A DNA stretch of 64,000 nt from assembly GCA_945860295.1 (NCBI GenBank), contig CAMAQH010000003.1, positions 62,001 through 126,000 on the forward strand, written 5' to 3'. The DNA comes from Prosthecobacter debontii (lineage in GTDB: Bacteria > Verrucomicrobiota > Verrucomicrobiia > Verrucomicrobiales > Verrucomicrobiaceae). Made by a program: the position numbers and the translations under genes. Position 1 is the stretch's first letter; every line of letters starts with the position of its first letter. Below, piece by piece: positions 1 to 64,000 of this stretch. The notes under the pieces were generated by a model. It saw nothing but the letters and a program-made list of their open reading frames with translations. It had not been told where the DNA came from and did not search any database.

Positions 1-768
1 CAGACGAATGACGACCTGGCCCACTACGCCCGCGCTTGTGTGGACATCCTGTGCAACTTCCCCTTCGGCACCGAGGAACTGGAAGGCATCGCCGCGCGTG
101 GAGCCTTCGATTTGACCGCCCATCAAAACGCCAGCGGCAAGACGCAGGAAGTCTTCGACGAGGAACTCAAAGTGGCCGCCGCCAAGCTCAACGATGAGCA
201 GAAGGAAGCCATGATTCAGAAGCGTCTTGCCGCCGAGCAGGCCAAGGTCAAGGGCGCACCCATGCCTGAAACCAATGTACGCGCGTGGTTCGAGCGTCTC
301 TTCAAAGGCAACTATGTCCCGCACGTCATCGAGCCCTCCGCTGGTCTCGACCGCATGGCGCTGGCGATCATTGCGAATGCTTTCACGGAGACCGAGAAGA
401 CTGATGAAAAGGGCAAGAAGGAAACCATCACGGTTTTGAAACTGCATCCGCGTGTGGCTCCGATCAAAGTCGGCGTCTTCCCACTGCTGAAGAACAAGCC
501 TGAGCTCGTGGCAAAAGCGCGCGAGGTCTATGCGCTGCTGAAAAAGCACATGAACGTCTTTTACGACGAGACCGCCAGCATCGGCCGCCGCTATGCCCGT
601 CAGGACGAAGTCGGCACGCCCTTTGGTATCACCATCGACTTTGACAGCCTCGGCGAACAAGGCCCCGAGCTGCTCGACACAGTCACCCTCCGCTACCGCG
701 ACAGCGGTGACCAAGAGCGCGTAAAGATCAGCGACCTGCTCGCGAAGCTGTTGCCGCTGGTGTCGTGA
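1..768 (+). CDS. glyQS: Glycyl-tRNA synthetase, single-chain dimeric type (5' end cut by window)
   Basis: Charges tRNA-Gly with glycine in the cytoplasm. The frame is open from base 1, so the N-terminal catalytic part lies outside the window and 255 residues are visible. Seen: a GIAARGAFDL segment matching the class II core of the Thermus/eukaryote-type enzyme, a charged insertion, then class II motif 3 (EPSAGLDR) near visible residue 110, and a C-terminal HGTP anticodon-binding domain with KVGVFPLL and RRYARQDEVGTPFGI. These features place it in the alpha2 family rather than the alpha2beta2 GlyQ/GlyS family. The C-terminus is intact and ends with TGA. Nothing downstream looks cotranscribed. 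Confidence 0.93.
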   Translation, partial: QTNDDLAHYARACVDILCNFPFGTEELEGIAARGAFDLTAHQNASGKTQEVFDEELKVAAAKLNDEQKEAMIQKRLAAEQAKVKGAPMPETNVRAWFERLFKGNYVPHVIEPSAGLDRMALAIIANAFTETEKTDEKGKKETITVLKLHPRVAPIKVGVFPLLKNKPELVAKAREVYALLKKHMNVFYDETASIGRRYARQDEVGTPFGITIDFDSLGEQGPELLDTVTLRYRDSGDQERVKISDLLAKLLPLVS

Positions 769-896
769 TACAATCTGCTATCTCGTTCACCGATGAGTCC
801 GTCCGAAGTCTTCAAAAGAGAGCGGATGGACTACCAGTTCGGCGGAGAAGCAGGTGAGTGTTATCGACAGGCAGCGCGCCAGACAGTTCCAACCTG

Positions 897-1211
897 CTAG
901 GCGCTGGTTTTAGCTGCTGCACAACTCCAGCAGACTTCGAAACTGCTGGGATTGCTCTCGCCGCACTCGGCGCAAGTCCAGTCGGCTCCGGCAGGGGCTT
1001 CGTTGTCGTTCAGCGGCTTCAAAAGTTTGACGGCTTCGTCGTAGCGCTCGTCATCGACGATGCAGAGTGTTGGCTGAACTCCGGGCGACATCATGTTCAC
1101 CAACCACGGAGAGTTTTCATTCTGGATGTAAGAGGCAATTCCCGCACCCTCCAGCACCGACTGACAAAGCCCGATGCGGCTGGAATCAATGTTGGAGTAG
1201 AGGTCTTTCAT
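897..1211 (-). CDS. DUF2007-like protein with a RanBP2-type zinc finger
   Basis: A 104-residue protein of unknown role. Residues 1-70 look like the small alpha/beta DUF2007 'putative signal-transducing' domain (SSRIGLCQSVLEGAGI, then CIVDDERYDEAVKLL). Residues 78-97 fit the RanBP2-type zinc-finger spacing exactly: W-x-C-x2-C-x3-N-x6-C-x2-C with W78, C80, C83, N87, C94 and C97. The start at 1211 was chosen because it begins MKDLYSN, the usual family start, and lies 7 bases after the stop of the upstream cupin gene; a longer frame would run into that gene. It is probably the last gene of the hemL-cupin operon. What the finger binds cannot be told from sequence. Confidence 0.8.
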   Translation of the reverse strand: MKDLYSNIDSSRIGLCQSVLEGAGIASYIQNENSPWLVNMMSPGVQPTLCIVDDERYDEAVKLLKPLNDNEAPAGADWTCAECGESNPSSFEVCWSCAAAKTSA

Positions 1212-1218
1212 GCTGGGC

Positions 1219-1566
1219 TCACACCTCAAATTCATCCGCAGGATCAAAGGGCGGCATGGGTATGTTGATGATCTTGAGTTTGCCGACGGCACGATGCACG
1301 CAACCGGGGCGGATCATGACGGAGGTCATAGGCTTGAGCGGGATGCGCTCACCATCCGCTTCCAGGTAACCTTCGCCCTCCAATACGATGTAGATCTCGG
1401 TCATCTTCTGATGGTAGTGCGCCTTGCTGTCCGCGTGAATGTCCGTGAGATGCACGGTAGCCAGGGTGTTCCAGGGCTCTTTGAAAGCACGACGTGCTTG
1501 TCCGCAGGGACAAGGTGTCGGTGTGATTTCATCAAGCTGCGCGACGGCGAAGCGGGGAGTGGACAT
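1219..1566 (-). CDS. Single-domain cupin protein
   Basis: A 115-residue cupin, probably a soluble metal-binding beta-barrel. Cupin motif 1 is present with H50, H52 and E57 followed by LEGEG, and motif 2 has the PGCVH segment with H91, so all four usual metal ligands are there. Such proteins can be isomerases, dioxygenases or sugar/auxin-binding proteins, and sequence alone does not decide. It starts 6 bases after the hemL stop and is followed 7 bases later by the DUF2007 gene, so the three are likely one transcript. A role in tetrapyrrole synthesis is possible only by association. Confidence 0.85.
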   Translation of the reverse strand: MSTPRFAVAQLDEITPTPCPCGQARRAFKEPWNTLATVHLTDIHADSKAHYHQKMTEIYIVLEGEGYLEADGERIPLKPMTSVMIRPGCVHRAVGKLKIINIPMPPFDPADEFEV

Positions 1567-1572
1567 GATGAA

Positions 1573-2859
1573 TTAGAGTGTTGAGAGCGCCTCCGCCGCC
1601 ACTTCGGCCGTGCGCGCCATGTCGGCTTCGTCGTGGGCGAGGCTGATGAAGCCGGTCTCGAACTGGCTGGGGGCAAAGTACACGCCGTGCTCGAGGCAGT
1701 GATGGAAAAATTTGCGGAAGGCGGCGAGGTCGGAGGTCTTGGCGTCTTGCAGGTTGTGGACTTCCTTCTCGGTGAAGAAGAGGCAGAACATGCTGCCTTT
1801 GCGATACCAGCGATAGCCGAGGCCTTTCTTCTTCAGCACATCGAGCACGGCATCTTCCATGACCTGACCGATGGCTTCGAGGTGCTTGTAGCCTTGTTGT
1901 TTATCCAGCTCATGAAGCTGCGCGAGTCCGGCGGCGAGAGCGACGGGATTGCCGCTGAGCGTGCCCGCCTGATACACGGGGCCAAGCGGAGCGAGATAGT
2001 CCATGATATCAGCGCGTCCGCCGAAAGCTCCGACAGGCAACCCGCCACCGATGACTTTGCCGAGGCAGGTCAGATCTGGCGTGATGCCTTCCAGCTCCTG
2101 CACGCCGCCTTTGGCCAGGCGGAAACCGGTCATGACTTCATCGAAGATGAGGACGGTTCCGTACTTCATGGTGATGTCACGCAGCTTTTGCAGGAAGCCG
2201 GGTTTTGGCAAAATGAGGCCCGCATTGGCAGGGTAGGGCTCGACGATGAGCGCGGCGATCTCGTGACCTTTCTTTTCAAACAACTCCTCAAGGGCGGCTT
2301 CGTCGTTGAAGGGTAGCACGCTGGTAAGCTCGGCAAAAGCACGAGGCACGCCGGCGCTGTCGGGATGACCATGCGTCAGGGCACCACTGCCAGCAGCGAC
2401 GAGGAGGCTATCGCTATGACCGTGGTAGCAGCCATCGAACTTCACGAGTCGGTCACGGCCGGTAAATCCGCGCGCGAGACGAATGGCGGACATGGTGGCC
2501 TCCGTGCCGCTGCTGACCATGCGCACTTTTTGGATGGAAGGCACCCACTCGCAAATAGTGCGAGCCATCTCGACCTCGTAAGGATTCGGGATGCCGAAGC
2601 TAACGCCTTCTTTGGCGGCATTGTGGATGGCTTCAATAACAGGACGCGGTGCGTGGCCGAGGATGGCCGGGCCCCAGGTACCGACGAAGTCGATCATCTC
2701 ACGACCATCGACATCCCAGATGCGGCTGCCCTTTGCTCGGCGGACGAAGAAGGGATCGCCTCCAACATTGCGAAACGCGCGCACAGGTGAATTGACTCCG
2801 CCGGGGATGTATAGTTTAGCGAGATCGAAGAGCTTGGTTGAGATGGGTCCGTTAGACAT
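1573..2859 (-). CDS. hemL: Glutamate-1-semialdehyde 2,1-aminomutase
   Basis: PLP enzyme that converts glutamate-1-semialdehyde to 5-aminolevulinate in the C5 route to haem. The 428-residue product has the family N-terminus (LYIPGGVNSPVRAF), the cofactor-binding VSSGTEATMSAIRLAR segment near residue 116, IFDEVMTGFR near 238, and the PLP lysine in CLGKVIGGG at K268. Length is normal for the family. The start at 2859 (MSNGPIS) was chosen because the frame upstream overlaps coaC on the same strand and has no family similarity. It follows coaC by 25 bases and precedes the cupin gene by 6, suggesting one operon. Its presence implies 5-aminolevulinate is made from glutamyl-tRNA. Confidence 0.96.
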   Translation of the reverse strand: MSNGPISTKLFDLAKLYIPGGVNSPVRAFRNVGGDPFFVRRAKGSRIWDVDGREMIDFVGTWGPAILGHAPRPVIEAIHNAAKEGVSFGIPNPYEVEMARTICEWVPSIQKVRMVSSGTEATMSAIRLARGFTGRDRLVKFDGCYHGHSDSLLVAAGSGALTHGHPDSAGVPRAFAELTSVLPFNDEAALEELFEKKGHEIAALIVEPYPANAGLILPKPGFLQKLRDITMKYGTVLIFDEVMTGFRLAKGGVQELEGITPDLTCLGKVIGGGLPVGAFGGRADIMDYLAPLGPVYQAGTLSGNPVALAAGLAQLHELDKQQGYKHLEAIGQVMEDAVLDVLKKKGLGYRWYRKGSMFCLFFTEKEVHNLQDAKTSDLAAFRKFFHHCLEHGVYFAPSQFETGFISLAHDEADMARTAEVAAEALSTL

Positions 2860-2884
2860 TGCGAAACGGATACGCGGGAGGCTG

Positions 2885-3424
2885 TCAGCGTCGAACAAAA
2901 GCTTGCTGTGCTGCCGCGACAATCTCCTCCACAGGGGCGAGACGCCCGACGCCTTCATAGCCACAGGCGAGCAGACCTTCGGCGGGATCGACGAAACTGA
3001 CGCCCCAGGCTTTGAGCGTATCAACATTTCGCAGAGTGGCCGGGTGCTGCCACATCTTACCATTCATCGCCGGGGCGATGAGGATCGGCGCGCGCGTGGC
3101 GAGTGCGATGGCTGTCAGGGCATCATTGGCGAAACCATGAGCGAGTGCGGCGAGTGCATTGGCCGAGGCAGGAGCGATGAGCAGGAGATCGGCGTCATCG
3201 GCGAGCTGGATGTGACCGGGCTGCCGGCCTTCCTTTTCGGCGAAAAGATCGGTGATGACCGGGCGGCGAGACAAGGTGGAGAGCGTGAGTGGCGTGACGA
3301 ACTCCACAGCGCCTTTAGTCAGCACACAGGTGACTTGGTGCCCGATTTTGGTGAGCTGGCTAGCAATGTCCGCAGCCTTGTAGGCGGCGATTGAGCCAGT
3401 GATGCCGAGAACGATGTTTGCCAT
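2885..3424 (-). CDS. coaC: Flavoprotein, phosphopantothenoylcysteine decarboxylase (CoaC domain only)
   Basis: FMN-dependent decarboxylase that yields 4'-phosphopantetheine in coenzyme A synthesis. The 179 residues cover the HFCD flavoprotein fold: GITGSIAAYK at 8-17, the likely catalytic His in GHIQLADDAD (H71), PASAN at 85-89, PAMNGKMW at 118-125 and the active-site flap cysteine C154 in ACGYEGVGR. The protein stops right after this domain, with no CoaB (phosphopantothenate-cysteine ligase) half, which is fused in most bacteria. CoaB must therefore be encoded elsewhere. The start at 3424 (MANIVLGI) is the family start; the frame upstream overlaps a divergent gene. Confidence 0.9.
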   Translation of the reverse strand: MANIVLGITGSIAAYKAADIASQLTKIGHQVTCVLTKGAVEFVTPLTLSTLSRRPVITDLFAEKEGRQPGHIQLADDADLLLIAPASANALAALAHGFANDALTAIALATRAPILIAPAMNGKMWQHPATLRNVDTLKAWGVSFVDPAEGLLACGYEGVGRLAPVEEIVAAAQQAFVRR

Positions 3425-3500
3425 GAGGCAGACTGAAAGCCGGAAGCTGAAAACTGAAAGCTGAAATTGCAATCCAGCCATCTCAGAGCGACCCCACTGC

Positions 3501-3995
3501 ATGTCTTCCCTCAAACGAATCGAAGTCTGGGTGCTGCTCCTCCTCGGAGGTGGTGCAGCCATCTGGGTGTTCTTGGACAAACCTGTCGTCGAAGGAGATC
3601 CCCAGCCAATCGAGTCGCCGAGTTCCGAGTCGGCGATGGTGATCCACCGCTGTACCCTGGAGCGTGACTTTGGCAATGCGCGGCTCGACATCGAACTGCG
3701 CTACCACAATGCGAGTCCGCGGCCGTTGATTCTCCAGCCGCCGGATGTGAAATTGCTGACGGGCGACGGCAAAGAAGTGCCACCTTTTATCTTGGCCACA
3801 GAGAAGCCTCCGGAGATCGCGGTGCAGACATCAAAGGATGTACGGCTGCGTTACTGGCTGGATAAAGCGCACCTACAGGGCACGCTCGCGTTAGACATAC
3901 GCGGCACTACGGCTGAGGTAAAAAACGCGACACCTCTGGCACTAGAGAAGATGGAGAATCGGAAGCCGAAGACCTGGCCGAGCAGCATCCACTAA
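3501..3995 (+). CDS. Membrane-anchored protein of unknown function
   Basis: A 164-residue protein that I do not recognise. Residues 8-25 form one hydrophobic segment (VWVLLLLGGGAAIWVFL) after a basic start, so it is probably an inner-membrane anchored or exported protein. The rest looks like a small beta-sandwich (LDIELRYHNASPRPLILQPPDVKLL, alternating strands). The gene is divergent from coaC with 76 bases between starts, and its stop lies 3 bases from the end of the convergent TerB-like gene. No catalytic motif is visible. Confidence 0.7.
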   Translation: MSSLKRIEVWVLLLLGGGAAIWVFLDKPVVEGDPQPIESPSSESAMVIHRCTLERDFGNARLDIELRYHNASPRPLILQPPDVKLLTGDGKEVPPFILATEKPPEIAVQTSKDVRLRYWLDKAHLQGTLALDIRGTTAEVKNATPLALEKMENRKPKTWPSSIH

Positions 3996-3998
3996 GGG

Positions 3999-4358
3999 TC
4001 ACTTGGCCCGAGGCAGCGACTGGGTGAGCAGGTTGAAGAATTCATTCTCCTCAGCGGTCATGCCATCGCTCTCCAGGATTTTTTCCACGATTTCACAGAC
4101 TTCTTTCTGTGATGCTTTGGTCGTGAAGGCGGCTGCGCTTTCGTTGAGATAATCAAACACAGTTTCATCACTTTCGGCAGCTTCACGCGCACGGGCGAAG
4201 GATTCCTCGATGAAGAGATTTTTTGGATAGTCCGACTTCCAACCTTTTTTCACAAAGGTCTGCTGAAGCAGATCCTCCTCGGCGAGCGAGATGTGAGCAT
4301 CGGCATAGATGGAGAGGGCAAGGAGATCGAAGAGTGCTTCGCGTTGCGGCTGAGTCAT
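3999..4358 (-). CDS. TerB-like helical protein
   Basis: A 119-residue all-helical cytoplasmic protein. Several features recall the TerB/tellurite-resistance fold: LFDLLALSIYADAHISLAEEDLL at the N-terminus, repeated acidic patches, and a C-terminal helix pair ILESDGMTAEENEFFNLL. The resemblance is in pattern, not in an invariant motif. In other genomes TerB-like domains occur in stress and membrane-associated systems; nothing here shows a tellurium link. It lies 59 bases downstream of the acidic protein gene on the same strand and is probably cotranscribed. Confidence 0.7.
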   Translation of the reverse strand: MTQPQREALFDLLALSIYADAHISLAEEDLLQQTFVKKGWKSDYPKNLFIEESFARAREAAESDETVFDYLNESAAAFTTKASQKEVCEIVEKILESDGMTAEENEFFNLLTQSLPRAK

Positions 4359-4417
4359 GGCGTGGACTATTCCATGGCGAGCGCTGAAAAATGTCCATCT
4401 TAAAAATGGTCGTCACT

Positions 4418-5644
4418 TCATTCTTTTCGCAACTCGTGCCGAAGATCCGTGAGGCCTTCGCGAATCTTGAAGAGTTCTGCGCGCCAGTTTTCAAAGCGCG
4501 GACGGTGCGCGGCATACTGTCTCAGGGCACCCAGATCATTGAGTGCGGCGAGTGCTTCATTGGCCCAGTTTAAACAGCGTTTGCTGATGGCGAGGATGTA
4601 GCCCGTGTCGTCACCGACATCCATCCGCCGAGAGCTAAGTGCTCCTGCTAGCTTGCCGCTGATCTTCATCGTGTTTGATGTGAAGCGTTCCAGTGGGTGC
4701 TCCGGCGATTCACCGCGCTGCTCGTTTAGGCCGACTTCACGCATCTCATGGATCAGGCGTATGATGAACTCTTGCACTGCTACTTGCAGTGGGTGTGGCT
4801 CCTTCTTTTCAGGCTCTCTCCAGTCTTCGCTTTCCACTTCAGCACAGGCGGCATTCATCTGCTCGATCCATTCATGGCGGCGCTTCTTTTTCTCGCTGTC
4901 ATCCCCAGATGGCTCCACGCTTTCCTGTTCATCCGCCATGTCTTCGATGAGGTGATCCCAGCCCATGACAAAGGCGATCTTCTCCTCATTGTCGTCATCT
5001 TCGGAGTACTTATTATGCGCCTCCATGCTGGCGTCGGTGACTCGGTCAGAGGCCTTGAGCTGCTCCTCCCATTGTTCTTCGGTCAGCTCCACCACGTCAT
5101 CCTCAGCTTCGTCCTCAGAGGTGGGTTCCCGACGCTGGATGATGTCTCCGAGATACTCACGCATGGAGTGCATATTGGCCATTCGTTGCGCGGCCTCTTC
5201 ATCCTCATCCATTTCCCAGGCGTGTTCATTGACCACGATCTCGAAGTCGGCGCTCTCGATGACACAGCGCCCGTGCTCGGCGGTGAACCATTCGAGATAA
5301 AGGCTGTTGCGCCACTCCGTGGGTACATCGTCGATACGGTCCTGACGATATGCCTCGCGCCATTCCTCCTCTGGCACGGTGAAGACTTTTACTTTTCGTG
5401 AGGCCGTGATGTCACCCACCACACCACTTTGAATCGCCGGTAAAAGCCGCGCCATCGGCAGTGGCTCGGGGCTACGATTCACAAAACTCAGGCGAGTTCC
5501 CGCCACATCACGCCAGGCATCTCCCGAAAGATCAAGAAAGAGCGGATCCTGCCTGCCCACGATCTCCAATCGCACCTGCACGCGACCACGCTCCGTGTTG
5601 TCGAGTTCTCCACGGATGATTGCTGTGTCGATGCGCCATGCCAT
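4418..5644 (-). CDS. Acidic protein of unknown function
   Basis: A 408-residue protein I cannot assign. The first 150 residues look beta-rich (IIRGELDNTERGRVQVRLEIVGR, FLDLSGDAWRDVAGTRLSF), recalling a nucleic-acid-binding or sandwich fold. The middle (about 170-300) is very rich in Asp and Glu. The C-terminal 110 residues are helical (QVAVQEFIIRLIHEMREVGL, CLNWANEALAALNDLGAL). There is no signal peptide. The start at 5644 (MAWRID) was preferred because the longer frame would overlap the divergent oxidoreductase gene at 5793. It is followed by the TerB-like gene on the same strand. Confidence 0.65.
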   Translation of the reverse strand: MAWRIDTAIIRGELDNTERGRVQVRLEIVGRQDPLFLDLSGDAWRDVAGTRLSFVNRSPEPLPMARLLPAIQSGVVGDITASRKVKVFTVPEEEWREAYRQDRIDDVPTEWRNSLYLEWFTAEHGRCVIESADFEIVVNEHAWEMDEDEEAAQRMANMHSMREYLGDIIQRREPTSEDEAEDDVVELTEEQWEEQLKASDRVTDASMEAHNKYSEDDDNEEKIAFVMGWDHLIEDMADEQESVEPSGDDSEKKKRRHEWIEQMNAACAEVESEDWREPEKKEPHPLQVAVQEFIIRLIHEMREVGLNEQRGESPEHPLERFTSNTMKISGKLAGALSSRRMDVGDDTGYILAISKRCLNWANEALAALNDLGALRQYAAHRPRFENWRAELFKIREGLTDLRHELRKE

Positions 5645-5792
5645 GCCAGACGCTATGAGAGTTTTCGCCTGAAAGGCAACTGCAATGAATACGCCTGAAT
5701 GGCGAAGATCACCACCGTCGTCCCGCCATGGCTGTCCGATCCCTGCCAAAAAATGACCGACACAAGGCATCAAAGCCTCGCGTTCTTGGACC

Positions 5793-7082
5793 ATGAACCG
5801 CCGCTCCTCTCTCAAGACCATCCTCGCCACTGGCATCGCGCCTTGGTTTGTCCCCGCTCATGTGCTGCGCTCGCAGACTGCGCCATCGAATAAAATCACG
5901 CTCGGCGTTATCGGCGTCGGCGCGCAGGGCACGGGAGACATGCGCGCTTTCCTGAATCACGACGATGTGCGCGTAGTGGCTCTTTGCGATGTGAACCGCA
6001 AAAGAATCGAGACTGCGCAAGGCCACATCAAAGAGCGCTACGGCAGTGCCGATGCGAGAGTGTACTCTGACTTCCGCGAACTGAACCGTGACGCCAGTGT
6101 GGATGCCGTGCTCATGGCCCTGGCTGTCCACTGGCACAGCATTCCCGCAGCCGATGCCGTTTTGAATGGCAAGCACATCTACCATGAGAAGCCCATGGGC
6201 ATGTCCATTGAGGAGGCACAACTCGTGCGTGCCGCCGTTCGCAAAAAGGCCGTCGTGTTTCAATTCGGCACGCAGCAGCGTTCCGATTTGAAATTCCGGT
6301 GGGCAGCGGAACTCGCACAAAATGGCCGATTCGGAAAGCTGAAGGAAATCCAAGTCGGCGTGCCTGGTGGTAAAACAATGCCTGCATGGTCGGAGCAGCC
6401 CGTGCCTGATTTTGTCGATTGGGAGCGCTGGGTAGGGCCAGCGCCGATGACGCCCTTTCATGCTGACAAGCTGCAGCGAGACAATCATGAGAACATCACC
6501 CATTTCTCACTCGGCATGATCTCATGCTGGGGCATCCATCATCTTGACATCGCCCAATGGGGCAATGGCACCGACGCCACCGGACCGATCCGGGTCGAAG
6601 GCAGCGCCGAGTATCCGAAAGACGGCGGCTGCGACGCCGTGCTGAGCTGGAAGCTGCGCTTCGAGTATGCTTCAGCCGCGCCGGTCATCTTTGCCAATCA
6701 AGGCAATGGAATCGGGCACGGTGCCCGCTTCATTGGTGAGAACGGCTGGGTGCATGTCGTCCGTGGAGAGATCAAAGCCAGTAATGATGCCATCCTACGT
6801 GATCCGCAGAACAAAGTCGGCACCATGCCCATCAAGTTGCAGGCCAGCCTGGAGCACACGCGCAATTTTATTGATGCCATCAAAGGCAAAGACAAGGCTG
6901 TCTGCGGCATCGAAACTTCCGTTCGTAGCGACACCCTGCCCCAGCTCGCTTCCGCTTGTCTGCGTGCCAAACGCCCGCTCACTTGGAATCCTGAAACGGA
7001 AAGCTTCGGCAATGATGCAGCAGCGAATGCCCTCATCGCCCACCGTCCGTTCCGTGGTGACTGGAAACTGCCGGTGATTTAA
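5793..7082 (+). CDS. Secreted Gfo/Idh/MocA-family oxidoreductase with Tat-like leader
   Basis: NAD(P)-dependent sugar or cyclitol oxidoreductase family; the substrate is unknown. Residues 1-28 form a twin-arginine-like signal (NRRSSLK followed by a hydrophobic stretch and AHVLRSQ), so the protein is probably exported folded with its cofactor. The Rossmann motif GVIGVGAQGTGD follows at about 38-49. The catalytic-region lysine is in the HEKPMGMS segment near residue 130. The C-terminal half is the usual alpha/beta dimerisation domain. Tat-exported members are abundant in Planctomycetes and Verrucomicrobia and are thought to act in polysaccharide breakdown. It overlaps the 3' end of the convergent RNase III-like gene by 4 bases. 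Confidence 0.9.
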   Translation: MNRRSSLKTILATGIAPWFVPAHVLRSQTAPSNKITLGVIGVGAQGTGDMRAFLNHDDVRVVALCDVNRKRIETAQGHIKERYGSADARVYSDFRELNRDASVDAVLMALAVHWHSIPAADAVLNGKHIYHEKPMGMSIEEAQLVRAAVRKKAVVFQFGTQQRSDLKFRWAAELAQNGRFGKLKEIQVGVPGGKTMPAWSEQPVPDFVDWERWVGPAPMTPFHADKLQRDNHENITHFSLGMISCWGIHHLDIAQWGNGTDATGPIRVEGSAEYPKDGGCDAVLSWKLRFEYASAAPVIFANQGNGIGHGARFIGENGWVHVVRGEIKASNDAILRDPQNKVGTMPIKLQASLEHTRNFIDAIKGKDKAVCGIETSVRSDTLPQLASACLRAKRPLTWNPETESFGNDAAANALIAHRPFRGDWKLPVI

Positions 7083-7381
7083 CGACGCGCTGGCGTGCGT
7101 CTGGCTTCCTGTTTCTTAAACAGCGGCTCCAGATGCTCGCGAATCCAGGTGAAAGCCGCGTCCAATCCCTCGCGCTCATAAACCACGCCGATGTCCGCCT
7201 CGACCTTCGTCGGATTGCCGAAGCAGTTGAGGAACTGATTGCAGGTAAAGCGCGTCTTCATCACCGCATCCACTCCACCCATTTCGCGCAGCACGTAACT
7301 TCGCACATACAGCTCCAGTACGGCATCGCCGATCCAGGCGTCTTGGCGGAGCTTTTCGAGAGGATGAGGTGCATCAGACAT
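7079..7381 (-). CDS. RNase III-domain protein, Mini-RNase III-like
   Basis: A 100-residue single-domain protein resembling Mini-RNase III (MrnC), which matures 23S rRNA ends in some bacteria. The key segment is AWIGDAVLELYVRSYVL at 15-31, matching the family's conserved IGDAVYELYVR block that holds the catalytic Asp. A second helix pair (EADIGVVYEREGLDAAFTWIREH) fits the rest of the fold. There is no double-stranded RNA-binding domain. The protein is shorter than Bacillus MrnC, and the second acidic cluster is less clear, so activity is probable but not certain. The gene is convergent with the oxidoreductase gene. Confidence 0.75.
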   Translation of the reverse strand: MSDAPHPLEKLRQDAWIGDAVLELYVRSYVLREMGGVDAVMKTRFTCNQFLNCFGNPTKVEADIGVVYEREGLDAAFTWIREHLEPLFKKQEARRTPARR

Positions 7382-7449
7382 GGCTGAGAGTGGCTCATCT
7401 CTCCAGCAAACACCAGGATTAGGTGGACCGTTTGCCCAATCCCATGCCG

Positions 7450-7502
7450 CTCATTCGTCCCACCTCTCCCAGGCGCCGGTGGAGCTAAATGGGACGAATG
7501 AG
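7450..7502. repeat. 13-bp perfect inverted repeat
   Basis: CTCATTCGTCCCA at 7450-7462 is matched by TGGGACGAATGAG at 7490-7502. A shorter inner pair, CCACC (7460-7464) and GGTGG (7478-7482), overlaps the left arm. It lies between the RNase III-like gene, which starts at 7381 on the minus strand, and msrA. No run of T follows, so it is not a typical terminator. A palindromic repeat element or an operator is possible. The rest of the 7382-7619 gap shows no gene. Confidence 0.7.
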
Positions 7503-7619
7503 AGATCTGGGAATAAGCCATTCATTTCTCCTCTAGCTTAACGAACTCAGTTTCATCTGAAAGTTTGGCCATGATCGTAACGGATGTGTGGTCGCCACAA
7601 ACGTAAACCCCTCGCGACT

Positions 7620-8243
7620 ATGAAAACCTTCCTGTCTATCTTTGCTGCTATGTCCACTCTGCTCTCCACGACCACCGCTGCTGATCCTGCCCCAACTGCG
7701 GGCAAAACCGAGATCGCCATCATCGGCGGCGGCTGCTTCTGGTGCGTGGAGGCTCAGTATAAAATGCTCAAGGGCGTGAAAAAGGCCATCAGTGGCTACG
7801 CCAACGGCAGCGTGGACAACCCGACCTACAAGCAAGTCTGCGAGGGCGACACGGGTCATGCCGAAGTCGTACAGATCGAGTTTGATCCGAGCATCATCAC
7901 CTACAAAGACATCATCGACCTCTTCTGGCTCGCTCATGATCCGACCACACTCAATCAGCAAGGCAACGATGTGGGCACTCAATACCGCTCCGCGATCTTG
8001 TATGTGAATGAGGAGCAGAAGAAAATCGCTGAAGCCTCACAAGCAGAAGCTCAGAAAGATCAGACTGGCAAGATCGTCACCGAGATTGCCGCATTGAAGA
8101 AATTCTACCCTGCTGAGGACTACCACCAAGAGTACTTCGCCAACAATCCAAATGCCGGTTATTGCCGCGCAATCGTCGGCCCGAAAGTGGCGAAGTTCCG
8201 CCATAAGCTCGAAGAAAAACAGAAGCTCAAAGAGTCCAAGTAA
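7620..8243 (+). CDS. msrA: Exported peptide methionine sulfoxide reductase A
   Basis: Reduces methionine-S-sulfoxide in damaged proteins. The 207-residue product has an N-terminal signal peptide (MKTFLSIFAAMSTLL, ending near AAD at 20-22), so it works in the periplasm or at the outer membrane. The catalytic motif GCFWC lies at 38-42 with the nucleophile C39. Family blocks GDTGHAEVVQIEFDP, DVGTQYRSAI and YPAEDYHQEY follow, and a likely resolving cysteine is in NPNAGYCRA. The start at 7620 gives a proper signal peptide; the longer frame adds only a short basic leader. The gene is convergent with pfkA, 43 bases away. Confidence 0.95.
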   Translation: MKTFLSIFAAMSTLLSTTTAADPAPTAGKTEIAIIGGGCFWCVEAQYKMLKGVKKAISGYANGSVDNPTYKQVCEGDTGHAEVVQIEFDPSIITYKDIIDLFWLAHDPTTLNQQGNDVGTQYRSAILYVNEEQKKIAEASQAEAQKDQTGKIVTEIAALKKFYPAEDYHQEYFANNPNAGYCRAIVGPKVAKFRHKLEEKQKLKESK

Positions 8244-8286
8244 TCACGCTCGAAGCCCCGCTGTTATTGGGGTCTTCCAGGCGGCA

Positions 8287-9432
8287 CTACCACGAACTGA
8301 GATCGTCATGAAGCCGCTCCATGGCTCGCGAGTGTTGTGACCGCTCATGAAGATCAGGGCAGCCAAAGGGGACGATCTCGACCTTATTATAGCGCAGCGC
8401 TGTGATGCCGCTGATGCCATAGGGGTCGAGCAGTGCCTTCCAGGCTTCTTCAGCAAAGCGGGCGGCCAAGATGCAGTCTCCAGGGGTCGAATGACCACCG
8501 CGCTGGAGATGGCCTAGCACCGATGGTCGCACTTCTAAATCTTGGAAGGGCGCACCTTCACGCTGGAAGTATTTTTGGAAAGCATCCCTCAAAACATAGG
8601 CACCGTTGCGATTTTGCTCGGGTTCAAATTTGACGCCTTCAGCGATGAGCACAATGGCATGACCGCGGCCACGAGTCATCGCGCCTTCGATCTGTTCTGC
8701 CAGCGCTCTCATGCTGCTTTCAGTCAATGATCCGCCTTCAGGTGTGATCACCATTTCAGCACCCGATGCTAGGGCTGCCATGCGCGCGAGATCACCACTC
8801 TCACGCCCCATCGTTTCTAAAACCATGACGCGCCGGTGACTGCGTGCCGTGTCGATGAAGTGATCCACAGCCCACACAAGTGTGTGAACAGCGGTGTCCA
8901 CACCCAGTGCCATTTCGGTGAACTTGAGATCGTTATCAATCGTTGCTGGGACGCCTATGATGCGGAGATCACTTTCATCAGCGAGCAAGCGAGCGCCAGT
9001 GAGGGACCCATCACCACCGCAGATGACCAGAGCGCGCACGCCGAGCTTTTCGAGCAGGGTGATCACCTCACGCCGCACTTCAGGCTTATGGAAATCAAGG
9101 CAACGCGCAGAGCCTAGGATGGTGCCGCCTTTCCCCATGATACCGCTGACACTGGCGTGGTCCATTTGGATGATGCTCTGCTGCGCGTCGATCAGGCCGC
9201 GATTGCCAGCATTGCGACCGATTTCTTGTTTCATCCGCACGAAAGATTCGGAGTCATTATTCACTTGCCGTGCTGCACGGACGAGACCGCGGTAGCCATC
9301 GCGGATACCATAAACAGGGATCTGGTGTCGGTTGAGTCCCAGGCGCACGATAGCGCGTAGGAAGGCATTCATACCTGGGGCATCGCCGCCACTGCAAAGG
9401 ACGGCCACGGGGCTTTCGGGGGAGAGAGTCAT
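8287..9432 (-). CDS. pfkA: ATP-dependent 6-phosphofructokinase
   Basis: Phosphorylates fructose 6-phosphate in glycolysis. The 381-residue product carries the nucleotide-binding CSGGDAPGMNA (13-23), GGDGS at 139-143 and the catalytic PATIDND block with D166. A Gly in GGDGS, where pyrophosphate-dependent enzymes have Asp, points to ATP as phosphoryl donor. The substrate segment MGRESGDLA follows, and the C-terminal half has LGHLQRGG. Length exceeds the E. coli enzyme (320), as in many group III PFKs. The start at 9432 (MTLSPESPVAV) is 10 residues before the conserved strand. The 255 bases upstream hold no gene I can support. Confidence 0.93.
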   Translation of the reverse strand: MTLSPESPVAVLCSGGDAPGMNAFLRAIVRLGLNRHQIPVYGIRDGYRGLVRAARQVNNDSESFVRMKQEIGRNAGNRGLIDAQQSIIQMDHASVSGIMGKGGTILGSARCLDFHKPEVRREVITLLEKLGVRALVICGGDGSLTGARLLADESDLRIIGVPATIDNDLKFTEMALGVDTAVHTLVWAVDHFIDTARSHRRVMVLETMGRESGDLARMAALASGAEMVITPEGGSLTESSMRALAEQIEGAMTRGRGHAIVLIAEGVKFEPEQNRNGAYVLRDAFQKYFQREGAPFQDLEVRPSVLGHLQRGGHSTPGDCILAARFAEEAWKALLDPYGISGITALRYNKVEIVPFGCPDLHERSQHSRAMERLHDDLSSW

Positions 9433-9687
9433 GGTTCGGAAAGGGCCACAGGCCGACTTACGCCGGGTCGCGGGGTGCCAGACATAGCGTGACATGTGCC
9501 GGTGGCAAGCCAAGCATTTGGCACAATAATGAGCTAGTGCTGCTCACTCCAAATAGCGACAAGACGCTTTCACAAGGATGCATCACCGGACTCATGTGGA
9601 CGAGTATGGCGCTAGCCTGTTCGTCTGTGGCGGTGCGCCAAAAGCTAGGAAACCAGGCAGCTAGGCGACGGGTGTAATTCGGGATTC

Positions 9688-10146
9688 TCAGCGCGTGGTG
9701 CCGATCACGGGCATCATCGCCTGACGCGACATGAAACCGCGACCGACAAATGGCGGCACAGAATTAAAGGCGACGCGGCGGGTATTATAGAAATCCATCA
9801 GCCGTGAGCGCGTGCCGATCAATCGCGCTCGCAGTTCCGCATGAGTGGCGTCCGCCGGCAGTTGCTTGATGCTACGATTCAGATGCTTGAGTGCAGGCAC
9901 CACCGAGACGTAGCGATGCTGCGGATACTTGGCTGCCAGGACATGCTGTGGCTGGCCATAGTGAACGACGACCGGAGTCCCATCTCCACCTGCGCCCAGC
10001 AGCGGTGCGGCGATGTTCTCGGGCCCAAAGTCGCTCGATGGCATGATCAGCACCTTGTTTAGCAGCGGCTGAAATTTAAAACCACCCGAGCAGGCGGTGA
10101 GAAGAGTGGTCAGGAGAACAACGGTCAAAGTGGCGAGGCGCATCAT
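9688..10146 (-). CDS. Putative lipoprotein of unknown function
   Basis: A 152-residue predicted lipoprotein. The N-terminus is a type II signal (MMRLATLTVVLLTTLLTACSGG) with lipobox LTAC, so C19 is the likely lipidated residue. The mature part has no family motif I recognise; it includes a helical stretch (LKHLNRSIKQLPADATHAEL) and an Arg-rich C-terminus. Translation may start at either of the two initial Met codons. It lies upstream of pfkA on the same strand, but the 255-base gap argues against a tight operon. Confidence 0.7.
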   Translation of the reverse strand: MMRLATLTVVLLTTLLTACSGGFKFQPLLNKVLIMPSSDFGPENIAAPLLGAGGDGTPVVVHYGQPQHVLAAKYPQHRYVSVVPALKHLNRSIKQLPADATHAELRARLIGTRSRLMDFYNTRRVAFNSVPPFVGRGFMSRQAMMPVIGTTR

Positions 10147-10254
10147 GCTCCCAGACTGGATGGCAGAGACGATGTCGTCAACTCAGCCTCTTTTGATGGC
10201 TAAAGTGACCGCAGTCTTGCCCTCATCTCTCAGCCGCCTACTCTGGGCCGCTCC

Positions 10255-13200
10255 ATGTCAGATTCCTTTGTCCATCTCCACCTGCACTCCGAGTACTCGC
10301 TACTCGATGGTGCCGTGCGTCTCGACGACCTCGTCGCCCGCACCAAGAAGCTGGAGATGCCAGCGGTGGCATTGACGGATCACGGCAATCTTTATGGAGC
10401 CATCGACTTCTACATGGCGGCAAAGAAGGCCAAGCTAAAAGCCATCCTCGGCTGTGAGGTCTATCTGGCTCCGGGGTCGATGCACGAGAAGAAGGACATC
10501 CAAGGTAGGAAGCGCGAATCGCATCTAACTCTTCTGGCCGCTAGCAATGAGGGCTACGAGAACCTGTCACGCCTCGTCACCGAAGCGCATCTCTACGGCA
10601 AGTGGGACAATCCGCGCCTCGACCGTGAGTTACTGCGCAAGCACAGCAAAGGACTGATCTGCCTGAGCGGCTGCCTTAAAGGTGAGATCAACGAGCTGCT
10701 TCTCAGTGATCGCAAAGCCGAGGCGGAAAAGAGCCTCATCGAGTTTCGCGACATCTTCGGCCCGGAGAATTTCTATCTGGAACTCATGAATCACGGCATG
10801 GAGCAGCAGCGCACCGTGACGCGGCAGCTCCTGGAATGGGCACCAAAGTATGGGCTGAAAACCGTGGCCACGAATGACGTGCATTTCATGGATCGTGGTG
10901 ATCATGAAAGCCACGACGTCATGATCTGCATCGGCTCCGGCTCAAACGTGCATGACGTGAACCGCGTCACCTACTCGCCTGAAGTCTATTTCAAAACGGC
11001 CGAGGAAATGCGCGCGCTGTTTCGCGAGACTCCTCAGGCCTGTGATAACACTCTAGAGATCGCCGAGCGCTGCGAAATCAGCATCAAACTCGACGCCACG
11101 AGCATTGAGCGTTACCCGCAATACAAGCCACCGGGCGGTGAGGATCGGAATGACTACCTGCGCCATCTTTGTGAAGAAGGACTCATCCGCCGCTATGGCC
11201 GCGACCGCGCGCTGAATGACGAAGCGCTGCGTCAGCGCATGGACTATGAGCTAGCGCTGCTCGCTGAGAAAAACTTCACCAGTTACTTCCTCATCGTTTG
11301 GGATTTCATCAATTGGGCGCGTGAGCAGGGCATCCCGGTAGGGCCGGGCCGTGGCTCGGCGGCAGGCTCAGTCGTCGCCTATGTGCTCGGCATCACAGAC
11401 ATCGACCCGCTACGCTTCCAGCTCGTGTTCGAGCGCTTCCTGAATCCTGAGCGCGTCAGCCCGCCCGACATCGACATCGACTTCTGCCAGACTCGGCGCG
11501 GCGAGGTCATTCAGTATGTTAGGCAGAAATATGGCGAGCTAAGCGTCAGTCACATCATCACCTTCGGCACCATGGGCGCGAAGTCCGTGGTGCGTGACGT
11601 GGGCCGCGTACTCGGCTGGAGTTATGGTGATGCGGATCGCCTTTCTAAAATGATCCCCACCGAGCTGAACATCACACTCGCCGGTGAGGACAAGTTTGAT
11701 AAAGCCACGGGCAAGAACGTCCACACCGACGGCGCGATCGACAAGAATCCCGACCTAAAAAAGTACATTGAGGAAGACAGCAACGCGCAGGAGCTGTGGA
11801 AGCACGCGCTGTTCCTCGAAGGCATCACGCGCGGCGTCGGCATCCATGCGGCGGGCGTCGTCATCGGTGATAAGCCGCTCTACGACTTCATCGCGCTCAC
11901 GCGCGGCAACGAAGAGGAAATTGTCTCCCAGTTTGCCATGAAGCCGCTCACCGAACTGGGCATGTTGAAGATGGACTTTCTCGGTCTGAAAACGCTGACC
12001 GTAATTCATGAGGCCGAGCAGTGGGTGCAGAAGCGTGTTGCAGACTTCAACACGGGCGACATGCCGCTCGATGACGTGAAGACTTTTGAAATGCTACAGC
12101 GCGGGGAAACGGTCGCGGTATTCCAAATGGAATCCGGCGGCATGATCAATACCTGCAAGCAGCTCGGACCCGATAAGATCGAGGAAATTATCGCTATTCT
12201 CGCCCTGTATCGTCCAGGGCCGATGCAGTTCATTCCCGATTTCATCGCGCGTAAAAAAGGTCTGGAGCAGGTCGAGTATCCGCATCCGCTGCTGGAAACT
12301 ATCGCCAAGGAAACATACGGCATTTTGGTCTATCAAGAGCAGGTGCAGCAGGCCGCCAACGTTCTCGCTGGCTTCTCCCTCGGTCAGGCGGATTTACTCC
12401 GCCGAGCCATGGGTAAAAAGGATCTCGCCGAGATGGCCAGGCAGCGTATCGCTTTCGTCGAAGGCTGCCTCAAGACCAACGACATCGGCGACAAGCAGGC
12501 AAACGCGGTCTTCGATTTGCTGGAGAAATTTGCGCAATACGGCTTCAACAAATCCCACTCCGCCGCTTACGGGATCGTCACTTATCGCACCGCTTTTTTG
12601 AAGGCTAACTTCCCGGTCGAATTCATGACCGGCGTGCTCAGTCTGGAGGTCAGCAACACGGACAAAATCGCCAACTTTGTCAGTGAATGCCAGCGTATGG
12701 GAATCATCATCCTGCCGCCGGACGTCAATAGCTCACTGCTCAAGTTTTCACCCGAACGCACCAAGGACGCCAACTCGAAAAACCACGAGCCCAACGCCAT
12801 CCGCTACGGACTCAGCGCGGTCAAAAATGTCGGCGAGGGTGCCATGGCAGCGGCGATTGAGGAGCGCACGAACAACGGCCCCTTCAAGTCCATCGAAGAC
12901 TTCGCCGCGCGCATGGACACGCGAGCCGTGAACAAGAAATTACTAGAGGCGCTGGTGAAGTCGGGAGCCTTTGATTTCACCAAGGAGGACCGTGCGACCA
13001 TGTTCGCAAAGCTGGAGCAGGTGCTTGCCTCCGCAGCCTCCATGCAAAAGGACAAAAAGGCCGGACAGGGCGGACTCTTTGACGACTTCGCCATGGCTCC
13101 GCCGAAGAAGGCGGCAGCGCAAATCACGGTCGAGCCGTGGACGATGGACGAGGTGCTGGCATTTGAAAAAGAGCTGCTCGGCTTCTATGTCAGTGGTCAC

Positions 13201-13818
13201 CCGCTCGACAGTTATCGCGGCAACTTCGACTCCACGAAGATCACCAAACTCATCGCGGTCAATGAAGTGGATGTCAGCGCCAAGCCGCAGACCATCTTCA
13301 TCGCTGGCATCGTCAACACGATGGAAGTGAGGTACTCGAAGAAGGACAACCGACCCTTTGCCACCTTCACGTTTGAAGACTTCACTGGCCAGATCGAGCT
13401 GATGGCCTGGAGTGAGGAATACGAGAAATTTAAAGACGTGCTCAAAGTCGGCAGCGTGCTCGGCCTGCGCTGCCGCTGCATGAAAGACCAGCGCACCGAA
13501 GGTAACCGACTCACCCTCAGTGACGCTAAAGAATTGAAGCCCAAAAAGGCACGTGATCCTAGTATGATCGCCGCCGCTGCGGCTGTGGAGAAACCCTTGG
13601 CACCACCCAAACCTCTGTTGCTGCGCCTCGACTGCCGTAAGCACGGAGAGATCGACTTGGACCGCATTCACGAAGTCCTCACCCAGCACCCCGGCGACCT
13701 ACCCGTGATCTTTGAATTCAGCTACAACGGCGGCAGTAAAGTCCGCTTGGAGGCCGGTGATGAGTTCCGCATCACTCAGACGAAGGACTTGGTTCAGGCG
13801 CTTATGATCTGGCTGTAG
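10255..13818 (+). CDS. dnaE: DNA polymerase III alpha subunit
   Basis: Catalytic subunit of the replicative polymerase. The 1187 residues contain an N-terminal PHP domain starting with HLHLHSEYSLLDG (7-19) and LTDHGNLYGA, the polymerase core with GPGRGSAAGSVVAYVLG near residue 363 and the catalytic aspartates in PPDIDIDF near 403, then the fingers (KIEEIIAILALYRPGPMQFIP), the tandem helix-hairpin-helix region and a C-terminal OB domain near 1020 (TIFIAGIVNTMEVR). No exonuclease domain is inserted, so it is DnaE-type, not PolC. The length suits DnaE1, the replicative form. Read directly from the preceding 100-base gap; dapB follows 48 bases later on the same strand. Confidence 0.97.
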   Translation: MSDSFVHLHLHSEYSLLDGAVRLDDLVARTKKLEMPAVALTDHGNLYGAIDFYMAAKKAKLKAILGCEVYLAPGSMHEKKDIQGRKRESHLTLLAASNEGYENLSRLVTEAHLYGKWDNPRLDRELLRKHSKGLICLSGCLKGEINELLLSDRKAEAEKSLIEFRDIFGPENFYLELMNHGMEQQRTVTRQLLEWAPKYGLKTVATNDVHFMDRGDHESHDVMICIGSGSNVHDVNRVTYSPEVYFKTAEEMRALFRETPQACDNTLEIAERCEISIKLDATSIERYPQYKPPGGEDRNDYLRHLCEEGLIRRYGRDRALNDEALRQRMDYELALLAEKNFTSYFLIVWDFINWAREQGIPVGPGRGSAAGSVVAYVLGITDIDPLRFQLVFERFLNPERVSPPDIDIDFCQTRRGEVIQYVRQKYGELSVSHIITFGTMGAKSVVRDVGRVLGWSYGDADRLSKMIPTELNITLAGEDKFDKATGKNVHTDGAIDKNPDLKKYIEEDSNAQELWKHALFLEGITRGVGIHAAGVVIGDKPLYDFIALTRGNEEEIVSQFAMKPLTELGMLKMDFLGLKTLTVIHEAEQWVQKRVADFNTGDMPLDDVKTFEMLQRGETVAVFQMESGGMINTCKQLGPDKIEEIIAILALYRPGPMQFIPDFIARKKGLEQVEYPHPLLETIAKETYGILVYQEQVQQAANVLAGFSLGQADLLRRAMGKKDLAEMARQRIAFVEGCLKTNDIGDKQANAVFDLLEKFAQYGFNKSHSAAYGIVTYRTAFLKANFPVEFMTGVLSLEVSNTDKIANFVSECQRMGIIILPPDVNSSLLKFSPERTKDANSKNHEPNAIRYGLSAVKNVGEGAMAAAIEERTNNGPFKSIEDFAARMDTRAVNKKLLEALVKSGAFDFTKEDRATMFAKLEQVLASAASMQKDKKAGQGGLFDDFAMAPPKKAAAQITVEPWTMDEVLAFEKELLGFYVSGHPLDSYRGNFDSTKITKLIAVNEVDVSAKPQTIFIAGIVNTMEVRYSKKDNRPFATFTFEDFTGQIELMAWSEEYEKFKDVLKVGSVLGLRCRCMKDQRTEGNRLTLSDAKELKPKKARDPSMIAAAAAVEKPLAPPKPLLLRLDCRKHGEIDLDRIHEVLTQHPGDLPVIFEFSYNGGSKVRLEAGDEFRITQTKDLVQALMIWL

Positions 13819-13866
13819 CGGACGAGCTTGCACCAGCGATCTAGCCGCCCAAGATGCGCGTCCTTT

Positions 13867-14604
13867 ATGAGTGACTTCAAACTACTGGTGACCGGCTGCA
13901 AAGGCCGCATGGGACAGGCCGTGATCGACGCTGCCGACGCGCAGGGCGTCACGGTGGGTGCAGGCATTGATGTGGGAGATTCCCTGCCAGTCGGGCTCGA
14001 TCTCTGCGACTGCGTGATCGATTTCACCTCGCATCATTTCACCGACGAACTGCTCGCGGAGTGTCTGAAGCAGAGGAAAAGCATGGTCATCGGCACCACC
14101 GGCCACACGGCGGATGAACTGGCGCGCATCAAGGAAGCCTCCAGGACCCTACCCATCGTCTTCGCCTCCAACTTCAGCGTCGGCGTGAACACACTCTTCT
14201 GGCTCACACGCAAAGCCGCAGAACTGCTCGGTCCTGACTTCGACCTCGAAGTGCTGGAGATGCATCACCGCCTGAAAAAGGACAGTCCAAGCGGCACGGC
14301 GCGCACGCTGGTCGAGATCCTCGCTGACGTGCGTGGTCTCGAGTATGACAAAGACTGTCGTCACGGTCGCTTTGGCGACGTCGGTGCCCGCACCCCAAAA
14401 GAGATCGGTGTTCACGCCATCCGTGGTGGCGATGTCGTCGGCGATCACACCGTCGTCTTTGCGAACATGGGCGAGCGCGTCGAACTCACTCACAAGGCCA
14501 GCAGCCGCGACACCTTCGCCAGCGGAGCCGTCCGCGCTGCCCGCTGGCTGAATGGCAAGCCCGCCGGTCTTTATGACATGCAGGATGTACTGGGGCTGAA
14601 ATAG
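13867..14604 (+). CDS. dapB: 4-hydroxy-tetrahydrodipicolinate reductase
   Basis: NAD(P)H-dependent step of lysine and meso-diaminopimelate synthesis, so it also feeds peptidoglycan. The 245 residues start with the Rossmann motif VTGCKGRMGQ (8-17). GTTGH lies at 76-80 and FASNFSVGVN at 99-108. The catalytic block EMHHRLKKDSPSGTA begins at 131, with H133/H134 and the following lysine. The start at 13867 (MSDFKLLV) is 7 residues before the first conserved strand; an upstream in-frame Met would only add a basic leader overlapping the dnaE intergenic region. It lies downstream of dnaE on the same strand. Confidence 0.96.
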   Translation: MSDFKLLVTGCKGRMGQAVIDAADAQGVTVGAGIDVGDSLPVGLDLCDCVIDFTSHHFTDELLAECLKQRKSMVIGTTGHTADELARIKEASRTLPIVFASNFSVGVNTLFWLTRKAAELLGPDFDLEVLEMHHRLKKDSPSGTARTLVEILADVRGLEYDKDCRHGRFGDVGARTPKEIGVHAIRGGDVVGDHTVVFANMGERVELTHKASSRDTFASGAVRAARWLNGKPAGLYDMQDVLGLK

Positions 14605-14633
14605 AAGTTGGCGATGGTTTGAATCCAAGCCGC

Positions 14634-14670
14634 TGCAAACAACAACCAACCATTGCAAACAACAACCAAC
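14634..14670. repeat. Tandem 20-bp duplication at the folK start
   Basis: The 17-mer TGCAAACAACAACCAAC occurs at 14634-14650 and again at 14654-14670, a period of 20 bases. The presumed folK start codon TTG (14653-14655) spans the junction of the two copies, and the second copy encodes the first residues of FolK. Confidence 0.85.
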
Positions 14671-15174
14671 TCTCCCTTCGGCATCGCTCTTGGCACCAAT
14701 CTCGGTGATCGGCAGGCGAACTTGCAGCGCGGAATGGCGCTGATCGTCGAGCTTGTCCAGCCGTCGGCAATCATCGCGGGTGGTTGTTATGAAACAGCAC
14801 CCGTAGATTGCGCGCCGGGAACCCAGGCTTTCTTGAATAGCGTCATCGAGATCGAAGCCGCATGCACTCCACAGGAGATGCATGCGCATCTTCAGGCCGT
14901 TGAATTAGAGATGGGCCGTCCTGCGGTTCGGGAGAAGAACTCGCCGCGCTCGCTTGATCTCGACCTCCTGTATGCGGGTGACTTTGTCAGTGATGATCCC
15001 GTGCTGATCGTGCCGCATCCGCGTCTGCATTTGAGGCGCTTTGTGTTGCAACCTCTGGCGGACATTCGGCCTGCCCTGATCTTGCCGGCGCATCAGCGCA
15101 CCATTGCAGAGCATCTCGCCACGCTGACTGATGATCCTGATGAAGTGCGCCTCGTCGAAAAAGCGTGGCTGTAA
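14653..15174 (+). CDS. folK: 2-amino-4-hydroxy-6-hydroxymethyldihydropteridine pyrophosphokinase
   Basis: Transfers pyrophosphate from ATP to 6-hydroxymethyl-dihydropterin in folate synthesis. The 173-residue product has LGTNLGDRQANL near 13-24, a GCYETAPVDC segment near 44-53 that fits the family's YETxPxG block, and the Mg-binding RSLDLDLLYAG near 97-107, with HPRLHLRRFVLQPL downstream. The reading frame has no ATG before the conserved GTNLGD; an in-frame ATG at 14614 is followed at once by TGA. TTG at 14653 is the best start, and it falls within a small tandem duplication. The gene follows dapB by 48 bases. Confidence 0.9.
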   Translation: MQTTTNSPFGIALGTNLGDRQANLQRGMALIVELVQPSAIIAGGCYETAPVDCAPGTQAFLNSVIEIEAACTPQEMHAHLQAVELEMGRPAVREKNSPRSLDLDLLYAGDFVSDDPVLIVPHPRLHLRRFVLQPLADIRPALILPAHQRTIAEHLATLTDDPDEVRLVEKAWL

Positions 15175-15201
15175 ACTGCCTGAATCCGGGGCAGCCAGAT
15201 T

Positions 15202-16095
15202 TTATGAACGTCTGATCCGATACAGGGGTGTCGGCAGATGCTCGCTGGTGAACCAGAGTGTCTCGCCATCGGCATCGTAGCAGAGGGACTCCATCTGGCT
15301 TGTCAGTGGGGGCTTGATGACATGTGCTTCTTTTTTTAGCGCGTCCTTCAGTGACTCGCCGCGGCTGATCTTCCATTCATGGATGAAGCTGTAGGTGGCG
15401 ATGGCGAGGCGGCTACCGTCGGGTGAAAAGCAGCCAGCGGTGGTCTGACAGGCGTCACGCGGGCGCTTGCCGAGATGATCGCGTGCTGGGAAATCTAAAT
15501 CGATGATCTTCTCTAAGACCATTGGCTTGCGATCTGTCAGCACTTTTGGAAAGGCATAGACGGAGCAATGTCCATCATGTGTTTTGGTCACGATATAGAC
15601 TCGCAATGTCAGCGGATGCACGAGCAATGTCTCGGCGTTGTGATGGCCGTCAGGATAGCTTGCGTGCCAGATCTTGGGTTCGGCAGAAAGGGCTTCATTA
15701 CCGGCAGACCCTGGCAGCGCTGGCTCGGGGATTTGGTAAACCTGAATGCTGGGTCGAACGAATAAATTATCCCCAATATCACCAATGATTAGCACGGGCT
15801 TGCCCTCAGCATCTTTGGCAGAACTCATGTCCTCCCAGTCAAAGTTCACGGCATGTGGCACGCGCACTTTAGCCAGTGTCTTACCAGTGCGGGAGATGGC
15901 GTAAACACAGGGAGCACTAGCCGAGTCATTGTGGGTCCAAAAGATCTGTGGATCACGCAGGCTCTGAGTGAGGCCGGAGCTCTCATCGATGCGCTTGTCC
16001 TCCAGCACGGCGATACGCTCAGCCTGTGATTTGTCGATCGACTGTGCTGTGCAAATCGTGGCGAGCAGACTGCCGATGATGACTAGCGTCTTCAC
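15202..16095 (-). CDS. Secreted beta-propeller-like protein of unknown function
   Basis: A 297-residue exported protein with signal peptide (MKTLVIIGSLLATICTAQS). The mature part has repeated beta-strand units with Asp- and Trp-rich turns (DPQIFWTHNDSASAPCVYAI, PVLIIGDIGDN, LYDADGETLW-like ends), suggesting a beta-propeller. I recognise no enzyme signature, although the HNDS and GDIGDN turns resemble those of phytase-like or esterase-like propellers. It starts one base after the stop of the amidase gene upstream, so the two are very likely translated from one transcript and may act together in the envelope. Confidence 0.72.
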   Translation of the reverse strand: MKTLVIIGSLLATICTAQSIDKSQAERIAVLEDKRIDESSGLTQSLRDPQIFWTHNDSASAPCVYAISRTGKTLAKVRVPHAVNFDWEDMSSAKDAEGKPVLIIGDIGDNLFVRPSIQVYQIPEPALPGSAGNEALSAEPKIWHASYPDGHHNAETLLVHPLTLRVYIVTKTHDGHCSVYAFPKVLTDRKPMVLEKIIDLDFPARDHLGKRPRDACQTTAGCFSPDGSRLAIATYSFIHEWKISRGESLKDALKKEAHVIKPPLTSQMESLCYDADGETLWFTSEHLPTPLYRIRRS

Positions 16096-16096
16096 G

Positions 16097-16846
16097 TCAG
16101 CCGAGGGGTTGTGACGGACCGGGGATGAGGCGGTTGTATTGCAGGTTCACGCGATTGAGAAACCACTGCCAAGTGCCACCGGGGCGACCACCATCCATGA
16201 GGAAAATGGGGCAGTTCTTGTTCGGGTCTTTGATATGTGGGCTGATGCGCGGCCAGTGATAATGCGGCACCACATGGTTGAGAGGGATGCGGTAAGTGTA
16301 CATCAGCGCTGCAGCTAGCCGAGCTGTTTTATCAATGGTGAGCGCGATGTCATTGCCACGATGCTCACACATCTCGATGCCGATGCTGTAGTTGTTTCCA
16401 GGGCCATCAAAGTCGGCGTGCTCACCCTGCTCACGGCAGGGTAGGTGCTGGATGGCGACATTGTCCTGCACGGTGAAATGCCAAGTGAGGAAGCCGATGC
16501 GGTTGCCTCCTTTGCGCTTCGGCGCACGCAGAGCGCCTCGCTTCAAAGCCAGCGCATGATTGTAGGCATCACCGGTGTAATTTTGCGTGCTGTGAATGGT
16601 GATGTACTTCGGCGTCATCGGCCGATAAACATAGCGTCCTACTCTACCTGCAGGGATGAGATCACGCCGAATGCCAACCTCTGCGAGCATCTGTGCAGGC
16701 GTGACTCGCGGTAGCCCAGCGTCACGATAACGCGACTCCCACTGGGCGATTTTTGAGCGATTGCCCGCTGGACTGCTACAAGCAGCAACGATGACCGTGA
16801 TGAGCAGTAGTGTGGGGATGGCATGGAGCGCCCAGGCTTTCTTCAT
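16097..16846 (-). CDS. Lipoprotein N-acetylmuramoyl-L-alanine amidase (Amidase_2 family)
   Basis: Zinc amidase cutting between N-acetylmuramic acid and the stem peptide. The 249-residue product starts with a lipoprotein signal (MKKAWALHAIPTLLLIT...AACSS; lipidated Cys near 23). Zinc ligands are visible as the His in YITIHSTQNYTG, the His in VPHYHWPRISPH, and the Cys in DPNKNCP, the usual AmpD/PGRP pattern. The WHFTVQDN segment fits the substrate groove. The start at 16846 gives the signal; a longer frame adds 20 non-family residues. It likely acts in the periplasm in wall turnover. The secreted propeller gene follows one base after its stop. Confidence 0.88.
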   Translation of the reverse strand: MKKAWALHAIPTLLLITVIVAACSSPAGNRSKIAQWESRYRDAGLPRVTPAQMLAEVGIRRDLIPAGRVGRYVYRPMTPKYITIHSTQNYTGDAYNHALALKRGALRAPKRKGGNRIGFLTWHFTVQDNVAIQHLPCREQGEHADFDGPGNNYSIGIEMCEHRGNDIALTIDKTARLAAALMYTYRIPLNHVVPHYHWPRISPHIKDPNKNCPIFLMDGGRPGGTWQWFLNRVNLQYNRLIPGPSQPLG

Positions 16847-17020
16847 GAGGCAGAATATGTCCTTCGATGATCGGTTTGCCAGCATGGATAGCTCGAAATT
16901 TGTCAAGCCGTGCCGGGCAGTGCAAAGGATGTCTGGGTTGACATGCTGGGCACGAGTCGTCTAGGTGAGAATGCGGAGCGGTATGAAATCTGCGTTCCCT
17001 CCCCCCACTTGACTGACACA

Positions 17021-17947
17021 ATGTCTCTGCTCTTTCGATTCTCCGCCGCTGCCCTGTCCCTTGTTTTATCTGCCTGTTCTGCCGGACAATCAGCGCGCAT
17101 GGCGGGCGCCATGAACAATGCTTACTCCCGACCAGCGGCCTATCAGCCGGGCTTTGATGTCGGGGCTGAACCCATGTTTGCAGCGTCTAACGTCCCAGCT
17201 ATTCGTGCTGCCTCGTATCTGCTCATCGACGCGGGCAATGGCAAGCTTCTCGCCTCCAAGAGCTCCGAGACAGCACGCGGCGTGGCTAGCACGCAGAAGA
17301 TCGTCACGGCACTCGTCGTGCTCGATGCGGGTGATCTCGATAAGACCGTCACAGTTCAAGCTTCCGACATTCGAGTTGAGCCGACGACGCTCGGGCTGCG
17401 TGCGGGTGAAAGGTACACTCGGCGTCACTTGCTTTATGCCTTCCTCGTCAAAAGCGCCAATGATGTGGCCAATGTGCTGGCTCGTGACAATGCGGGTAGC
17501 ATCAGCGCCTTTGCGGCGAAGATGAACGCCAAACTACGCTCGCTTGGCTGCTCAAATTCAAATTTCAAAAACCCCCACGGACTGACCGCCTCTGGCCAAT
17601 ATTCCACAGCACGCGACATGGGCCGTCTGGCCATGGCTGCTTATCAGAACCCCATCATACGAGACATCGTCAGGCGTCCCTACTACACCTTCCGCCGCTC
17701 AGATGGCCGCACCGTCACGCTCAAAAATACCAACATGCTGCTCGGTGCCATGCCTGAGTGCAACGGCATGAAAACCGGCTACACCGTGGCAGCAGGTCGC
17801 TGTCTCATCTCCACCGCCAGCAGTCGCGGTAAAAATGTGATCCTCATCCAGCTCGGCACCAAAACGAAATACATCTGGGATGACGCCCGCACCCTCATGA
17901 CCTGGGGTTTGCAACGCGCGAAAAGCGGCGGTGTGGCGATGAACTGA
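17021..17947 (+). CDS. D-alanyl-D-alanine carboxypeptidase (PBP5-type, lipoprotein signal)
   Basis: Serine peptidase of family S11 that trims the terminal D-Ala from peptidoglycan stems. The 308-residue product has a signal with lipobox LSAC (C19). The three active-site motifs are all present: S90-T-Q-K93, S145-A-N147 and KTGYT (GMKTGYT near 245). The family's C-terminal beta-domain is missing, so this is a minimal catalytic domain. The start at 17021 was chosen because it gives a clean signal peptide. The gene is divergent from the amidase, another wall enzyme, with 174 bases between the starts, and the two may share control. Confidence 0.92.
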   Translation: MSLLFRFSAAALSLVLSACSAGQSARMAGAMNNAYSRPAAYQPGFDVGAEPMFAASNVPAIRAASYLLIDAGNGKLLASKSSETARGVASTQKIVTALVVLDAGDLDKTVTVQASDIRVEPTTLGLRAGERYTRRHLLYAFLVKSANDVANVLARDNAGSISAFAAKMNAKLRSLGCSNSNFKNPHGLTASGQYSTARDMGRLAMAAYQNPIIRDIVRRPYYTFRRSDGRTVTLKNTNMLLGAMPECNGMKTGYTVAAGRCLISTASSRGKNVILIQLGTKTKYIWDDARTLMTWGLQRAKSGGVAMN

Positions 17948-17990
17948 TTGATGGGAATGCGATCTGGCGTGCGTAGTGTGAGCTTCCACC

Positions 17991-19658
17991 ATGCGCACTC
18001 TTTTCGCTTTCCTCTGCCTCACCCTCACCACGCTTCTTGCCGCTCTGCCAGAGGAGAAACGCATCGTTTTTCTCGGCGATAGCATCACTCAAGCCGGAGG
18101 TTACATCGAAATCATCGAAGCGGCACTGATCGCGCAGCATCCTCAGGCGCACCATGAAATCATCCCGCTCGGACTCAGCAGTGAAACCGTGAGCGGCCTG
18201 AGTGAAGACGGCCACGCCAATGGAGCCTTCCCCCGCCCCGATCTGCATGAGCGGCTGAATCGTGCGCTGGAGAAAGCCAAGCCGCAGCTCGTCTTCGCCT
18301 GCTACGGCATGAACGACGGCATCTACTTCCCACTCGGCACCGAGCGCATGAAAGCCTTCCAAGATGGCATGAAGAAACTGCACGCCAAAGTTACCGCGAC
18401 TGGCGCACGCATCGTTCATCTCACGCCGCCCGTGTTTGATCCGGTGCCGATCATGAAGCGCCTGCTCCCGGCTGGCCTGGACAAGTATCCCCAGCCATAT
18501 CAGGGCTACAACGAAGTGCTCGATGCCTACAGCGACTGGCTTCTCAGCATGAGGAAAGAAGGCTGGGAGGTGCTCGATATCCACGGCCCCTTCAATGCTG
18601 CGCTGGCGGAGAAGCGGAAGGCAGACCCACAGTTCACCTTCTCCAAAGATGGCGTGCATCCCGGTGCTGAAGGTCATCTCATCATGGCTCATGCCGTGCT
18701 CGATGCCTGGGGTCTCAAAGTGAAGCCTGATGGCACGCCCGATCATGTGAATGGCGCAGCCATTTTCACCGCCATCAAAGCCAAGCAAGCCATCCTGCGC
18801 CCGGCGTGGCTCAGTCACGTCGGCCATAAGCGCCCTGGCAACAAACCCGGCCTACCAATGGATGAAACAAAAACAAAAGCCGCCGAACTTGATGCAAAAG
18901 CTCGCAGCCTAGCCGCACCCTCCAATAGCAAAGCCAGCGAGTGGAACGGTTACCCAAAATATGATTTCGAAGTCGCTGGCAAGGCCGTCACCATCGTCGT
19001 GCCGAAGTCTCCTGCTCCTGGTAAGCCCTGGGTCTGGCATGGCGAATTTTTTGGTCACAAACCAGCACCAGACATCGCGCTACTTGGCCAAGGTTTTCAC
19101 ATCGCCTACATGAAGATCAACGACATGCTCGGCTGTCCTGAGGCCGTGAAGCTTTGGAATCAGTGCTACACGGAGCTGACCACGCGCTATGCCCTCAGCA
19201 AGAAGCCCGCCCTCGTCGGCCTCAGTCGTGGCGGCTTGTATTGCTACAACTGGGCCACCGCCAATCCCGACAAAGTTTCCTGCATCTATGGCGACGCGCC
19301 CGTGTGCGACTTCAAGAGCTGGCCCGGCGGTAAAGGGAAGGGTAAAGGTGATCCGAAGAACTGGGGCTTGGTGCTCAAGTTTTGGAACTTCAAAGACGAA
19401 GCTGCCGCACTCGCCTACCAAGGCAATCCCGTCGATAGTCTCGCTCCGCTGGCAAAAAATAACGTCCCGCTTCTGCATGTGTTTGGTGATGCGGATGATG
19501 TCGTGCCGTGGGAAGAAAACACCGGCCTCATCGAGTCACGCTACGAAGCCCTCGGCGGCAACATCACCCTGATCCGCAAGCCAGGCATTGGCCATCACCC
19601 ACATGGTCTGGATGACTCCACGCCGATCATCGAGTTCATCGCCAAGCACGCGAAGTGA
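17991..19658 (+). CDS. Secreted two-domain esterase: SGNH hydrolase fused to alpha/beta hydrolase
   Basis: A 555-residue exported protein (signal MRTLFAFLCLTLTTLLAALP). The N-terminal domain (22-260) is an SGNH/GDSL esterase: GDSIT at 29-33 with S31, the ACYGMNDG block with its Asn, and the KDGVHPGAEGH block carrying the Asp/His pair. The C-terminal domain (about 310-555) is an alpha/beta hydrolase: nucleophile elbow GLSRGG near 410, acid in GDADDVVP near 496, and His in GIGHHPHG near 527. Both active sites look intact. Verrucomicrobial genomes hold many carbohydrate esterases, so acyl removal from polysaccharides is a reasonable guess. It follows the carboxypeptidase by 43 bases. Confidence 0.88.
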   Translation: MRTLFAFLCLTLTTLLAALPEEKRIVFLGDSITQAGGYIEIIEAALIAQHPQAHHEIIPLGLSSETVSGLSEDGHANGAFPRPDLHERLNRALEKAKPQLVFACYGMNDGIYFPLGTERMKAFQDGMKKLHAKVTATGARIVHLTPPVFDPVPIMKRLLPAGLDKYPQPYQGYNEVLDAYSDWLLSMRKEGWEVLDIHGPFNAALAEKRKADPQFTFSKDGVHPGAEGHLIMAHAVLDAWGLKVKPDGTPDHVNGAAIFTAIKAKQAILRPAWLSHVGHKRPGNKPGLPMDETKTKAAELDAKARSLAAPSNSKASEWNGYPKYDFEVAGKAVTIVVPKSPAPGKPWVWHGEFFGHKPAPDIALLGQGFHIAYMKINDMLGCPEAVKLWNQCYTELTTRYALSKKPALVGLSRGGLYCYNWATANPDKVSCIYGDAPVCDFKSWPGGKGKGKGDPKNWGLVLKFWNFKDEAAALAYQGNPVDSLAPLAKNNVPLLHVFGDADDVVPWEENTGLIESRYEALGGNITLIRKPGIGHHPHGLDDSTPIIEFIAKHAK

Positions 19659-19661
19659 AAC

Positions 19662-20042
19662 TCACTCAGCACGGTTGCGCATCATGTCAGCCACTTGAAC
19701 AAAGAAGGGTTCCATCACGGCCACTGCCTCATCGGTCACTTCGACTTCACGCATCGCCGCGCCCATCATTTCAAGCCAGCGATCACGCTCGGCACTGCCG
19801 ATAGAGAAAGGCATGTGCCGCCCGCGTAGTCGCGGATGCCCACGCTCTTCGATGTAGGTCTGCGGTCCGCCAAAGCGATAAACGAGGAAGTCAGCGAGCC
19901 GCTTTTCCGAGCCCGCCCAATCCTCTGGCGGATACATTTTCCCGATCAGTGCATCTGTTTTAACTCGCAGATAAAACGCCGCGACCATCGCGCGCAGCTT
20001 GGCTTCACCGACTTCAGAACAAAGAGTATCGAGTGTGATCAT
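19662..20042 (-). CDS. Truncated haemoglobin, group II (trHbO type)
   Basis: A 126-residue globin that binds haem and O2 or related ligands in the cytoplasm. It matches the group II pattern: MYPPEDWAGSEKRLADFL, then RFGGPQTYIEERGHPRLRGRHMPFSIG, which holds the proximal-side His region and the GHPRLR-x-RH-x-PF signature. The C-terminal helix (WLEMMGAAMREVEV) has the Trp typical of group II. Length is normal. The start ATG at 20042 lies 9 bases after the stop of a decayed Omp85 frame on the same strand, so its promoter may lie in or before that wreck. The gene is convergent with the SGNH fusion gene. Confidence 0.92.
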   Translation of the reverse strand: MITLDTLCSEVGEAKLRAMVAAFYLRVKTDALIGKMYPPEDWAGSEKRLADFLVYRFGGPQTYIEERGHPRLRGRHMPFSIGSAERDRWLEMMGAAMREVEVTDEAVAVMEPFFVQVADMMRNRAE

Positions 20043-20051
20043 GACAGATGA

Positions 20052-20311
20052 TTAAAACGCAAAGCCGACGGTGACGTGCAACATGCCAACTCCCTCACCT
20101 TTACGGAAAGCGACGTTCCGACCGTAGTCGATACAGATGGGGACAAAGGGCAGATGATAACGCAGAACTGCCCCAATGGCGGAGCGGAAGTCAGACGAAC
20201 GGTGATACCACCTTCACTGATTTTATGTTCGCTGATCACTGGCTCTGCTGCGGGCAGACTGAGCGCAAGCATTCCAAAAAGAGCCCAGTGTCTGAACGAA
20301 AATGCAATCAC
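20052..20311 (-). pseudogene. Remnant of an Omp85/BamA-family outer-membrane protein gene
   Basis: On the minus strand a GTG at 20311 opens a signal-peptide-like stretch (HWALFGMLALSLPAAEP) that runs to about 20215. In a second frame, open from 20213 to a TAA at 20052, the product reads as the last strands of an Omp85 barrel: SAIGAVLRYHLPFVPICIDYG, then GEGVGMLHVTVGFAF ending in Phe, the outer-membrane C-terminal signature. The POTRA domains and most of the barrel are absent, so a deletion has joined the two ends out of frame. Neither piece is long enough to be a working protein. Confidence 0.65.
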
Positions 20312-20498
20312 TAACCTGCCGTATATACGACGCGCGCGGTGAGTTGAATGTGGCGCTCTGTCGAGCCTAAATTCCATGACCTGCCGTCTCGCCTTTGCGA
20401 GTGCCTTTGTCAATTCGCCCGCACTGTGCAGCACGCATGATCAGATGTGAAAGCTCTGCCTGCTTCTAACCGTTCATGGGCGCCCAGCTTGCTGAATC

Positions 20499-22214
20499 AT
20501 GAAACTCGTCCTCTCCTTCCTCCTCTCCCCCAGTCTGCTATTCGCCGAACTGAGCGTACCGCATTTCTTCTCTGATCACATGATCCTTCAGCGCGAGCGT
20601 GTCGCCGCGATTTGGGGAAAGGCGGGCGCGAACGCTGAAATCAGCATCGCATTCAAAGGCAAATCGGCGACGACCAAAGCCGCTGCCGATGGCCACTGGC
20701 GCACGCAGATCGAAACGGGTGCAGCAGATGCCAATGGCGCGTCTATGACCATCAGCACAGGCGCAGACAAGATCGAAATCAAAGACGTGCTCGTCGGTGA
20801 GGTGTGGTTCGCTTCGGGTCAATCCAACATGTTTTACAGCACGGGGCGCTCACCGGAATACGCGGCGCTCATCGCAGAGTCAAGGTACCCCGCTTTACGC
20901 ATGTTCAATGCGCCGCTCGTCACCGCAGTGGACAATCAGGATGACATCGACGGCATGTGGGAATCAGCGACACCAGAAACGGTGCCGAACTTTTCCGCCG
21001 TGGCGCTCTTCTTTGCGCGGAAGCTGCATCTCGAACTCGGCATCCCCATTGGCGTGATCAAATCCGCGTGGGGAGGCAAGCCCGTGGAAACCTTTACCAG
21101 TCGCGAGGCACTGAACACACTGCCCGGCACGAAAGCGCTCGTCGATGCGATGTTGAAAGACGAAGCTGGCTACGATCAAGCGAAGTCGGACGCGGCCTAT
21201 GAGAAGAAGCTCGCGCAATGGAAGGCCACGATGGCCGCTGCAAAGGGCAAGTCAGCTGAAGAACGTAAGCGCCTGCCGAAGAAGCCTGATGAGCCGAAAC
21301 GCCCGCTGCTTACTGAGGGTAATCCCGGCGTTCTTTTCGCTGCCATGATTCATCCTTTCGCAGGCTACACGATGCGCGGCGCGATCTGGTATCAGGGCGA
21401 AGGCAATGCGAAGCCTGGAGCCGTGCCTTATGATCAAACACTGCCGCTCATGATCAATGACTGGCGCAAGCGTTGGAGTGATGACTTCTCTTTTTATTAT
21501 GTCCAGCTCGCGAACTATCACGCGCCATCCACCGCGCCCGGCACGCCGGATTCATGGGCGCTATGTCAAGATCGTATGTGCCTCGTGCTCGGCACCACAC
21601 CAAAAACTGGCATGGCAATCATCAATGATGTGGGTGACGCCAATGACATCCATCCCAAGAACAAAAAAGATCCCGGCGAACGCCTTGCGCGCTGGGCTTT
21701 GGCCAAAGATTACGGCAAAGAGCTGATCTACTCCGGCCCGCTTTTCAAATCGAGTTTGCTACAGGACGGCGCGATCCGCGTGATCTTTGATCAAAGCGGT
21801 TCAGGCCTGAAATCACGCGATGGCGGCACATTAAAACGCTTCGAAATCGCAAGCGCTGACAAGGTCTGGCATTGGGCAGACGCAAAGATCGACGGCCCCG
21901 ACAGTGTGCTCGTCAGCAGCCAGCAAGTGAAGCAGCCCGCAGCCGTGCGCTACGCATGGGCCGCGAATCCTGAAGGCGCCAACCTCATCAACAGTGAAGG
22001 CCTGCCCACCTCTGTCTTCCGCACGGACGACTGGGATGATGTCGTGCAAAAAGTGGACATGGCAGCCGATGCGCGCCGCGTGCTGGCCGACGAGATCAAA
22101 GCACTAGCCGCCAAGCGTGCGAAGCTGGATCGCAAGAGCCCCGAGTATCAGGCGCTTAGTCAAAAATTCCAAGCGCTGATGAAGAAGTTTAAAGAAGGCG
22201 CACCCAAGAAGTAG
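20499..22214 (+). CDS. Secreted sialate O-acetylesterase family protein
   Basis: Removes O-acetyl groups from sialic acids or other glycans; family SASA (DUF303). The 571-residue product has a signal (MKLVLSFLLSPSLLFA) and the family N-terminus LSVPHFFSDHMILQRE. The nucleophile motif GQSNM is at 107-111 with S109. A family block IWYQGEGNA follows near 303 and a DVGDANDIHPKNK block with Asp/His near 379. Its middle has a Lys/Ala-rich insertion (EKKLAQWKATMAAAKGK) and the C-terminus is a lysine-rich coil. Target sugars cannot be told. A second, broken gene of this family lies at 52282-52729. Downstream comes a strong palindrome, then convergent cphA. Confidence 0.93.
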   Translation: MKLVLSFLLSPSLLFAELSVPHFFSDHMILQRERVAAIWGKAGANAEISIAFKGKSATTKAAADGHWRTQIETGAADANGASMTISTGADKIEIKDVLVGEVWFASGQSNMFYSTGRSPEYAALIAESRYPALRMFNAPLVTAVDNQDDIDGMWESATPETVPNFSAVALFFARKLHLELGIPIGVIKSAWGGKPVETFTSREALNTLPGTKALVDAMLKDEAGYDQAKSDAAYEKKLAQWKATMAAAKGKSAEERKRLPKKPDEPKRPLLTEGNPGVLFAAMIHPFAGYTMRGAIWYQGEGNAKPGAVPYDQTLPLMINDWRKRWSDDFSFYYVQLANYHAPSTAPGTPDSWALCQDRMCLVLGTTPKTGMAIINDVGDANDIHPKNKKDPGERLARWALAKDYGKELIYSGPLFKSSLLQDGAIRVIFDQSGSGLKSRDGGTLKRFEIASADKVWHWADAKIDGPDSVLVSSQQVKQPAAVRYAWAANPEGANLINSEGLPTSVFRTDDWDDVVQKVDMAADARRVLADEIKALAAKRAKLDRKSPEYQALSQKFQALMKKFKEGAPKK

Positions 22215-22235
22215 CTTCGAGTGGCACTCGAAGCT
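22213..22235. terminator. Near-perfect palindrome between convergent genes
   Basis: AGCTTCGAGTG (22213-22223) and CACTCGAAGCT (22225-22235) are perfect arms separated by one base. The element begins at the stop of the acetylesterase gene and ends 8 bases before the stop of cphA on the other strand. It would form a stable hairpin in either transcript. There is no long T run, so a bidirectional terminator is likely but not certain. Confidence 0.6.
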
Positions 22236-22242
22236 CGTTGCA

Positions 22243-24846
22243 TCACTTCGCTCCGTGCTTGTCCTTCAGATGCATCACCGTCTCATCGGCGGTGTCTGCT
22301 TGAATCATGACTAAATCCCCCGGCTTGGCAGAGGCTAAAGCAAGATCGACAGCTTTGAGATGGCCTTGGATACACTCGATGCGTTTGGTTCTAGGCGCAG
22401 ACTCGAAACCCGTGGCGATGAGACGCATGATCTCACCCGACTCGCGACCACGCACATAGTCACCCTCAAAGAGCCAAACTTCGTCAAACTCCGCAGCGAG
22501 CATCCGGCCCTGCTCAATGATGTCGGAATCGCGGCGATCACCCGCCGAGGTGTAAACGACAATGCGGCGCTGATTGGTGAATGCACGCAGGCCGTCGAGT
22601 AAGGCTCGGAGTGCATCGACATTGTGCCCATAATCAACGATGACGGTGACGCCATTGAGATCGAGCACGTTAAATCGCCCAGCATTTTGATCCATGCTGG
22701 GGATGAATGTGCGCGCGCCCTGACGAATGAGATCATCATTAATTTCGAGTGCCCAGGCGGCGGCGACAGACGCGAGTGTGTTCTCAATCTGGAAGCCGAT
22801 GAGGCCACCGAGCGTGAGGGGGATTTCACTCAATGGCATGAAGACATCCTCTTTCGGTCCCGTGGCACGAATGATCTGACCGCTGCGAACGAAAATGACG
22901 CGCTCACCTTGAAAGCGATGCCGACTGATGACGGCGCTGTCTTCATCGAGCGCAAAGAAGATCGTTTTGCGCGGATAGGTCTCAGCCATTTTTACCACGA
23001 GCGGATCAGCCGCATTGAGCACCGCCATTCCCGTGGCTGAGACGGCAGCGACGATGCACTGCTTGACCTCGGCAAGCTGCTCGGCCGTGTCGATCTCGTT
23101 GATGCCGAGATGATCTCCTGCGCCGATGTTCGTTACGACGGCGACATCGCAGTGATCAAAGGCCAGCCCCTCGCGTAAAATGCCCCCGCGCGCCGTCTCA
23201 AGAACGGCGGCGTCACACAGCGGAAAGGAAAGGATGCTGCGTGCGCTTTTCGGCCCGCTGCAATCGCCGCTGTCGATCATGCGTGAGCCGACGAAAACGC
23301 CATCGGTACTTGTCAGTCCCACACGCCAGCCGTTTTGAGTCAGCAAATGCGCGATGAAGCGCGCCGTGGTCGTTTTGCCATTTACGCCAGTCACGGCCAC
23401 GATGGGAATGCGGCCGTTGCAATCGGCAGCAAACATCGTGTCGATCACCGCTTTACCGACGGGCCGAGCTTCGCCCTCTGAAGGATACAAATGCATGCGC
23501 AGACCGGGGCGCGCGTTTAGTTCTATGATGACGCCATTACGCGGACTGAGCGGCGCGCTGATGTCTGGCGCGATCATGTCGATGCCACAAATATCGAGGC
23601 CTACCGTCTGCGCAGCCTCTACCGCAGCCGCGCAGATCGTGGGGTGAACTTCCGCCGTGCAATCAACGGCGGTGCCTCCAGTGCTGAGATTTGCGTTACG
23701 GCGGATGAGGATCATGCGGCATTTTTCGGGCACCGATTCCGGCGTGCAGTCCTGCTCCGCCAGCACAGCCATAGCGACGGCATCAATACGGATCTTGCTC
23801 AGTGCCGCTGCATGATCTGAGGCACGACGCGGGTCACGGTTCTTCTCGGCGATGAGTTCTTGAATGCTACGCTCGCCATCACCAATGACATGTGCGGGAT
23901 GCCGACGAGATGCGGCGATGAGTTCACGCCCGATCACCAACACGCGGTAATCATCACCTTCAGCGAACTGCTCCACGAGCACGGAGTCACTCTCAGCAAA
24001 GGCAGCCTCGTAAGCCGTGGCAATCTGCTCTCGGGTGTAAAGATTCAAAGCCACGCCACGCCCTTGATTGCCATCCAGCGGCTTCACCACGACGGGCAGA
24101 CCGATCTCATTTGCCGCAGCCCAGGCATCATCCGCCGACTTCACCGGACGGCCCTGCGGCACAGGCAGACCGACTTCATTCAGCAGTCGTCGCGTCAGAT
24201 CTTTGTCTTGGACGATGTCCTCAGAGATCGCGCTCGTCTGGCTGGTGGCTGCTGCGAGAATTTTCTTTTGCTTCACGCCCCAGCCCAGTTGCACCAAGCT
24301 ACCTGACGTGAGTCGGCGCACGGGAATACCGCGCAACTTCGCCGCATCCACCATCGCCCGCGTACTGGGGCCGAGGCAGACCTCATTCGCAAGATCACTC
24401 AATTCGAGAATCGCTGCATTCACATCCAACACCTGCCCCCAGAGCGCCGCATCGATAATACGTCGTGCGAGTTGGAAGGCAGCACGCGCCACCGCCTCTT
24501 CGTCAAATTGCGTGATGATGCGTAGAACACGCGGCTCAGATGTCGGCATCACTTTGCCAAAAGTGACCTGCAAATCCGTGCGACTCTGTAGATGCAGCGT
24601 GATAAGCTGAAGCAGGCTCGCGAGCGTCTGCGTGTCGGGTTCATGCAATTCACGCACTGGCACTTCGAGCGTCGGCAGCCAAGAGACGAGCCAGTCCTTC
24701 CAGTTGAGCACGACGCCACTCAGCGGCGGAAATTCGACTCGACACTCCAAGACCGTATCACGCCCCCACAGATTCGGTCCGCGCAGCGCATGAATTTTGC
24801 GGGTTAGGGTGGAGCGAATTTCGATGGATGGAATAGTAGAAGACAA
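22243..24846 (-). CDS. cphA: Cyanophycin synthetase, full-length (CphA1 type)
   Basis: Polymerises aspartate and arginine into cyanophycin (multi-L-arginyl-poly-L-aspartate), an intracellular nitrogen store, using ATP. The 867-residue product has an N-terminal domain starting IHALRGPNLWG, an ATP-grasp domain (about 210-470) with VVKPLDGNQGRGV and NLSTGGTAVDC, and a Mur-ligase domain with P-loop VTGVNGKTTTA near 486-496 and the full C-terminal lid (VDYGHN, YTSAGDRRDSD). Length is typical. The frame has no ATG before the conserved start, so TTG at 24846 is used. It is divergent from an ABC/DUF1854 operon that occurs with CphA elsewhere. Confidence 0.93.
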   Translation of the reverse strand: MSSTIPSIEIRSTLTRKIHALRGPNLWGRDTVLECRVEFPPLSGVVLNWKDWLVSWLPTLEVPVRELHEPDTQTLASLLQLITLHLQSRTDLQVTFGKVMPTSEPRVLRIITQFDEEAVARAAFQLARRIIDAALWGQVLDVNAAILELSDLANEVCLGPSTRAMVDAAKLRGIPVRRLTSGSLVQLGWGVKQKKILAAATSQTSAISEDIVQDKDLTRRLLNEVGLPVPQGRPVKSADDAWAAANEIGLPVVVKPLDGNQGRGVALNLYTREQIATAYEAAFAESDSVLVEQFAEGDDYRVLVIGRELIAASRRHPAHVIGDGERSIQELIAEKNRDPRRASDHAAALSKIRIDAVAMAVLAEQDCTPESVPEKCRMILIRRNANLSTGGTAVDCTAEVHPTICAAAVEAAQTVGLDICGIDMIAPDISAPLSPRNGVIIELNARPGLRMHLYPSEGEARPVGKAVIDTMFAADCNGRIPIVAVTGVNGKTTTARFIAHLLTQNGWRVGLTSTDGVFVGSRMIDSGDCSGPKSARSILSFPLCDAAVLETARGGILREGLAFDHCDVAVVTNIGAGDHLGINEIDTAEQLAEVKQCIVAAVSATGMAVLNAADPLVVKMAETYPRKTIFFALDEDSAVISRHRFQGERVIFVRSGQIIRATGPKEDVFMPLSEIPLTLGGLIGFQIENTLASVAAAWALEINDDLIRQGARTFIPSMDQNAGRFNVLDLNGVTVIVDYGHNVDALRALLDGLRAFTNQRRIVVYTSAGDRRDSDIIEQGRMLAAEFDEVWLFEGDYVRGRESGEIMRLIATGFESAPRTKRIECIQGHLKAVDLALASAKPGDLVMIQADTADETVMHLKDKHGAK

Positions 24847-24909
24847 GCGGAGGGGAGCGCGATGCGGAAATGCCCGCTGCGTGCAGCAGGGTCAAGGAAA
24901 AGTTAGTGC

Positions 24910-27195
24910 GTGAACGAGACGTCGCATTGCGTCTTACAACTGAAATCAAGACAGGCCGTCAGATTGACAATAACCGCAACCACGGGACTGTTCGCAGTCG
25001 ATTCCGTCCCTACTTTGCCCGCTCAAATCACCAGCCAAACTCACGAGATTCTACTCCAGCATGCCGAAAAGCAACTGGTCACCGGTGAGCGCATCATTGC
25101 TAGGCTGTTGATCGATCTGGACGCCAGTTTGCATTTCCACGGCGGACTCATCGTTTTGACTAATGCACGTCTGCTGCATGTCGAGGCTTCTCACTTCCAA
25201 GATTGGAATCTAGCAGCGGTGCAGGATTTAAAGCTGGAAGAGATGGGTGCCACGGCGGCCATTCATTTGATGCACTCAGAGGCAAGTGTGTGGCACTGGC
25301 GGATCACTTCAGGCCACCTGCGCGAGGTAGAGGCTTTTGTAGCAAAGTTTAAAGAACAGCGCGGCACGGCGACCTCTGAAAGTGACGAATCCGAGGATGA
25401 TGAGGATGTCTTTTCCGCTGAAGAACCCATCACTGAAACCTTCACGAATCTGCCACTCCTGCGGCTCTTCAAATTTTCCAGCAAGTGGTACAAGCTCATG
25501 CTACTAGGGTTCGTTCTCACCGTTGCAAGCACTGGCTCCGGCTTGGTCGGCCCGTGGCTTACGATGTCACTCGTCGATGATGTTCTCATCCCGTTGCAAA
25601 CTGCTACGAATGATGTGCTCGTTGGGCGAGTCTATCATTTCATGCTGATGCTGGCAGGCGCTGCTTTCGTGACATGGCTGCTCCAGTGGGCCACGACTTA
25701 TGTGATCTCGCGTGTGGCAGAGCGCGTCACCAGCCACATGCGGCGAGCCACGTTTGAGCATCTACAAAAGCTCTCGCTAACTTATTTTAACAAAAAACGC
25801 ACAGGTGATCTGATCTCACGAATCGGGTCGGACACGGACAACATCTCGCTCTTCATCTCAGTCGATTTCATCGACTTCGCCTGCGATGTACTGACGATTC
25901 TTTTTACTGCAGTGATTCTTTTTTCGCTCAATCCAATGCTCGCCTTTGCAGCCATCGGCCCGCTGCCGATCGTGGCCTGGCTGGTGCAGTGGGTGCGCAG
26001 CCATCTGCGTGGTGGCTTTGCTGCAGCGAGCCGTGCGTGGAGTGCGATGAACAGCGTCCTCTCTGACACGATCCCTGGTGTGCGGGTCGTCAAAGCCTTT
26101 GCGCAGGAGCAGCGTGAGATCGATCGCTTCCGTGAGCACGATCAGCAAATCTTTGACACCAATGACCGCGTGAATCGCACATGGTCGTTCTTTGAGCCAA
26201 CGATTAGCCTGCTCACAGACATCGGTCTGCTCATTGTCTGGAGCGTCGGCGCGTGGAGCGTCGCTGGCGGAAACACCACCGTCGGTGTGCTGACCGGCTT
26301 TGTTCTCTATGTGGGCAGATTCTACGGCAAGCTGGACAACATGAGCCGCTTCCTCGCCTCTGCACAGCGGGCGGCCACCAGCGCACACCGCATCTTCGAC
26401 ATCCTGGATGTGAAGCCCGACATGCCGATCACTCCAGGCATGCGTAAGGTTGGTCGCTTGAGCGGTGAGATCGAGTTTCGCAGCATCAAATTCCGCCACG
26501 GCTCACGTCAGATCATTCGTGGTATCGACTTGAAAATCGCACCCGGTGAAATGATCGGCCTCGTCGGCCCAAGTGGTGCCGGAAAGACAACGTTGGTTAA
26601 TCTCGCCTGCCGTTTCTTCGATGTAAGTGAGGGGGCCGTTCTGGTCGATGGACAGGACCTGCGCGAGATCGATGTCGTCGATTTCCGGCGTAATCTTGGC
26701 CTCGTTTTGCAGGAGCCTTACTTGTTCTTCGGCACCATCGCCGAAAACATCGCCTATGGAAAACCTGACGCGACGCGGGCAGAAATCATGGCGGCAGCGA
26801 AGGCAGCACGGGCGCATGATTTCATCCTGAAACTCACCGATGCGTATGACTCGATGGTCGGCGAGCGCGGGCAGCATCTCTCTGGCGGCGAGCGCCAGCG
26901 CATCAGCATCGCTCGGGCTTTGCTCATCGATCCAGCGATCTTGATTCTTGATGAAGCCACCTCGTCGGTGGACACTGAAACGGAGCGCGAGATCCAGGCT
27001 GCACTCGATCACCTCGTCAAAGGCCGCACCACTATCGCCATCGCGCATCGTCTTGGTACTTTACGAAAAGCAAACCGGCTCGTGGTTGTCGAAAATGGTG
27101 TGATCAGTGAAATCGGTACGCATGAAGACCTCATGAGTCGCAGCGGCACTTATGCACGTCTGCATCAGGCCATGGTGGAGGTGAACGCGGCATGA
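24910..27195 (+). CDS. Cyanophycin-cluster ABC transporter (fused permease and ATPase) with N-terminal PH-like region
   Basis: A 761-residue half-size ABC exporter-type protein. Residues about 45-150 look like a PH-like beta domain (GERIIARLLIDLDASLHFHG, LTNARLLHVEA), followed by an acidic linker. The membrane domain with six helices spans about 185-480. The ATPase has Walker A GPSGAGKTT near 553, signature HLSGGERQR and Walker B LILDEATSSVD. I recall the same architecture next to cyanophycin synthetases in Betaproteobacteria and others. The cargo is unknown. GTG at 24910 is preceded by AAGGA about ten bases upstream, one of the few SD-like sites here; the exact start is uncertain. It overlaps DUF1854 by 4 bases. 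Confidence 0.88.
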   Translation: MNETSHCVLQLKSRQAVRLTITATTGLFAVDSVPTLPAQITSQTHEILLQHAEKQLVTGERIIARLLIDLDASLHFHGGLIVLTNARLLHVEASHFQDWNLAAVQDLKLEEMGATAAIHLMHSEASVWHWRITSGHLREVEAFVAKFKEQRGTATSESDESEDDEDVFSAEEPITETFTNLPLLRLFKFSSKWYKLMLLGFVLTVASTGSGLVGPWLTMSLVDDVLIPLQTATNDVLVGRVYHFMLMLAGAAFVTWLLQWATTYVISRVAERVTSHMRRATFEHLQKLSLTYFNKKRTGDLISRIGSDTDNISLFISVDFIDFACDVLTILFTAVILFSLNPMLAFAAIGPLPIVAWLVQWVRSHLRGGFAAASRAWSAMNSVLSDTIPGVRVVKAFAQEQREIDRFREHDQQIFDTNDRVNRTWSFFEPTISLLTDIGLLIVWSVGAWSVAGGNTTVGVLTGFVLYVGRFYGKLDNMSRFLASAQRAATSAHRIFDILDVKPDMPITPGMRKVGRLSGEIEFRSIKFRHGSRQIIRGIDLKIAPGEMIGLVGPSGAGKTTLVNLACRFFDVSEGAVLVDGQDLREIDVVDFRRNLGLVLQEPYLFFGTIAENIAYGKPDATRAEIMAAAKAARAHDFILKLTDAYDSMVGERGQHLSGGERQRISIARALLIDPAILILDEATSSVDTETEREIQAALDHLVKGRTTIAIAHRLGTLRKANRLVVVENGVISEIGTHEDLMSRSGTYARLHQAMVEVNAA

Positions 27196-27614
27196 TCGAC
27201 CTCATCTCCATCCTCCACCAGCCTGACGTGCGTCCCATACGGCTCTTCCCTCTGACCGATCCAGCGCACTGGATCGCCATTCTGGATACGAAAGGGCTGG
27301 AGATCGCCTGCATCGAAGATCCGACCACGCTCGATGCTCCTCAACGCGCCGCGCTCGATGCGGCGCTTGCCAAGCGTCATTTCGTGCCGGTCATCCGCCG
27401 CATCGTGGCGATCACACGAGCTCCAGATGGTCACGACTGGCTCGTCGAAACCGACCGCGGCACAACGACCTTTCGCATCGAGACGGACGAGAGCATCCAG
27501 AGTCTTGGTGGCGGCCGTCTTGTGATCATCGACAAACTGGGCACGCGCTATCTCGTGCCAAAGATGACTGACTTAGATCGCGAGAGCCGGCGCAAACTCG
27601 AGCGATACTACTGA
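27192..27614 (+). CDS. DUF1854 protein, cyanophycin-associated
   Basis: A 140-residue cytoplasmic beta-rich protein of the DUF1854 family, whose molecular role is not known to me. Typical segments are IAILDTKGLEIACIEDP, RRIVAITRAPDGHDWLVETDRG and LGGGRLVIIDKLGTRYLVP. The family is usually encoded next to the cyanophycin-cluster ABC protein, and that holds here: its ATG overlaps the ABC stop in ATGA, which suggests coupled translation. It may regulate or gate the transporter; that is inference. The spermidine-synthase-like gene begins 7 bases downstream. Confidence 0.88.
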   Translation: MIDLISILHQPDVRPIRLFPLTDPAHWIAILDTKGLEIACIEDPTTLDAPQRAALDAALAKRHFVPVIRRIVAITRAPDGHDWLVETDRGTTTFRIETDESIQSLGGGRLVIIDKLGTRYLVPKMTDLDRESRRKLERYY

Positions 27615-27621
27615 CCCGTCT

Positions 27622-29406
27622 ATGAACCTCGTCTTTTGTTTGGTTAGCCTTCTCGGTGCCTTCCTGCCGTTTCAAGTGCAGCCCCTCATCAGCAAATTCA
27701 TCCTACCATGGTTCGGCGGCAGTCCCGGCGTGTGGACGACATGCATGCTGTTTTTCCTGGTCGTGTTGTTTGGTGGCTACAGCACAGCGCACTTGCTGGC
27801 GAAAGGTCGGCCACGCACACAGGCTTGGGTGCACGGTTCAGCGCTGCTTATCGCAGCCCTACTGCTGCCTATCGTGCTAGATGCGGCGCTGAAACCCACC
27901 AGAGCTGAAGAACCAGTCCTGCGTATTTTGATGCTGCTCGCATGGACCGTCGGCCTTCCACATCCGCAGACGGAAACACATGCTATCAAACCCACCTATA
28001 TACGCCGCGTGCTGTGGCTGCTGCTAGCAGGTTTTGCCGCACTGCTTCTGCTGAGCACCACCAATCATGTTTGTCAGGATGTCGCGATGATTCCGTTCTT
28101 ATGGGTCGCGCCTCTCAGTCTGTATCTAGTCTCACTCATCATCTGCTTTAATCATCCACGCTGGTATGCACGCAGCGCGTGGGCACTGCCGGCGCTGGCA
28201 CTGCTGTTCTATGGTAAGGCCATGTATGAGTTTGAAAATTGGACGCCGAGTTTTGTGGCTCAATTAGTCGTGCAGTTGGCCGCCATGTTCAACGTCTGCA
28301 TGGTTTGTCATGGAGAGCTCGCGCGCTTGAAGCCTGATAAAAAATTTCTCACAGAGTACTACCTACTGATGTCTGCCGGCGGTGCGCTGGGCGGGCTAAT
28401 CGTGAGCATCATGGTACCGCTGCTATTTGATACTTACTTGGAATGGTCACTGGCGCTGCTAGCGGGTTTCGCACTCGTCTCTTGGGCTGCGTTTGCGGGG
28501 CTGCCAGCCGTGTTGCGCAGTCGTCCTTGGCAGGTCGCATGGGGAATGTTGACGCTAGCAGGACTCATTTACATAGGCCGCTTGGAGTTCACTTTTGATG
28601 AGGAAAAAGAACTTTATCGTGACTTCTACGGACTGCTTTCCGTCTCCGAGTGCCAAGATGAGGACACGGGTGAAACGCTGCGCTCCTTCATCAGCGGCAA
28701 TGTCAAACATGGCCGACAAAACATAACGCCGACGCGGCGGCGTGATCCGCTGACCCATTACTCACGACCCACCGGAATCGGGCCTGCGCTTGAGACGCTG
28801 AAAAATCAGCCTGATGCCCGCGTTGGCGTCATCGGCATGGGCGCGGGCACCGTGGCCTGCTACGCTGAAAAAGGACAAACCTACCGCTTCTATGAGGTCA
28901 ATCCCAACGCCGAGCGGCTAGCATTGAAGTGGTTCACCTTCATCACAGACATGCAGACACGCGGCGCGGTTTACGAGCCCGTCATCGGTAATACACCCCT
29001 CACGCTGGAGCATGATAAACCACAGAACTTTGACGTGCTGCTGCTAGACGCCCTTAGCGGCGGCTCGGTGCCCGTGCATCTGCTCACGCGCGAGGCCTTT
29101 GAACTCTACCTGCGCCATCTAAAGCAAGACGGGATCATCGTCGTACGCATCACGAATCACTCGCTGAATCTCGCTCCCGTTGTCGCAGGAGTCGCGAGTG
29201 AGTTCGGCCTGCACAGCTCACGTCTAGCTAATGATTCAGACGAGGACGGCTGCTACCCCACGGATTACATGTTGCTGACTCGCAACGCCGTTTTCATTCA
29301 GGCGAATCCACCCATCGTCCCAGATTATGCGCGCGCTATCGACGTGCCGCTGTGGAACGATCCGCCACAATCTGTTTCAGATTCTGGACAATCGCTGACC
29401 GTATGA
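27622..29406 (+). CDS. Membrane protein with C-terminal spermidine-synthase-like domain
   Basis: A 594-residue fused protein. The first 330 residues hold about eight to ten hydrophobic helices, starting FLPFQVQPLISKFILPWFGG, a typical start of this family. From about 370 onward is a Rossmann-type aminopropyltransferase-like domain: VGVIGMGAGTVACY, FYEVNPNAERLAL, and DVLLLDALSGGSVPVHLLT where true spermidine synthases have their catalytic Asp region. Members of this family often lack proven synthase activity, so the reaction is open. It lies 7 bases after DUF1854 and overlaps the next gene by 4 bases, so it belongs to the cyanophycin-side operon. A link to arginine or polyamine metabolism is only a guess. 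Confidence 0.82.
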   Translation: MNLVFCLVSLLGAFLPFQVQPLISKFILPWFGGSPGVWTTCMLFFLVVLFGGYSTAHLLAKGRPRTQAWVHGSALLIAALLLPIVLDAALKPTRAEEPVLRILMLLAWTVGLPHPQTETHAIKPTYIRRVLWLLLAGFAALLLLSTTNHVCQDVAMIPFLWVAPLSLYLVSLIICFNHPRWYARSAWALPALALLFYGKAMYEFENWTPSFVAQLVVQLAAMFNVCMVCHGELARLKPDKKFLTEYYLLMSAGGALGGLIVSIMVPLLFDTYLEWSLALLAGFALVSWAAFAGLPAVLRSRPWQVAWGMLTLAGLIYIGRLEFTFDEEKELYRDFYGLLSVSECQDEDTGETLRSFISGNVKHGRQNITPTRRRDPLTHYSRPTGIGPALETLKNQPDARVGVIGMGAGTVACYAEKGQTYRFYEVNPNAERLALKWFTFITDMQTRGAVYEPVIGNTPLTLEHDKPQNFDVLLLDALSGGSVPVHLLTREAFELYLRHLKQDGIIVVRITNHSLNLAPVVAGVASEFGLHSSRLANDSDEDGCYPTDYMLLTRNAVFIQANPPIVPDYARAIDVPLWNDPPQSVSDSGQSLTV

Positions 29407-30560
29407 CCCGCCTCTCCTCGCTCGATGTGTATCGTGGAATCGTCATGTTCCTCGTCGGTATGCGCCTCATGGAGCTTGATGAAGTGGCGCTTAACTTTCC
29501 TGACAGTGCAGTCTGGCAATTCATCGGGTTTCATTCCTCTCACGTCCCGTGGGTTGGCTGCTCGCTCAATGACCTGATCCATCCCTCATTCGCGTTTCTA
29601 ACGGGCACAGCACTCGTGTTCTCAGTCTCATCACGAGTTAGCAAAGGGCAGTCGAAACGCAGCCTGACACTGCATGCACTATGGCGCTCTGGGGCTCTTA
29701 TTCTTCTCGGCATCTACATCCGCAGTATAGACCGTGACATTACAAACTGGACCTTTGACGAGACACTAACTCAAACTGGCCTCGGTTACATGCTGGTCTT
29801 CGCCCTAGCCTTCTGCGGTAATAAAACACGCTTGCTCTGGTGCAGCGGCTTGTTGGTCGCGCATTGGCTCATTTTTGCCCTTTACCCGATTTTGCCGCCG
29901 CATCTCGATCCCACGGCATTCAACGTGCCGGAAGGTTGGAGTCACGATTTCACCGGCTTTTTTGCCCACTGGAATCACAATCGCAATGCAGGCTGGGCTT
30001 TTGATCTTTGGCTGCTCAATACCTTCCCGCGCCTCTCCCCCTACGTCGGCTATTTGGGTGGCTACACGACGATCAATGTGCTCTCAACGATTCCGACGAT
30101 GATTCTCGGTTTAATGGCGGGGACGTGGCTGAAGCAAACCGCTCAACCTACGAAGTGTCTCGTCATCGCTGGCACATCCTGCATCGCCATCAGCTTGGCG
30201 ATGCAATTTGTTGGTATTTGCCCGATCGTTAAGCACCTCTGGACACCTTCCTGGGCGCTGTTCAGCGGCGGCTGCTGCTTCCTGATTCTGACGGCGATTC
30301 ATTACCTCGTCGATGTGTGCCAATGGCAGCGCTGGGCGTTTCCTTTCGTCGTCGTCGGCATGAACTCGCTGGCCTTTTATCTGATGCGACACGCCCTTGA
30401 TATCCCTTTGGCTGATAGCCTCAAGCAGCACTTGGGAACCCATGTTTTCCGAATCTTTGGCGATGCTTTGGCACCCGCTCTGATCGGTGCCTGTAGCTTA
30501 CTCATTCTGTGGCTCATCGTTTTATGGATGCACCGCAGGAAGCTATATCTCAGGCTATGA
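29403..30560 (+). CDS. DUF5009/HGSNAT-like multi-pass membrane protein
   Basis: A 385-residue integral membrane protein with about ten hydrophobic helices. The N-terminus RLSSLDVYRGIVMFLVGMRL matches the 'SLDxxRG' start of heparan-alpha-glucosaminide N-acetyltransferase-like and related acyltransferase families, often annotated DUF5009. Early His residues (FHSSHVPWVGCSLNDLIHPS) fit the proposed acyl-transfer site. Its ATG at 29403 overlaps the preceding stop in ATGA, the last link of a four-gene operon beginning with the ABC protein. It may acetylate a sugar or other envelope component; why it lies beside cyanophycin genes is unclear. Confidence 0.78.
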   Translation: MTRLSSLDVYRGIVMFLVGMRLMELDEVALNFPDSAVWQFIGFHSSHVPWVGCSLNDLIHPSFAFLTGTALVFSVSSRVSKGQSKRSLTLHALWRSGALILLGIYIRSIDRDITNWTFDETLTQTGLGYMLVFALAFCGNKTRLLWCSGLLVAHWLIFALYPILPPHLDPTAFNVPEGWSHDFTGFFAHWNHNRNAGWAFDLWLLNTFPRLSPYVGYLGGYTTINVLSTIPTMILGLMAGTWLKQTAQPTKCLVIAGTSCIAISLAMQFVGICPIVKHLWTPSWALFSGGCCFLILTAIHYLVDVCQWQRWAFPFVVVGMNSLAFYLMRHALDIPLADSLKQHLGTHVFRIFGDALAPALIGACSLLILWLIVLWMHRRKLYLRL

Positions 30561-30566
30561 AGTCGC

Positions 30567-31667
30567 TCAGACCAAGAGTGCATCCAGACCTTTGATGATG
30601 TCACCGTGAGTTGCAGTCACAAATTTGGTCGTCTCGCGCGTGGCATCCATGCAACCGCCGCCAGCATACACATTAAGCGGGTCACGCATGCGGTGCATGA
30701 GTTCATAAATTTTTGCGCAGGCCACTGGGTCGGCCAGGGTTTTTTCCACGAGTTGTTCCACCTTGGTTTCATCCATCTGCATCTCGCCTTCCGCATCCTG
30801 AAAAGCAGATTCGCGCCAGTGATAAATTTCGATGCACTTGGTTAGCACAGTGAAGGCCTGATCACACTTCCAGAAATTGGAGAACAAACCGCCGCCGAGA
30901 TAAAACACCCAAGACCCCTCATAGCCGGTGGCATCTTCGGAGGGTTCATCTGGATTGCGAAACCAAACACGATCCCCCGGCACATAGTAATGCATGGGCA
31001 AAGGCTGCTCCAAGGTTCCCACCTCATTCATGAAGACGTCATGAAAACGCCGCGAGGCTATCGCCTTAGTCTCCCATTGCTCCTGCAACCGCTGCAACAA
31101 TTTGGGGTGACGCTGCCGAGCCTCTTCAGCGATCGAAAGCAGGATCACGTACTCTGTAGCCCTGTAGCATGAGAATGAATACAGCGGGTCATCGAGCTTT
31201 GGCTGACAGGCTTTTCGCAGTGACTCGATCAGCGGACTACCCGGGATCAGGACAAAGCCTGTATCCTCAGAGTAGCACCAGCAATCGTTTGGCCGCTCAA
31301 CCGCCGTGGTGTGAAAGTTGAGACAAGTGCTGGTCGCGTTGCGAGCGATGTTGCGACGAATATTTACCGAGGAGATTAGTTCTTCTGCACTGGGAAATTC
31401 CAGCGCTAGCGGGCTGTTTAGCAGTGTCAGCCAAATCTCCCGCAGCAGGTCATCATCACTGTCATTCACTGAGAGTTTCAGCGTGGCTGCGAGAGCCAGC
31501 GTATCAAAATCGGGCATCCACGTTTGAGCCTCAGCCGTCAAACTCAGGTGCAGTGAATCATCATCAGTCTGCACTGAAGCAACGTGTATCTCAATGCCCA
31601 ATCGCTGCCATTCTTGCTGTAGCATGGGCAGCTCCGAGCAGACTGGGATACGCACGCCTATCTGCAT
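30567..31667 (-). CDS. Tgl-like (spore transglutaminase-fold) protein downstream of cphA2-like gene
   Basis: A 366-residue soluble protein. From about residue 95 on it follows, from memory, Bacillus protein-glutamine gamma-glutamyltransferase Tgl: NIRRNIA against RMNIVAA, YSFSCYRATEYV against YAFECATAIVI, and YVPGDRVWFRNPD...EGSWVFYLG against FLGDCLYFKNP...RGENVILLG. C167 sits at the catalytic Cys position. However, the two Glu residues that assist catalysis in Tgl appear as S166 and S252, and the His near 200 of Tgl appears as N264. Residues 1-90 are an extra N-terminal region. Activity is therefore doubtful or altered. It follows the cphA2-like gene by 85 bases on the same strand. Confidence 0.6.
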   Translation of the reverse strand: MQIGVRIPVCSELPMLQQEWQRLGIEIHVASVQTDDDSLHLSLTAEAQTWMPDFDTLALAATLKLSVNDSDDDLLREIWLTLLNSPLALEFPSAEELISSVNIRRNIARNATSTCLNFHTTAVERPNDCWCYSEDTGFVLIPGSPLIESLRKACQPKLDDPLYSFSCYRATEYVILLSIAEEARQRHPKLLQRLQEQWETKAIASRRFHDVFMNEVGTLEQPLPMHYYVPGDRVWFRNPDEPSEDATGYEGSWVFYLGGGLFSNFWKCDQAFTVLTKCIEIYHWRESAFQDAEGEMQMDETKVEQLVEKTLADPVACAKIYELMHRMRDPLNVYAGGGCMDATRETTKFVTATHGDIIKGLDALLV

Positions 31668-31752
31668 CGTATGATGGACTCTAAGGTGTTTTCAAAAAAC
31701 ATGACTTAGCCATCAACGTGACGATACGGCTCTTATTGCTCCGACCGATGAT

Positions 31753-33906
31753 TCAGGTGTAGCTCCGCAATCCATCCACCATCGCCGCATCATTCAATCC
31801 CATGGCCCAGGCGGCACCGATGGCGGCAAGAACGTTTTCGAGATGAAAGGCAAAGTGGCCACTCATAGGCAGCGCCACCTCACTTATGGCACAGAGTCTG
31901 CGGGCCGAATCGCCCTCAGCCAGAAGGATCGATTCATCCTGTACGAGCACCACACGACCACCACTCGCACGTTGCTCATTGAGGTTGGCATTCGTCGCAT
32001 CACGGGAGAAAAGCAGCACGCTGCCTTTGCAAAATGAAGCCATGCTAGCGACTTCGGCATCATCGGCATTCAGGACAGTCGTTCCGCCTGGCAGCACGAC
32101 ATCGACAACACAGCGCTTGACCTTCGTCATCTGCTCCAGCGTGTCGATATAGCCCATGCCTAGATGCTCCCCGCCGACGTTCAACACCACGCCGACTTGG
32201 CAGCGGTCATAGCCTATGCCTTCGAAGATGATGGACTCGGCACTCGTCTCACAGATGGCGATTTCAGTCCACGGATGTAGCAGCACGCCCTGCGTGCCAA
32301 AGAGGCGATCACCTTGCTTTGACTCCGCCGTGCGCGCTCCGAACTGAAGTCCATCGCTGTGACACACGCCGAGAAACTTGCCGGTTGATTTTAAAAGATG
32401 TGCCAGAAGCTTTGCCGTGGTCGTTTTGCCGTGTGTGCCCGTGATGCCGATCACGGGGATGCGACCATCCTCTCCCGGTGGGAAAAGCATGTCGACGATC
32501 GCCTCGCCGACAAGTCTCACCTTACCCACGGCGGGCTTCAAGTGCATCAGCAGGCCAGGGCTGGCATTGATCTCGACGATGGCCCCGCCTTGCTGCTCCA
32601 GCGGTTTAGAAATGTCTTCACACACCACATCCACGCCACATATATCCAACCCCGCAACCTTCGCTGCCGTCACCACATGATCGCGCACACTCGGGTGGAC
32701 ATCATCGGTGATGTCGATAGCCCAGTTAGCAAATCGAGCCACCATGACGCGCTCACCATCATGCGGCACCGAGTCAGGCTGGCAGCCTTGATTTAGTAGA
32801 TCCGCAAGGATCACCGGGTCCCATGTAGACGTGTTGATTTTATCCCAGGGGCAAGTCTCAAGCTCGCCACGGCGGGGGTCAGAGTTCAACTGCTCTTCGA
32901 CCAACTGCACGATGCTACCCTTACCATCTCCCACGACAATCGCCGGATCACCACGGCTTGCAGCGATCATGTCACTGCCAACCACCAGCAGGCGGTGATC
33001 CACCCCAGGAATGAAGCGCTCCACCATCACCCCCGTGCCCTCTTTGAGAGCTTGCGGATAGGCTTCAGTGACTTGCTCACGAGTGCCGAGATCAATAAAC
33101 ACACCGCGACCGTGATTGGCATCCGTCGGCTTCACGACGACGGGCAAGCCCACCTCTTCAGCCGCGTTCCAGGCATCAGCCGGATCACTCACCACACGGC
33201 CTGCGGGCACCGGCACACCTGCCTGTCTCAGGAAAGTGCGCGTGAGATCTTTGTCTTGGGCGATGTATTCCGCGATAGCCCCCGTGCGGTCAGATTCCGC
33301 CGTCCAGATACGGCGCTGTTTCACGCCTTGACCGAGCTGTATCAAACTGCGCCCTTCCTGCAAGCGCCGCCAAGGAATACCGCGCTCCTTCGCAGCATCC
33401 ACGATCGCTTTCGTGCTAGGCCCGAGCGCATTGCGATCCACCACATCCTGCAAACGAGTCACTTCTGCCGCGACATCAAACGTTCCGCCTGAATAGGCCG
33501 CCAGCAGCAGCTCCCGCGCACTGCGCAGACACTCCTGCACCACCACCTCATCTAGATAACGAACGATGACTTTGTAGAGGCCTTCCACACACGTCTCCCG
33601 TGCTTTACCAAAGCCTAGCTGGTGACCCGCAAGCGTCTGCAACTCCAGCGTCACATGCTCCAAGATATGCGCAGGGTAAGTTCCACGATCTAACCGCTGA
33701 AAGAAGCCGCCGCGCTCACCCACACTGCACCTATGCTCGATCATTCCCGGTAGCCATGACTTGAGTCGCTCGTTAAATCCCGTGATCTCCTCCGAAGACG
33801 CATCCTTAAGGCTGCCCAGATCCACCCAAGCTTCCAGCACAGGATAATTTGCCCAGATATTGGGACCGCGCAGGAGATGGATTTCACGAATGTCGAGATC
33901 AGGCAT
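31753..33906 (-). CDS. Cyanophycin synthetase-like protein, C-terminally shortened (CphA2 type)
   Basis: A 717-residue paralogue of the CphA at 22243-24846. It has the N-terminal LLRGPNIWANYPVLEAW, an ATP-grasp domain with VVKPTDANHGRGV, and a Mur-ligase domain with P-loop GITGTHGKTTT near 489. It stops about 120 residues early, just after GLRSYT, so the Mur-ligase lid domain is missing. The ATP-grasp segment NLSTGGTA of CphA1 reads RFANWAID here. Both traits fit CphA2-type enzymes, which re-polymerise beta-Asp-Arg dipeptides. The 85 bases downstream hold no remnant of the missing end, so the short form looks natural. The start at 33906 (MPDLDIREIH) is the family start. Confidence 0.87.
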   Translation of the reverse strand: MPDLDIREIHLLRGPNIWANYPVLEAWVDLGSLKDASSEEITGFNERLKSWLPGMIEHRCSVGERGGFFQRLDRGTYPAHILEHVTLELQTLAGHQLGFGKARETCVEGLYKVIVRYLDEVVVQECLRSARELLLAAYSGGTFDVAAEVTRLQDVVDRNALGPSTKAIVDAAKERGIPWRRLQEGRSLIQLGQGVKQRRIWTAESDRTGAIAEYIAQDKDLTRTFLRQAGVPVPAGRVVSDPADAWNAAEEVGLPVVVKPTDANHGRGVFIDLGTREQVTEAYPQALKEGTGVMVERFIPGVDHRLLVVGSDMIAASRGDPAIVVGDGKGSIVQLVEEQLNSDPRRGELETCPWDKINTSTWDPVILADLLNQGCQPDSVPHDGERVMVARFANWAIDITDDVHPSVRDHVVTAAKVAGLDICGVDVVCEDISKPLEQQGGAIVEINASPGLLMHLKPAVGKVRLVGEAIVDMLFPPGEDGRIPVIGITGTHGKTTTAKLLAHLLKSTGKFLGVCHSDGLQFGARTAESKQGDRLFGTQGVLLHPWTEIAICETSAESIIFEGIGYDRCQVGVVLNVGGEHLGMGYIDTLEQMTKVKRCVVDVVLPGGTTVLNADDAEVASMASFCKGSVLLFSRDATNANLNEQRASGGRVVLVQDESILLAEGDSARRLCAISEVALPMSGHFAFHLENVLAAIGAAWAMGLNDAAMVDGLRSYT

Positions 33907-34007
33907 GGGAGCCGAAATTACCCGTGCGGTGATAACGGGCAAGGCTTCTTGGTTAAATGTCTGGAGCACGCAAGAACCAGTCTTTGAGGCCGAATACGTA
34001 TTCCCAC

Positions 34008-35273
34008 ATGTCATGCCTTCTATTCGCTTGCCTCCTGCTTGCCAACGCCCCCGTCGCCGAACTTTCAGTAACCTCTTATCCGACGATTCAAGAAGCGCTG
34101 AATGCGAATCCGAACCGCATGTTATTTGTTCCGGCGGGTGATTATTCGATCACGGAAAAGATTCGGATTCGAGGTGAATACAGCGGCTTGATGGGACCGG
34201 GCCGCATCATCCAGCAAAGTGCAGACCAGCCGATCATTGAGATCGAGAATGCCAATGGCGCGGAGATTCGTGACCTGACTCTCACGCGACCGAAAGGGAT
34301 GATGGAGTCCCGCAATGAAGGAATCATTGCCATCAAATGCCGCGATCTTGTCATCGAAAATGTGCACGTGATCGACAACCGCAGCGCAGCCGGAGCGATC
34401 ACACTTCGTAATAGCCAGAACTGCCGCATCAGCCGCTGTCTGGTGCGGAACTACATGCGACTGAGCGTGGATGACCGCACAGCAAATAAAGACCTGGGCT
34501 ACGCCTTCAACTGCACCGACGGCACAGGCATCAGCGTGAGCTACAGCACTGGCACTTTGATCGAAAGTAATCGAGTCGTTGAGGACAATATGGTGCCGAC
34601 ACCGGAGCTAAAGGCGAAGCACAAGCTGGGTGACTGGATCAAAAAAAACGCCGAGAAAGGCAGCATCGTCAACCAGGCAACTTGGGATCTAAACTACACA
34701 GACGCCTGGCAACAAGGCTCCGGCATCATCGTCACCGCGCCAGAGGTGAGCGACCTCACTCGCATCCTGAGCAATCACATTGAAAACGCCGCGCAGGGTA
34801 TCGACCTGCATTCGGATCACGTCATCGTTTCGAACAACATCGTCGTGAATTCCTTCATGGGCATGAAGGCCATGCATGGCTCGCGCAATGTGATCATCAC
34901 AGGTAATCAGTTCGTCAAAAACTGCCTCTGGGCCATCGGCCTCATGCCTGGTGCGGCGGCGAATGCTGAAAACACCGACGGAGGATCGATCATCGCCAAT
35001 AACATCATCTCCGACTTCGGTCATGGCGACGCGCATTGGATCTGGGGAAACGAGCGCGCGCCCTTCAAATTTGATACAGGCCAGCAGCCCGACGACCCGC
35101 CGCTTACCGACGTCATCGTGCAGGGCAACATCGTCCACAGCATCGGTAAACCGCGCTACAAATACGCCGTCATAATCCCCGGCGGCCCGAACACACCGCG
35201 CGGTATGCATTTTTCCAATAACCTCTTCCACCCAGGCACACAAGGCGTGGCCAACACCGAGTTGCCGCATTGA
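34008..35273 (+). CDS. Secreted right-handed beta-helix protein
   Basis: A 421-residue exported protein (signal MSCLLFACLLLANAPVA) folding as a pectate-lyase-like parallel beta-helix. The N-terminus has the PTIQEALNA...FVPAGDYSITEKI cap common to glycan-degrading helices, followed by rungs such as IIAIKCRDLVIENVHVIDNRS, ITLRNSQNCRISRCLV and IVSNNIVVNSFMG, each with an Asn ladder. Likely substrates are polysaccharides, either as lyase or hydrolase; no catalytic set is evident. The gene is divergent from the cphA2-like gene, 101 bases apart, and is probably unrelated to cyanophycin. Confidence 0.8.
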   Translation: MSCLLFACLLLANAPVAELSVTSYPTIQEALNANPNRMLFVPAGDYSITEKIRIRGEYSGLMGPGRIIQQSADQPIIEIENANGAEIRDLTLTRPKGMMESRNEGIIAIKCRDLVIENVHVIDNRSAAGAITLRNSQNCRISRCLVRNYMRLSVDDRTANKDLGYAFNCTDGTGISVSYSTGTLIESNRVVEDNMVPTPELKAKHKLGDWIKKNAEKGSIVNQATWDLNYTDAWQQGSGIIVTAPEVSDLTRILSNHIENAAQGIDLHSDHVIVSNNIVVNSFMGMKAMHGSRNVIITGNQFVKNCLWAIGLMPGAAANAENTDGGSIIANNIISDFGHGDAHWIWGNERAPFKFDTGQQPDDPPLTDVIVQGNIVHSIGKPRYKYAVIIPGGPNTPRGMHFSNNLFHPGTQGVANTELPH

Positions 35274-35306
35274 CGCTGCATGCGAAAGCTCCCAAGATCG
35301 AGTGAG

Positions 35307-36665
35307 ATGTCCTTCCGCACCTCTCCTGCCCAGCTTACCACGATGCCGCCCGGCATCCCCTACATCATAGGCAATGAGCTAGCAGAGCGTTTTAGCTTCT
35401 ACGGGATGCGGACGATCCTTATGATCTTCATGACTCAGGCGCTCGTGAATCATGCAGGCATGAAGGATGTGATGAGCGAGCCTGAGGCTGCGAAGTGGCT
35501 GCACATCTACATGGGTGCCGTTTATCTCACGCCACTGTTAGGCGGTCTTTTGGCCGATCTCTGGTTAGGCAAATACCGAACCATCATCTGCCTGTCACTG
35601 CTCTACTGTGTGGGGCATCTCATACTGGCCCTGGATCAAACACGGCAGGGACTGTTTCTGGGGCTTTCCTGCGTCGCTCTTGGCGCGGGCGGCATCAAGC
35701 CCTGCGTGGCCTCCCATGTCGGAGATCAGTTTGGTGCCAGCAATTCACACCTGCTGCCGCGCATGTACAACTGGTTCTATTTTGCGATCAATTTTGGTTC
35801 CTTCTTCTCCACACTCCTGACTCCGTGGTTGATGAAGCACTACGGCCCGCACGTTGCCTTTGGTGTGCCTGGGATTTTCATGCTTGTCGCCACTATTCTG
35901 TTTTGGATGGGTCGGCATAAATTTGCCCATATTCCACCACAGCCGCACGTCTTCTGGCAGGAGCTTAACCGACCGGATGTGCTGCGCTCCATCGCTGGCC
36001 TCGCCATGATCTACGCCTTCATCGCCATGTTCTGGAGTTTGTTTGATCAAACCGCCTCTAGGTGGGTCACACAGGCAACTCACATGGATTTGAATGTCTT
36101 CGGTGTGCAGGTCCTGCCAGATCAAATCCAAGCCGTGAATCCCCTTTTCGTGCTGGCCATGATTCCCTTCTTTTCGCTGGTTGTTTATCCTCTCGTTGGC
36201 AAGGTCTTCACGCTCACGCCACTGCGGAAAATCTGCGCGGGCTTCGGCGTCGCCGCCGTTTCGTTCATCATTCCAGGCTTGATTGAAACCTGGATCGCCG
36301 CAGGTGAAACACCCAGCATCTGGTGGCAGATCTTGGCCTATCTCTTGATTACTTCAGCGGAGATCATGGTCTCCATCACCGCCCTGGAGTTCAGTTACAC
36401 GCAGGCTCCTGCCCGGCTAAAGTCCTTCATCATGGGCCTCTTCTACGCCAGTGTGTTTCTCGGCAATCTCTTCACCTCACTGGTCAATGCCTCGATCGAA
36501 AAAGCCGGGCTATCGAGCGCCCTGAATGGCTCAGCCTACTACTGGTTCTTCGTGCAGTGCATGGCTGTTACAACCGTGCTGTTTGTCTTCGTCGCCATGT
36601 TTTACAAAGGCCGCACTTACCTTCAGGGGGCTGACGCCGAGCCGTGCACACCTGAGATTCATTGA
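35307..36665 (+). CDS. POT-family proton-coupled oligopeptide transporter
   Basis: A 452-residue major-facilitator protein importing di- and tripeptides with protons. The diagnostic ExxERFxxYG motif is at 24-33 (E24, E27, R28), followed by helices with GAVYLTPLLGGLLADLWLGKY and the PTR2-type block YFAINFGSF. About 12 to 14 hydrophobic segments are visible. In this family, the first motif couples protons and Lys/Tyr residues bind the peptide termini. The start at 35307 is 33 bases after the beta-helix stop. Its last 7 bases overlap the convergent secreted-protein gene. Confidence 0.93.
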   Translation: MSFRTSPAQLTTMPPGIPYIIGNELAERFSFYGMRTILMIFMTQALVNHAGMKDVMSEPEAAKWLHIYMGAVYLTPLLGGLLADLWLGKYRTIICLSLLYCVGHLILALDQTRQGLFLGLSCVALGAGGIKPCVASHVGDQFGASNSHLLPRMYNWFYFAINFGSFFSTLLTPWLMKHYGPHVAFGVPGIFMLVATILFWMGRHKFAHIPPQPHVFWQELNRPDVLRSIAGLAMIYAFIAMFWSLFDQTASRWVTQATHMDLNVFGVQVLPDQIQAVNPLFVLAMIPFFSLVVYPLVGKVFTLTPLRKICAGFGVAAVSFIIPGLIETWIAAGETPSIWWQILAYLLITSAEIMVSITALEFSYTQAPARLKSFIMGLFYASVFLGNLFTSLVNASIEKAGLSSALNGSAYYWFFVQCMAVTTVLFVFVAMFYKGRTYLQGADAEPCTPEIH

Positions 36666-37480
36666 AGCTTACTAAACACACTGCGAATCTGCTCCACCGT
36701 GCCGATGGCGAGCACGACTTCGTATTCAAAAACAAGCCCAGGCTTGAGTGCGAAAGTTTGCAGTGGGGCGGCGTAGCTCACGTCACCCCGATTGCCTTCG
36801 CGGACGCGATAACAGGTGGCTTCTTTGGCGTGCGGACACCAGAGGCCGAGGCCGCTGTCCTTGGCATCCACCCAGGCGAGCCAAGGCTCGGCAAAGTTGA
36901 TCATTTCATTGGGAAAACCGGGCTGCTTGCGAGTGAGTTGTTGCTTAGCATTCACAAAAACCAACGTATCGAGCGCTGGCTTCACAAACAGCGCTGGTAA
37001 CTCCTGGTGATAGGCTGCGTGCTGCTTTTCACCGTTATAAGTCATCTTGAATTTCAAGCGCGCGAGGCCGCCCTCAAGACGCAGCCATTGCTCCAGAGTC
37101 ACCTCTTTGATGAGCGCCCCTGTGGCCCAATGACGCGGCTGGATCTTCGCATAAAGCTCGTCTTTTTCATCGCGTGATTCGAGCACGACGGCAGACTCGT
37201 TTTTCCATGAGCCGCCCTGCACAGGGTTGTAGCGCCAAGGCTTGCCATTCCAGTCGCTGCCATCCTTGTCGCCATAATACGACTGCTGGAGGTAGCGGCC
37301 CACGTCATAGGCGTTGAGGAGATTGTTCGAGGAGTGCGCGTGTGAGAACCAACCCACACAAGCACCTGCGCTGAGGTTCACGCCAAGCCGAACTTTACCG
37401 TTGTCGAGATAGGTCCACTTCTCCGCTGCCTGTGCCGTGGTGAATGAAAGAAGGATGAGGAAGAGGCAGCGCAAAATCAT
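36659..37480 (-). CDS. Secreted beta-sandwich protein of unknown function
   Basis: A 273-residue exported protein (signal MILRCLFLILLSFTTAQAA). The mature region is beta-rich with many aromatics: VNLSAGACVGWFSHAHS, YDVGRYLQQSYYGDKDG, and a Trp- and His-rich C-terminal half. The pattern recalls carbohydrate-processing or binding folds common in Verrucomicrobia and Planctomycetes, but I cannot name a family with certainty. Its ATG (37478-37480) overlaps in ATGA the restored stop of the frameshifted FHA-cyclase gene, so both once formed one translational unit. Confidence 0.7.
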   Translation of the reverse strand: MILRCLFLILLSFTTAQAAEKWTYLDNGKVRLGVNLSAGACVGWFSHAHSSNNLLNAYDVGRYLQQSYYGDKDGSDWNGKPWRYNPVQGGSWKNESAVVLESRDEKDELYAKIQPRHWATGALIKEVTLEQWLRLEGGLARLKFKMTYNGEKQHAAYHQELPALFVKPALDTLVFVNAKQQLTRKQPGFPNEMINFAEPWLAWVDAKDSGLGLWCPHAKEATCYRVREGNRGDVSYAAPLQTFALKPGLVFEYEVVLAIGTVEQIRSVFSKLQ

Positions 37481-38366
37481 GGCGTCACGTGTTGGGTAGA
37501 TCTGGGAATAAAAAAGGTGTGCTGGCCTGAGAGTCTGGCCGCCGTGCCAGTATGCACCTGAGGCACCATCAGGCCGAGTCGCTCGTGCGAGGGCTGGCTG
37601 AACATCACATTCAAATTTAGAGTACGCGCGATCTTTTGATGCGAAAAGAAAAGTTCACTTCAGGGCCATGCAGGTTCATTTCCGCCATCATCGGCACACT
37701 ACCGAGAGCCGCTGTGCCATGTGTAGCATGATGCAGGACGATGCGAAAAGGCGCTGATTTCCGACTCTGCATCGGATAAAGATCGGCTAGCGCACGACGA
37801 ATATTTTCAGCGCTGTCCGGCTCAGATTCCCAATAGCAAAAGAAGCCATCGCCAAGATACTTCATGATATTGCCGCCGTGAGATTCGATGATCTCGCGGC
37901 AGGCTTTGGACCAGCCGCCGGTGATGCGTGGCAATTCTTCAGTGGAAAGATTTTGAGCTGGCTGGGTGGAGCCGATGATGTTCGCCATGAGCATCCAGCA
38001 CTGCGCGGTCTTCACGCCTAGCATGGTGCTGGCCATAAGCTGCCGCCCCGCTGAGTGCGCGCCGGTCAGCATCTCCGGATGAAACGTCATCTCCACCGCG
38101 GAAAGTCGGATGACATCACCGACACGCAATTGCAGCGCTTGTGAAATACGCCGTTCATTGAGGTAAGAGCCGTTCGTGCTGCCGGGATCCACCAGCCAAA
38201 ATTCGCATTCGCCTTGAGACTGCATGATCGCGTGTCGGCGAGAAATCTGGTCATCCGTAAGCACCACCACATTCTCCGATGCCCGCCCCACAGTCGCCGC
38301 ACCCATCAGATTAAATAGACGTCCGTCAGAAAATTCAAGCCAGGCCAGGATGGGCGACGCATTCAT
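37477..38366 (-). pseudogene. FHA domain plus class III nucleotide-cyclase-like domain, interrupted by a frameshift
   Basis: Residues 8-95 form an FHA domain (VGRASEN, ISRRHAIMQ, DPGSTNGSYLN), which binds phosphothreonine peptides. Residues 118-240 resemble a class III adenylate/guanylate cyclase (IIGST, LGDGFFCYW with D173, then GPEVNFSFRI), but N129 replaces the first metal-binding Asp. The open frame ends early at 37617 with RIKRSRVL. Reading one frame over from about 37637 restores the family ending (KIARTLNLNVMFS, ERLGLMVPQVHTG) down to a TGA at 37477-37479 that overlaps the next ATG. A one-base loss beside a run of four T explains this. It may be a real mutation or an assembly error. 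Confidence 0.8.
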
Positions 38367-38504
38367 GGAGCAGACGAGTCATGCCCCGCTGACCGCCAGA
38401 AGGCAACTGTCATCTAAGTGCTTCACCGCAATACAGAGGCTTCAAGAGGCAGCGATCCCTACCCTAACGCCACCCTCCGGTGTGATTTATTGATGAGGCA
38501 ATAG

Positions 38505-38974
38505 ATCAGTGAACCGGGGCCTAGCTCCGAGCGCAACGGCATCGAGGTGGCCAGCTACTGGCGGCCTACCCAATGGTTCAGTGCTGATGGCGAGCTGGCG
38601 CTGACACATGCGCGCTTCATTGATACTTCAACGGGTGAGGACCGCATCCCGAACAGCATCCCCATCATGTTCAGTGGCGGCGTCAATCTCGGCGCGCAGG
38701 GAGTGGCGCCCGGCTGGTTCGCCGGAGCCCGCGTGCGCATGTTTGCCAACAGTCCCTTGGAGGAAACCGAGACCGTGCGTGGACGCGACAGCGTGGCTAT
38801 CGCACGAAGAACTGGGAGGTCGCCGTCGATTGCTTGAACCTGCTGGACCGCCGGGACAACGACATATCCTACTTTTACGAGAGTCAGGCTCCTTGCCGTC
38901 CGGCTGCCGATGACACGCACATACACCCCATCGAGCCGCGCATGTTCCGGCCACGCGTGACGCATCGGTTTTAG
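38505..38974 (+). pseudogene. C-terminal remnant of a TonB-dependent receptor gene
   Basis: An open stretch from 38505 reads SSERNGIEVASYWRPTQWF, LALTHARFIDTS, IPIMFSGGVNLG and GWFAGARVRMFANSPLEE, matching the last barrel strands of TonB-dependent receptors. After about 38795 the match moves to another frame (GYRTKNWEVAVDCLNLLDRR, SYFYESQAP, HPIEPRMF) and ends RVTHRF with TAG at 38972-38974, the classic terminal Phe. The plug and most of the barrel are gone, and a small deletion breaks the rest, so it cannot work. The preceding 38367-38504 shows nothing further. Confidence 0.78.
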
Positions 38975-38978
38975 ACTG

Positions 38979-39045
38979 GCGCTGCTGGAATAAGGAAGCC
39001 CACATCAAACGCAAATTCATCTAACTAACAGCGCTGCTGGAATAA
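38979..39045. repeat. 15-bp direct repeat flanking 37 bases
   Basis: GCGCTGCTGGAATAA occurs at 38979-38993 and exactly again at 39031-39045, right after the receptor remnant. It could mark a deletion or insertion footprint linked to the receptor's decay. The rest of the gap up to sufE holds no gene. Confidence 0.75.
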
Positions 39046-39085
39046 ACCACTAGGGGTGACTTTTGCAAAGCGCGTCTTGTGGCAC

Positions 39086-39493
39086 TCACAGCCAACCTTG
39101 CACTAACTCCTTCAAACGTGCTCGCACGGCGGCGAGACCATTAAGGCGTGTAGGAGAAAGTAGTTTCACGAAGCCGCAGCGCGCCCAGATCTCGGGTTCG
39201 ATCTCGTCCACCTCAGCGGGTGTGGCAACACTGTAGAGATCACAGAGCAGGGCGATCAAACCGGCGACCATGGGGGAATCAGCAGCGCAGCGGAAATGCG
39301 TGAGGCCATCACGCAGTTCTCCATGCACCCAGACACGGGAGATGCAACCGGGGACGATGAGGTCATCCGTTTTCAGCTCATCAGGCAGACGTGTTCTAGC
39401 CACATAGCTAGTTAGTGCAGATAAACGCTCATGCGCATCTTCGATCAGGTTCAGATCATTGATGAGCTCGGTCTGTTTGGCGGAGAGGGACAT
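39086..39493 (-). CDS. sufE: SufE-family sulfur acceptor protein
   Basis: Accepts persulfide sulfur from cysteine desulfurase SufS and passes it on for Fe-S cluster assembly. The 135-residue product has the family layout: early helices (LINDLNLIEDAHERLSALTSY), the acceptor Cys in VPGCISRVWV (C50), FRCAADSPMVAGLIALL, and a C-terminal helix pair with GLAAVRARLKE. Length is normal. No sufS or other suf gene lies nearby. It follows the AsmA-like gene's neighbourhood on the same strand: the 9 bases between its start (39493) and the AsmA-like stop (39503) suggest cotranscription. Confidence 0.92.
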   Translation of the reverse strand: MSLSAKQTELINDLNLIEDAHERLSALTSYVARTRLPDELKTDDLIVPGCISRVWVHGELRDGLTHFRCAADSPMVAGLIALLCDLYSVATPAEVDEIEPEIWARCGFVKLLSPTRLNGLAAVRARLKELVQGWL

Positions 39494-39502
39494 GATTTTG
39501 AC

Positions 39503-41074
39503 TCACTTCCCGAGCAATCCACCGCCGAAGCCTTTGAGCAGATCAATGCTCTTTTCGGCAGCTTTGCCTGCGGCGTCGGCGGCTCCTTTGAGGGCATCTC
39601 CGGGCTTCTTCGCGGTGTCTTTTCCGAGCACGGGACTCAGCAGGAGTTCGGCGCCCTGGGTGACGACTTCAATCGGGGCATTGAGCAGGGCTTTGCCTGC
39701 GCCACCGATGAGGCGGTCGGTCAGGTCTTCACGCGGCGAGTCGATGGTGCCGGTGACGCGCAGGGGAGTCCACAACATGCCGGGCGGCCCCTGTGGATTC
39801 GTGCCTGTGAAGACGTGTTTCTGTGCTCCAGGAATCCACTTCAAGGTTTCTGGCGTGACGCCGAGCATGAAGTTGCCGTTGACCTGGCCGCCCTGAATAA
39901 AAAGACTGCCTTCGATGCGGACAAGGCCGTTGGATTGAATGATGATTTTATCAAACTGTCGTGTCTCACCCGAACCGCGCACGTGTGCGCTGGCAATGTC
40001 GAAGATGATACGCTTGAAGCGCTCGACGCCGGTGTAGGTGGCGAGCTTGTTGAGGATGGGCATTGCGGTCAGCACGCCGTTTTTGAGCTGCACATCGCCC
40101 TCGACACTCGGTGCCTTAGATCGGCTGCCTTCGATGTCGAGATCACCTTGGATCAAGCCCGTGAGACGTAGTTTCCAGTCGTCGCTCATGACCTCACGCA
40201 GCGGGATGGCGACGAGGTGGGTGCTCATTTTCCACGAACCTTCTTTCGGGCTAATGTGGCCGTTCACCGTGATCTCGCTGTCGCCCAGCCAATGGACAAT
40301 GGCCTCGCTGAGATGCAGGTCGTCACGACTCAGTCGCGTGATGGCGCGCGTGAGATTAAACTTCATCGGCACGAGCTGCACGGGAAGCTGAATGGGGGTC
40401 TCAACGATGCCGCCTTCGATGATGGCCTGAATGGAGTGCTCACCCTGCTGCCAGGCTCCGATGCGGAGCTTGGACTCGGTGAGCTTCCACGGTCCGTAGG
40501 TCAGGGAGAAATCATCCACGCGGACGCCATCCACTTCAGTGGTGCTTGGTAGATAGCTGCGCAGCCAGGCAGGGATGGAGCTTGGAGCACCGACTTTAGA
40601 CGGCTCTGGGGTCTGGGACGCTTCGTAAACGTTCCCAGAGCCGCCTGAAGGCGGTGCTCCGAAAGATGAACCGCCTAGAGGCGGAACTACATAGCGGACC
40701 TCCAGCGCATCCATGCCGGTGTTGATGATGCGCCATTTACTTTGTCGAAAAGCATTCCAATCGAGCGCAAGGTGCAGGCCATTGAGGTCGGCCTGCCAGC
40801 CACTGGCGGTGGTGGCGTGTGCGTCCTGCGTGGTGACTTCATCACCGGTCCAGCGCAGCGGGGCGAGCGTCACGCTGCCGCGAAGTTGTGCGCCAAAGAA
40901 CTGCTCCATCTTGCCACGAAACGCTTCCTTCTGAAGATAGCCACGCACCCGGCTCATGACGAGCATGGGTGCGAACAGCAGTATCAACACAGTCAACGCA
41001 CCTAGCCCGAGGAGGGTGAACAGCCAGCGGGGACTTTTTCCAGAACGGCTTCGTTTACGGGAACTCATGCGCAC
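39503..41074 (-). CDS. AsmA-like inner-membrane anchored protein carrying an in-frame palindromic repeat
   Basis: A 523-residue protein with a basic N-terminus, one membrane helix (about 17-40, LFTLLGLGALTVLILLFAP) and a long periplasmic beta-rich region, as in AsmA/YhdP-type proteins implicated in lipid transfer and envelope biogenesis. The C-terminal half has the AsmA-like GVLTAMPILNKLATYTGVERF and QVNGNFMLGVTPETL blocks, then an Ala/Lys-rich helical tail. Around residues 130-170 the chain is Pro/Gly/Ser-rich because a REP-like palindrome (40584-40684) is inserted in frame. It lies upstream of sufE on the same strand. Confidence 0.75.
   Translation of the reverse strand: MRMSSRKRSRSGKSPRWLFTLLGLGALTVLILLFAPMLVMSRVRGYLQKEAFRGKMEQFFGAQLRGSVTLAPLRWTGDEVTTQDAHATTASGWQADLNGLHLALDWNAFRQSKWRIINTGMDALEVRYVVPPLGGSSFGAPPSGGSGNVYEASQTPEPSKVGAPSSIPAWLRSYLPSTTEVDGVRVDDFSLTYGPWKLTESKLRIGAWQQGEHSIQAIIEGGIVETPIQLPVQLVPMKFNLTRAITRLSRDDLHLSEAIVHWLGDSEITVNGHISPKEGSWKMSTHLVAIPLREVMSDDWKLRLTGLIQGDLDIEGSRSKAPSVEGDVQLKNGVLTAMPILNKLATYTGVERFKRIIFDIASAHVRGSGETRQFDKIIIQSNGLVRIEGSLFIQGGQVNGNFMLGVTPETLKWIPGAQKHVFTGTNPQGPPGMLWTPLRVTGTIDSPREDLTDRLIGGAGKALLNAPIEVVTQGAELLLSPVLGKDTAKKPGDALKGAADAAGKAAEKSIDLLKGFGGGLLGK
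40584..40684. repeat. REP-like compound palindrome inside the AsmA-like gene
   Basis: Outer arms GGAGCACCG (40584-40592) and CGGTGCTCC (40652-40660), inner arms CGGCTCTGGG (40601-40610) and CCCAGAGCCG (40634-40643), so the element folds as one long stepped hairpin. A separate small palindrome, CCGCCT-AG-AGGCGG, follows at 40671-40684. The 22 bases at 40641-40662 recur with one mismatch at 42047-42068. The insertion keeps the host frame and encodes a Gly/Pro/Ser linker. Confidence 0.85.
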
Positions 41075-41118
41075 AGGATTGCCTCAAATCGCACCTGGTG
41101 GCAACTGGCAGATGATTT

Positions 41119-41139
41119 CCCGACTTCTAGGAAGTCGGG
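41119..41139. repeat. 9-bp hairpin between nif3-like and AsmA-like genes
   Basis: CCCGACTTC (41119-41127) pairs with GAAGTCGGG (41131-41139) across a three-base loop. It lies between two minus-strand genes. No T run follows on either strand, so it is more likely a small repeat or RNA-stability hairpin than a terminator. Confidence 0.7.
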
Positions 41140-41163
41140 CCTGAGGAAACCGCGAGGCAGGGT

Positions 41164-41922
41164 TCACAGCCCGGTCGGATGATCGACAAAATTCCAGGGC
41201 AATCCAAATTGCTCCTGCAAATGCTGAGCCATCGCTTTGACGCCGAAGGTCTCAGTGGCGTAGTGACCGCCGTATAGGACATTGATGCCGAGTTCTTCGG
41301 CTAGCGTGTAGCTCCAGTGCGGGCCTTCACCGGTGATGAAGGTGTCCACACCAGCCTTCGCGGCAGCAGCGATTTCGGAACCGGAGCCGCCTGATGAAAT
41401 GCCGATCTTGCATGTGATCTTCGGTCCACCAGCACAGACGTGGACGCGTCCGCCATCGAGCGCCGAGCTGAAACGGGCGAGCACGTCATCGAGACTCAGC
41501 GCAGCGTCGCAGGTGACGCCGACAGACAGGCCTTTGTATTCGAGGAAGCCGCCGCTGGGCGTGAGCTGCATGGCGCGAACGATGCAAGCGTTGTTGCCGA
41601 GGATGGGGTGCACATCCAGCGGCAGGTGTGCGCTGTAAATGGCGAGGTTGTTTTCCAAGGCGAGGCTCATGCGCTCAAAGGTCGCGCCGGTCCAAGGCTG
41701 GAGTCCGCTCCAAAACATGCCGTGATGGACGATGAGCAAATCGGCACCGGCAGCGATGGCTTTTTTCACGACGGGTAACGTGGCATCCACGGCAGCGACG
41801 ACTCGGGTCACAATGCCTGTTCGGTTTGCGAGTTGCAGTCCGTTGACGGCGTTCGCGTAGTCCGGCAGTTCTGCGATGCGCAGTTCAGTGTTGATGGAGG
41901 TGACGAGTTTGGCGAGATTCAT
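41164..41922 (-). CDS. Nif3-like dinuclear metal-centre protein (YbgI family)
   Basis: A 252-residue member of the Nif3/YbgI family, ring-shaped hexamers with a two-metal site; often annotated GTP cyclohydrolase I type 2 homologue, but the true substrate is debated. Metal ligands appear in LLIVHHG (H66, H67), in SAHLPLDVHP (Asp) and in YGGHYATETFG (His, Glu), the complete set. The start at 41922 (MNLAKLVTSIN) was chosen on family alignment; an extra upstream Met adds only seven residues. It precedes the AsmA-like gene on the same strand by about 90 bases. Confidence 0.92.
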   Translation of the reverse strand: MNLAKLVTSINTELRIAELPDYANAVNGLQLANRTGIVTRVVAAVDATLPVVKKAIAAGADLLIVHHGMFWSGLQPWTGATFERMSLALENNLAIYSAHLPLDVHPILGNNACIVRAMQLTPSGGFLEYKGLSVGVTCDAALSLDDVLARFSSALDGGRVHVCAGGPKITCKIGISSGGSGSEIAAAAKAGVDTFITGEGPHWSYTLAEELGINVLYGGHYATETFGVKAMAQHLQEQFGLPWNFVDHPTGL

Positions 41923-41940
41923 GGTGGCGGATTTGCTAAC

Positions 41941-41968
41941 CACTAATGGACACTAATGATCACTAATG
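41941..41968. repeat. Three tandem CACTAATG units (10-bp period)
   Basis: CACTAATG occurs three times with a 10-base period at 41941, 41951 and 41961, directly upstream of the nif3-like start on its own strand. It might be a binding-site array or simple slippage; there is too little to decide. Confidence 0.7.
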
Positions 41969-42046
41969 TCCAAGCCATCACTGACGGGTTCAGTGATTCG
42001 TGCGCGTGAGTGTGGCGGCGTGTTTCTCCAATGTAGCGGCCGGGGA

Positions 42047-42155
42047 CCGCCTCAAGGCGGTGCTCCGAGCTCAGAGTAGCAGTGTTGGGAGCAGTGGCTT
42101 TAGACGGTTATTTGAAGCTGCATGATGATCGCAAGCGGCGGCTTGCCTAGCCGCC
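42047..42155. repeat. Second REP-like palindrome cluster downstream of pdhA
   Basis: CCGCCT-CA-AGGCGG at 42047-42060 followed by TGCTCCGA repeats 42047-42068 of the element seen at 40641-40662 with one mismatch. CTTTAGACGG, also part of the 40.6-kb copy, recurs downstream here. At 42137-42155 GGCGGC and GCCGCC form a further hairpin that abuts the pdhA stop on the minus strand and could end or protect that transcript. Confidence 0.75.
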
Positions 42156-43226
42156 TCAGTCGTTGAAGAAGTGCCTACCCGTCGCGCCGGCTTCAGTCTT
42201 GTTATCGACTTCCCAGTACACGTCTTCAAAGATGGACTCAGGCTCGGGATACGGACTGGCTTTGGCGAATTCGGCGGAGGCTTCGGCTTCGGCCTGGGCG
42301 TCGCGGTCGATCTTCTTGAGCTGGTCTTCCGTGGCCACGCCTTCGGTGATCAGATTGCGCTTCAAGACCTGGATGGGGTCGTGCTCACGCTGATAAAGCT
42401 CCACCTCTTCTTTGGTGCGGTACTTCATCTTATTGGCATCGGCGACGGAGTGGCCTTCCCAGCGGTAGGTGGCGATTTCGAGGATCGTGGGTTTGCTTTC
42501 GTTGTGGGCGCGGTCGATGGCGTTTTGCACGCGAGCACGGACTTCAAAGATGTCCTCACCGATGAACTGATCCCAAGCCATGCCGTAGCCTTCAGCGCGC
42601 TTGGCGAGGCAGCCGTCAAAGGCGGATGAGCGCTCCTGGCTGGTGCCCATGGAGTAGCCGTTATTTTCGATGATGTAAATCACGGGCAAATCCCACAGGG
42701 CAGCGAGGTTCAGGGATTCATGGAAAGCACCCTGGTTCACAGCGCCGTCACCGAGGAAGCACATCGCAGCTCCTTTGAGTCCGCGATACTTCAGGCCATA
42801 AGCGAGTCCGAGCCCCAGTGGTGTCTGTCCGGCGACGATGCCGTGACCGCCCCAATAATTTTTGTCAGGCGCGAAGTAATGCATCGACCCGCCTTTACCC
42901 TTAGAGCAGCCGGTGGCTTTGCCGAAGAGTTCGGCCATGCATTCATCCATCGACATGCCAACGCCAAGCGCGTGAGCGTGATCGCGATAAGCAGTGATGA
43001 CGTGATCATTTTGACCCATCAGAGAGACGCAGCCCACGGCGACAGATTCCTGGCCGATGTAAAGGTGCAGGAAGCCGCCCATGCGACCGGCCTGATAATG
43101 CTGGAGCGAGACTTGCTCGAAACGGCGGATGCGGACCATCTTGCGATACAGCTCGATTTTATCATCGGCGGTAAGCTTGGCGTTGACGGGATGTTGGGCG
43201 GCGGTGGGGGCTTTCGCAGTGGCCAT
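42156..43226 (-). CDS. pdhA: Pyruvate dehydrogenase E1 component, alpha subunit
   Basis: Thiamine-diphosphate subunit of pyruvate dehydrogenase, converting pyruvate to enzyme-bound acetyl units. The 356-residue product shows VRIRRFEQVSLQHYQAGRMGG, the entry LYIGQESVAVG, AYRDHAHALGVG, the ThDP motif GDGAVNQGAFHESLN with IIENNGYSMGT, and the phosphorylation-loop-like region RWEGHSVADANKMKYRT. It is the heterotetrameric (alpha/beta) type, so pdhB should lie elsewhere; it is not in this window. The start at 43226 (MATAKAPTAA) precedes the domain by 19 residues. It is divergent from the TPR gene, 103 bases away. Confidence 0.94.
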   Translation of the reverse strand: MATAKAPTAAQHPVNAKLTADDKIELYRKMVRIRRFEQVSLQHYQAGRMGGFLHLYIGQESVAVGCVSLMGQNDHVITAYRDHAHALGVGMSMDECMAELFGKATGCSKGKGGSMHYFAPDKNYWGGHGIVAGQTPLGLGLAYGLKYRGLKGAAMCFLGDGAVNQGAFHESLNLAALWDLPVIYIIENNGYSMGTSQERSSAFDGCLAKRAEGYGMAWDQFIGEDIFEVRARVQNAIDRAHNESKPTILEIATYRWEGHSVADANKMKYRTKEEVELYQREHDPIQVLKRNLITEGVATEDQLKKIDRDAQAEAEASAEFAKASPYPEPESIFEDVYWEVDNKTEAGATGRHFFND

Positions 43227-43329
43227 AAAAGGAGCGCGAGAGTAGCTGGAAGAGTGCTGGAAGCAAGCGGCGGGTGACAAATGCCTTGTCCGCAGCGCTG
43301 TATGCTGTTCACATAGCATTTTTAGCACC

Positions 43330-43809
43330 ATGACAGAGCTGGAACGCCGCATCCTCGCCGCCGAGGGTTACATCGAGCTGGGTCTCCACAGCGAGGCTCG
43401 GATGGAGCTATCACACCTGCCCACGAAGTCCGCAGAGCGGCCCGATGTGATCGAGCTAATTGTGCTCTGCTTCATGGGTGAGAAGCGCTGGGCTGAGGGC
43501 TTGGCTTTGACCCAAAAACTCCGCGAGCTGGAGCCAGCCGAGCCCGGCGGCTACATCCACGCGGCCTACTGCCTGCATGAACTGGGCCAGACGCATGAGG
43601 CACTGGACTTGCTAGCGCGCGGTCCGGCGGTGCTACGAACAAAGCCTGTTTATTATTACAATGTTGGCTGCTATCTGGCCTGCCTGGGTCAGGATGAAAA
43701 AGCGCTGCAGTTGCTGGAGCAGTCTTTTGAAATGGATGGCAGTCTGCGCAACCATGCCCGCAAAGACCCTGACCTCGACGGCCTGCGCAAGAAGTTGGAA
43801 AAGATCTGA
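43330..43809 (+). CDS. Tetratricopeptide-repeat protein
   Basis: A 159-residue helical protein with about four TPR units: AAEGYIELGLHSEARMELSHL, MGEKRWAEGLALTQKLRELEP, AAYCLHELGQTHEALDLLARG and NVGCYLACLGQDEKALQLLEQ. Each has the small-aromatic TPR spacing. There is no signal peptide, so it is likely a cytoplasmic scaffold. Its TGA overlaps the ATG of the following serine hydrolase (TGATG), which suggests coupled translation, although no shared function is evident. Confidence 0.85.
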   Translation: MTELERRILAAEGYIELGLHSEARMELSHLPTKSAERPDVIELIVLCFMGEKRWAEGLALTQKLRELEPAEPGGYIHAAYCLHELGQTHEALDLLARGPAVLRTKPVYYYNVGCYLACLGQDEKALQLLEQSFEMDGSLRNHARKDPDLDGLRKKLEKI

Positions 43810-44987
43810 TGTATAAGCCCGCTCCATCTGCACTCGCCGCCGTTACGACGTGGTTTGAGGAAAATTTCCACACTCGTGGCGAGCTGGGCGCTGCCGTTTC
43901 CATTTGGCAAAACGGTGTCGAAATCCTCAGCCTGGCTCAGGGACACACTGACCGAGCACGGATTCGTGCCTGGGATGCTGAGACACTCGCCCCCGTGTGG
44001 TCCGCGACAAAGGGGCCTGCGGCTGTCTGCTGCCTGATGGCGCTGCATGAAGCTGATCTGGCCATCGATAGTCCAGTCACAGAGGTATGGCCGGAGTTTG
44101 TTGCCGAAGGCAAAGGAACCATGACTTTTGCCCATCTCTTCTCCCACACCGCCGGGCTTTGTGCGCTGGATGAGCGAGTGCCGATCTTCAATTATGAAGC
44201 GGTCATTGATGCCATCGAGCATCAGCGACCACTTTGGGAACCAGGGACAAAGCAGGGCTATCATGCCCGCACCTTTGGTTTCCTCATGGATGAAATCGTC
44301 CGCCGCATTACTGGCGCGGAGTCACTGGGCGAGTATTTCCGTGAGACCATCGGCAGCCCGCTCGGTCTCGATTTTTGGATTGGCCTACCCAGCGCCCAGC
44401 ATAAGCGCGTGGCATCCATCTACCCTGGTAAAATCAGCATCGCGGTCAATGATCAGCCGTTTCTCAAGGCCTTTAGCACGGTAGGGTCCATGACTCAGCG
44501 CACCTTTGGTTCACCTGTCGGACTGAATGCCGTTAGCGACTTCAATTTACCTGAAACGTGGTCGCGCGGCTATGCCAGCATGGGCGGCGTCGGTAGCGCC
44601 AGAGGCTTGGGTAAATTCTACGCCATGCTCGCTCAGGGCGGGACCTGGGCCGGGCAGGAGATCGTGCCTGCCGGCATCCTGCCACTGCTCAGTCAAACTT
44701 TGTCACAGGAGGATGACAGTGTCCTCTGCACGCCAATCGCCTTCGCGGCGGGCGTCATGCAGGACCCGATGCAGACCGATCCCGAGCTGCCGCCGGGCAA
44801 GCTGCGCCAGCATTTTGGTCCTTCGATAAAAGCTTTTGGTCATCCTGGGGCGGGCGGTTGTATCGCCTTTGCTGATCCTGAAAACGGCCTCTCCTTTGCC
44901 TACGTCATGAATCAGATGGAAGCCGGTGCTCTGCCCGGCGCTAAATCCGTCGGCATGATCGAGCGGCTCTACGCCGATAACAAATGA
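43809..44987 (+). CDS. Serine hydrolase of the beta-lactamase/EstB family
   Basis: A 392-residue cytoplasmic-looking enzyme of the class C beta-lactamase fold. The nucleophile motif is S65-A-T-K68 in PVWSATKGP, the tyrosine motif is in QGYHARTFG, and the third motif is HPGAGG near 347, where true beta-lactamases have KTG. This pattern fits family VIII carboxylesterases (EstB-like) rather than antibiotic-degrading enzymes. No signal peptide is present. Its start overlaps the TPR gene stop. A strong hairpin begins within its stop codon region. Confidence 0.9.
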   Translation: MYKPAPSALAAVTTWFEENFHTRGELGAAVSIWQNGVEILSLAQGHTDRARIRAWDAETLAPVWSATKGPAAVCCLMALHEADLAIDSPVTEVWPEFVAEGKGTMTFAHLFSHTAGLCALDERVPIFNYEAVIDAIEHQRPLWEPGTKQGYHARTFGFLMDEIVRRITGAESLGEYFRETIGSPLGLDFWIGLPSAQHKRVASIYPGKISIAVNDQPFLKAFSTVGSMTQRTFGSPVGLNAVSDFNLPETWSRGYASMGGVGSARGLGKFYAMLAQGGTWAGQEIVPAGILPLLSQTLSQEDDSVLCTPIAFAAGVMQDPMQTDPELPPGKLRQHFGPSIKAFGHPGAGGCIAFADPENGLSFAYVMNQMEAGALPGAKSVGMIERLYADNK

Positions 44988-45017
44988 CGGGCCGGAAGTT
45001 TTCTTCCGGCCCGTCAT
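44984..45017 (+). terminator. 15-bp perfect hairpin at the serine hydrolase stop
   Basis: ATGACGGGCCGGAAG (44984-44998) pairs perfectly with CTTCCGGCCCGTCAT (45003-45017) around a TTTT loop. The stem includes the TGA stop. Only scattered T's follow, so it may be a terminator, an mRNA-end stabiliser, or the first half of the duplicated unit described at 45043-45241. Confidence 0.75.
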
Positions 45018-45042
45018 GGTTGTCTTAAGTTCTGTCTCAGTA

Positions 45043-45241
45043 AGCTCCCGGCAAACTGAACCAAAGGTCTCAGGACGAATTGTTAAAAAGCGACCAGCAT
45101 ATCAGACCGATGTCTCCAAGACTGGTTCAAAGAAAAAATAAACGGACCGGAGATTGCTCTCCGGCCCGTTTTTTTGGGTTTGGTTTCATCCTGATTCTGG
45201 CGGCGCTAGCTCCCGGCAGGCGCAGTCAGAGGACTCAGGAC
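45043..45241. repeat. Diverged duplication of a hairpin-plus-motif unit
   Basis: AGCTCCCGGCA occurs at 45043-45053 and 45208-45218. In both copies the sequence AGG(T/A)CTCAGGAC begins exactly 22 bases after its first base (45065 and 45230). Each copy follows a GC-rich hairpin with the same CGG-CCGGA/TCCGGCCCG core (44984-45017 and 45141-45170). The whole unit therefore seems to be a tandem duplication. The 44988-45328 gap between hydrolase and groEL holds no coding frame I can support. Confidence 0.7.
45141..45175. terminator. Rho-independent terminator
   Basis: AACGGACCGGAGA (45141-45153) pairs with TCTCCGGCCCGTT (45158-45170) with one mismatch around a four-base loop, followed by a T run to 45175; an A-rich stretch precedes it on the left. 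It would end plus-strand transcripts from the TPR-hydrolase pair and could also work for the minus strand. Confidence 0.88.
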
Positions 45242-45328
45242 AAAAGGCTTAACGAGTGGCGGCTTGTTCATAACTGAGACAAACCGCCGTCGGTGAGAGG
45301 CACCGAAATGCCTCTTTATTCACGATAA

Positions 45329-46990
<1,662 letters not shown>

Positions 46991-47287
46991 TTAAGCGAGG
47001 ATGCCGAGGATGTCGGTTTCGTTGATGATGAGGACGTCTTCGCCATCAAGCTTCACTTCCGTGCCGCCGTATTTGGAGATGAGGACCTTGTTGCCCACTT
47101 TCACAGTGAAGAGCGTGGAGACGTCTTTGCCTTCGTCATCTTTGCCGATGCCGAGTGCGAGCACTTCAGCTTCCTGTGGTTTTTCTTTAGCGGTGTCAGG
47201 GAGGAAGATTCCGCCAGCGGTTTTTTCTTCGCTGGTGGAGCGCTTCACGAGGACGCGGCGTCCGAGGGGGGTAAGTGCGTTAGCCAT
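46991..47287 (-). CDS. groES: Co-chaperonin GroES (Hsp10)
   Basis: Lid of the GroEL chamber. The 98-residue product starts [16 protein letters not shown], has the mobile loop [20 protein letters not shown] (about 19-38), and ends [10 protein letters not shown]. Length is normal. The start at 47287 is the family start; the upstream in-frame leader lacks similarity. A GC-rich nested hairpin lies 41 to 85 bases upstream of the start, but no HrcA/CIRCE operator is present, so control of this operon must use something else. groEL follows. Confidence 0.97.
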
Positions 47288-47327
47288 AGTTGGTCGGTTT
47301 GTGTTTTGGTTTGGTTTCTGTTTGTCT

Positions 47328-47372
47328 GCCCGGCCTGCTGTCACACAGATTGAGTGTGCCGGCTGGCCGGGC
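47328..47372. promoter_or_regulatory. Nested hairpin upstream of groES
   Basis: GCCCGGCC (47328-47335) pairs with GGCCGGGC (47365-47372), enclosing a second pair CACAC (47342-47346) and GTGTG (47354-47358). It sits between the lipoprotein gene and groES, both on the minus strand. Without a T run it may be a leader structure for groES, or part of the repeat family seen nearby. Confidence 0.5.
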
Positions 47373-47388
47373 GGAAAGTGTGGGAAAA

Positions 47389-48033
47389 TCAGTCGGGTGT
47401 GGAGGCGGCGGCTGGTTTAGGTGGTGGCGTTTGCTCCTTGAGGGCAACACCATTACTGGCGCGCTGGACTCCGCCGAAAGCGAGCTCAGGTGCGGCCTCA
47501 CCGATCTCTTCAGCCAGGAAGCTGACGATGCGTTTCGGGTCTTCGGAGAGCACGGTTTGCAGCATTCGTGATTTGCGAGCTTTGTCGTAACCCTTGAGAT
47601 CGAGATCTAAGCCGACCGTGCCAGGCTCGCCGGACAGGCCCTTCATCTTGGCTGCCAGAGCCACGCTGTTGTTGATCTGATCTTGGAGTTTCTTGTCTTT
47701 GGAAAGCTTGGTCAGCCCGGCTTTCAGAGCTTCATTCACCTCAGGGACACTCAGTAGATCCTGAGCGTTCTTGCTCGGGTTTTTGGCAAGGATGTCCTCA
47801 GCCTGGGCTTCGAGGCCAGTTTGCATCTCGGATTTTGTGGGAATCAAAGCATCCGCAATGGCGGCTTCGATCTTCGCGTCTGAGACGGCAGCTGACTTCG
47901 GTGCTTCAGTCGCGGTCTGGGGAGTTTCCTTTTTACCGCAGGAGGTGGAAAGCATTGCTAACGCAAGGCAGGCGGCGAGATGGACAGCATTCGTGACGGA
48001 GGCACGGGAAACGTTAGCCGGTGGTGCAACCAC
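47389..48033 (-). CDS. Putative lipoprotein upstream of groES
   Basis: About 214 residues. The N-terminal part has a lipoprotein signal ([18 protein letters not shown]) with lipobox LSTSC. The mature chain is helical and acidic/Ala-rich ([59 protein letters not shown]), ending in Pro/Ala. No family is recognised. The open frame continues upstream through repeat DNA, so GTG at 48033 is my best start: it gives a short leader before the hydrophobic stretch, but it lies inside a palindromic repeat and is uncertain. Confidence 0.6.
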
Positions 48034-48239
48034 CGGATCAACGCGATCCCCCAGCTTGTGAGAAGTGAGCGCCCTGGAGGGGTGCGAGAAGGGAAGGCCA
48101 AGAGTTAGGACAGCGGAGGCCATCGGCACATCGTTCCCTTCTCGCGCACCTGCCGGTGCGCGGCGCGGCAGAACCACCACCATGCTTCGCAGTCCGGTGG
48201 TTTCACCACCGGCTACTCTCTCGCGTCCTTCCAGGACGC
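48018..48239. repeat. Cluster of palindromic repeats (REP/BIME-like)
   Basis: Four stems occur: CCGGTGGT/ACCACCGG around GCA (48018-48036); GTGCGAGAAGGGAA (48082-48095) with its complement, two bases longer, at 48134-48149; CCGGTGG/CCACCGG (48194-48212); and GCGTCCT/AGGACGC (48223-48239). The 48034-48308 gap holds no gene. The element overlaps the probable start of the lipoprotein at 47389-48033. Confidence 0.8.
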
Positions 48240-48308
48240 CGTGGAGCAGTGATCCGAGGCGGAGATGCAATTGCCTAGATGGCAACGAATGGAGATTGGA
48301 TGGCAGCA

Positions 48309-48485
48309 TCAGCCAAGGGGCTTTTTGAATGTCGCGAAGATGTGGGAGGTAAATCCGCCTGAACGATTAGTTGTGTAAATGGACACTGATTCCCAACCGT
48401 TGACGCCTTGAGCAAGTAAAGAGCAGTTGATCCCCTCCGCAGTTCTGCGTACGTCTAACTCGATCGTGAGGTATTGCCATTTCAT
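48309..48485 (-). CDS. Small DUF4177-like protein
   Basis: A 58-residue protein starting MKWQYLTIELDVRR and containing QGVNGWESVSIYTT and a FKKPLG end, the layout of DUF4177 proteins (strand, helix, G-W-E-x-V-S, strand ending F-K-R/K-P). Function is unknown. The start at 48485 was chosen on this pattern. It begins 11 bases after the dnaK stop on the same strand and is probably made as the last part of the dnaK transcript. Confidence 0.72.
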   Translation of the reverse strand: MKWQYLTIELDVRRTAEGINCSLLAQGVNGWESVSIYTTNRSGGFTSHIFATFKKPLG

Positions 48486-48496
48486 AGTCGTAGAAA

Positions 48497-50488
<1,992 letters not shown>

Positions 50489-50595
50489 TCACTTTGCACA
50501 CGCTGTGCCAAGACCGCTGACGTATTTTTAAAATGTTGATTCAGAGCCTATTAACTTTTTACCGGCAATACTTAGAGTTTAATGTGGATACCAAG

Positions 50596-50637
50596 AAGTG
50601 CCAACTTTGGCACAATTGCTCGTGACACTTGGCACTT
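50596..50637. promoter_or_regulatory. Triple AAGTGCCAA palindrome between dnaK and DUF6807 genes
   Basis: GTGCCAA-CT-TTGGCAC forms a perfect palindrome at 50598-50613, and TTGGCACTT at 50629-50637 is the reverse complement of AAGTGCCAA at 50596-50604. It ends 4 bases before the stop of the DUF6807 gene and 150 bases upstream of dnaK. It could be a protein-binding site in the dnaK control region. Confidence 0.5.
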
Positions 50638-50640
50638 TGC

Positions 50641-51609
50641 TCACTTCTTTTTCGGCCAGAGATCCGACACTGGCATTTCAGCGAAGGCTTCCCACTGGGC
50701 CTCGCTTTGGGCCTGGGTCGCGACGCCGTCATGGACCCAGAGGGCGTAGCGGACGCGGAGCTTCTTTTCTTCGGTCACCTCGACCGGTGTATCGAGGCTG
50801 AGGCAACAGCCCATCCAGCCATCATTGCGGACGTGGAAGGCAGTCGGGTTGTGCGGATTCATCGGGTGATTCATCAGGGTGATACCGCCAAAGCCGTCGG
50901 CGTCATTGCTGACACGACCGCTGTAATCACACCAGCGCGCGGGTTTACGGAAGATCAGTTCTTCATTGAGCTGGCCCTCGGAATTCAGGATGCGCCCGCC
51001 GCCATCGTATACACCGATGTTCTTGGCCATGCGCACGGCCACCAATCCAAAGCCCGTGGCGCCAAAAGTGGCGGTCTTGCCTTTCGGCGGCGTGAACTCC
51101 AAATCGATGAGCATGAGCCAGCTCTTCGCGCCATCCAACGGACGGATCTCGGTGCGGCGGACTTCGATGAGTTGCACGGACTTGTCCGCCTCGCTGACCC
51201 AGTGATTCACCATGCGCATGGCGGCGAGTTTGTCGGTGTCTTCATAGCCCTCGCGTGAGACTTCGACATTCACGATGAGGCCCTGCTTCTTTGCGTAGTC
51301 ACCCCAGAAGTCGATGCCGTTCACCAGGTTGTGCGTGACCCAGACGCTATTGTGATGGCTGTGCGTCAGTGGATCATGCGGATGTCCCATGCGCGTCAGG
51401 CTCACGTCTTTGGAAGCCCGAACCGGATACCAAAAAGGCCGCATGTCCTGCGGATCAAAATGTATCGCCGTCAGCTCACGGCCATCGAGCTGAAACGACG
51501 TGATGTGATGCGGCATCGGCACCGCCTGCATGAGCGGGATCGGTTTAGCCGTGGGAAGCTGCGCGCTGAGGCACAGAGGCAGGAGAAGAGGCAGGATCAC
51601 AAATCGCAT
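50641..51609 (-). CDS. Secreted DUF6807 (PmoA-like) protein
   Basis: A 322-residue exported protein with signal MRFVILPLLLPLCLSAQ. Family blocks are HFDPQDMRPFWYPVRA, LTRMGHPHDPLTHSHHNSVWVTHNLVNGIDFWG and GGITLMNHPMNPHNP. The HxHxDPxxHxHHxxxW cluster is the hallmark of this family, which is frequent in Planctomycetes and Verrucomicrobia near polysaccharide-degradation genes; its activity is not established. It lies 27 bases downstream of the SOUL gene on the same strand. Confidence 0.85.
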   Translation of the reverse strand: MRFVILPLLLPLCLSAQLPTAKPIPLMQAVPMPHHITSFQLDGRELTAIHFDPQDMRPFWYPVRASKDVSLTRMGHPHDPLTHSHHNSVWVTHNLVNGIDFWGDYAKKQGLIVNVEVSREGYEDTDKLAAMRMVNHWVSEADKSVQLIEVRRTEIRPLDGAKSWLMLIDLEFTPPKGKTATFGATGFGLVAVRMAKNIGVYDGGGRILNSEGQLNEELIFRKPARWCDYSGRVSNDADGFGGITLMNHPMNPHNPTAFHVRNDGWMGCCLSLDTPVEVTEEKKLRVRYALWVHDGVATQAQSEAQWEAFAEMPVSDLWPKKK

Positions 51610-51636
51610 TCTCCCTGTACGCCACGCCAGCGCGTG

Positions 51637-52239
51637 TCATTTCGCCTTCACACGAAGCAGCACTTCATTGCGCCGCATGAAACCCAGCGTCCAGGGCGGG
51701 TCGTAGAACGCAAACAGCGGCGTGCCTTCGACCATGATGCCCTCTTTCGCCGCCCAAGCTTGCAGCACCTCGAGTTGCGCAGCTTCTTTGGTGCTATTGC
51801 TTACGCCGGAGAAGCGCAGCGCGACGATTTTCACAGCCGGGATCTGGTCCAGTTTCACTTCACCCTTTGGCACCGGCAGGCCTTTGGCGACGCTTTTCTG
51901 CGGCATGACAAAGCTCATCGAAGATTCTTTCTCACCACGCTCAATGATGACCGGAGTGGTCATCGAGATCTTCTCATCACGCTCGTTTTGGCCATCAATG
52001 AAACGAAACAGCTTCATGAAGCCACCATCCATATTCTTCGAGCGCCTGTCGCTTGTCGGCATGGATACTTTTGCCAGATGCAGCGTGTCATATTCGCGCA
52101 GTTCGATGCCACCATCTTTTCTCACCACTTTGTAGGGAGCGGTTTCAGTTGCCGCACGCGAATTGGAAACAAAGAAGAAGCTGATGCCGAGCAGCACAAG
52201 ACCAGGAATAACCCAAAGCATACGTTTCATGCTGCTCAT
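51637..52239 (-). CDS. SOUL haem-binding-family protein, exported
   Basis: A 200-residue member of the SOUL/HEBP family. Residues 5-29 form a signal or anchor (MLWVIPGLVLLGISFFFVSNSRA). The rest follows the family: YKVVRKDGGIELREYDTLHLAKV, GGFMKLFRFIDGQNERDEKISMTTPVI and PLFAFYDPPWTLGFMRRNEVLL. In animals such proteins bind haem or haem-like molecules, but bacterial roles are unclear, and the haem ligand is not obvious. Translation may start at 52239 or at a second Met at 52230. It is upstream of the DUF6807 gene. Confidence 0.88.
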   Translation of the reverse strand: MSSMKRMLWVIPGLVLLGISFFFVSNSRAATETAPYKVVRKDGGIELREYDTLHLAKVSMPTSDRRSKNMDGGFMKLFRFIDGQNERDEKISMTTPVIIERGEKESSMSFVMPQKSVAKGLPVPKGEVKLDQIPAVKIVALRFSGVSNSTKEAAQLEVLQAWAAKEGIMVEGTPLFAFYDPPWTLGFMRRNEVLLRVKAK

Positions 52240-52281
52240 ACGCCCACGCCAAGAACGCGGACTCAGGCATCCGTGCGATGA

Positions 52282-52729
52282 TCACCACTCAACCGTGCGG
52301 AACTGACTGGCGGGGAGACCTTCAGCCATTGCTTTTTTCGAGGCCTCTTTCCATGCGGCAAGCTGTTTATCATACGTCGCTTTGGCTTTCACGGCATCAA
52401 ACTCGGCCCCGTCCTTCTTCGGGATCTCTTTGCAAAAAAATACGCCGTGGCGGAAAATGCACTCACGGTCTCTGGCGAGCAAACAACCCACTGTCCCGCA
52501 CAGTGATCCTGAGCACTCGTGGCACCAGCGCTCTTCTCGGTGAACATCCGAATCTCCGGCAGCTTGGTCTCAGCCCGCTCATTCTCATAGTCGTTCGCGC
52601 AGCTGACGGTCATCGCCATCAGAGTTTGATCCAGCTGAAGCCCGCATGATCGGAGAAGAAGGCCGACAACTCCAGCGCTCCATTGGCTGAAGCAACAGAG
52701 AGAAGGCTGATTAGGAGGAATAAACGCAA
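52282..52729 (-). pseudogene. Decayed sialate O-acetylesterase gene
   Basis: Three fragments on the minus strand fall in different frames but in the order of the acetylesterase family: from a TTG at 52729 a signal peptide and LELSAFFSDHAG; then QTLMAMTVSCANDYENERAE, KLPEIRMFTEKS and QWVVCSPETVSAFSATAYFF; then KATYDKQLAAWKEASKKAM ending in TGA near 52282. The nucleophile region (GQSNM in the intact gene at 20499) and the second half are missing. At least two deletions or frameshifts are needed, so the gene is dead. The 52240-52846 gap holds nothing else. Confidence 0.82.
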
Positions 52730-52846
52730 TACTCGCGATCAACGTTGAGGTCCGTTCCGATATTCCACACAGATGTGACAACCAATCTTCTTGCGCGAAA
52801 ATTCCGCCGCCCTTAGCTTTCCCGCCTTTTTCCGACCACCTATTCC

Positions 52847-53842
52847 ATGCTCGTCAGTACCAAAGCTTATGCCCGCGCCGGCCTGGTGGGAAATCCTTCC
52901 GATGGCTATTTCGGCAAGACGATCTCCTTCATCATCCGCAACTACTGCGCCAATGTCACCCTCTTTGAAACGCCCGAGCTAACTATCGAGCCGAACGAGC
53001 GTGACCATTCCGTGTTTGGTAGCATTGATGCACTTGCGCGCGATGTCCGCCAATTCGGCTACTACGGCGGCATTCGACTGCTAAAGGCCAGCGTGAAGCG
53101 CTTCTACGAATACTGCACGAAGAACAATCTGCCGCTGCATGGGCGGAACTTTACCCTGCGCTACACCAGCAACATCCCACCTCAAGTCGGTATGGCCGGC
53201 AGCAGCGCGATCATTACGGCCTGCTGGCGCGCGTTGATTGAGTTTTATGGCGTCGAAATCCCCAAACATTTACTGCCCAGCCTAGTGCTCAGCGTTGAGA
53301 ATGATGAACTCAAAATCCCGGCCGGCCTGCAAGATCGAGTGATCCAAGGCTATGAAGGCGTCGTCTTCATGGACTTCAACCGCGCCAGTGTCGAGAAGCT
53401 CGGCCACGGCATTTATGAAGAGCTCGACCCAGCGCTACTGCCCAATGTCTATGTGGCTTTCACCACGCGACTCAGTGAGGGCACCGAAGTCTTTCACAAC
53501 GACATCCGTGGCCGCTGGAACCGTGGCGAGCGCGAAATCGTCAGTGCCATGTATCAGTGGGCCAACCTCGCCCAGCGCGTGCGCGACATGCTGATCGAAG
53601 GCCGCGGCAAGGAAATCGGCCCCCTGCTCAACGAAAACTTCGATCTGCGCCGTCGGCTCTTCAAACTCAGCAAGGGCAACATCGACATGGTCGAGGCCGC
53701 ACGCGACTGCGGAGCCAGTGCCAAATTCACTGGCAGCGGCGGAGCCATCGTCGGCACCTATGATGACGATGCCATGTTTGAAAAACTCAAAGCCACGCTC
53801 GAACCCTTGAGCGTCGTCGTGATCAAGCCGCAGATCCTGTAG
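52847..53842 (+). CDS. GHMP-family sugar kinase, glucuronokinase-like
   Basis: A 331-residue ATP-dependent small-molecule kinase. The N-terminal RAGLVGNPSDGYFGKTI and the ATP loop PPQVGMAGSSAIITA near 108-122 define the GHMP superfamily; the third motif is in AKFTGSGGAIVG near 296. The 'GNPSDGYFGK' form is typical of glucuronokinase- and related plant-type sugar kinases, so sugar C1 phosphorylation (a uronic acid or similar) is the best guess. It would suit an organism that harvests polysaccharides. The gene converges with the methyltransferase gene 6 bases away. Confidence 0.85.
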   Translation: MLVSTKAYARAGLVGNPSDGYFGKTISFIIRNYCANVTLFETPELTIEPNERDHSVFGSIDALARDVRQFGYYGGIRLLKASVKRFYEYCTKNNLPLHGRNFTLRYTSNIPPQVGMAGSSAIITACWRALIEFYGVEIPKHLLPSLVLSVENDELKIPAGLQDRVIQGYEGVVFMDFNRASVEKLGHGIYEELDPALLPNVYVAFTTRLSEGTEVFHNDIRGRWNRGEREIVSAMYQWANLAQRVRDMLIEGRGKEIGPLLNENFDLRRRLFKLSKGNIDMVEAARDCGASAKFTGSGGAIVGTYDDDAMFEKLKATLEPLSVVVIKPQIL

Positions 53843-53848
53843 CCGCTC

Positions 53849-54628
53849 TCACGCAGCCGTTTTGCGAATCCAGCGCGTGCCCAGTGCCACGCTCCATTGA
53901 TACTTGCGGGCGTGCTCCCGGATGAGGAATTGCAAATCTTTTTCGGCGACGAGATCGAAGTGCTCAGAGAGCTGAATTTTTAGCCACTCACGAGTCGAAA
54001 CATCCGGCCAGTTACCGCACGGGGTAAAATCCTCCAGCCAAGTGCAGGGCGTCGTCAGCAGCAGTTGCCCACCCGGTTTCACCAAGGCTGGCAGCCGCTC
54101 AATCAAGAGCTGCGGGTGGGTCAGGCGGCAGAGCAAGTTCGCCGCGTGAACAATATCGAAAGCGCCCAGATCACCGCGCAGATGCATCGCATCACCCTGC
54201 TCAAATTCGATGCGCTCGGCACTCCCCTCGGCGGGGCGCACAGCATCGAGCATTGTTTCGTCCGTCGTTTCATTGAGGCGCAAATATGGCACGCTGACAC
54301 CTGTTCGGATGCGCTCGGCATAATCGACAAAAGCCTGAGAATAATCGATCCCAATGACTCGGCTGGCCACCCGGGCAAGCTCATAGCAAGAACGCCCCAC
54401 CGCGCAGCCAAGATCAAGAACACAAGCATCCGCTGGCACAAGGCAAGGATCGAGTAACTCGCTGACACTGCGCTGAGCAAACCGCAGCGCCGTCTTTGGC
54501 CCAAAGTCCCATGGCAGGACATCCTCATCTTTGCCATAGTGAAAGAGCAGGTATTCAGCCACGAGGCGCGGCGTTTCGTAGATGTTCACGTCAGATCGAG
54601 GGCTTTCTTTGGACAAGGGATTCTTCAT
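53849..54628 (-). CDS. Stand-alone 4-mercaptohistidine N1-methyltransferase-like protein (OvoA C-terminal type)
   Basis: A 259-residue SAM-dependent methyltransferase. It matches, from memory, the C-terminal domain of OvoA, which N-methylates 5-thiohistidine to ovothiol A: YETPRLVAEYLLFHYG, LPWDFGPKTALRFAQR, the SAM loop VLDLGCAVGRSCYEL near 69, and the diagnostic AANLLCRLTHP and TTPCTWLEDFTPCGNW. It lacks the N-terminal sulfoxide-synthase domain of OvoA, which would have to be encoded elsewhere. The gene is convergent with the GHMP kinase and divergent from mdh. Confidence 0.87.
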   Translation of the reverse strand: MKNPLSKESPRSDVNIYETPRLVAEYLLFHYGKDEDVLPWDFGPKTALRFAQRSVSELLDPCLVPADACVLDLGCAVGRSCYELARVASRVIGIDYSQAFVDYAERIRTGVSVPYLRLNETTDETMLDAVRPAEGSAERIEFEQGDAMHLRGDLGAFDIVHAANLLCRLTHPQLLIERLPALVKPGGQLLLTTPCTWLEDFTPCGNWPDVSTREWLKIQLSEHFDLVAEKDLQFLIREHARKYQWSVALGTRWIRKTAA

Positions 54629-54721
54629 GCAGAGCCAGTTACCCTAGCGAAATGAACAGAATGTGCGCAGACTTTCTTCTTGCTGCCTGACCCGCCCTGC
54701 GAATCATCCCGCCCCACTATC

Positions 54722-55705
54722 ATGAGCAAAGCCCCCATCAAAGTTGCAGTCACCGGTGCCGCCGGTCAGATCGGTTACGCACTCCTTTTCCGCATCGCCT
54801 CCGGCGCCATGTTTGGCCCAGATCAACCCATCATCTTGCAGCTCATCGAGGCTCCCTTTGAAAAGCCGCTGCAAGCACTCGCGGGTGTCGCCATGGAACT
54901 TGACGACTGTGCCTTCCCACTGCTGAAGGGTATCGTCCAGACCTCCGACCCTGCGGTTGGTTTTAAGGACGCCAACTGGTGCCTACTCGTCGGAGCCAAG
55001 CCACGCGGTCCAGGTATGGAGCGTGCCGATCTGCTCAAGGATAACGGCAAAATCTTCATCGAACAGGGTCGCATCATTGACGCCGTCGCTGCAGACGACG
55101 CACGCATCGCCGTCGTCGGAAATCCAGCGAACACGAACTGCATGATTGCCGCCTCTCAGGCCAAACGCCTGCCGCAGGAGCGCTTCACCGCCATGGTGCG
55201 TCTCGATCAAAACCGCGCACAGACTCAGCTCGCTCAGAAAGCCGGCGTCGATCTCACCGAGGTGAAGGACATCTTCATCTACGGCAATCATAGCCCGACC
55301 ATGTTCCCTTCCTTTGCCCACGCCACCATCGCCGGAAAACCGGCCGTCAGCGTCATCAACGATCAAGCTTGGATTGAAGGCCCGTTCTGCGAAATCGTCG
55401 GCAAACGCGGCGCAGCCATCATCGCAGCTCGTGGCTCATCTTCTGCCGCTTCAGCAGCCAATGCGCTCGTCGATCACGTCCGCTCACTTGTCACTCCCGG
55501 AGCCATTCACTCCATCGGCGTGAAGAGCGGTGGCCTCTATGGGTTCGATGCCAACGTCTGGGCAGGAATGCCCGTGCGCACCACCACCCCAGGCAGTTAC
55601 GAAGTCATCACCGGCTACGAGATGGACGACTTCGCCAAGTCCAAAATCGCCGCGACGAACAAAGAACTCGTCGATGAGCGCACCTTTGTGGCGGACATGC
55701 TGTAG
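54722..55705 (+). CDS. mdh: Malate dehydrogenase
   Basis: NAD-dependent malate/oxaloacetate interconversion in the TCA cycle. The 327-residue product begins with the nucleotide motif [19 protein letters not shown] (9-27), has [14 protein letters not shown] near 93-106 (active-site loop arginine), [10 protein letters not shown] and [12 protein letters not shown], and the catalytic His in [11 protein letters not shown]. It is the cytosolic-like (group 2) type. The start at 54722 ([10 protein letters not shown]) is the family start. It ends in a strong terminator 20 bases after the stop codon. Confidence 0.96.
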
Positions 55706-55724
55706 TCTGAGTTTCGATCCCTGG

Positions 55725-55763
55725 GCCGCCCGCGAATGCTGAACATTCGTGGGCGGCTTTTTT
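55725..55763 (+). terminator. Rho-independent terminator after mdh
   Basis: GCCGCCCGCGAATG (55725-55738) pairs with CATTCGTGGGCGGC (55744-55757), with one G-T wobble, around a five-base loop, followed directly by six T (55758-55763). The stem begins 20 bases after the mdh stop and the T run ends 15 bases before the psd start. Confidence 0.93.
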
Positions 55764-55777
55764 CAGAAATCCCCCTG

Positions 55778-56677
55778 ATGCCTGCCGCTCCGATTCAGTT
55801 CTTTAATCGACTCACCCAAAGTCTTGAAACCGAAGCCGTGTATGGCGAAGGGCCGCTGCGCTTTGTGTATGAAAATCCACTTGGGCAGCTTGCACTGCAT
55901 GCGCTGGTGAAGCGCGCGGCTTTCTCAAAATGGTATGGCTCGCGCATGGATTCGCCAACCAGCGTGGAGAGGATTGAGCCTTTCATCGAGAAGTTCGGAG
56001 TCGATGCCTCTGAATTCGCTGACTCGGTGGAAAGTTACAAGAGCTTCAACGACTTCTTCTATCGCAAGCTCAAGCCTGCCGCGCGTCCCATCGCAGCTGA
56101 TGAGAACGCCATCGCGCTGCCAGCGGATGGGCGTCATCTCGTGATCCCAGATATCTCGCAGTGTCGTGATTTTCTAATCAAAGGCATTCGCTTCGACATC
56201 GCCACCCTGCTCGGAGATAGCGGCCTGGCCTCTCGCTTCGAAAAGGGCAGCGTGCTCATTTCCCGGCTCTGCCCCACCGACTACCACCGCTTTCATTTCC
56301 CCTGCGGCGGCATCGCTGAATCACCACGCTTGATTCAAGGTCCGCTGTATTCCGTGAGCCCCATCGCGCTGATGAAGCGCCCAACCATCTTTTGGGAAAA
56401 CAAACGCTACATCACACGCATGAGAACTCAGGGCTTTGGCGATGTCGTCTGCCTCGAAGTCGGCGCAACTTGCGTCGGCTCAGTCGTTCACACGGCGTCG
56501 CCGGGGCAGATCATCAACAAGGGCGATGAAAAAGGTTACTTCCGTTTTGGTGGCTCCTGCGTCATCACGCTCTATGAGCCAGGCCGCATTCGCTTCACCG
56601 ATGATTTGATCGAACACAGTGCCGCAGGTCGTGAGGTCTATGCACGCATGGGAGATGTGGCCGCGACTCGCCTCTGA
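55778..56677 (+). CDS. psd: Phosphatidylserine decarboxylase proenzyme
   Basis: Self-cleaving pyruvoyl enzyme that makes phosphatidylethanolamine. The 299-residue product shows ESYKSFNDFFYRKLKP, the Asp in ALPADGRHLV, the His in PTDYHRFHFPCGG, and the cleavage motif FGGSCVI in which the Ser becomes the pyruvoyl group (LGST in E. coli, GGS here). Length and motif form fit the class that includes Clostridium-type Psd. Start 55778 (MPAAPIQFFN) is the plausible one; a longer frame lies inside the mdh terminator. So transcription needs a local promoter or read-through of that terminator. Confidence 0.94.
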   Translation: MPAAPIQFFNRLTQSLETEAVYGEGPLRFVYENPLGQLALHALVKRAAFSKWYGSRMDSPTSVERIEPFIEKFGVDASEFADSVESYKSFNDFFYRKLKPAARPIAADENAIALPADGRHLVIPDISQCRDFLIKGIRFDIATLLGDSGLASRFEKGSVLISRLCPTDYHRFHFPCGGIAESPRLIQGPLYSVSPIALMKRPTIFWENKRYITRMRTQGFGDVVCLEVGATCVGSVVHTASPGQIINKGDEKGYFRFGGSCVITLYEPGRIRFTDDLIEHSAAGREVYARMGDVAATRL

Positions 56678-56678
56678 C

Positions 56679-58169
56679 TCACGCCAGCGCTTCGGCAAAG
56701 CGTGCGATCAATTCGGCGCTGTCCTCTAAACCCGCAGAGACGCGGAGGAGGTGGCTGGGCACGCCACAACTAGCTGCCCAATCGAGTTCTTCATAATGCG
56801 CTAACAAAGTGTAAGGGCAAACAAGCGTGAAGTTGGTGCCGAGGCTCGGACCTTTGCAAACACGCAGCGCATCATAGAAGAGCGGGCTTCTATTCACAGC
56901 GTCCTTCAGCAGGAAGGAAAACAGACAGCCGTAGCCGCCGCCTTCACGTCGAATGAATTCGTAGCCACGCCCGCCCTGCTCACGCGCGTGCCAGACTTTT
57001 TCCACGCGCGGATGAGCACTGAGAAATTCAGCAAGAGCGAGGGCGTTTTTGCTCATCGTTTCGGCACGCTGAACGAAGTCGCGGCTGTTTTGCTCCAGCG
57101 CCACAGCATCACCACGCCAGAGCGTGTGATCTGCATAAGCCGTGAGGAAGGCAGAGAAGGCGGGGTGATGCGGAGAAGCACGATTCAAGATGACGCTGCC
57201 AGCAAGAACGTCCCCTGCCCCAGAGAAGCTTTTCGTAAGGCTGGTGGTGACGACATCTGCCACGCGCATGGCGTCGGCATGAGCCACGGTGGAGATCGTG
57301 TCATCGACAATGATCGGCACGCCGGGCTGCGACTGCGCGCGGATGGCTAGTAGGCGCTCAAGATCCACGCAGCGGAGCATGGGATTGCTCGGAGCTTCAC
57401 AAAAGATACCTGCCAGCGGCTCGCTTTTCAGCAGCGCGCGCAGATCGTCATACTCGCTATCAGCGATCATCGGCAGGAAGTGCGCACCGTTGCCGAACAT
57501 CTGCTGGAGCTTCAAAACATCGACATACGGAAAGTCGAGCTGCACGGTTTTTCGATCCGGAAAAAGCGTCGTCAACATGCGATGCGCGGCAAAGTTTGCC
57601 GCCATGCCGGAAGGAAAAAGAAACACGTCTTCGGGCTGCTGACCTGAGAGCTTGGCGAGTCGCTCGCCAATTGCCCGATTCGCCGCGATGCCGTCTGCTT
57701 CCGTGGCATTCGTTGCCGTTTTGCCGAGCGCATCGCAGGCTTGTCGCGTGCTGACGATCTCGCCACAAAAGCGCCAGAAGCGGCGTGCTGTCGCATACGC
57801 CGCCTCTGGGAAAATCACGACACCGAGAGACTCCTTCCAAAATGTTGCGCGGGCAGCAAAATCATTCCGAGTGATGAACTCGACACAACGCTCGGCGTGG
57901 AGAAGACGTGGGAAAACCAGGCAGCGTTCACCTTCGCTCGCGAGATCTTTTTCCGCGGCTACAAACAGCTCGCTCACTGCCGGAGGGCAACAAAAGCGCG
58001 GGTAACCTGAGCGGAACTTCGACACGATGTCTTGATCGCCCTCTTCATAGCCGATCACATGCCGCCACAGCGGCAGACTGACGCTGACTCCGAACTCATG
58101 ATCGGGCAGCGGACTGCCAAGCGTGTCTGCCTGCCAGAGCGGGTGATGAATCAAATCAGACATGATCAT
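56679..58169 (-). CDS. PLP enzyme of the cystathionine gamma-synthase family, long form
   Basis: A 496-residue PLP-dependent transsulfuration-type enzyme. The large domain has FLFPSGMAANFAAHRML, DFPYVDVLKLQQMFG, CEAPSNPMLRCVDLERLL, IIVDDTIST and the PLP lysine in TSLTKSFSGAGDVLAGS. It is about 100 residues longer than MetB because of an N-terminal extension (1-130), as in fungal MET7-like cystathionine gamma-synthases. It probably makes cystathionine from O-acyl-homoserine and cysteine, or a related step. Its ATG overlaps the upstream stop in ATGA, so both PLP enzymes are translated together. Confidence 0.85.
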   Translation of the reverse strand: MIMSDLIHHPLWQADTLGSPLPDHEFGVSVSLPLWRHVIGYEEGDQDIVSKFRSGYPRFCCPPAVSELFVAAEKDLASEGERCLVFPRLLHAERCVEFITRNDFAARATFWKESLGVVIFPEAAYATARRFWRFCGEIVSTRQACDALGKTATNATEADGIAANRAIGERLAKLSGQQPEDVFLFPSGMAANFAAHRMLTTLFPDRKTVQLDFPYVDVLKLQQMFGNGAHFLPMIADSEYDDLRALLKSEPLAGIFCEAPSNPMLRCVDLERLLAIRAQSQPGVPIIVDDTISTVAHADAMRVADVVTTSLTKSFSGAGDVLAGSVILNRASPHHPAFSAFLTAYADHTLWRGDAVALEQNSRDFVQRAETMSKNALALAEFLSAHPRVEKVWHAREQGGRGYEFIRREGGGYGCLFSFLLKDAVNRSPLFYDALRVCKGPSLGTNFTLVCPYTLLAHYEELDWAASCGVPSHLLRVSAGLEDSAELIARFAEALA

Positions 58170-59332
58170 GCCTTGGCGTTCAGCGCCTGCTCGATGTCAG
58201 TCCAGAGATCTTCGATGTGCTCGATGCCGACGGAGAAGCGAATGAGGCCGTCGGTGACGCCAGCTTCTAGACGGATTTCTCTCGGGATCGAAGCGTGAGT
58301 CATGGTGGCAGGATGGCAGACGAGTGACTCAATGCCGCCGAGGCTCTCCGCCTGAGTGAAGAGGCGCAAGCGACGGATGAAGGCAAGCGCATCGTCTTGA
58401 GTGTGACCAAAGTCGGCGAGCAACATGCCGCTGCCACCGCTCATCTGCTTGCGCGCCAGATCATACTGCGGATGGCTCGGCAGGAAGGGATAGCGCACGC
58501 TCTTCACGCCTTTGCGGGCCTCGAGTCGCTGAGCGAGTTCGAGGGCGTTGGCGTTGTGTCGCTCCATGCGCAGCGCTTCTGTTTTCACGCCGCGAGACGT
58601 GAGCCAGGAATCAAAAGGGCTGGGCTGCAAGCCGAGGGCTTTTTGGGCAAAGATCATCTTGTCCTGCCACTCGTCGGAGTTAGAGCAAACGGCACCGCCG
58701 AGAGCATCGGAGTGGCCATTGGTGTACTTCGTGGTGCTCAAGAGCGAAAGATCAGCACCGAGATCGAGCGGCTGCTGGAGCATGCTGGAGGCAAAGGTAT
58801 TATCTACCACAACGGTGCTGCCGACACTGTGCGCCACATCGGAGATGGCTTTGATGTCGAGGATCTTGAGCAATGGATTCGTCGGTGACTCTAGCCACAC
58901 GAGCGCAGGTTTGAACTGACCAATGAGTGTGTAGTTGGCCGGATTGGCGAGGTTCACATACTTGATATGAACGTCGAACTTACGCAGCACACGCTCGAAG
59001 AGTCGGTAGGTGCAGCCATAAATATTCTGCTCGGAGATAATGGTGTCTCCCGCTTTCAGTCCAAAGGCGATGGCGGTGATCGCAGACACGCCACTGGCGA
59101 AAACGGTGCAGTGCTGGGCGTTCTCCAGACTGGCGAGCGTGGTTTGCAGATTGCGGAAGTTTGGACTGCCGCTGCGGGTGTAGTCGAAGCTGCCAGGGTT
59201 CCCGCTTTCAAAGGTCGAAGTCATGTAGATCGGGGGAATCACCGCGCCCGTCTCGCTGCGGTAGTCCTGACCGACATGAATGGCACGCGTCTCGAAACGC
59301 GCGTCGCTGGGCACTGTGGGATCGTCCTTCAT
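58166..59332 (-). CDS. Cystathionine gamma-synthase/lyase family PLP enzyme
   Basis: A 388-residue trans-sulfuration enzyme. It shows YTRSGSPNFRNLQTTLASLE near 51, CTVFASGVSAITAIAFGL, the YGCTYRLFER loop, VDNTFASSMLQQPLDLGAD and the PLP lysine in STTKYTNGHSDALGG. It could be cystathionine gamma-synthase (MetB), gamma-lyase (MetC/CGL) or O-acetylhomoserine sulfhydrylase; the sequence alone does not settle it. The start at 59332 (MKDDPTVPSD) precedes ETRAIHVGQ by 14 residues. It overlaps the next gene by 4 bases; paired, the two suggest a methionine/cysteine operon. Confidence 0.9.
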   Translation of the reverse strand: MKDDPTVPSDARFETRAIHVGQDYRSETGAVIPPIYMTSTFESGNPGSFDYTRSGSPNFRNLQTTLASLENAQHCTVFASGVSAITAIAFGLKAGDTIISEQNIYGCTYRLFERVLRKFDVHIKYVNLANPANYTLIGQFKPALVWLESPTNPLLKILDIKAISDVAHSVGSTVVVDNTFASSMLQQPLDLGADLSLLSTTKYTNGHSDALGGAVCSNSDEWQDKMIFAQKALGLQPSPFDSWLTSRGVKTEALRMERHNANALELAQRLEARKGVKSVRYPFLPSHPQYDLARKQMSGGSGMLLADFGHTQDDALAFIRRLRLFTQAESLGGIESLVCHPATMTHASIPREIRLEAGVTDGLIRFSVGIEHIEDLWTDIEQALNAKA

Positions 59333-59441
59333 GATGAGGCGCGCATTCAACCACGCTGGGAGGCACATGCAAGGGACGCTACGCAGTCATCACGACTGTC
59401 ACTTGTGCGTTTGCTGATTCTGTCGCATAACCGCGCTCGGC

Positions 59442-60332
59442 ATGTCTGCACGAATCCCCGTCATCCTGAATCCCGCCGCTAACAGCACCCAAGCTGCTGC
59501 GCGTGAAAATGCATTGCGCGCGCTTTTGCCTGCGCCGGAACTCATCCTGACCAAAGCTCCTGGTGAAGCCACTGAGATCGCGGAAAAACTAGCGCGTGAA
59601 GGCCATGAGATCGTCGTGGCAGCGGGTGGTGATGGCACGGTGAATGAAGTCCTGCAAGGTTTGTGCCGTGCAAACGCGGAACGTGCGCCTGGAGAAAAAC
59701 ACACGGCGCTTGGCGTGCTACCGGTAGGGACGATGAATGTTTTCTCTTTGGAGCTAGGCATGCCTGCCGCCAACATCGCCGAATGTTGGAAAATGATCAC
59801 GAGTGGCCGCTACCGCGAGATTGACCTCTGGCTGGCCAATGATCAGTTTTTTGTGCAGCTCGCTGGCGTTGGCCTTGATGCGGAGATCATCCAGGAGACG
59901 CCGTGGGAGCGGAAAAGAAAATTTGGGCCGCTAAGTTATGTCATGTCTGCGGTGCAGGTGCTGATGCGCGAACCGCCGCTGCTCACGGTGGAGATCTCTG
60001 GGAAACCCGCCATGCATGGTTCAGTGGTGCTGATCGGCGCAGGCAAGCACTATGGCGGCCCAGTACCCGTCTTTTCTAAAGCCAATAATCAGGATGGGCT
60101 GCTGGACGTGATCATCTTTCGCGGACTCAGCGGCTGGGAGTTTGCGCAGATGATCCGTGCCATTTTAGAGCGTGGCTACGAGGCATCGGAGGACATCGAC
60201 TATCTCCAAGTGCGCGAGTTCACGGTCACGGCGAAACCCGAGGCACCGTTTGAGGTGGATGGCGAACTCATCTCCGGCACGACACCCGTGAGTTTCCGGG
60301 CGGCTCCGTTTAAGATGCAAGTCGCGGTGTGA
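59442..60332 (+). CDS. Diacylglycerol-kinase-family lipid kinase
   Basis: A 296-residue enzyme of the DgkB/YegS family, phosphorylating a lipid such as diacylglycerol or a sphingoid base. Key motifs: VILNPAANS near 7-15, the catalytic GGDGTVNEVL near 62-71 and VLPVGTMNVFSLELGMP near 91-107; the C-terminal domain has FEVDGELI. The usual GTGND reads GTMNV here, a change that family members sometimes show. The start is the first Met (MSARIPVIL). The stop is 2 bases from the end of the convergent RluB-type gene. Confidence 0.9.
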   Translation: MSARIPVILNPAANSTQAAARENALRALLPAPELILTKAPGEATEIAEKLAREGHEIVVAAGGDGTVNEVLQGLCRANAERAPGEKHTALGVLPVGTMNVFSLELGMPAANIAECWKMITSGRYREIDLWLANDQFFVQLAGVGLDAEIIQETPWERKRKFGPLSYVMSAVQVLMREPPLLTVEISGKPAMHGSVVLIGAGKHYGGPVPVFSKANNQDGLLDVIIFRGLSGWEFAQMIRAILERGYEASEDIDYLQVREFTVTAKPEAPFEVDGELISGTTPVSFRAAPFKMQVAV

Positions 60333-60334
60333 AA

Positions 60335-61705
60335 TCAGCGGTGGCGCTGCGGGCCGTTACGCTTGCTGCTGCTTGATGGGCGGCTGTTGCCAGAACCTTG
60401 ACCCGATGGGCGGGATTGACGGCGTGGTGCGTCTTCACGCGGAGCGCGCGGCTTGTCGAAGCTGCGCGTATTGGAAGGCTTGCCTTTCCCAAAGCTGCGC
60501 TTGGCGCGCGTCGGGCGAGCTCTTTCGGCACCGTCTGACTCACCGATTGGCGGGCGTTCGCGGGCCGGACCACTTGGCTTGCCAGAACTGCGACCGCCGG
60601 CAGGTTTGCCTTTACCAAAGCTGCGCTTTTCACGTGTGGGGCGGACGACTTCGTCACCGTCTGTCTCACGCACGGCTGGGCGTTTGCGAGCGGGGCCGCG
60701 CGGACTGTCAAAACTACGCGCACGAACGCTTTCACCAGAGGCTTGGTCACGCGCAAAACGACGCTTTCCCCAAACTGGGCGGTTTCCCTCTTCAGGGTCA
60801 GGCTCGATCATCGGCGGGCGTTCGCGCGCTGGAGCTGTGCTGGTCGGACGACGTGATTTTTGATCGCTCGATCCACCTTTGCCATAGCTGCGCTTCTCAC
60901 GAGCAGGGCGCGGGCTGACCTCGGTCTTGCGTGTCGGACGGACGACGTCTTCAGCTTCATCTTCAGCCTTGGCGGCGCGGGCTTTATCGAGACGTAGCGG
61001 GCGACCTGAGGTGCCTTCTTTGGAGAAGAAGCGCTCGACCTCAGTGGTGGTCAGTTGTTTCCAACCACCTTTTTGTAGGCCTTTAAGTTCAAGCCAACCA
61101 ATACGGGTGCGCGTGAGGCGCTCGACTTCAAACCCGAGCTGGTAAAACATCAGGCGGATCTGACGCTTCATGCCCTGTTTAAGCACGACATGGCAACGAT
61201 ACTCGCTGATCATCCAGGTGCGCTCTGCCTTGGCGTAGCCTTCTTCTGTCAGCATGCCTTTGACGAGTTTGGCCATGACAGCGGCGTCCATCGGCTTGTC
61301 CACGATCACCTCGTATTCCTTTTCAGCTCCGTGGCTGGGATGGATGAGGTGGTGGGAAAGATCACCACGATTGGTGAGCAGGAGTAACCCCTCGCTGTCT
61401 TTGTCCAGACGACCGACATGATGCAGAGTCTGGAAGGGCTTTGGCAGCAGTGCGTAGATCGTCATGCGATCCTTCTCGTCACTACGGCTGCATATGTAGC
61501 CACGCGGCTTATTCAATGCGATGACGACACCCGTTTCTGGACGGGCCGGACGACCATCGACGGTGACTTGGTCACCATCTGCCACCAAGGTGCTGAGATC
61601 CTTGATTTCTTTACCATTGATGGCGACGCGGCCCTCAAGGATGATTTGCTCGGACCCCCGGCGTGAGCCGAGGCCGCACTGGCTAAGGAATCGATTGAGG
61701 CGCAC
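60335..61705 (-). CDS. RluB/RsuA-family pseudouridine synthase with a long repetitive basic tail
   Basis: Converts uridine to pseudouridine in rRNA. From GTG at 61705 the 456-residue product begins with an S4 RNA-binding domain (VRLNRFLSQCGLGSRRGSEQ), then the catalytic domain with the Asp in GRLDKDSEGLLLLTNRGD. Both give normal RluB length by about residue 245. The remaining 210 residues are Arg/Ser/Pro/Gly/Lys-rich and repeat the unit RPTR-x-KRSFGKGKP several times, probably a disordered RNA- or ribosome-binding tail. GTG at 61705 is preferred: earlier starts would overlap the small basic protein gene upstream. Confidence 0.88.
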   Translation of the reverse strand: MRLNRFLSQCGLGSRRGSEQIILEGRVAINGKEIKDLSTLVADGDQVTVDGRPARPETGVVIALNKPRGYICSRSDEKDRMTIYALLPKPFQTLHHVGRLDKDSEGLLLLTNRGDLSHHLIHPSHGAEKEYEVIVDKPMDAAVMAKLVKGMLTEEGYAKAERTWMISEYRCHVVLKQGMKRQIRLMFYQLGFEVERLTRTRIGWLELKGLQKGGWKQLTTTEVERFFSKEGTSGRPLRLDKARAAKAEDEAEDVVRPTRKTEVSPRPAREKRSYGKGGSSDQKSRRPTSTAPARERPPMIEPDPEEGNRPVWGKRRFARDQASGESVRARSFDSPRGPARKRPAVRETDGDEVVRPTREKRSFGKGKPAGGRSSGKPSGPARERPPIGESDGAERARPTRAKRSFGKGKPSNTRSFDKPRAPREDAPRRQSRPSGQGSGNSRPSSSSKRNGPQRHR

Positions 61706-61749
61706 GATAGAGGGAGCAAGCGAGCCTTTTGGCCGCCAATGCCGGGGAA

Positions 61750-61905
61750 TTACTCGGACTTCGTCTTTGGCAAGTTGGTCGGGAGACGACCTTCTTTCCA
61801 TAGACCGCGGGTCTTGAGAAGCTTGATGCGTTCACCGCGCTTCAGGACACTGCGCTTGGAGCCGACGGAACCGCCGGAATTTTTGAGGCTGCGATGCTGC
61901 GACAT
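61750..61905 (-). CDS. Small basic protein, Verrucomicrobia/Chlamydia type
   Basis: A 51-residue very basic protein. It reads MSQHRSLKNSGGSV, SKRSVLKRGERIKLL, TRGLWKEGRLPTNLPK, which I match from memory to the small basic protein family found in Verrucomicrobia, Chlamydia and relatives and thought to be ribosome- or rRNA-associated. The ATG is at 61903-61905 and the stop TAA at 61750-61752. The length is right for the family. The pseudouridine synthase begins 44 bases downstream, so both may belong to one ribosome-related transcript. Confidence 0.85.
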   Translation of the reverse strand: MSQHRSLKNSGGSVGSKRSVLKRGERIKLLKTRGLWKEGRLPTNLPKTKSE

Positions 61906-61998
61906 GTGTTAGGTTGGTGTTTGGGTTTGGAAAATGGGCGCGGAGAATAGGCGCAGTCACCGGAAGCGCAAGGAGTTTGTTGGTTTGTGGCCAAGCGC

Positions 61999-64000
61999 TC
62001 ACTGAAACCACCCACGAATGCGATCGAACAACCCTGGGCCACTAGCACGCGGACGGCCATAACCCGATGGCGGCTGTGCGACCCTGCCTTGATGGGCGTT
62101 GCAGAAATTCTGCGGCACGAGTTCATAGGGCAACTCGTCTTCATAGGCCGTGCCGCTGGCCTGGCAGACGGGGCTGGCGAGTTGGCTACTGAGGCGACAT
62201 AAGGCCACTTTGGTGAGCGGTGGCTCGGTGCGCGGACCGGGCGGAATGTAGCCGAGTTCGACGGCTTTTTTCATCACATCTGCCCAGATCGGAATGGCGA
62301 GTTTGCTGCCGTAACCTTCTTCAATGATGGTCTGTGGCTTGTCTAATCCGACCCAGACTCCACAGGTGACACGGTCAGTGTAGCCAGCGAACCAAGCGTC
62401 TTTATAATCATTCGTCGTGCCGGTTTTGCCGCCGCCGATTTCTTTGAAACCATGCTGTGAGCGCACGCTAGCGGCGGTGCCTTTGTCCATCACTTGACCG
62501 AGGATGCGGCGCATGATGTGAGCCACACCGGGGGTTGTGACTTCGACTTCGATGACGCCGGTGCTGTAGAGAATGTTGCCCGCTTTGTCGGTGATGCGGT
62601 CGATGAGGAATGGGCGGCGGCGGACGCCTTCATTCGGGAAGATACTGAAGGCACTGGCCAGTTCTTTGGGATTGCCGCCGAGATTGCCGATGAACACCTG
62701 CGGTGTGCGCTTGGCGTGCTCACCGATGCCAGCGTTCCCCAAAAGACCGAGCACGCGGTCGAGTCCGGCAAAATTACCGACGCGGATGGTCATCGTGTTA
62801 CGGCTCTGCACGAGTCCGGTCATCAAAGTTTGTTGGCCGATGAATTTGCCGTCCGAGTTCTGTGGATTCCAGCCGGGATCTGAGCCTTCGATCTCGCCGG
62901 ACCGGAGTGGCGCGTCGTCGATGAATGAGCCGGGCAGAAAGCCGCTGGCCACGGCTGCGGCATAGACAAAAGGCTTCACGGTGGAGCCGATCTGACGCTG
63001 GCCCAGGGTGGCTCGGTTGTATTTACTCTGACGGTAGTCGCGCCCGCCGACGAGCGCGAGAATGCCGCCCGTAGCATTGTCCATAACCATGAGCGCGCCT
63101 TGCAGATAGGGCGTGGAGGTTAGCTCTTGCGTGCCATCAAATGTTGGGTCAAAAGCAGCCTTCGTGGGGTGTTTATATCCGGGCAGTTTCTCCACCGCCG
63201 AGAGGCGCTTTTCGACCGCCGTTTCAGCGGTCGTCTGGAGTTCCTTGCTCAGCGTGGTGTACACGAGCATGCCGCCATCTTCGATCTCATGGACTTCAAG
63301 CAAGCGATCAAGATCACGCTTCACGGCATCCAGCGCGTAGTCGCCCTGGCTTTGAAACAAAGGCTGAGCGCGCAAGACGACATCGGCATAGCGCGCGGCG
63401 AGTTCCTCTTCCTTCGTGATGACTTTTGTTTGAAGCATGCGCTTGAGCACATCATCACGCTCCTTGGTCGCGCCTTCAAAATTGCGGAAAGGCGAGAAGC
63501 GCACGGGACTGCGGATGATGCCGGCAATCATCGCACTTTCACTAAGCGTGAGCTGACTGGCTGGCTTACCAAAGTACACTTGGCTAGCGCGCTGAATGCC
63601 ATAGAGTCCAGTGCCGAAAAAGATGCGATTCACATAGTGCTCTAGAATCTGGTCCTTGCTCCACATCTTCTCGATGCGACGCGCCAGCATCATCTCCAGC
63701 AGCTTGCGGTGGAAGGAGCGGTCGTTCAGATCTGGGTAGCTATTGCGAGCAAGCTGCATGGTAATCGTGCTCGCTCCCTGCACCACGCGGCGGTCTTTGA
63801 TGTTTCGCACAAAGGCACGCGCGACACCGATGTAGTCAATGCCGCTGTGCTGGTAAAAACGGCTGTCCTCACGGGCCAGCAGCGCCTTGATGAAATCTGG
63901 GGAGATTTGATTGAAGGGCACGACGATGCGGTTCTCGCCATGCATCCGACCCAGCAGCTCACCCTGAGCATCTATGACCATCGTGCGCTCAGGCATCCGA
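61999..64000 (-). CDS. Penicillin-binding protein 1A-type transglycosylase/transpeptidase (5' end cut by window)
   Basis: Bifunctional enzyme that polymerises and cross-links peptidoglycan. At least 666 residues are visible; the frame is open to the window edge, and the membrane anchor lies outside. The glycosyltransferase domain has EDSRFYQHSGIDYIGVARAF, QGASTITMQLARN and RKLLEMMLARRIEKMW. The transpeptidase has SxxK in GSTVKPFVYA, SxN in VQSRNTMT and KTGTT in GGGKTGTTND. It ends in a Pro/Arg-rich tail. It acts at the periplasmic face of the inner membrane. Confidence 0.94.
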   Translation of the reverse strand, partial: RMPERTMVIDAQGELLGRMHGENRIVVPFNQISPDFIKALLAREDSRFYQHSGIDYIGVARAFVRNIKDRRVVQGASTITMQLARNSYPDLNDRSFHRKLLEMMLARRIEKMWSKDQILEHYVNRIFFGTGLYGIQRASQVYFGKPASQLTLSESAMIAGIIRSPVRFSPFRNFEGATKERDDVLKRMLQTKVITKEEELAARYADVVLRAQPLFQSQGDYALDAVKRDLDRLLEVHEIEDGGMLVYTTLSKELQTTAETAVEKRLSAVEKLPGYKHPTKAAFDPTFDGTQELTSTPYLQGALMVMDNATGGILALVGGRDYRQSKYNRATLGQRQIGSTVKPFVYAAAVASGFLPGSFIDDAPLRSGEIEGSDPGWNPQNSDGKFIGQQTLMTGLVQSRNTMTIRVGNFAGLDRVLGLLGNAGIGEHAKRTPQVFIGNLGGNPKELASAFSIFPNEGVRRRPFLIDRITDKAGNILYSTGVIEVEVTTPGVAHIMRRILGQVMDKGTAASVRSQHGFKEIGGGKTGTTNDYKDAWFAGYTDRVTCGVWVGLDKPQTIIEEGYGSKLAIPIWADVMKKAVELGYIPPGPRTEPPLTKVALCRLSSQLASPVCQASGTAYEDELPYELVPQNFCNAHQGRVAQPPSGYGRPRASGPGLFDRIRGWFQ

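Follow-up and report, generated by a model that had tools for sequence, protein, structure and literature searches.

What does a transglutaminase-like protein do beside genes for cyanophycin synthesis, if the residues that assist catalysis in transglutaminases have been replaced? The question is raised by a gene at positions 30567-31667 (minus strand) of the window, i.e., the whole stretch of 64,000 nucleotides analyzed here. Pfam, an AlphaFold model and a structural match agree in describing its 366 aa product (hereafter TGL) as a Tgl-fold protein with altered catalytic residues. It lies on the same strand as a cphA2-like gene, downstream of it by a gap of 85 bp, which bears out the arrangement described in the first-pass annotation.

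A predicted Tgl fold under purifying selection

TGL matches the Pfam family of the same name (PF20085) over residues 70-277 with an E-value of 5.5e-26 and 91.8 bits (cut-off 23.7), and misses the NCBIfam equivalog model for Tgl (NF002869) with 19.2 bits against a cut-off of 307. Searched with phmmer against the sequences of the PDB, the protein reached the Geobacillus Tgl (7c9j) at E = 2.9e-4. A profile built from 26 relatives recovered this entry at 7.1e-10 and the B. subtilis Tgl (4p8i) at 7.4e-5, the identity to these two being 15-19%. The AlphaFold2 model, computed from a 26-sequence alignment, has a mean pLDDT of 91.8 and a pTM of 0.93. Among its 110 Foldseek matches at E up to 10, two fell below 0.001, namely 4p8i (6.2e-8) and 7c9j (8.6e-7). 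VIA-align placed the same two entries first (4p8i, Z 17.6, rmsd 3.5, 232 residues aligned of the 242-residue target) and second (7c9j, Z 14.8), followed at Z 6.6 by an N-acetylmuramoyl-L-alanine amidase as the best non-Tgl entry and, from Z 5.1 downwards, by a phage baseplate protein as well as NlpC/P60 domains, a ranking that covers re-aligned Foldseek candidates and does not speak to structural relatives beyond Tgl. The predicted model thus firmly supports a Tgl fold for residues 4-355, and the likeness that had at first been read from the letters alone was recovered both by profile search and by superposition on the B. subtilis enzyme. Pfam, the structural match and the profile search rule out a chance resemblance.

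The window copy shows purifying selection, with pN/pS values of 0.18-0.33 against eight relatives at synonymous sites that are near saturation, and together with the open reading frame this rules out a degenerate pseudogene in the window. Frameshifted or truncated copies do exist in at least two genomes of the genus (L035 and L037).

A remodelled active site

The catalytic dyad of B. subtilis Tgl consists of Cys116 and Glu187, for which Glu115 can substitute; activity was undetectable in the E115A, C116A and H200A variants and about 60% of it was left in E187A (PMC6490927). According to the same source, Arg185 is a residue of the front (Gln-side, acyl-donor) entrance of the substrate tunnel, His200 is located at the back entrance and is required for overall activity, and Tyr171, Asn188 and His200 are tunnel residues important to activity (PMC6490927).

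We compared these positions in 31 members of the main clade (26 from alignment A2 and five more). The nucleophile position is kept as Cys in all of them (C167; codon 31167-31169, minus strand), and Ser is found throughout at the positions of Glu115 (S166; codon 31170-31172, minus strand) and Glu187 (S252; codon 30912-30914, minus strand), so that the acid on which the Tgl dyad depends, Glu187 or Glu115 in its stead, is present at neither place. The alignments thereby agree with the three residues named in the first-pass annotation. Its reading of the His position as N264 held in so far as no His occurs there, but ungapped counting from E187 assigns Tgl His200 to F265, with N264 beside it, and neither column contains a His in any of the 31 rows. 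No His was invariant among those counted (H226 is His in 24/31 and H283 in 29/31). W235, W253 and F265, which stand in the window protein for Tyr171, Asn188 and His200, are invariant in the 31 members, as are C339, D341, R344 and E345 near the C-terminus. By profile alignment, Arg185 corresponds to E250 (codon 30918-30920, minus strand), a Glu in all 31 sequences. The window protein thus belongs to a conserved subfamily whose active site has been remodelled.

For comparison outside the window's phylum we used 250 genomes from the order to which Limnohabitans radicicola belongs, the Burkholderiales. Eight of these genomes, all with two copies of CphA, encode a second, more distant Tgl-related clade (L103:16733-17998, plus strand; L105:5081-6337, plus strand; L106, L108 and L110-L113). 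This second clade retains the Cys (in a GCYT motif) and the same GYEGS stretch, and six of its eight proteins have an apparent N-terminal signal sequence as judged by eye.

How should such an active site be read? One explanation is a true transglutaminase whose acid has moved by two residues, E250 serving for E187, and which would cross-link proteins or fix a lysine-containing polymer to protein. The overall fold is kept, and the Glu two positions from the lost Glu187 is invariant not only in the main clade (31/31) but also in all seven second-clade rows that were read in the right frame. However, the tunnel residues relevant to Tgl activity (Tyr171, Asn188 and His200; PMC6490927) are W235, W253 and F265 here, the equivalog score stays at 19.2 against the required 307, and a site deprived of both Glu residues and the His speaks against an ordinary transglutaminase activity. 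We consider this explanation improbable.

The main rival to a cysteine enzyme, the reading that we prefer, is a non-catalytic polymer binder or scaffold, in which the Tgl tunnel, turned into a groove, would bind cyanophycin-like chains or the CphA pair, and the function of Cys167 would be structural or redox. It would account for the loss of the dyad Glu pair and the His in 31/31 members, given that E115A by itself kills Tgl (PMC6490927), and a related fold offers a precedent for such a change, the NlpC/P60 entry 4jxb of RipD (Z 4.3), which is titled as a non-catalytic, peptidoglycan-binding domain. But Cys167 and the residues next to it show no variation at all in two phyla, and the Cys and GYEGS are kept even in the more distant clade, so that we regard a pure binder as possible but doubtful.

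Gene neighbourhoods

The cphA2-like gene occupies 31753-33906 (minus strand) and encodes an N domain, an ATP-grasp domain and a Mur middle domain, with no Mur C-lobe. Its open reading frame extends to 34014, and the start at 33906 is inferred from its Met37, where the proteins of most relatives compared within the genus have their first residue. The sequence scores higher with the CphA1-type structure 7wac (532 bits) than with the CphA2 structure 8fxh (165 bits). The second synthetase gene of the window, cphA1-like, is found at 22243-24846 (minus strand) and encodes 867 aa with a Mur C-lobe and a weak N domain. We compared nine proteins of each kind at the G-domain residues described for TeCphA1 (PMC9427784), with residue numbers read off the 7wac alignment. 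His267 and Arg309 are retained in all nine CphA2-like proteins, from which the Mur C-lobe and the STGG stretch around Ser396 are missing; Arg458 is replaced by Leu in eight of them and by Asn in one. All nine CphA1-like proteins have the C-lobe, the STGG stretch and Arg458, but their N domain is weak and Gln takes the place of His267. With these opposite losses of residues and domains, the two proteins may form a complementary pair.

Between the two synthetase genes, on the plus strand, are encoded an ABC exporter (24910-27195), matching the NCBIfam model NF052233, "cyanophycin metabolism-associated ABC transporter," with 976 bits (cut-off 880), a DUF1854 protein (27192-27614), which scores over the cut-off of Pfam PF08909 and, with 127.9 bits, below that of NF052234 (150), and a membrane protein (29352-30560) related to the glucosamine N-acetyltransferase NagX (E 1e-31; 110 bits, cut-off 480). 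An MFS/spermidine-synthase-like protein at 27622-29406 is part of the cluster in three genomes only (the window, L041 and L062), and relative to the other two a stretch of about 86-88 residues is missing from the window copy after residue 114.

As far as contigs extend, the usual order in the window's genus is cphA2-like and TGL, then on the opposite strand the NagX-like, DUF1854 and ABC exporter genes, and finally cphA1-like. The cphA2-like gene adjoins TGL or its remnant in 16 of the 17 carriers of the genus, the window included, and in the seventeenth (L036) the contig begins inside TGL. The NagX-like gene is usually adjacent as well, with no match in L027.

Clusters of this kind also occur beyond the genus: the Paralcaligenes locus L055 combines TGL, DUF1854, ABC, cphA2-like and cphA1-like genes, and in G440 (L104) both synthetase genes are located beside TGL. 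Among Burkholderiales of the main clade, however, TGL is near CphA in only one of the 18 carriers that have CphA; in the other 17 the two are separated by 270 kb or more, or fall on different contigs. These distances refute, for Burkholderiales, the idea that TGL always neighbours cphA2.

Nor is there a constant second neighbour among the 21 betaproteobacterial loci. Within 5 kb of TGL we counted Creatininase-family genes at five, Acyl_transf_3 genes at four and aat at three of them, and ABC-cassette proteins of several kinds are encoded nearby in 10/21. The Creatininase-family genes (L061:10945-11778, minus strand; L057, L060, L063 and L067; Pfam run on two of the five) are directly convergent with TGL in L057, L060, L061 and L063. 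Acyl_transf_3 membrane proteins flank TGL in L054 (8646-9671, plus strand), L058 (1935-2984, plus strand), L064 (8596-9762, minus strand) and L065 (8708-9796, minus strand), i.e., in 4/21 betaproteobacterial loci, and the flanking membrane protein of the Verrucomicrobial genus is the NagX-like one.

Distribution and likely transfer between phyla

A scan of one genome per species (84,980 species), which used two conserved peptides as seeds and thus covered relatives that contain them, yielded 32 distinct loci, 16 of them Verrucomicrobial (two titled Prosthecobacter). The other 16, at 43-53% identity, belong mostly to Comamonadaceae and to other Betaproteobacteria, named carriers including Paralcaligenes, Limnohabitans and a Rhodocyclaceae MAG; for two the title reads just "bacterium." In the window's order TGL was present in 17 of the 288 genomes sampled, all of them from the window's genus (one of 50 genera), and when 387 genomes of the phylum were searched with a profile, it was found in the window's own genome alone, which speaks against a wider spread there. 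CphA itself is rare in this phylum (2/184 genomes). Carriage on plasmids was rejected, as 72,556 plasmid records contained no match. The ten Verrucomicrobial rows of a 37-protein tree form one group (support 100/99), and with the second clade as outgroup they fall among the betaproteobacterial rows. The deciding fork (93/93) is below the starred level; a transfer of TGL between phyla is therefore likely from the tree, though not fixed.

Co-occurrence with cyanophycin synthetases

All 32 named genomes with TGL contain two matches to Cyanophycin_syn (PF18921). In the window's genus, for which 48 genomes of the 288-genome order sample were counted, CphA is present in 23, and TGL is found in 17 of these 23 and in none of the 25 without CphA (17/17 carriers vs 6/31 non-carriers with CphA; Fisher 2e-8, relatedness ignored). 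The Burkholderiales sample has CphA in 92/250 genomes and TGL in 25, and 24 of these 25 carriers have CphA (Fisher 8e-11 against the overall frequency, relatedness again ignored). In the lone exception, G472, TGL lies at the end of a contig and CphA gave no match. Conversely, TGL is absent from 6/23 CphA genomes of the genus and from 61 of the 85 Burkholderiales genomes with two copies. The tie of TGL to cyanophycin genes is thus real as a genome-level co-occurrence in two phyla, and TGL is an accessory, not an obligate, part of the two-copy CphA system. The link to cyanophycin genes suspected at first survives in this form, and not as the constant vicinity to cphA2 that had been proposed as its test (16/17 in the genus, 1/18 in the Burkholderiales main clade). 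Of the two results named beforehand as fatal to the first-pass reading, a fold foreign to Tgl and NlpC/P60 or homologues scattered independently of cyanophycin genes, neither was obtained, so that this reading is partly supported.

An association of this sort could also arise if TGL were a passenger that rides in CphA genomes for ecological or phylogenetic reasons, with no role in cyanophycin metabolism. The frequent distance from CphA in Burkholderiales would fit, as would the 16 non-Verrucomicrobial loci, where CphA falls within the fetched flanks at L055 only; the tests ignore relatedness and the gene is accessory. Yet the co-occurrence is found in two phyla and adjacency is seen in both, and we therefore rate a mere passenger as quite unlikely.

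Two-copy CphA genomes and cyanophycinase

Two or more CphA matches were found in 85 genomes of the Burkholderiales sample and a single match in seven. The two-copy genomes are marked almost perfectly by DUF1854, which is present in 84/85 of them vs 0/165 others (0/7 single-copy and 0/158 CphA-less genomes). Cyanophycinase scores over its model cut-off in 7/7 single-copy, 5/85 two-copy (G340, G375, G387, G420 and G531) and 5/158 CphA-less genomes, and counting sub-cut-off matches with E up to 0.001 raises the two-copy figure to 9/85. Provided that the model can be relied upon, these matches contradict, in the present sample, an older claim that no betaproteobacterial genome has a cyanophycinase (PMC5178258).

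Could TGL have taken the place of cyanophycinase? A mutual exclusion is unsupported: cyanophycinase occurs in 2/24 two-copy genomes with TGL (G375 and G420) vs 3/61 without, so there is no sign of a one-for-one replacement. Since 61/85 two-copy genomes do without TGL, it is also not a general answer to the missing cyanophycinase. In the window's genus, the six CphA genomes without TGL (L114-L119) all keep the cphA1-like, ABC, DUF1854 and cphA2-like genes, and two of them encode a cyanophycinase-like S51 protein with a lipoprotein-like N-terminus (by eye) between cphA2-like and DUF1854, where TGL is found elsewhere (L117:5264-6364, minus strand; L118:6618-7748, plus strand). The copy of L117 scores 109.7 bits with the cyanophycinase model (cut-off 126.6). 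S51 proteins are thus present in 2/6 of these genomes and in 0/17 TGL carriers of the genus, although the numbers are small.

A proposed role for TGL

We tentatively prefer to see TGL as a cysteine enzyme whose targets would be the side-chain isopeptide bonds of a polymer resembling cyanophycin, accessory to the two-copy CphA system, and consider this reading possible, at somewhat less than an even chance. A Tgl-fold protein would have been recruited to a polymer whose makers mostly lack cyanophycinase. Cys167 would act as thiol nucleophile on a side-chain amide, as that of Tgl does on glutamine, the substrate presumably being the beta-Asp-Arg (or beta-Asp-Lys) isopeptide of the polymer or of a fragment, and the thioester would be handed to water or to another amine, amounting to hydrolysis or transfer. 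The invariant E250 on the acyl-donor side of the tunnel could face the cationic Arg side chain or replace the lost Glu. As a net effect, the polymer would be trimmed, remodelled or attached in cells mostly without a recognised cyanophycinase.

The preferred reading draws on the fold (Z 17.6 vs 6.6 for the best non-Tgl entry), the co-occurrence in two phyla, the cphA2-like adjacency in 16/17 carriers of the genus, the scarcity of cyanophycinase in two-copy genomes and the S51 protein in TGL's place in 2/6. The invariance of C167, S166, E250, S252, W235 and W253 in 31/31 members also counts for a function, since in a dead paralogue these positions should have drifted. Against it stand the effect of E115A alone in Tgl, when TGL has lost both Glu as well as the His and keeps no invariant His among those counted, the 61/85 two-copy genomes that do without TGL, a cyanophycinase no less frequent in TGL carriers, the damaged copies in L035 and L037, the CphA-less G472, the mostly distant positions of TGL and CphA in Burkholderiales and the neglect of relatedness in the Fisher tests.

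A bolder version, which we think unlikely, is that a Tgl-fold thiol isopeptidase or transpeptidase takes over polymer processing from cyanophycinase by means of a relocated acid, E250, with the second clade doing the same outside the cytoplasm. The polymer, made and perhaps exported by the two CphA copies, the ABC transporter and DUF1854, would then be opened or transferred at the beta-Asp-Arg isopeptide.

Many Betaproteobacteria have two cyanophycin synthetases, mostly without a recognised cyanophycinase (5/85 two-copy genomes over cut-off), and a conserved Tgl-fold family that keeps its Cys and is tied to CphA in two phyla represents a testable candidate partner, in part of the genomes only. 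If the preferred reading is true, a transglutaminase fold would have been redirected to a new substrate via a rebuilt active site.

Comparison with known systems

Clusters with two cphA copies and an ABC transporter but without cphB have been described as "Group 1" cphA clusters (PMC10687191), and the core of the window's cluster is the same. Window genes are matched by the models NF052233 and NF052234, in the case of DUF1854 below cut-off. The Tgl-like partner is named neither in these NCBIfam matches nor in the available part of the cluster description (PMC10687191). We found no paper linking transglutaminase, gamma-glutamyltransferase or Tgl to cyanophycin, and no link to Tgl in the literature on DUF1854 or "cyanophycin metabolism-associated" proteins, in searches that covered few subscription papers and preprints. 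The core of the cluster is thus known already, and the partner appears to be undescribed in the literature searched.

With the Tgl of B. subtilis and Geobacillus the protein shares the predicted fold over nearly the whole chain, the position of the Cys and a Pfam TGL match over cut-off. It differs from them in the co-occurring cyanophycin genes and in its carriers, which are Verrucomicrobial and Burkholderiales-type genomes. To cyanophycinase (peptidase S51, CphB), which by Pfam is not of the Tgl-fold family, the parallel is one of position only, i.e., the S51 protein in TGL's place in two of the six TGL-less genomes of the genus. If the preferred reading is right, the two would attack different bonds of the polymer, TGL the side-chain isopeptide and cyanophycinase the backbone.
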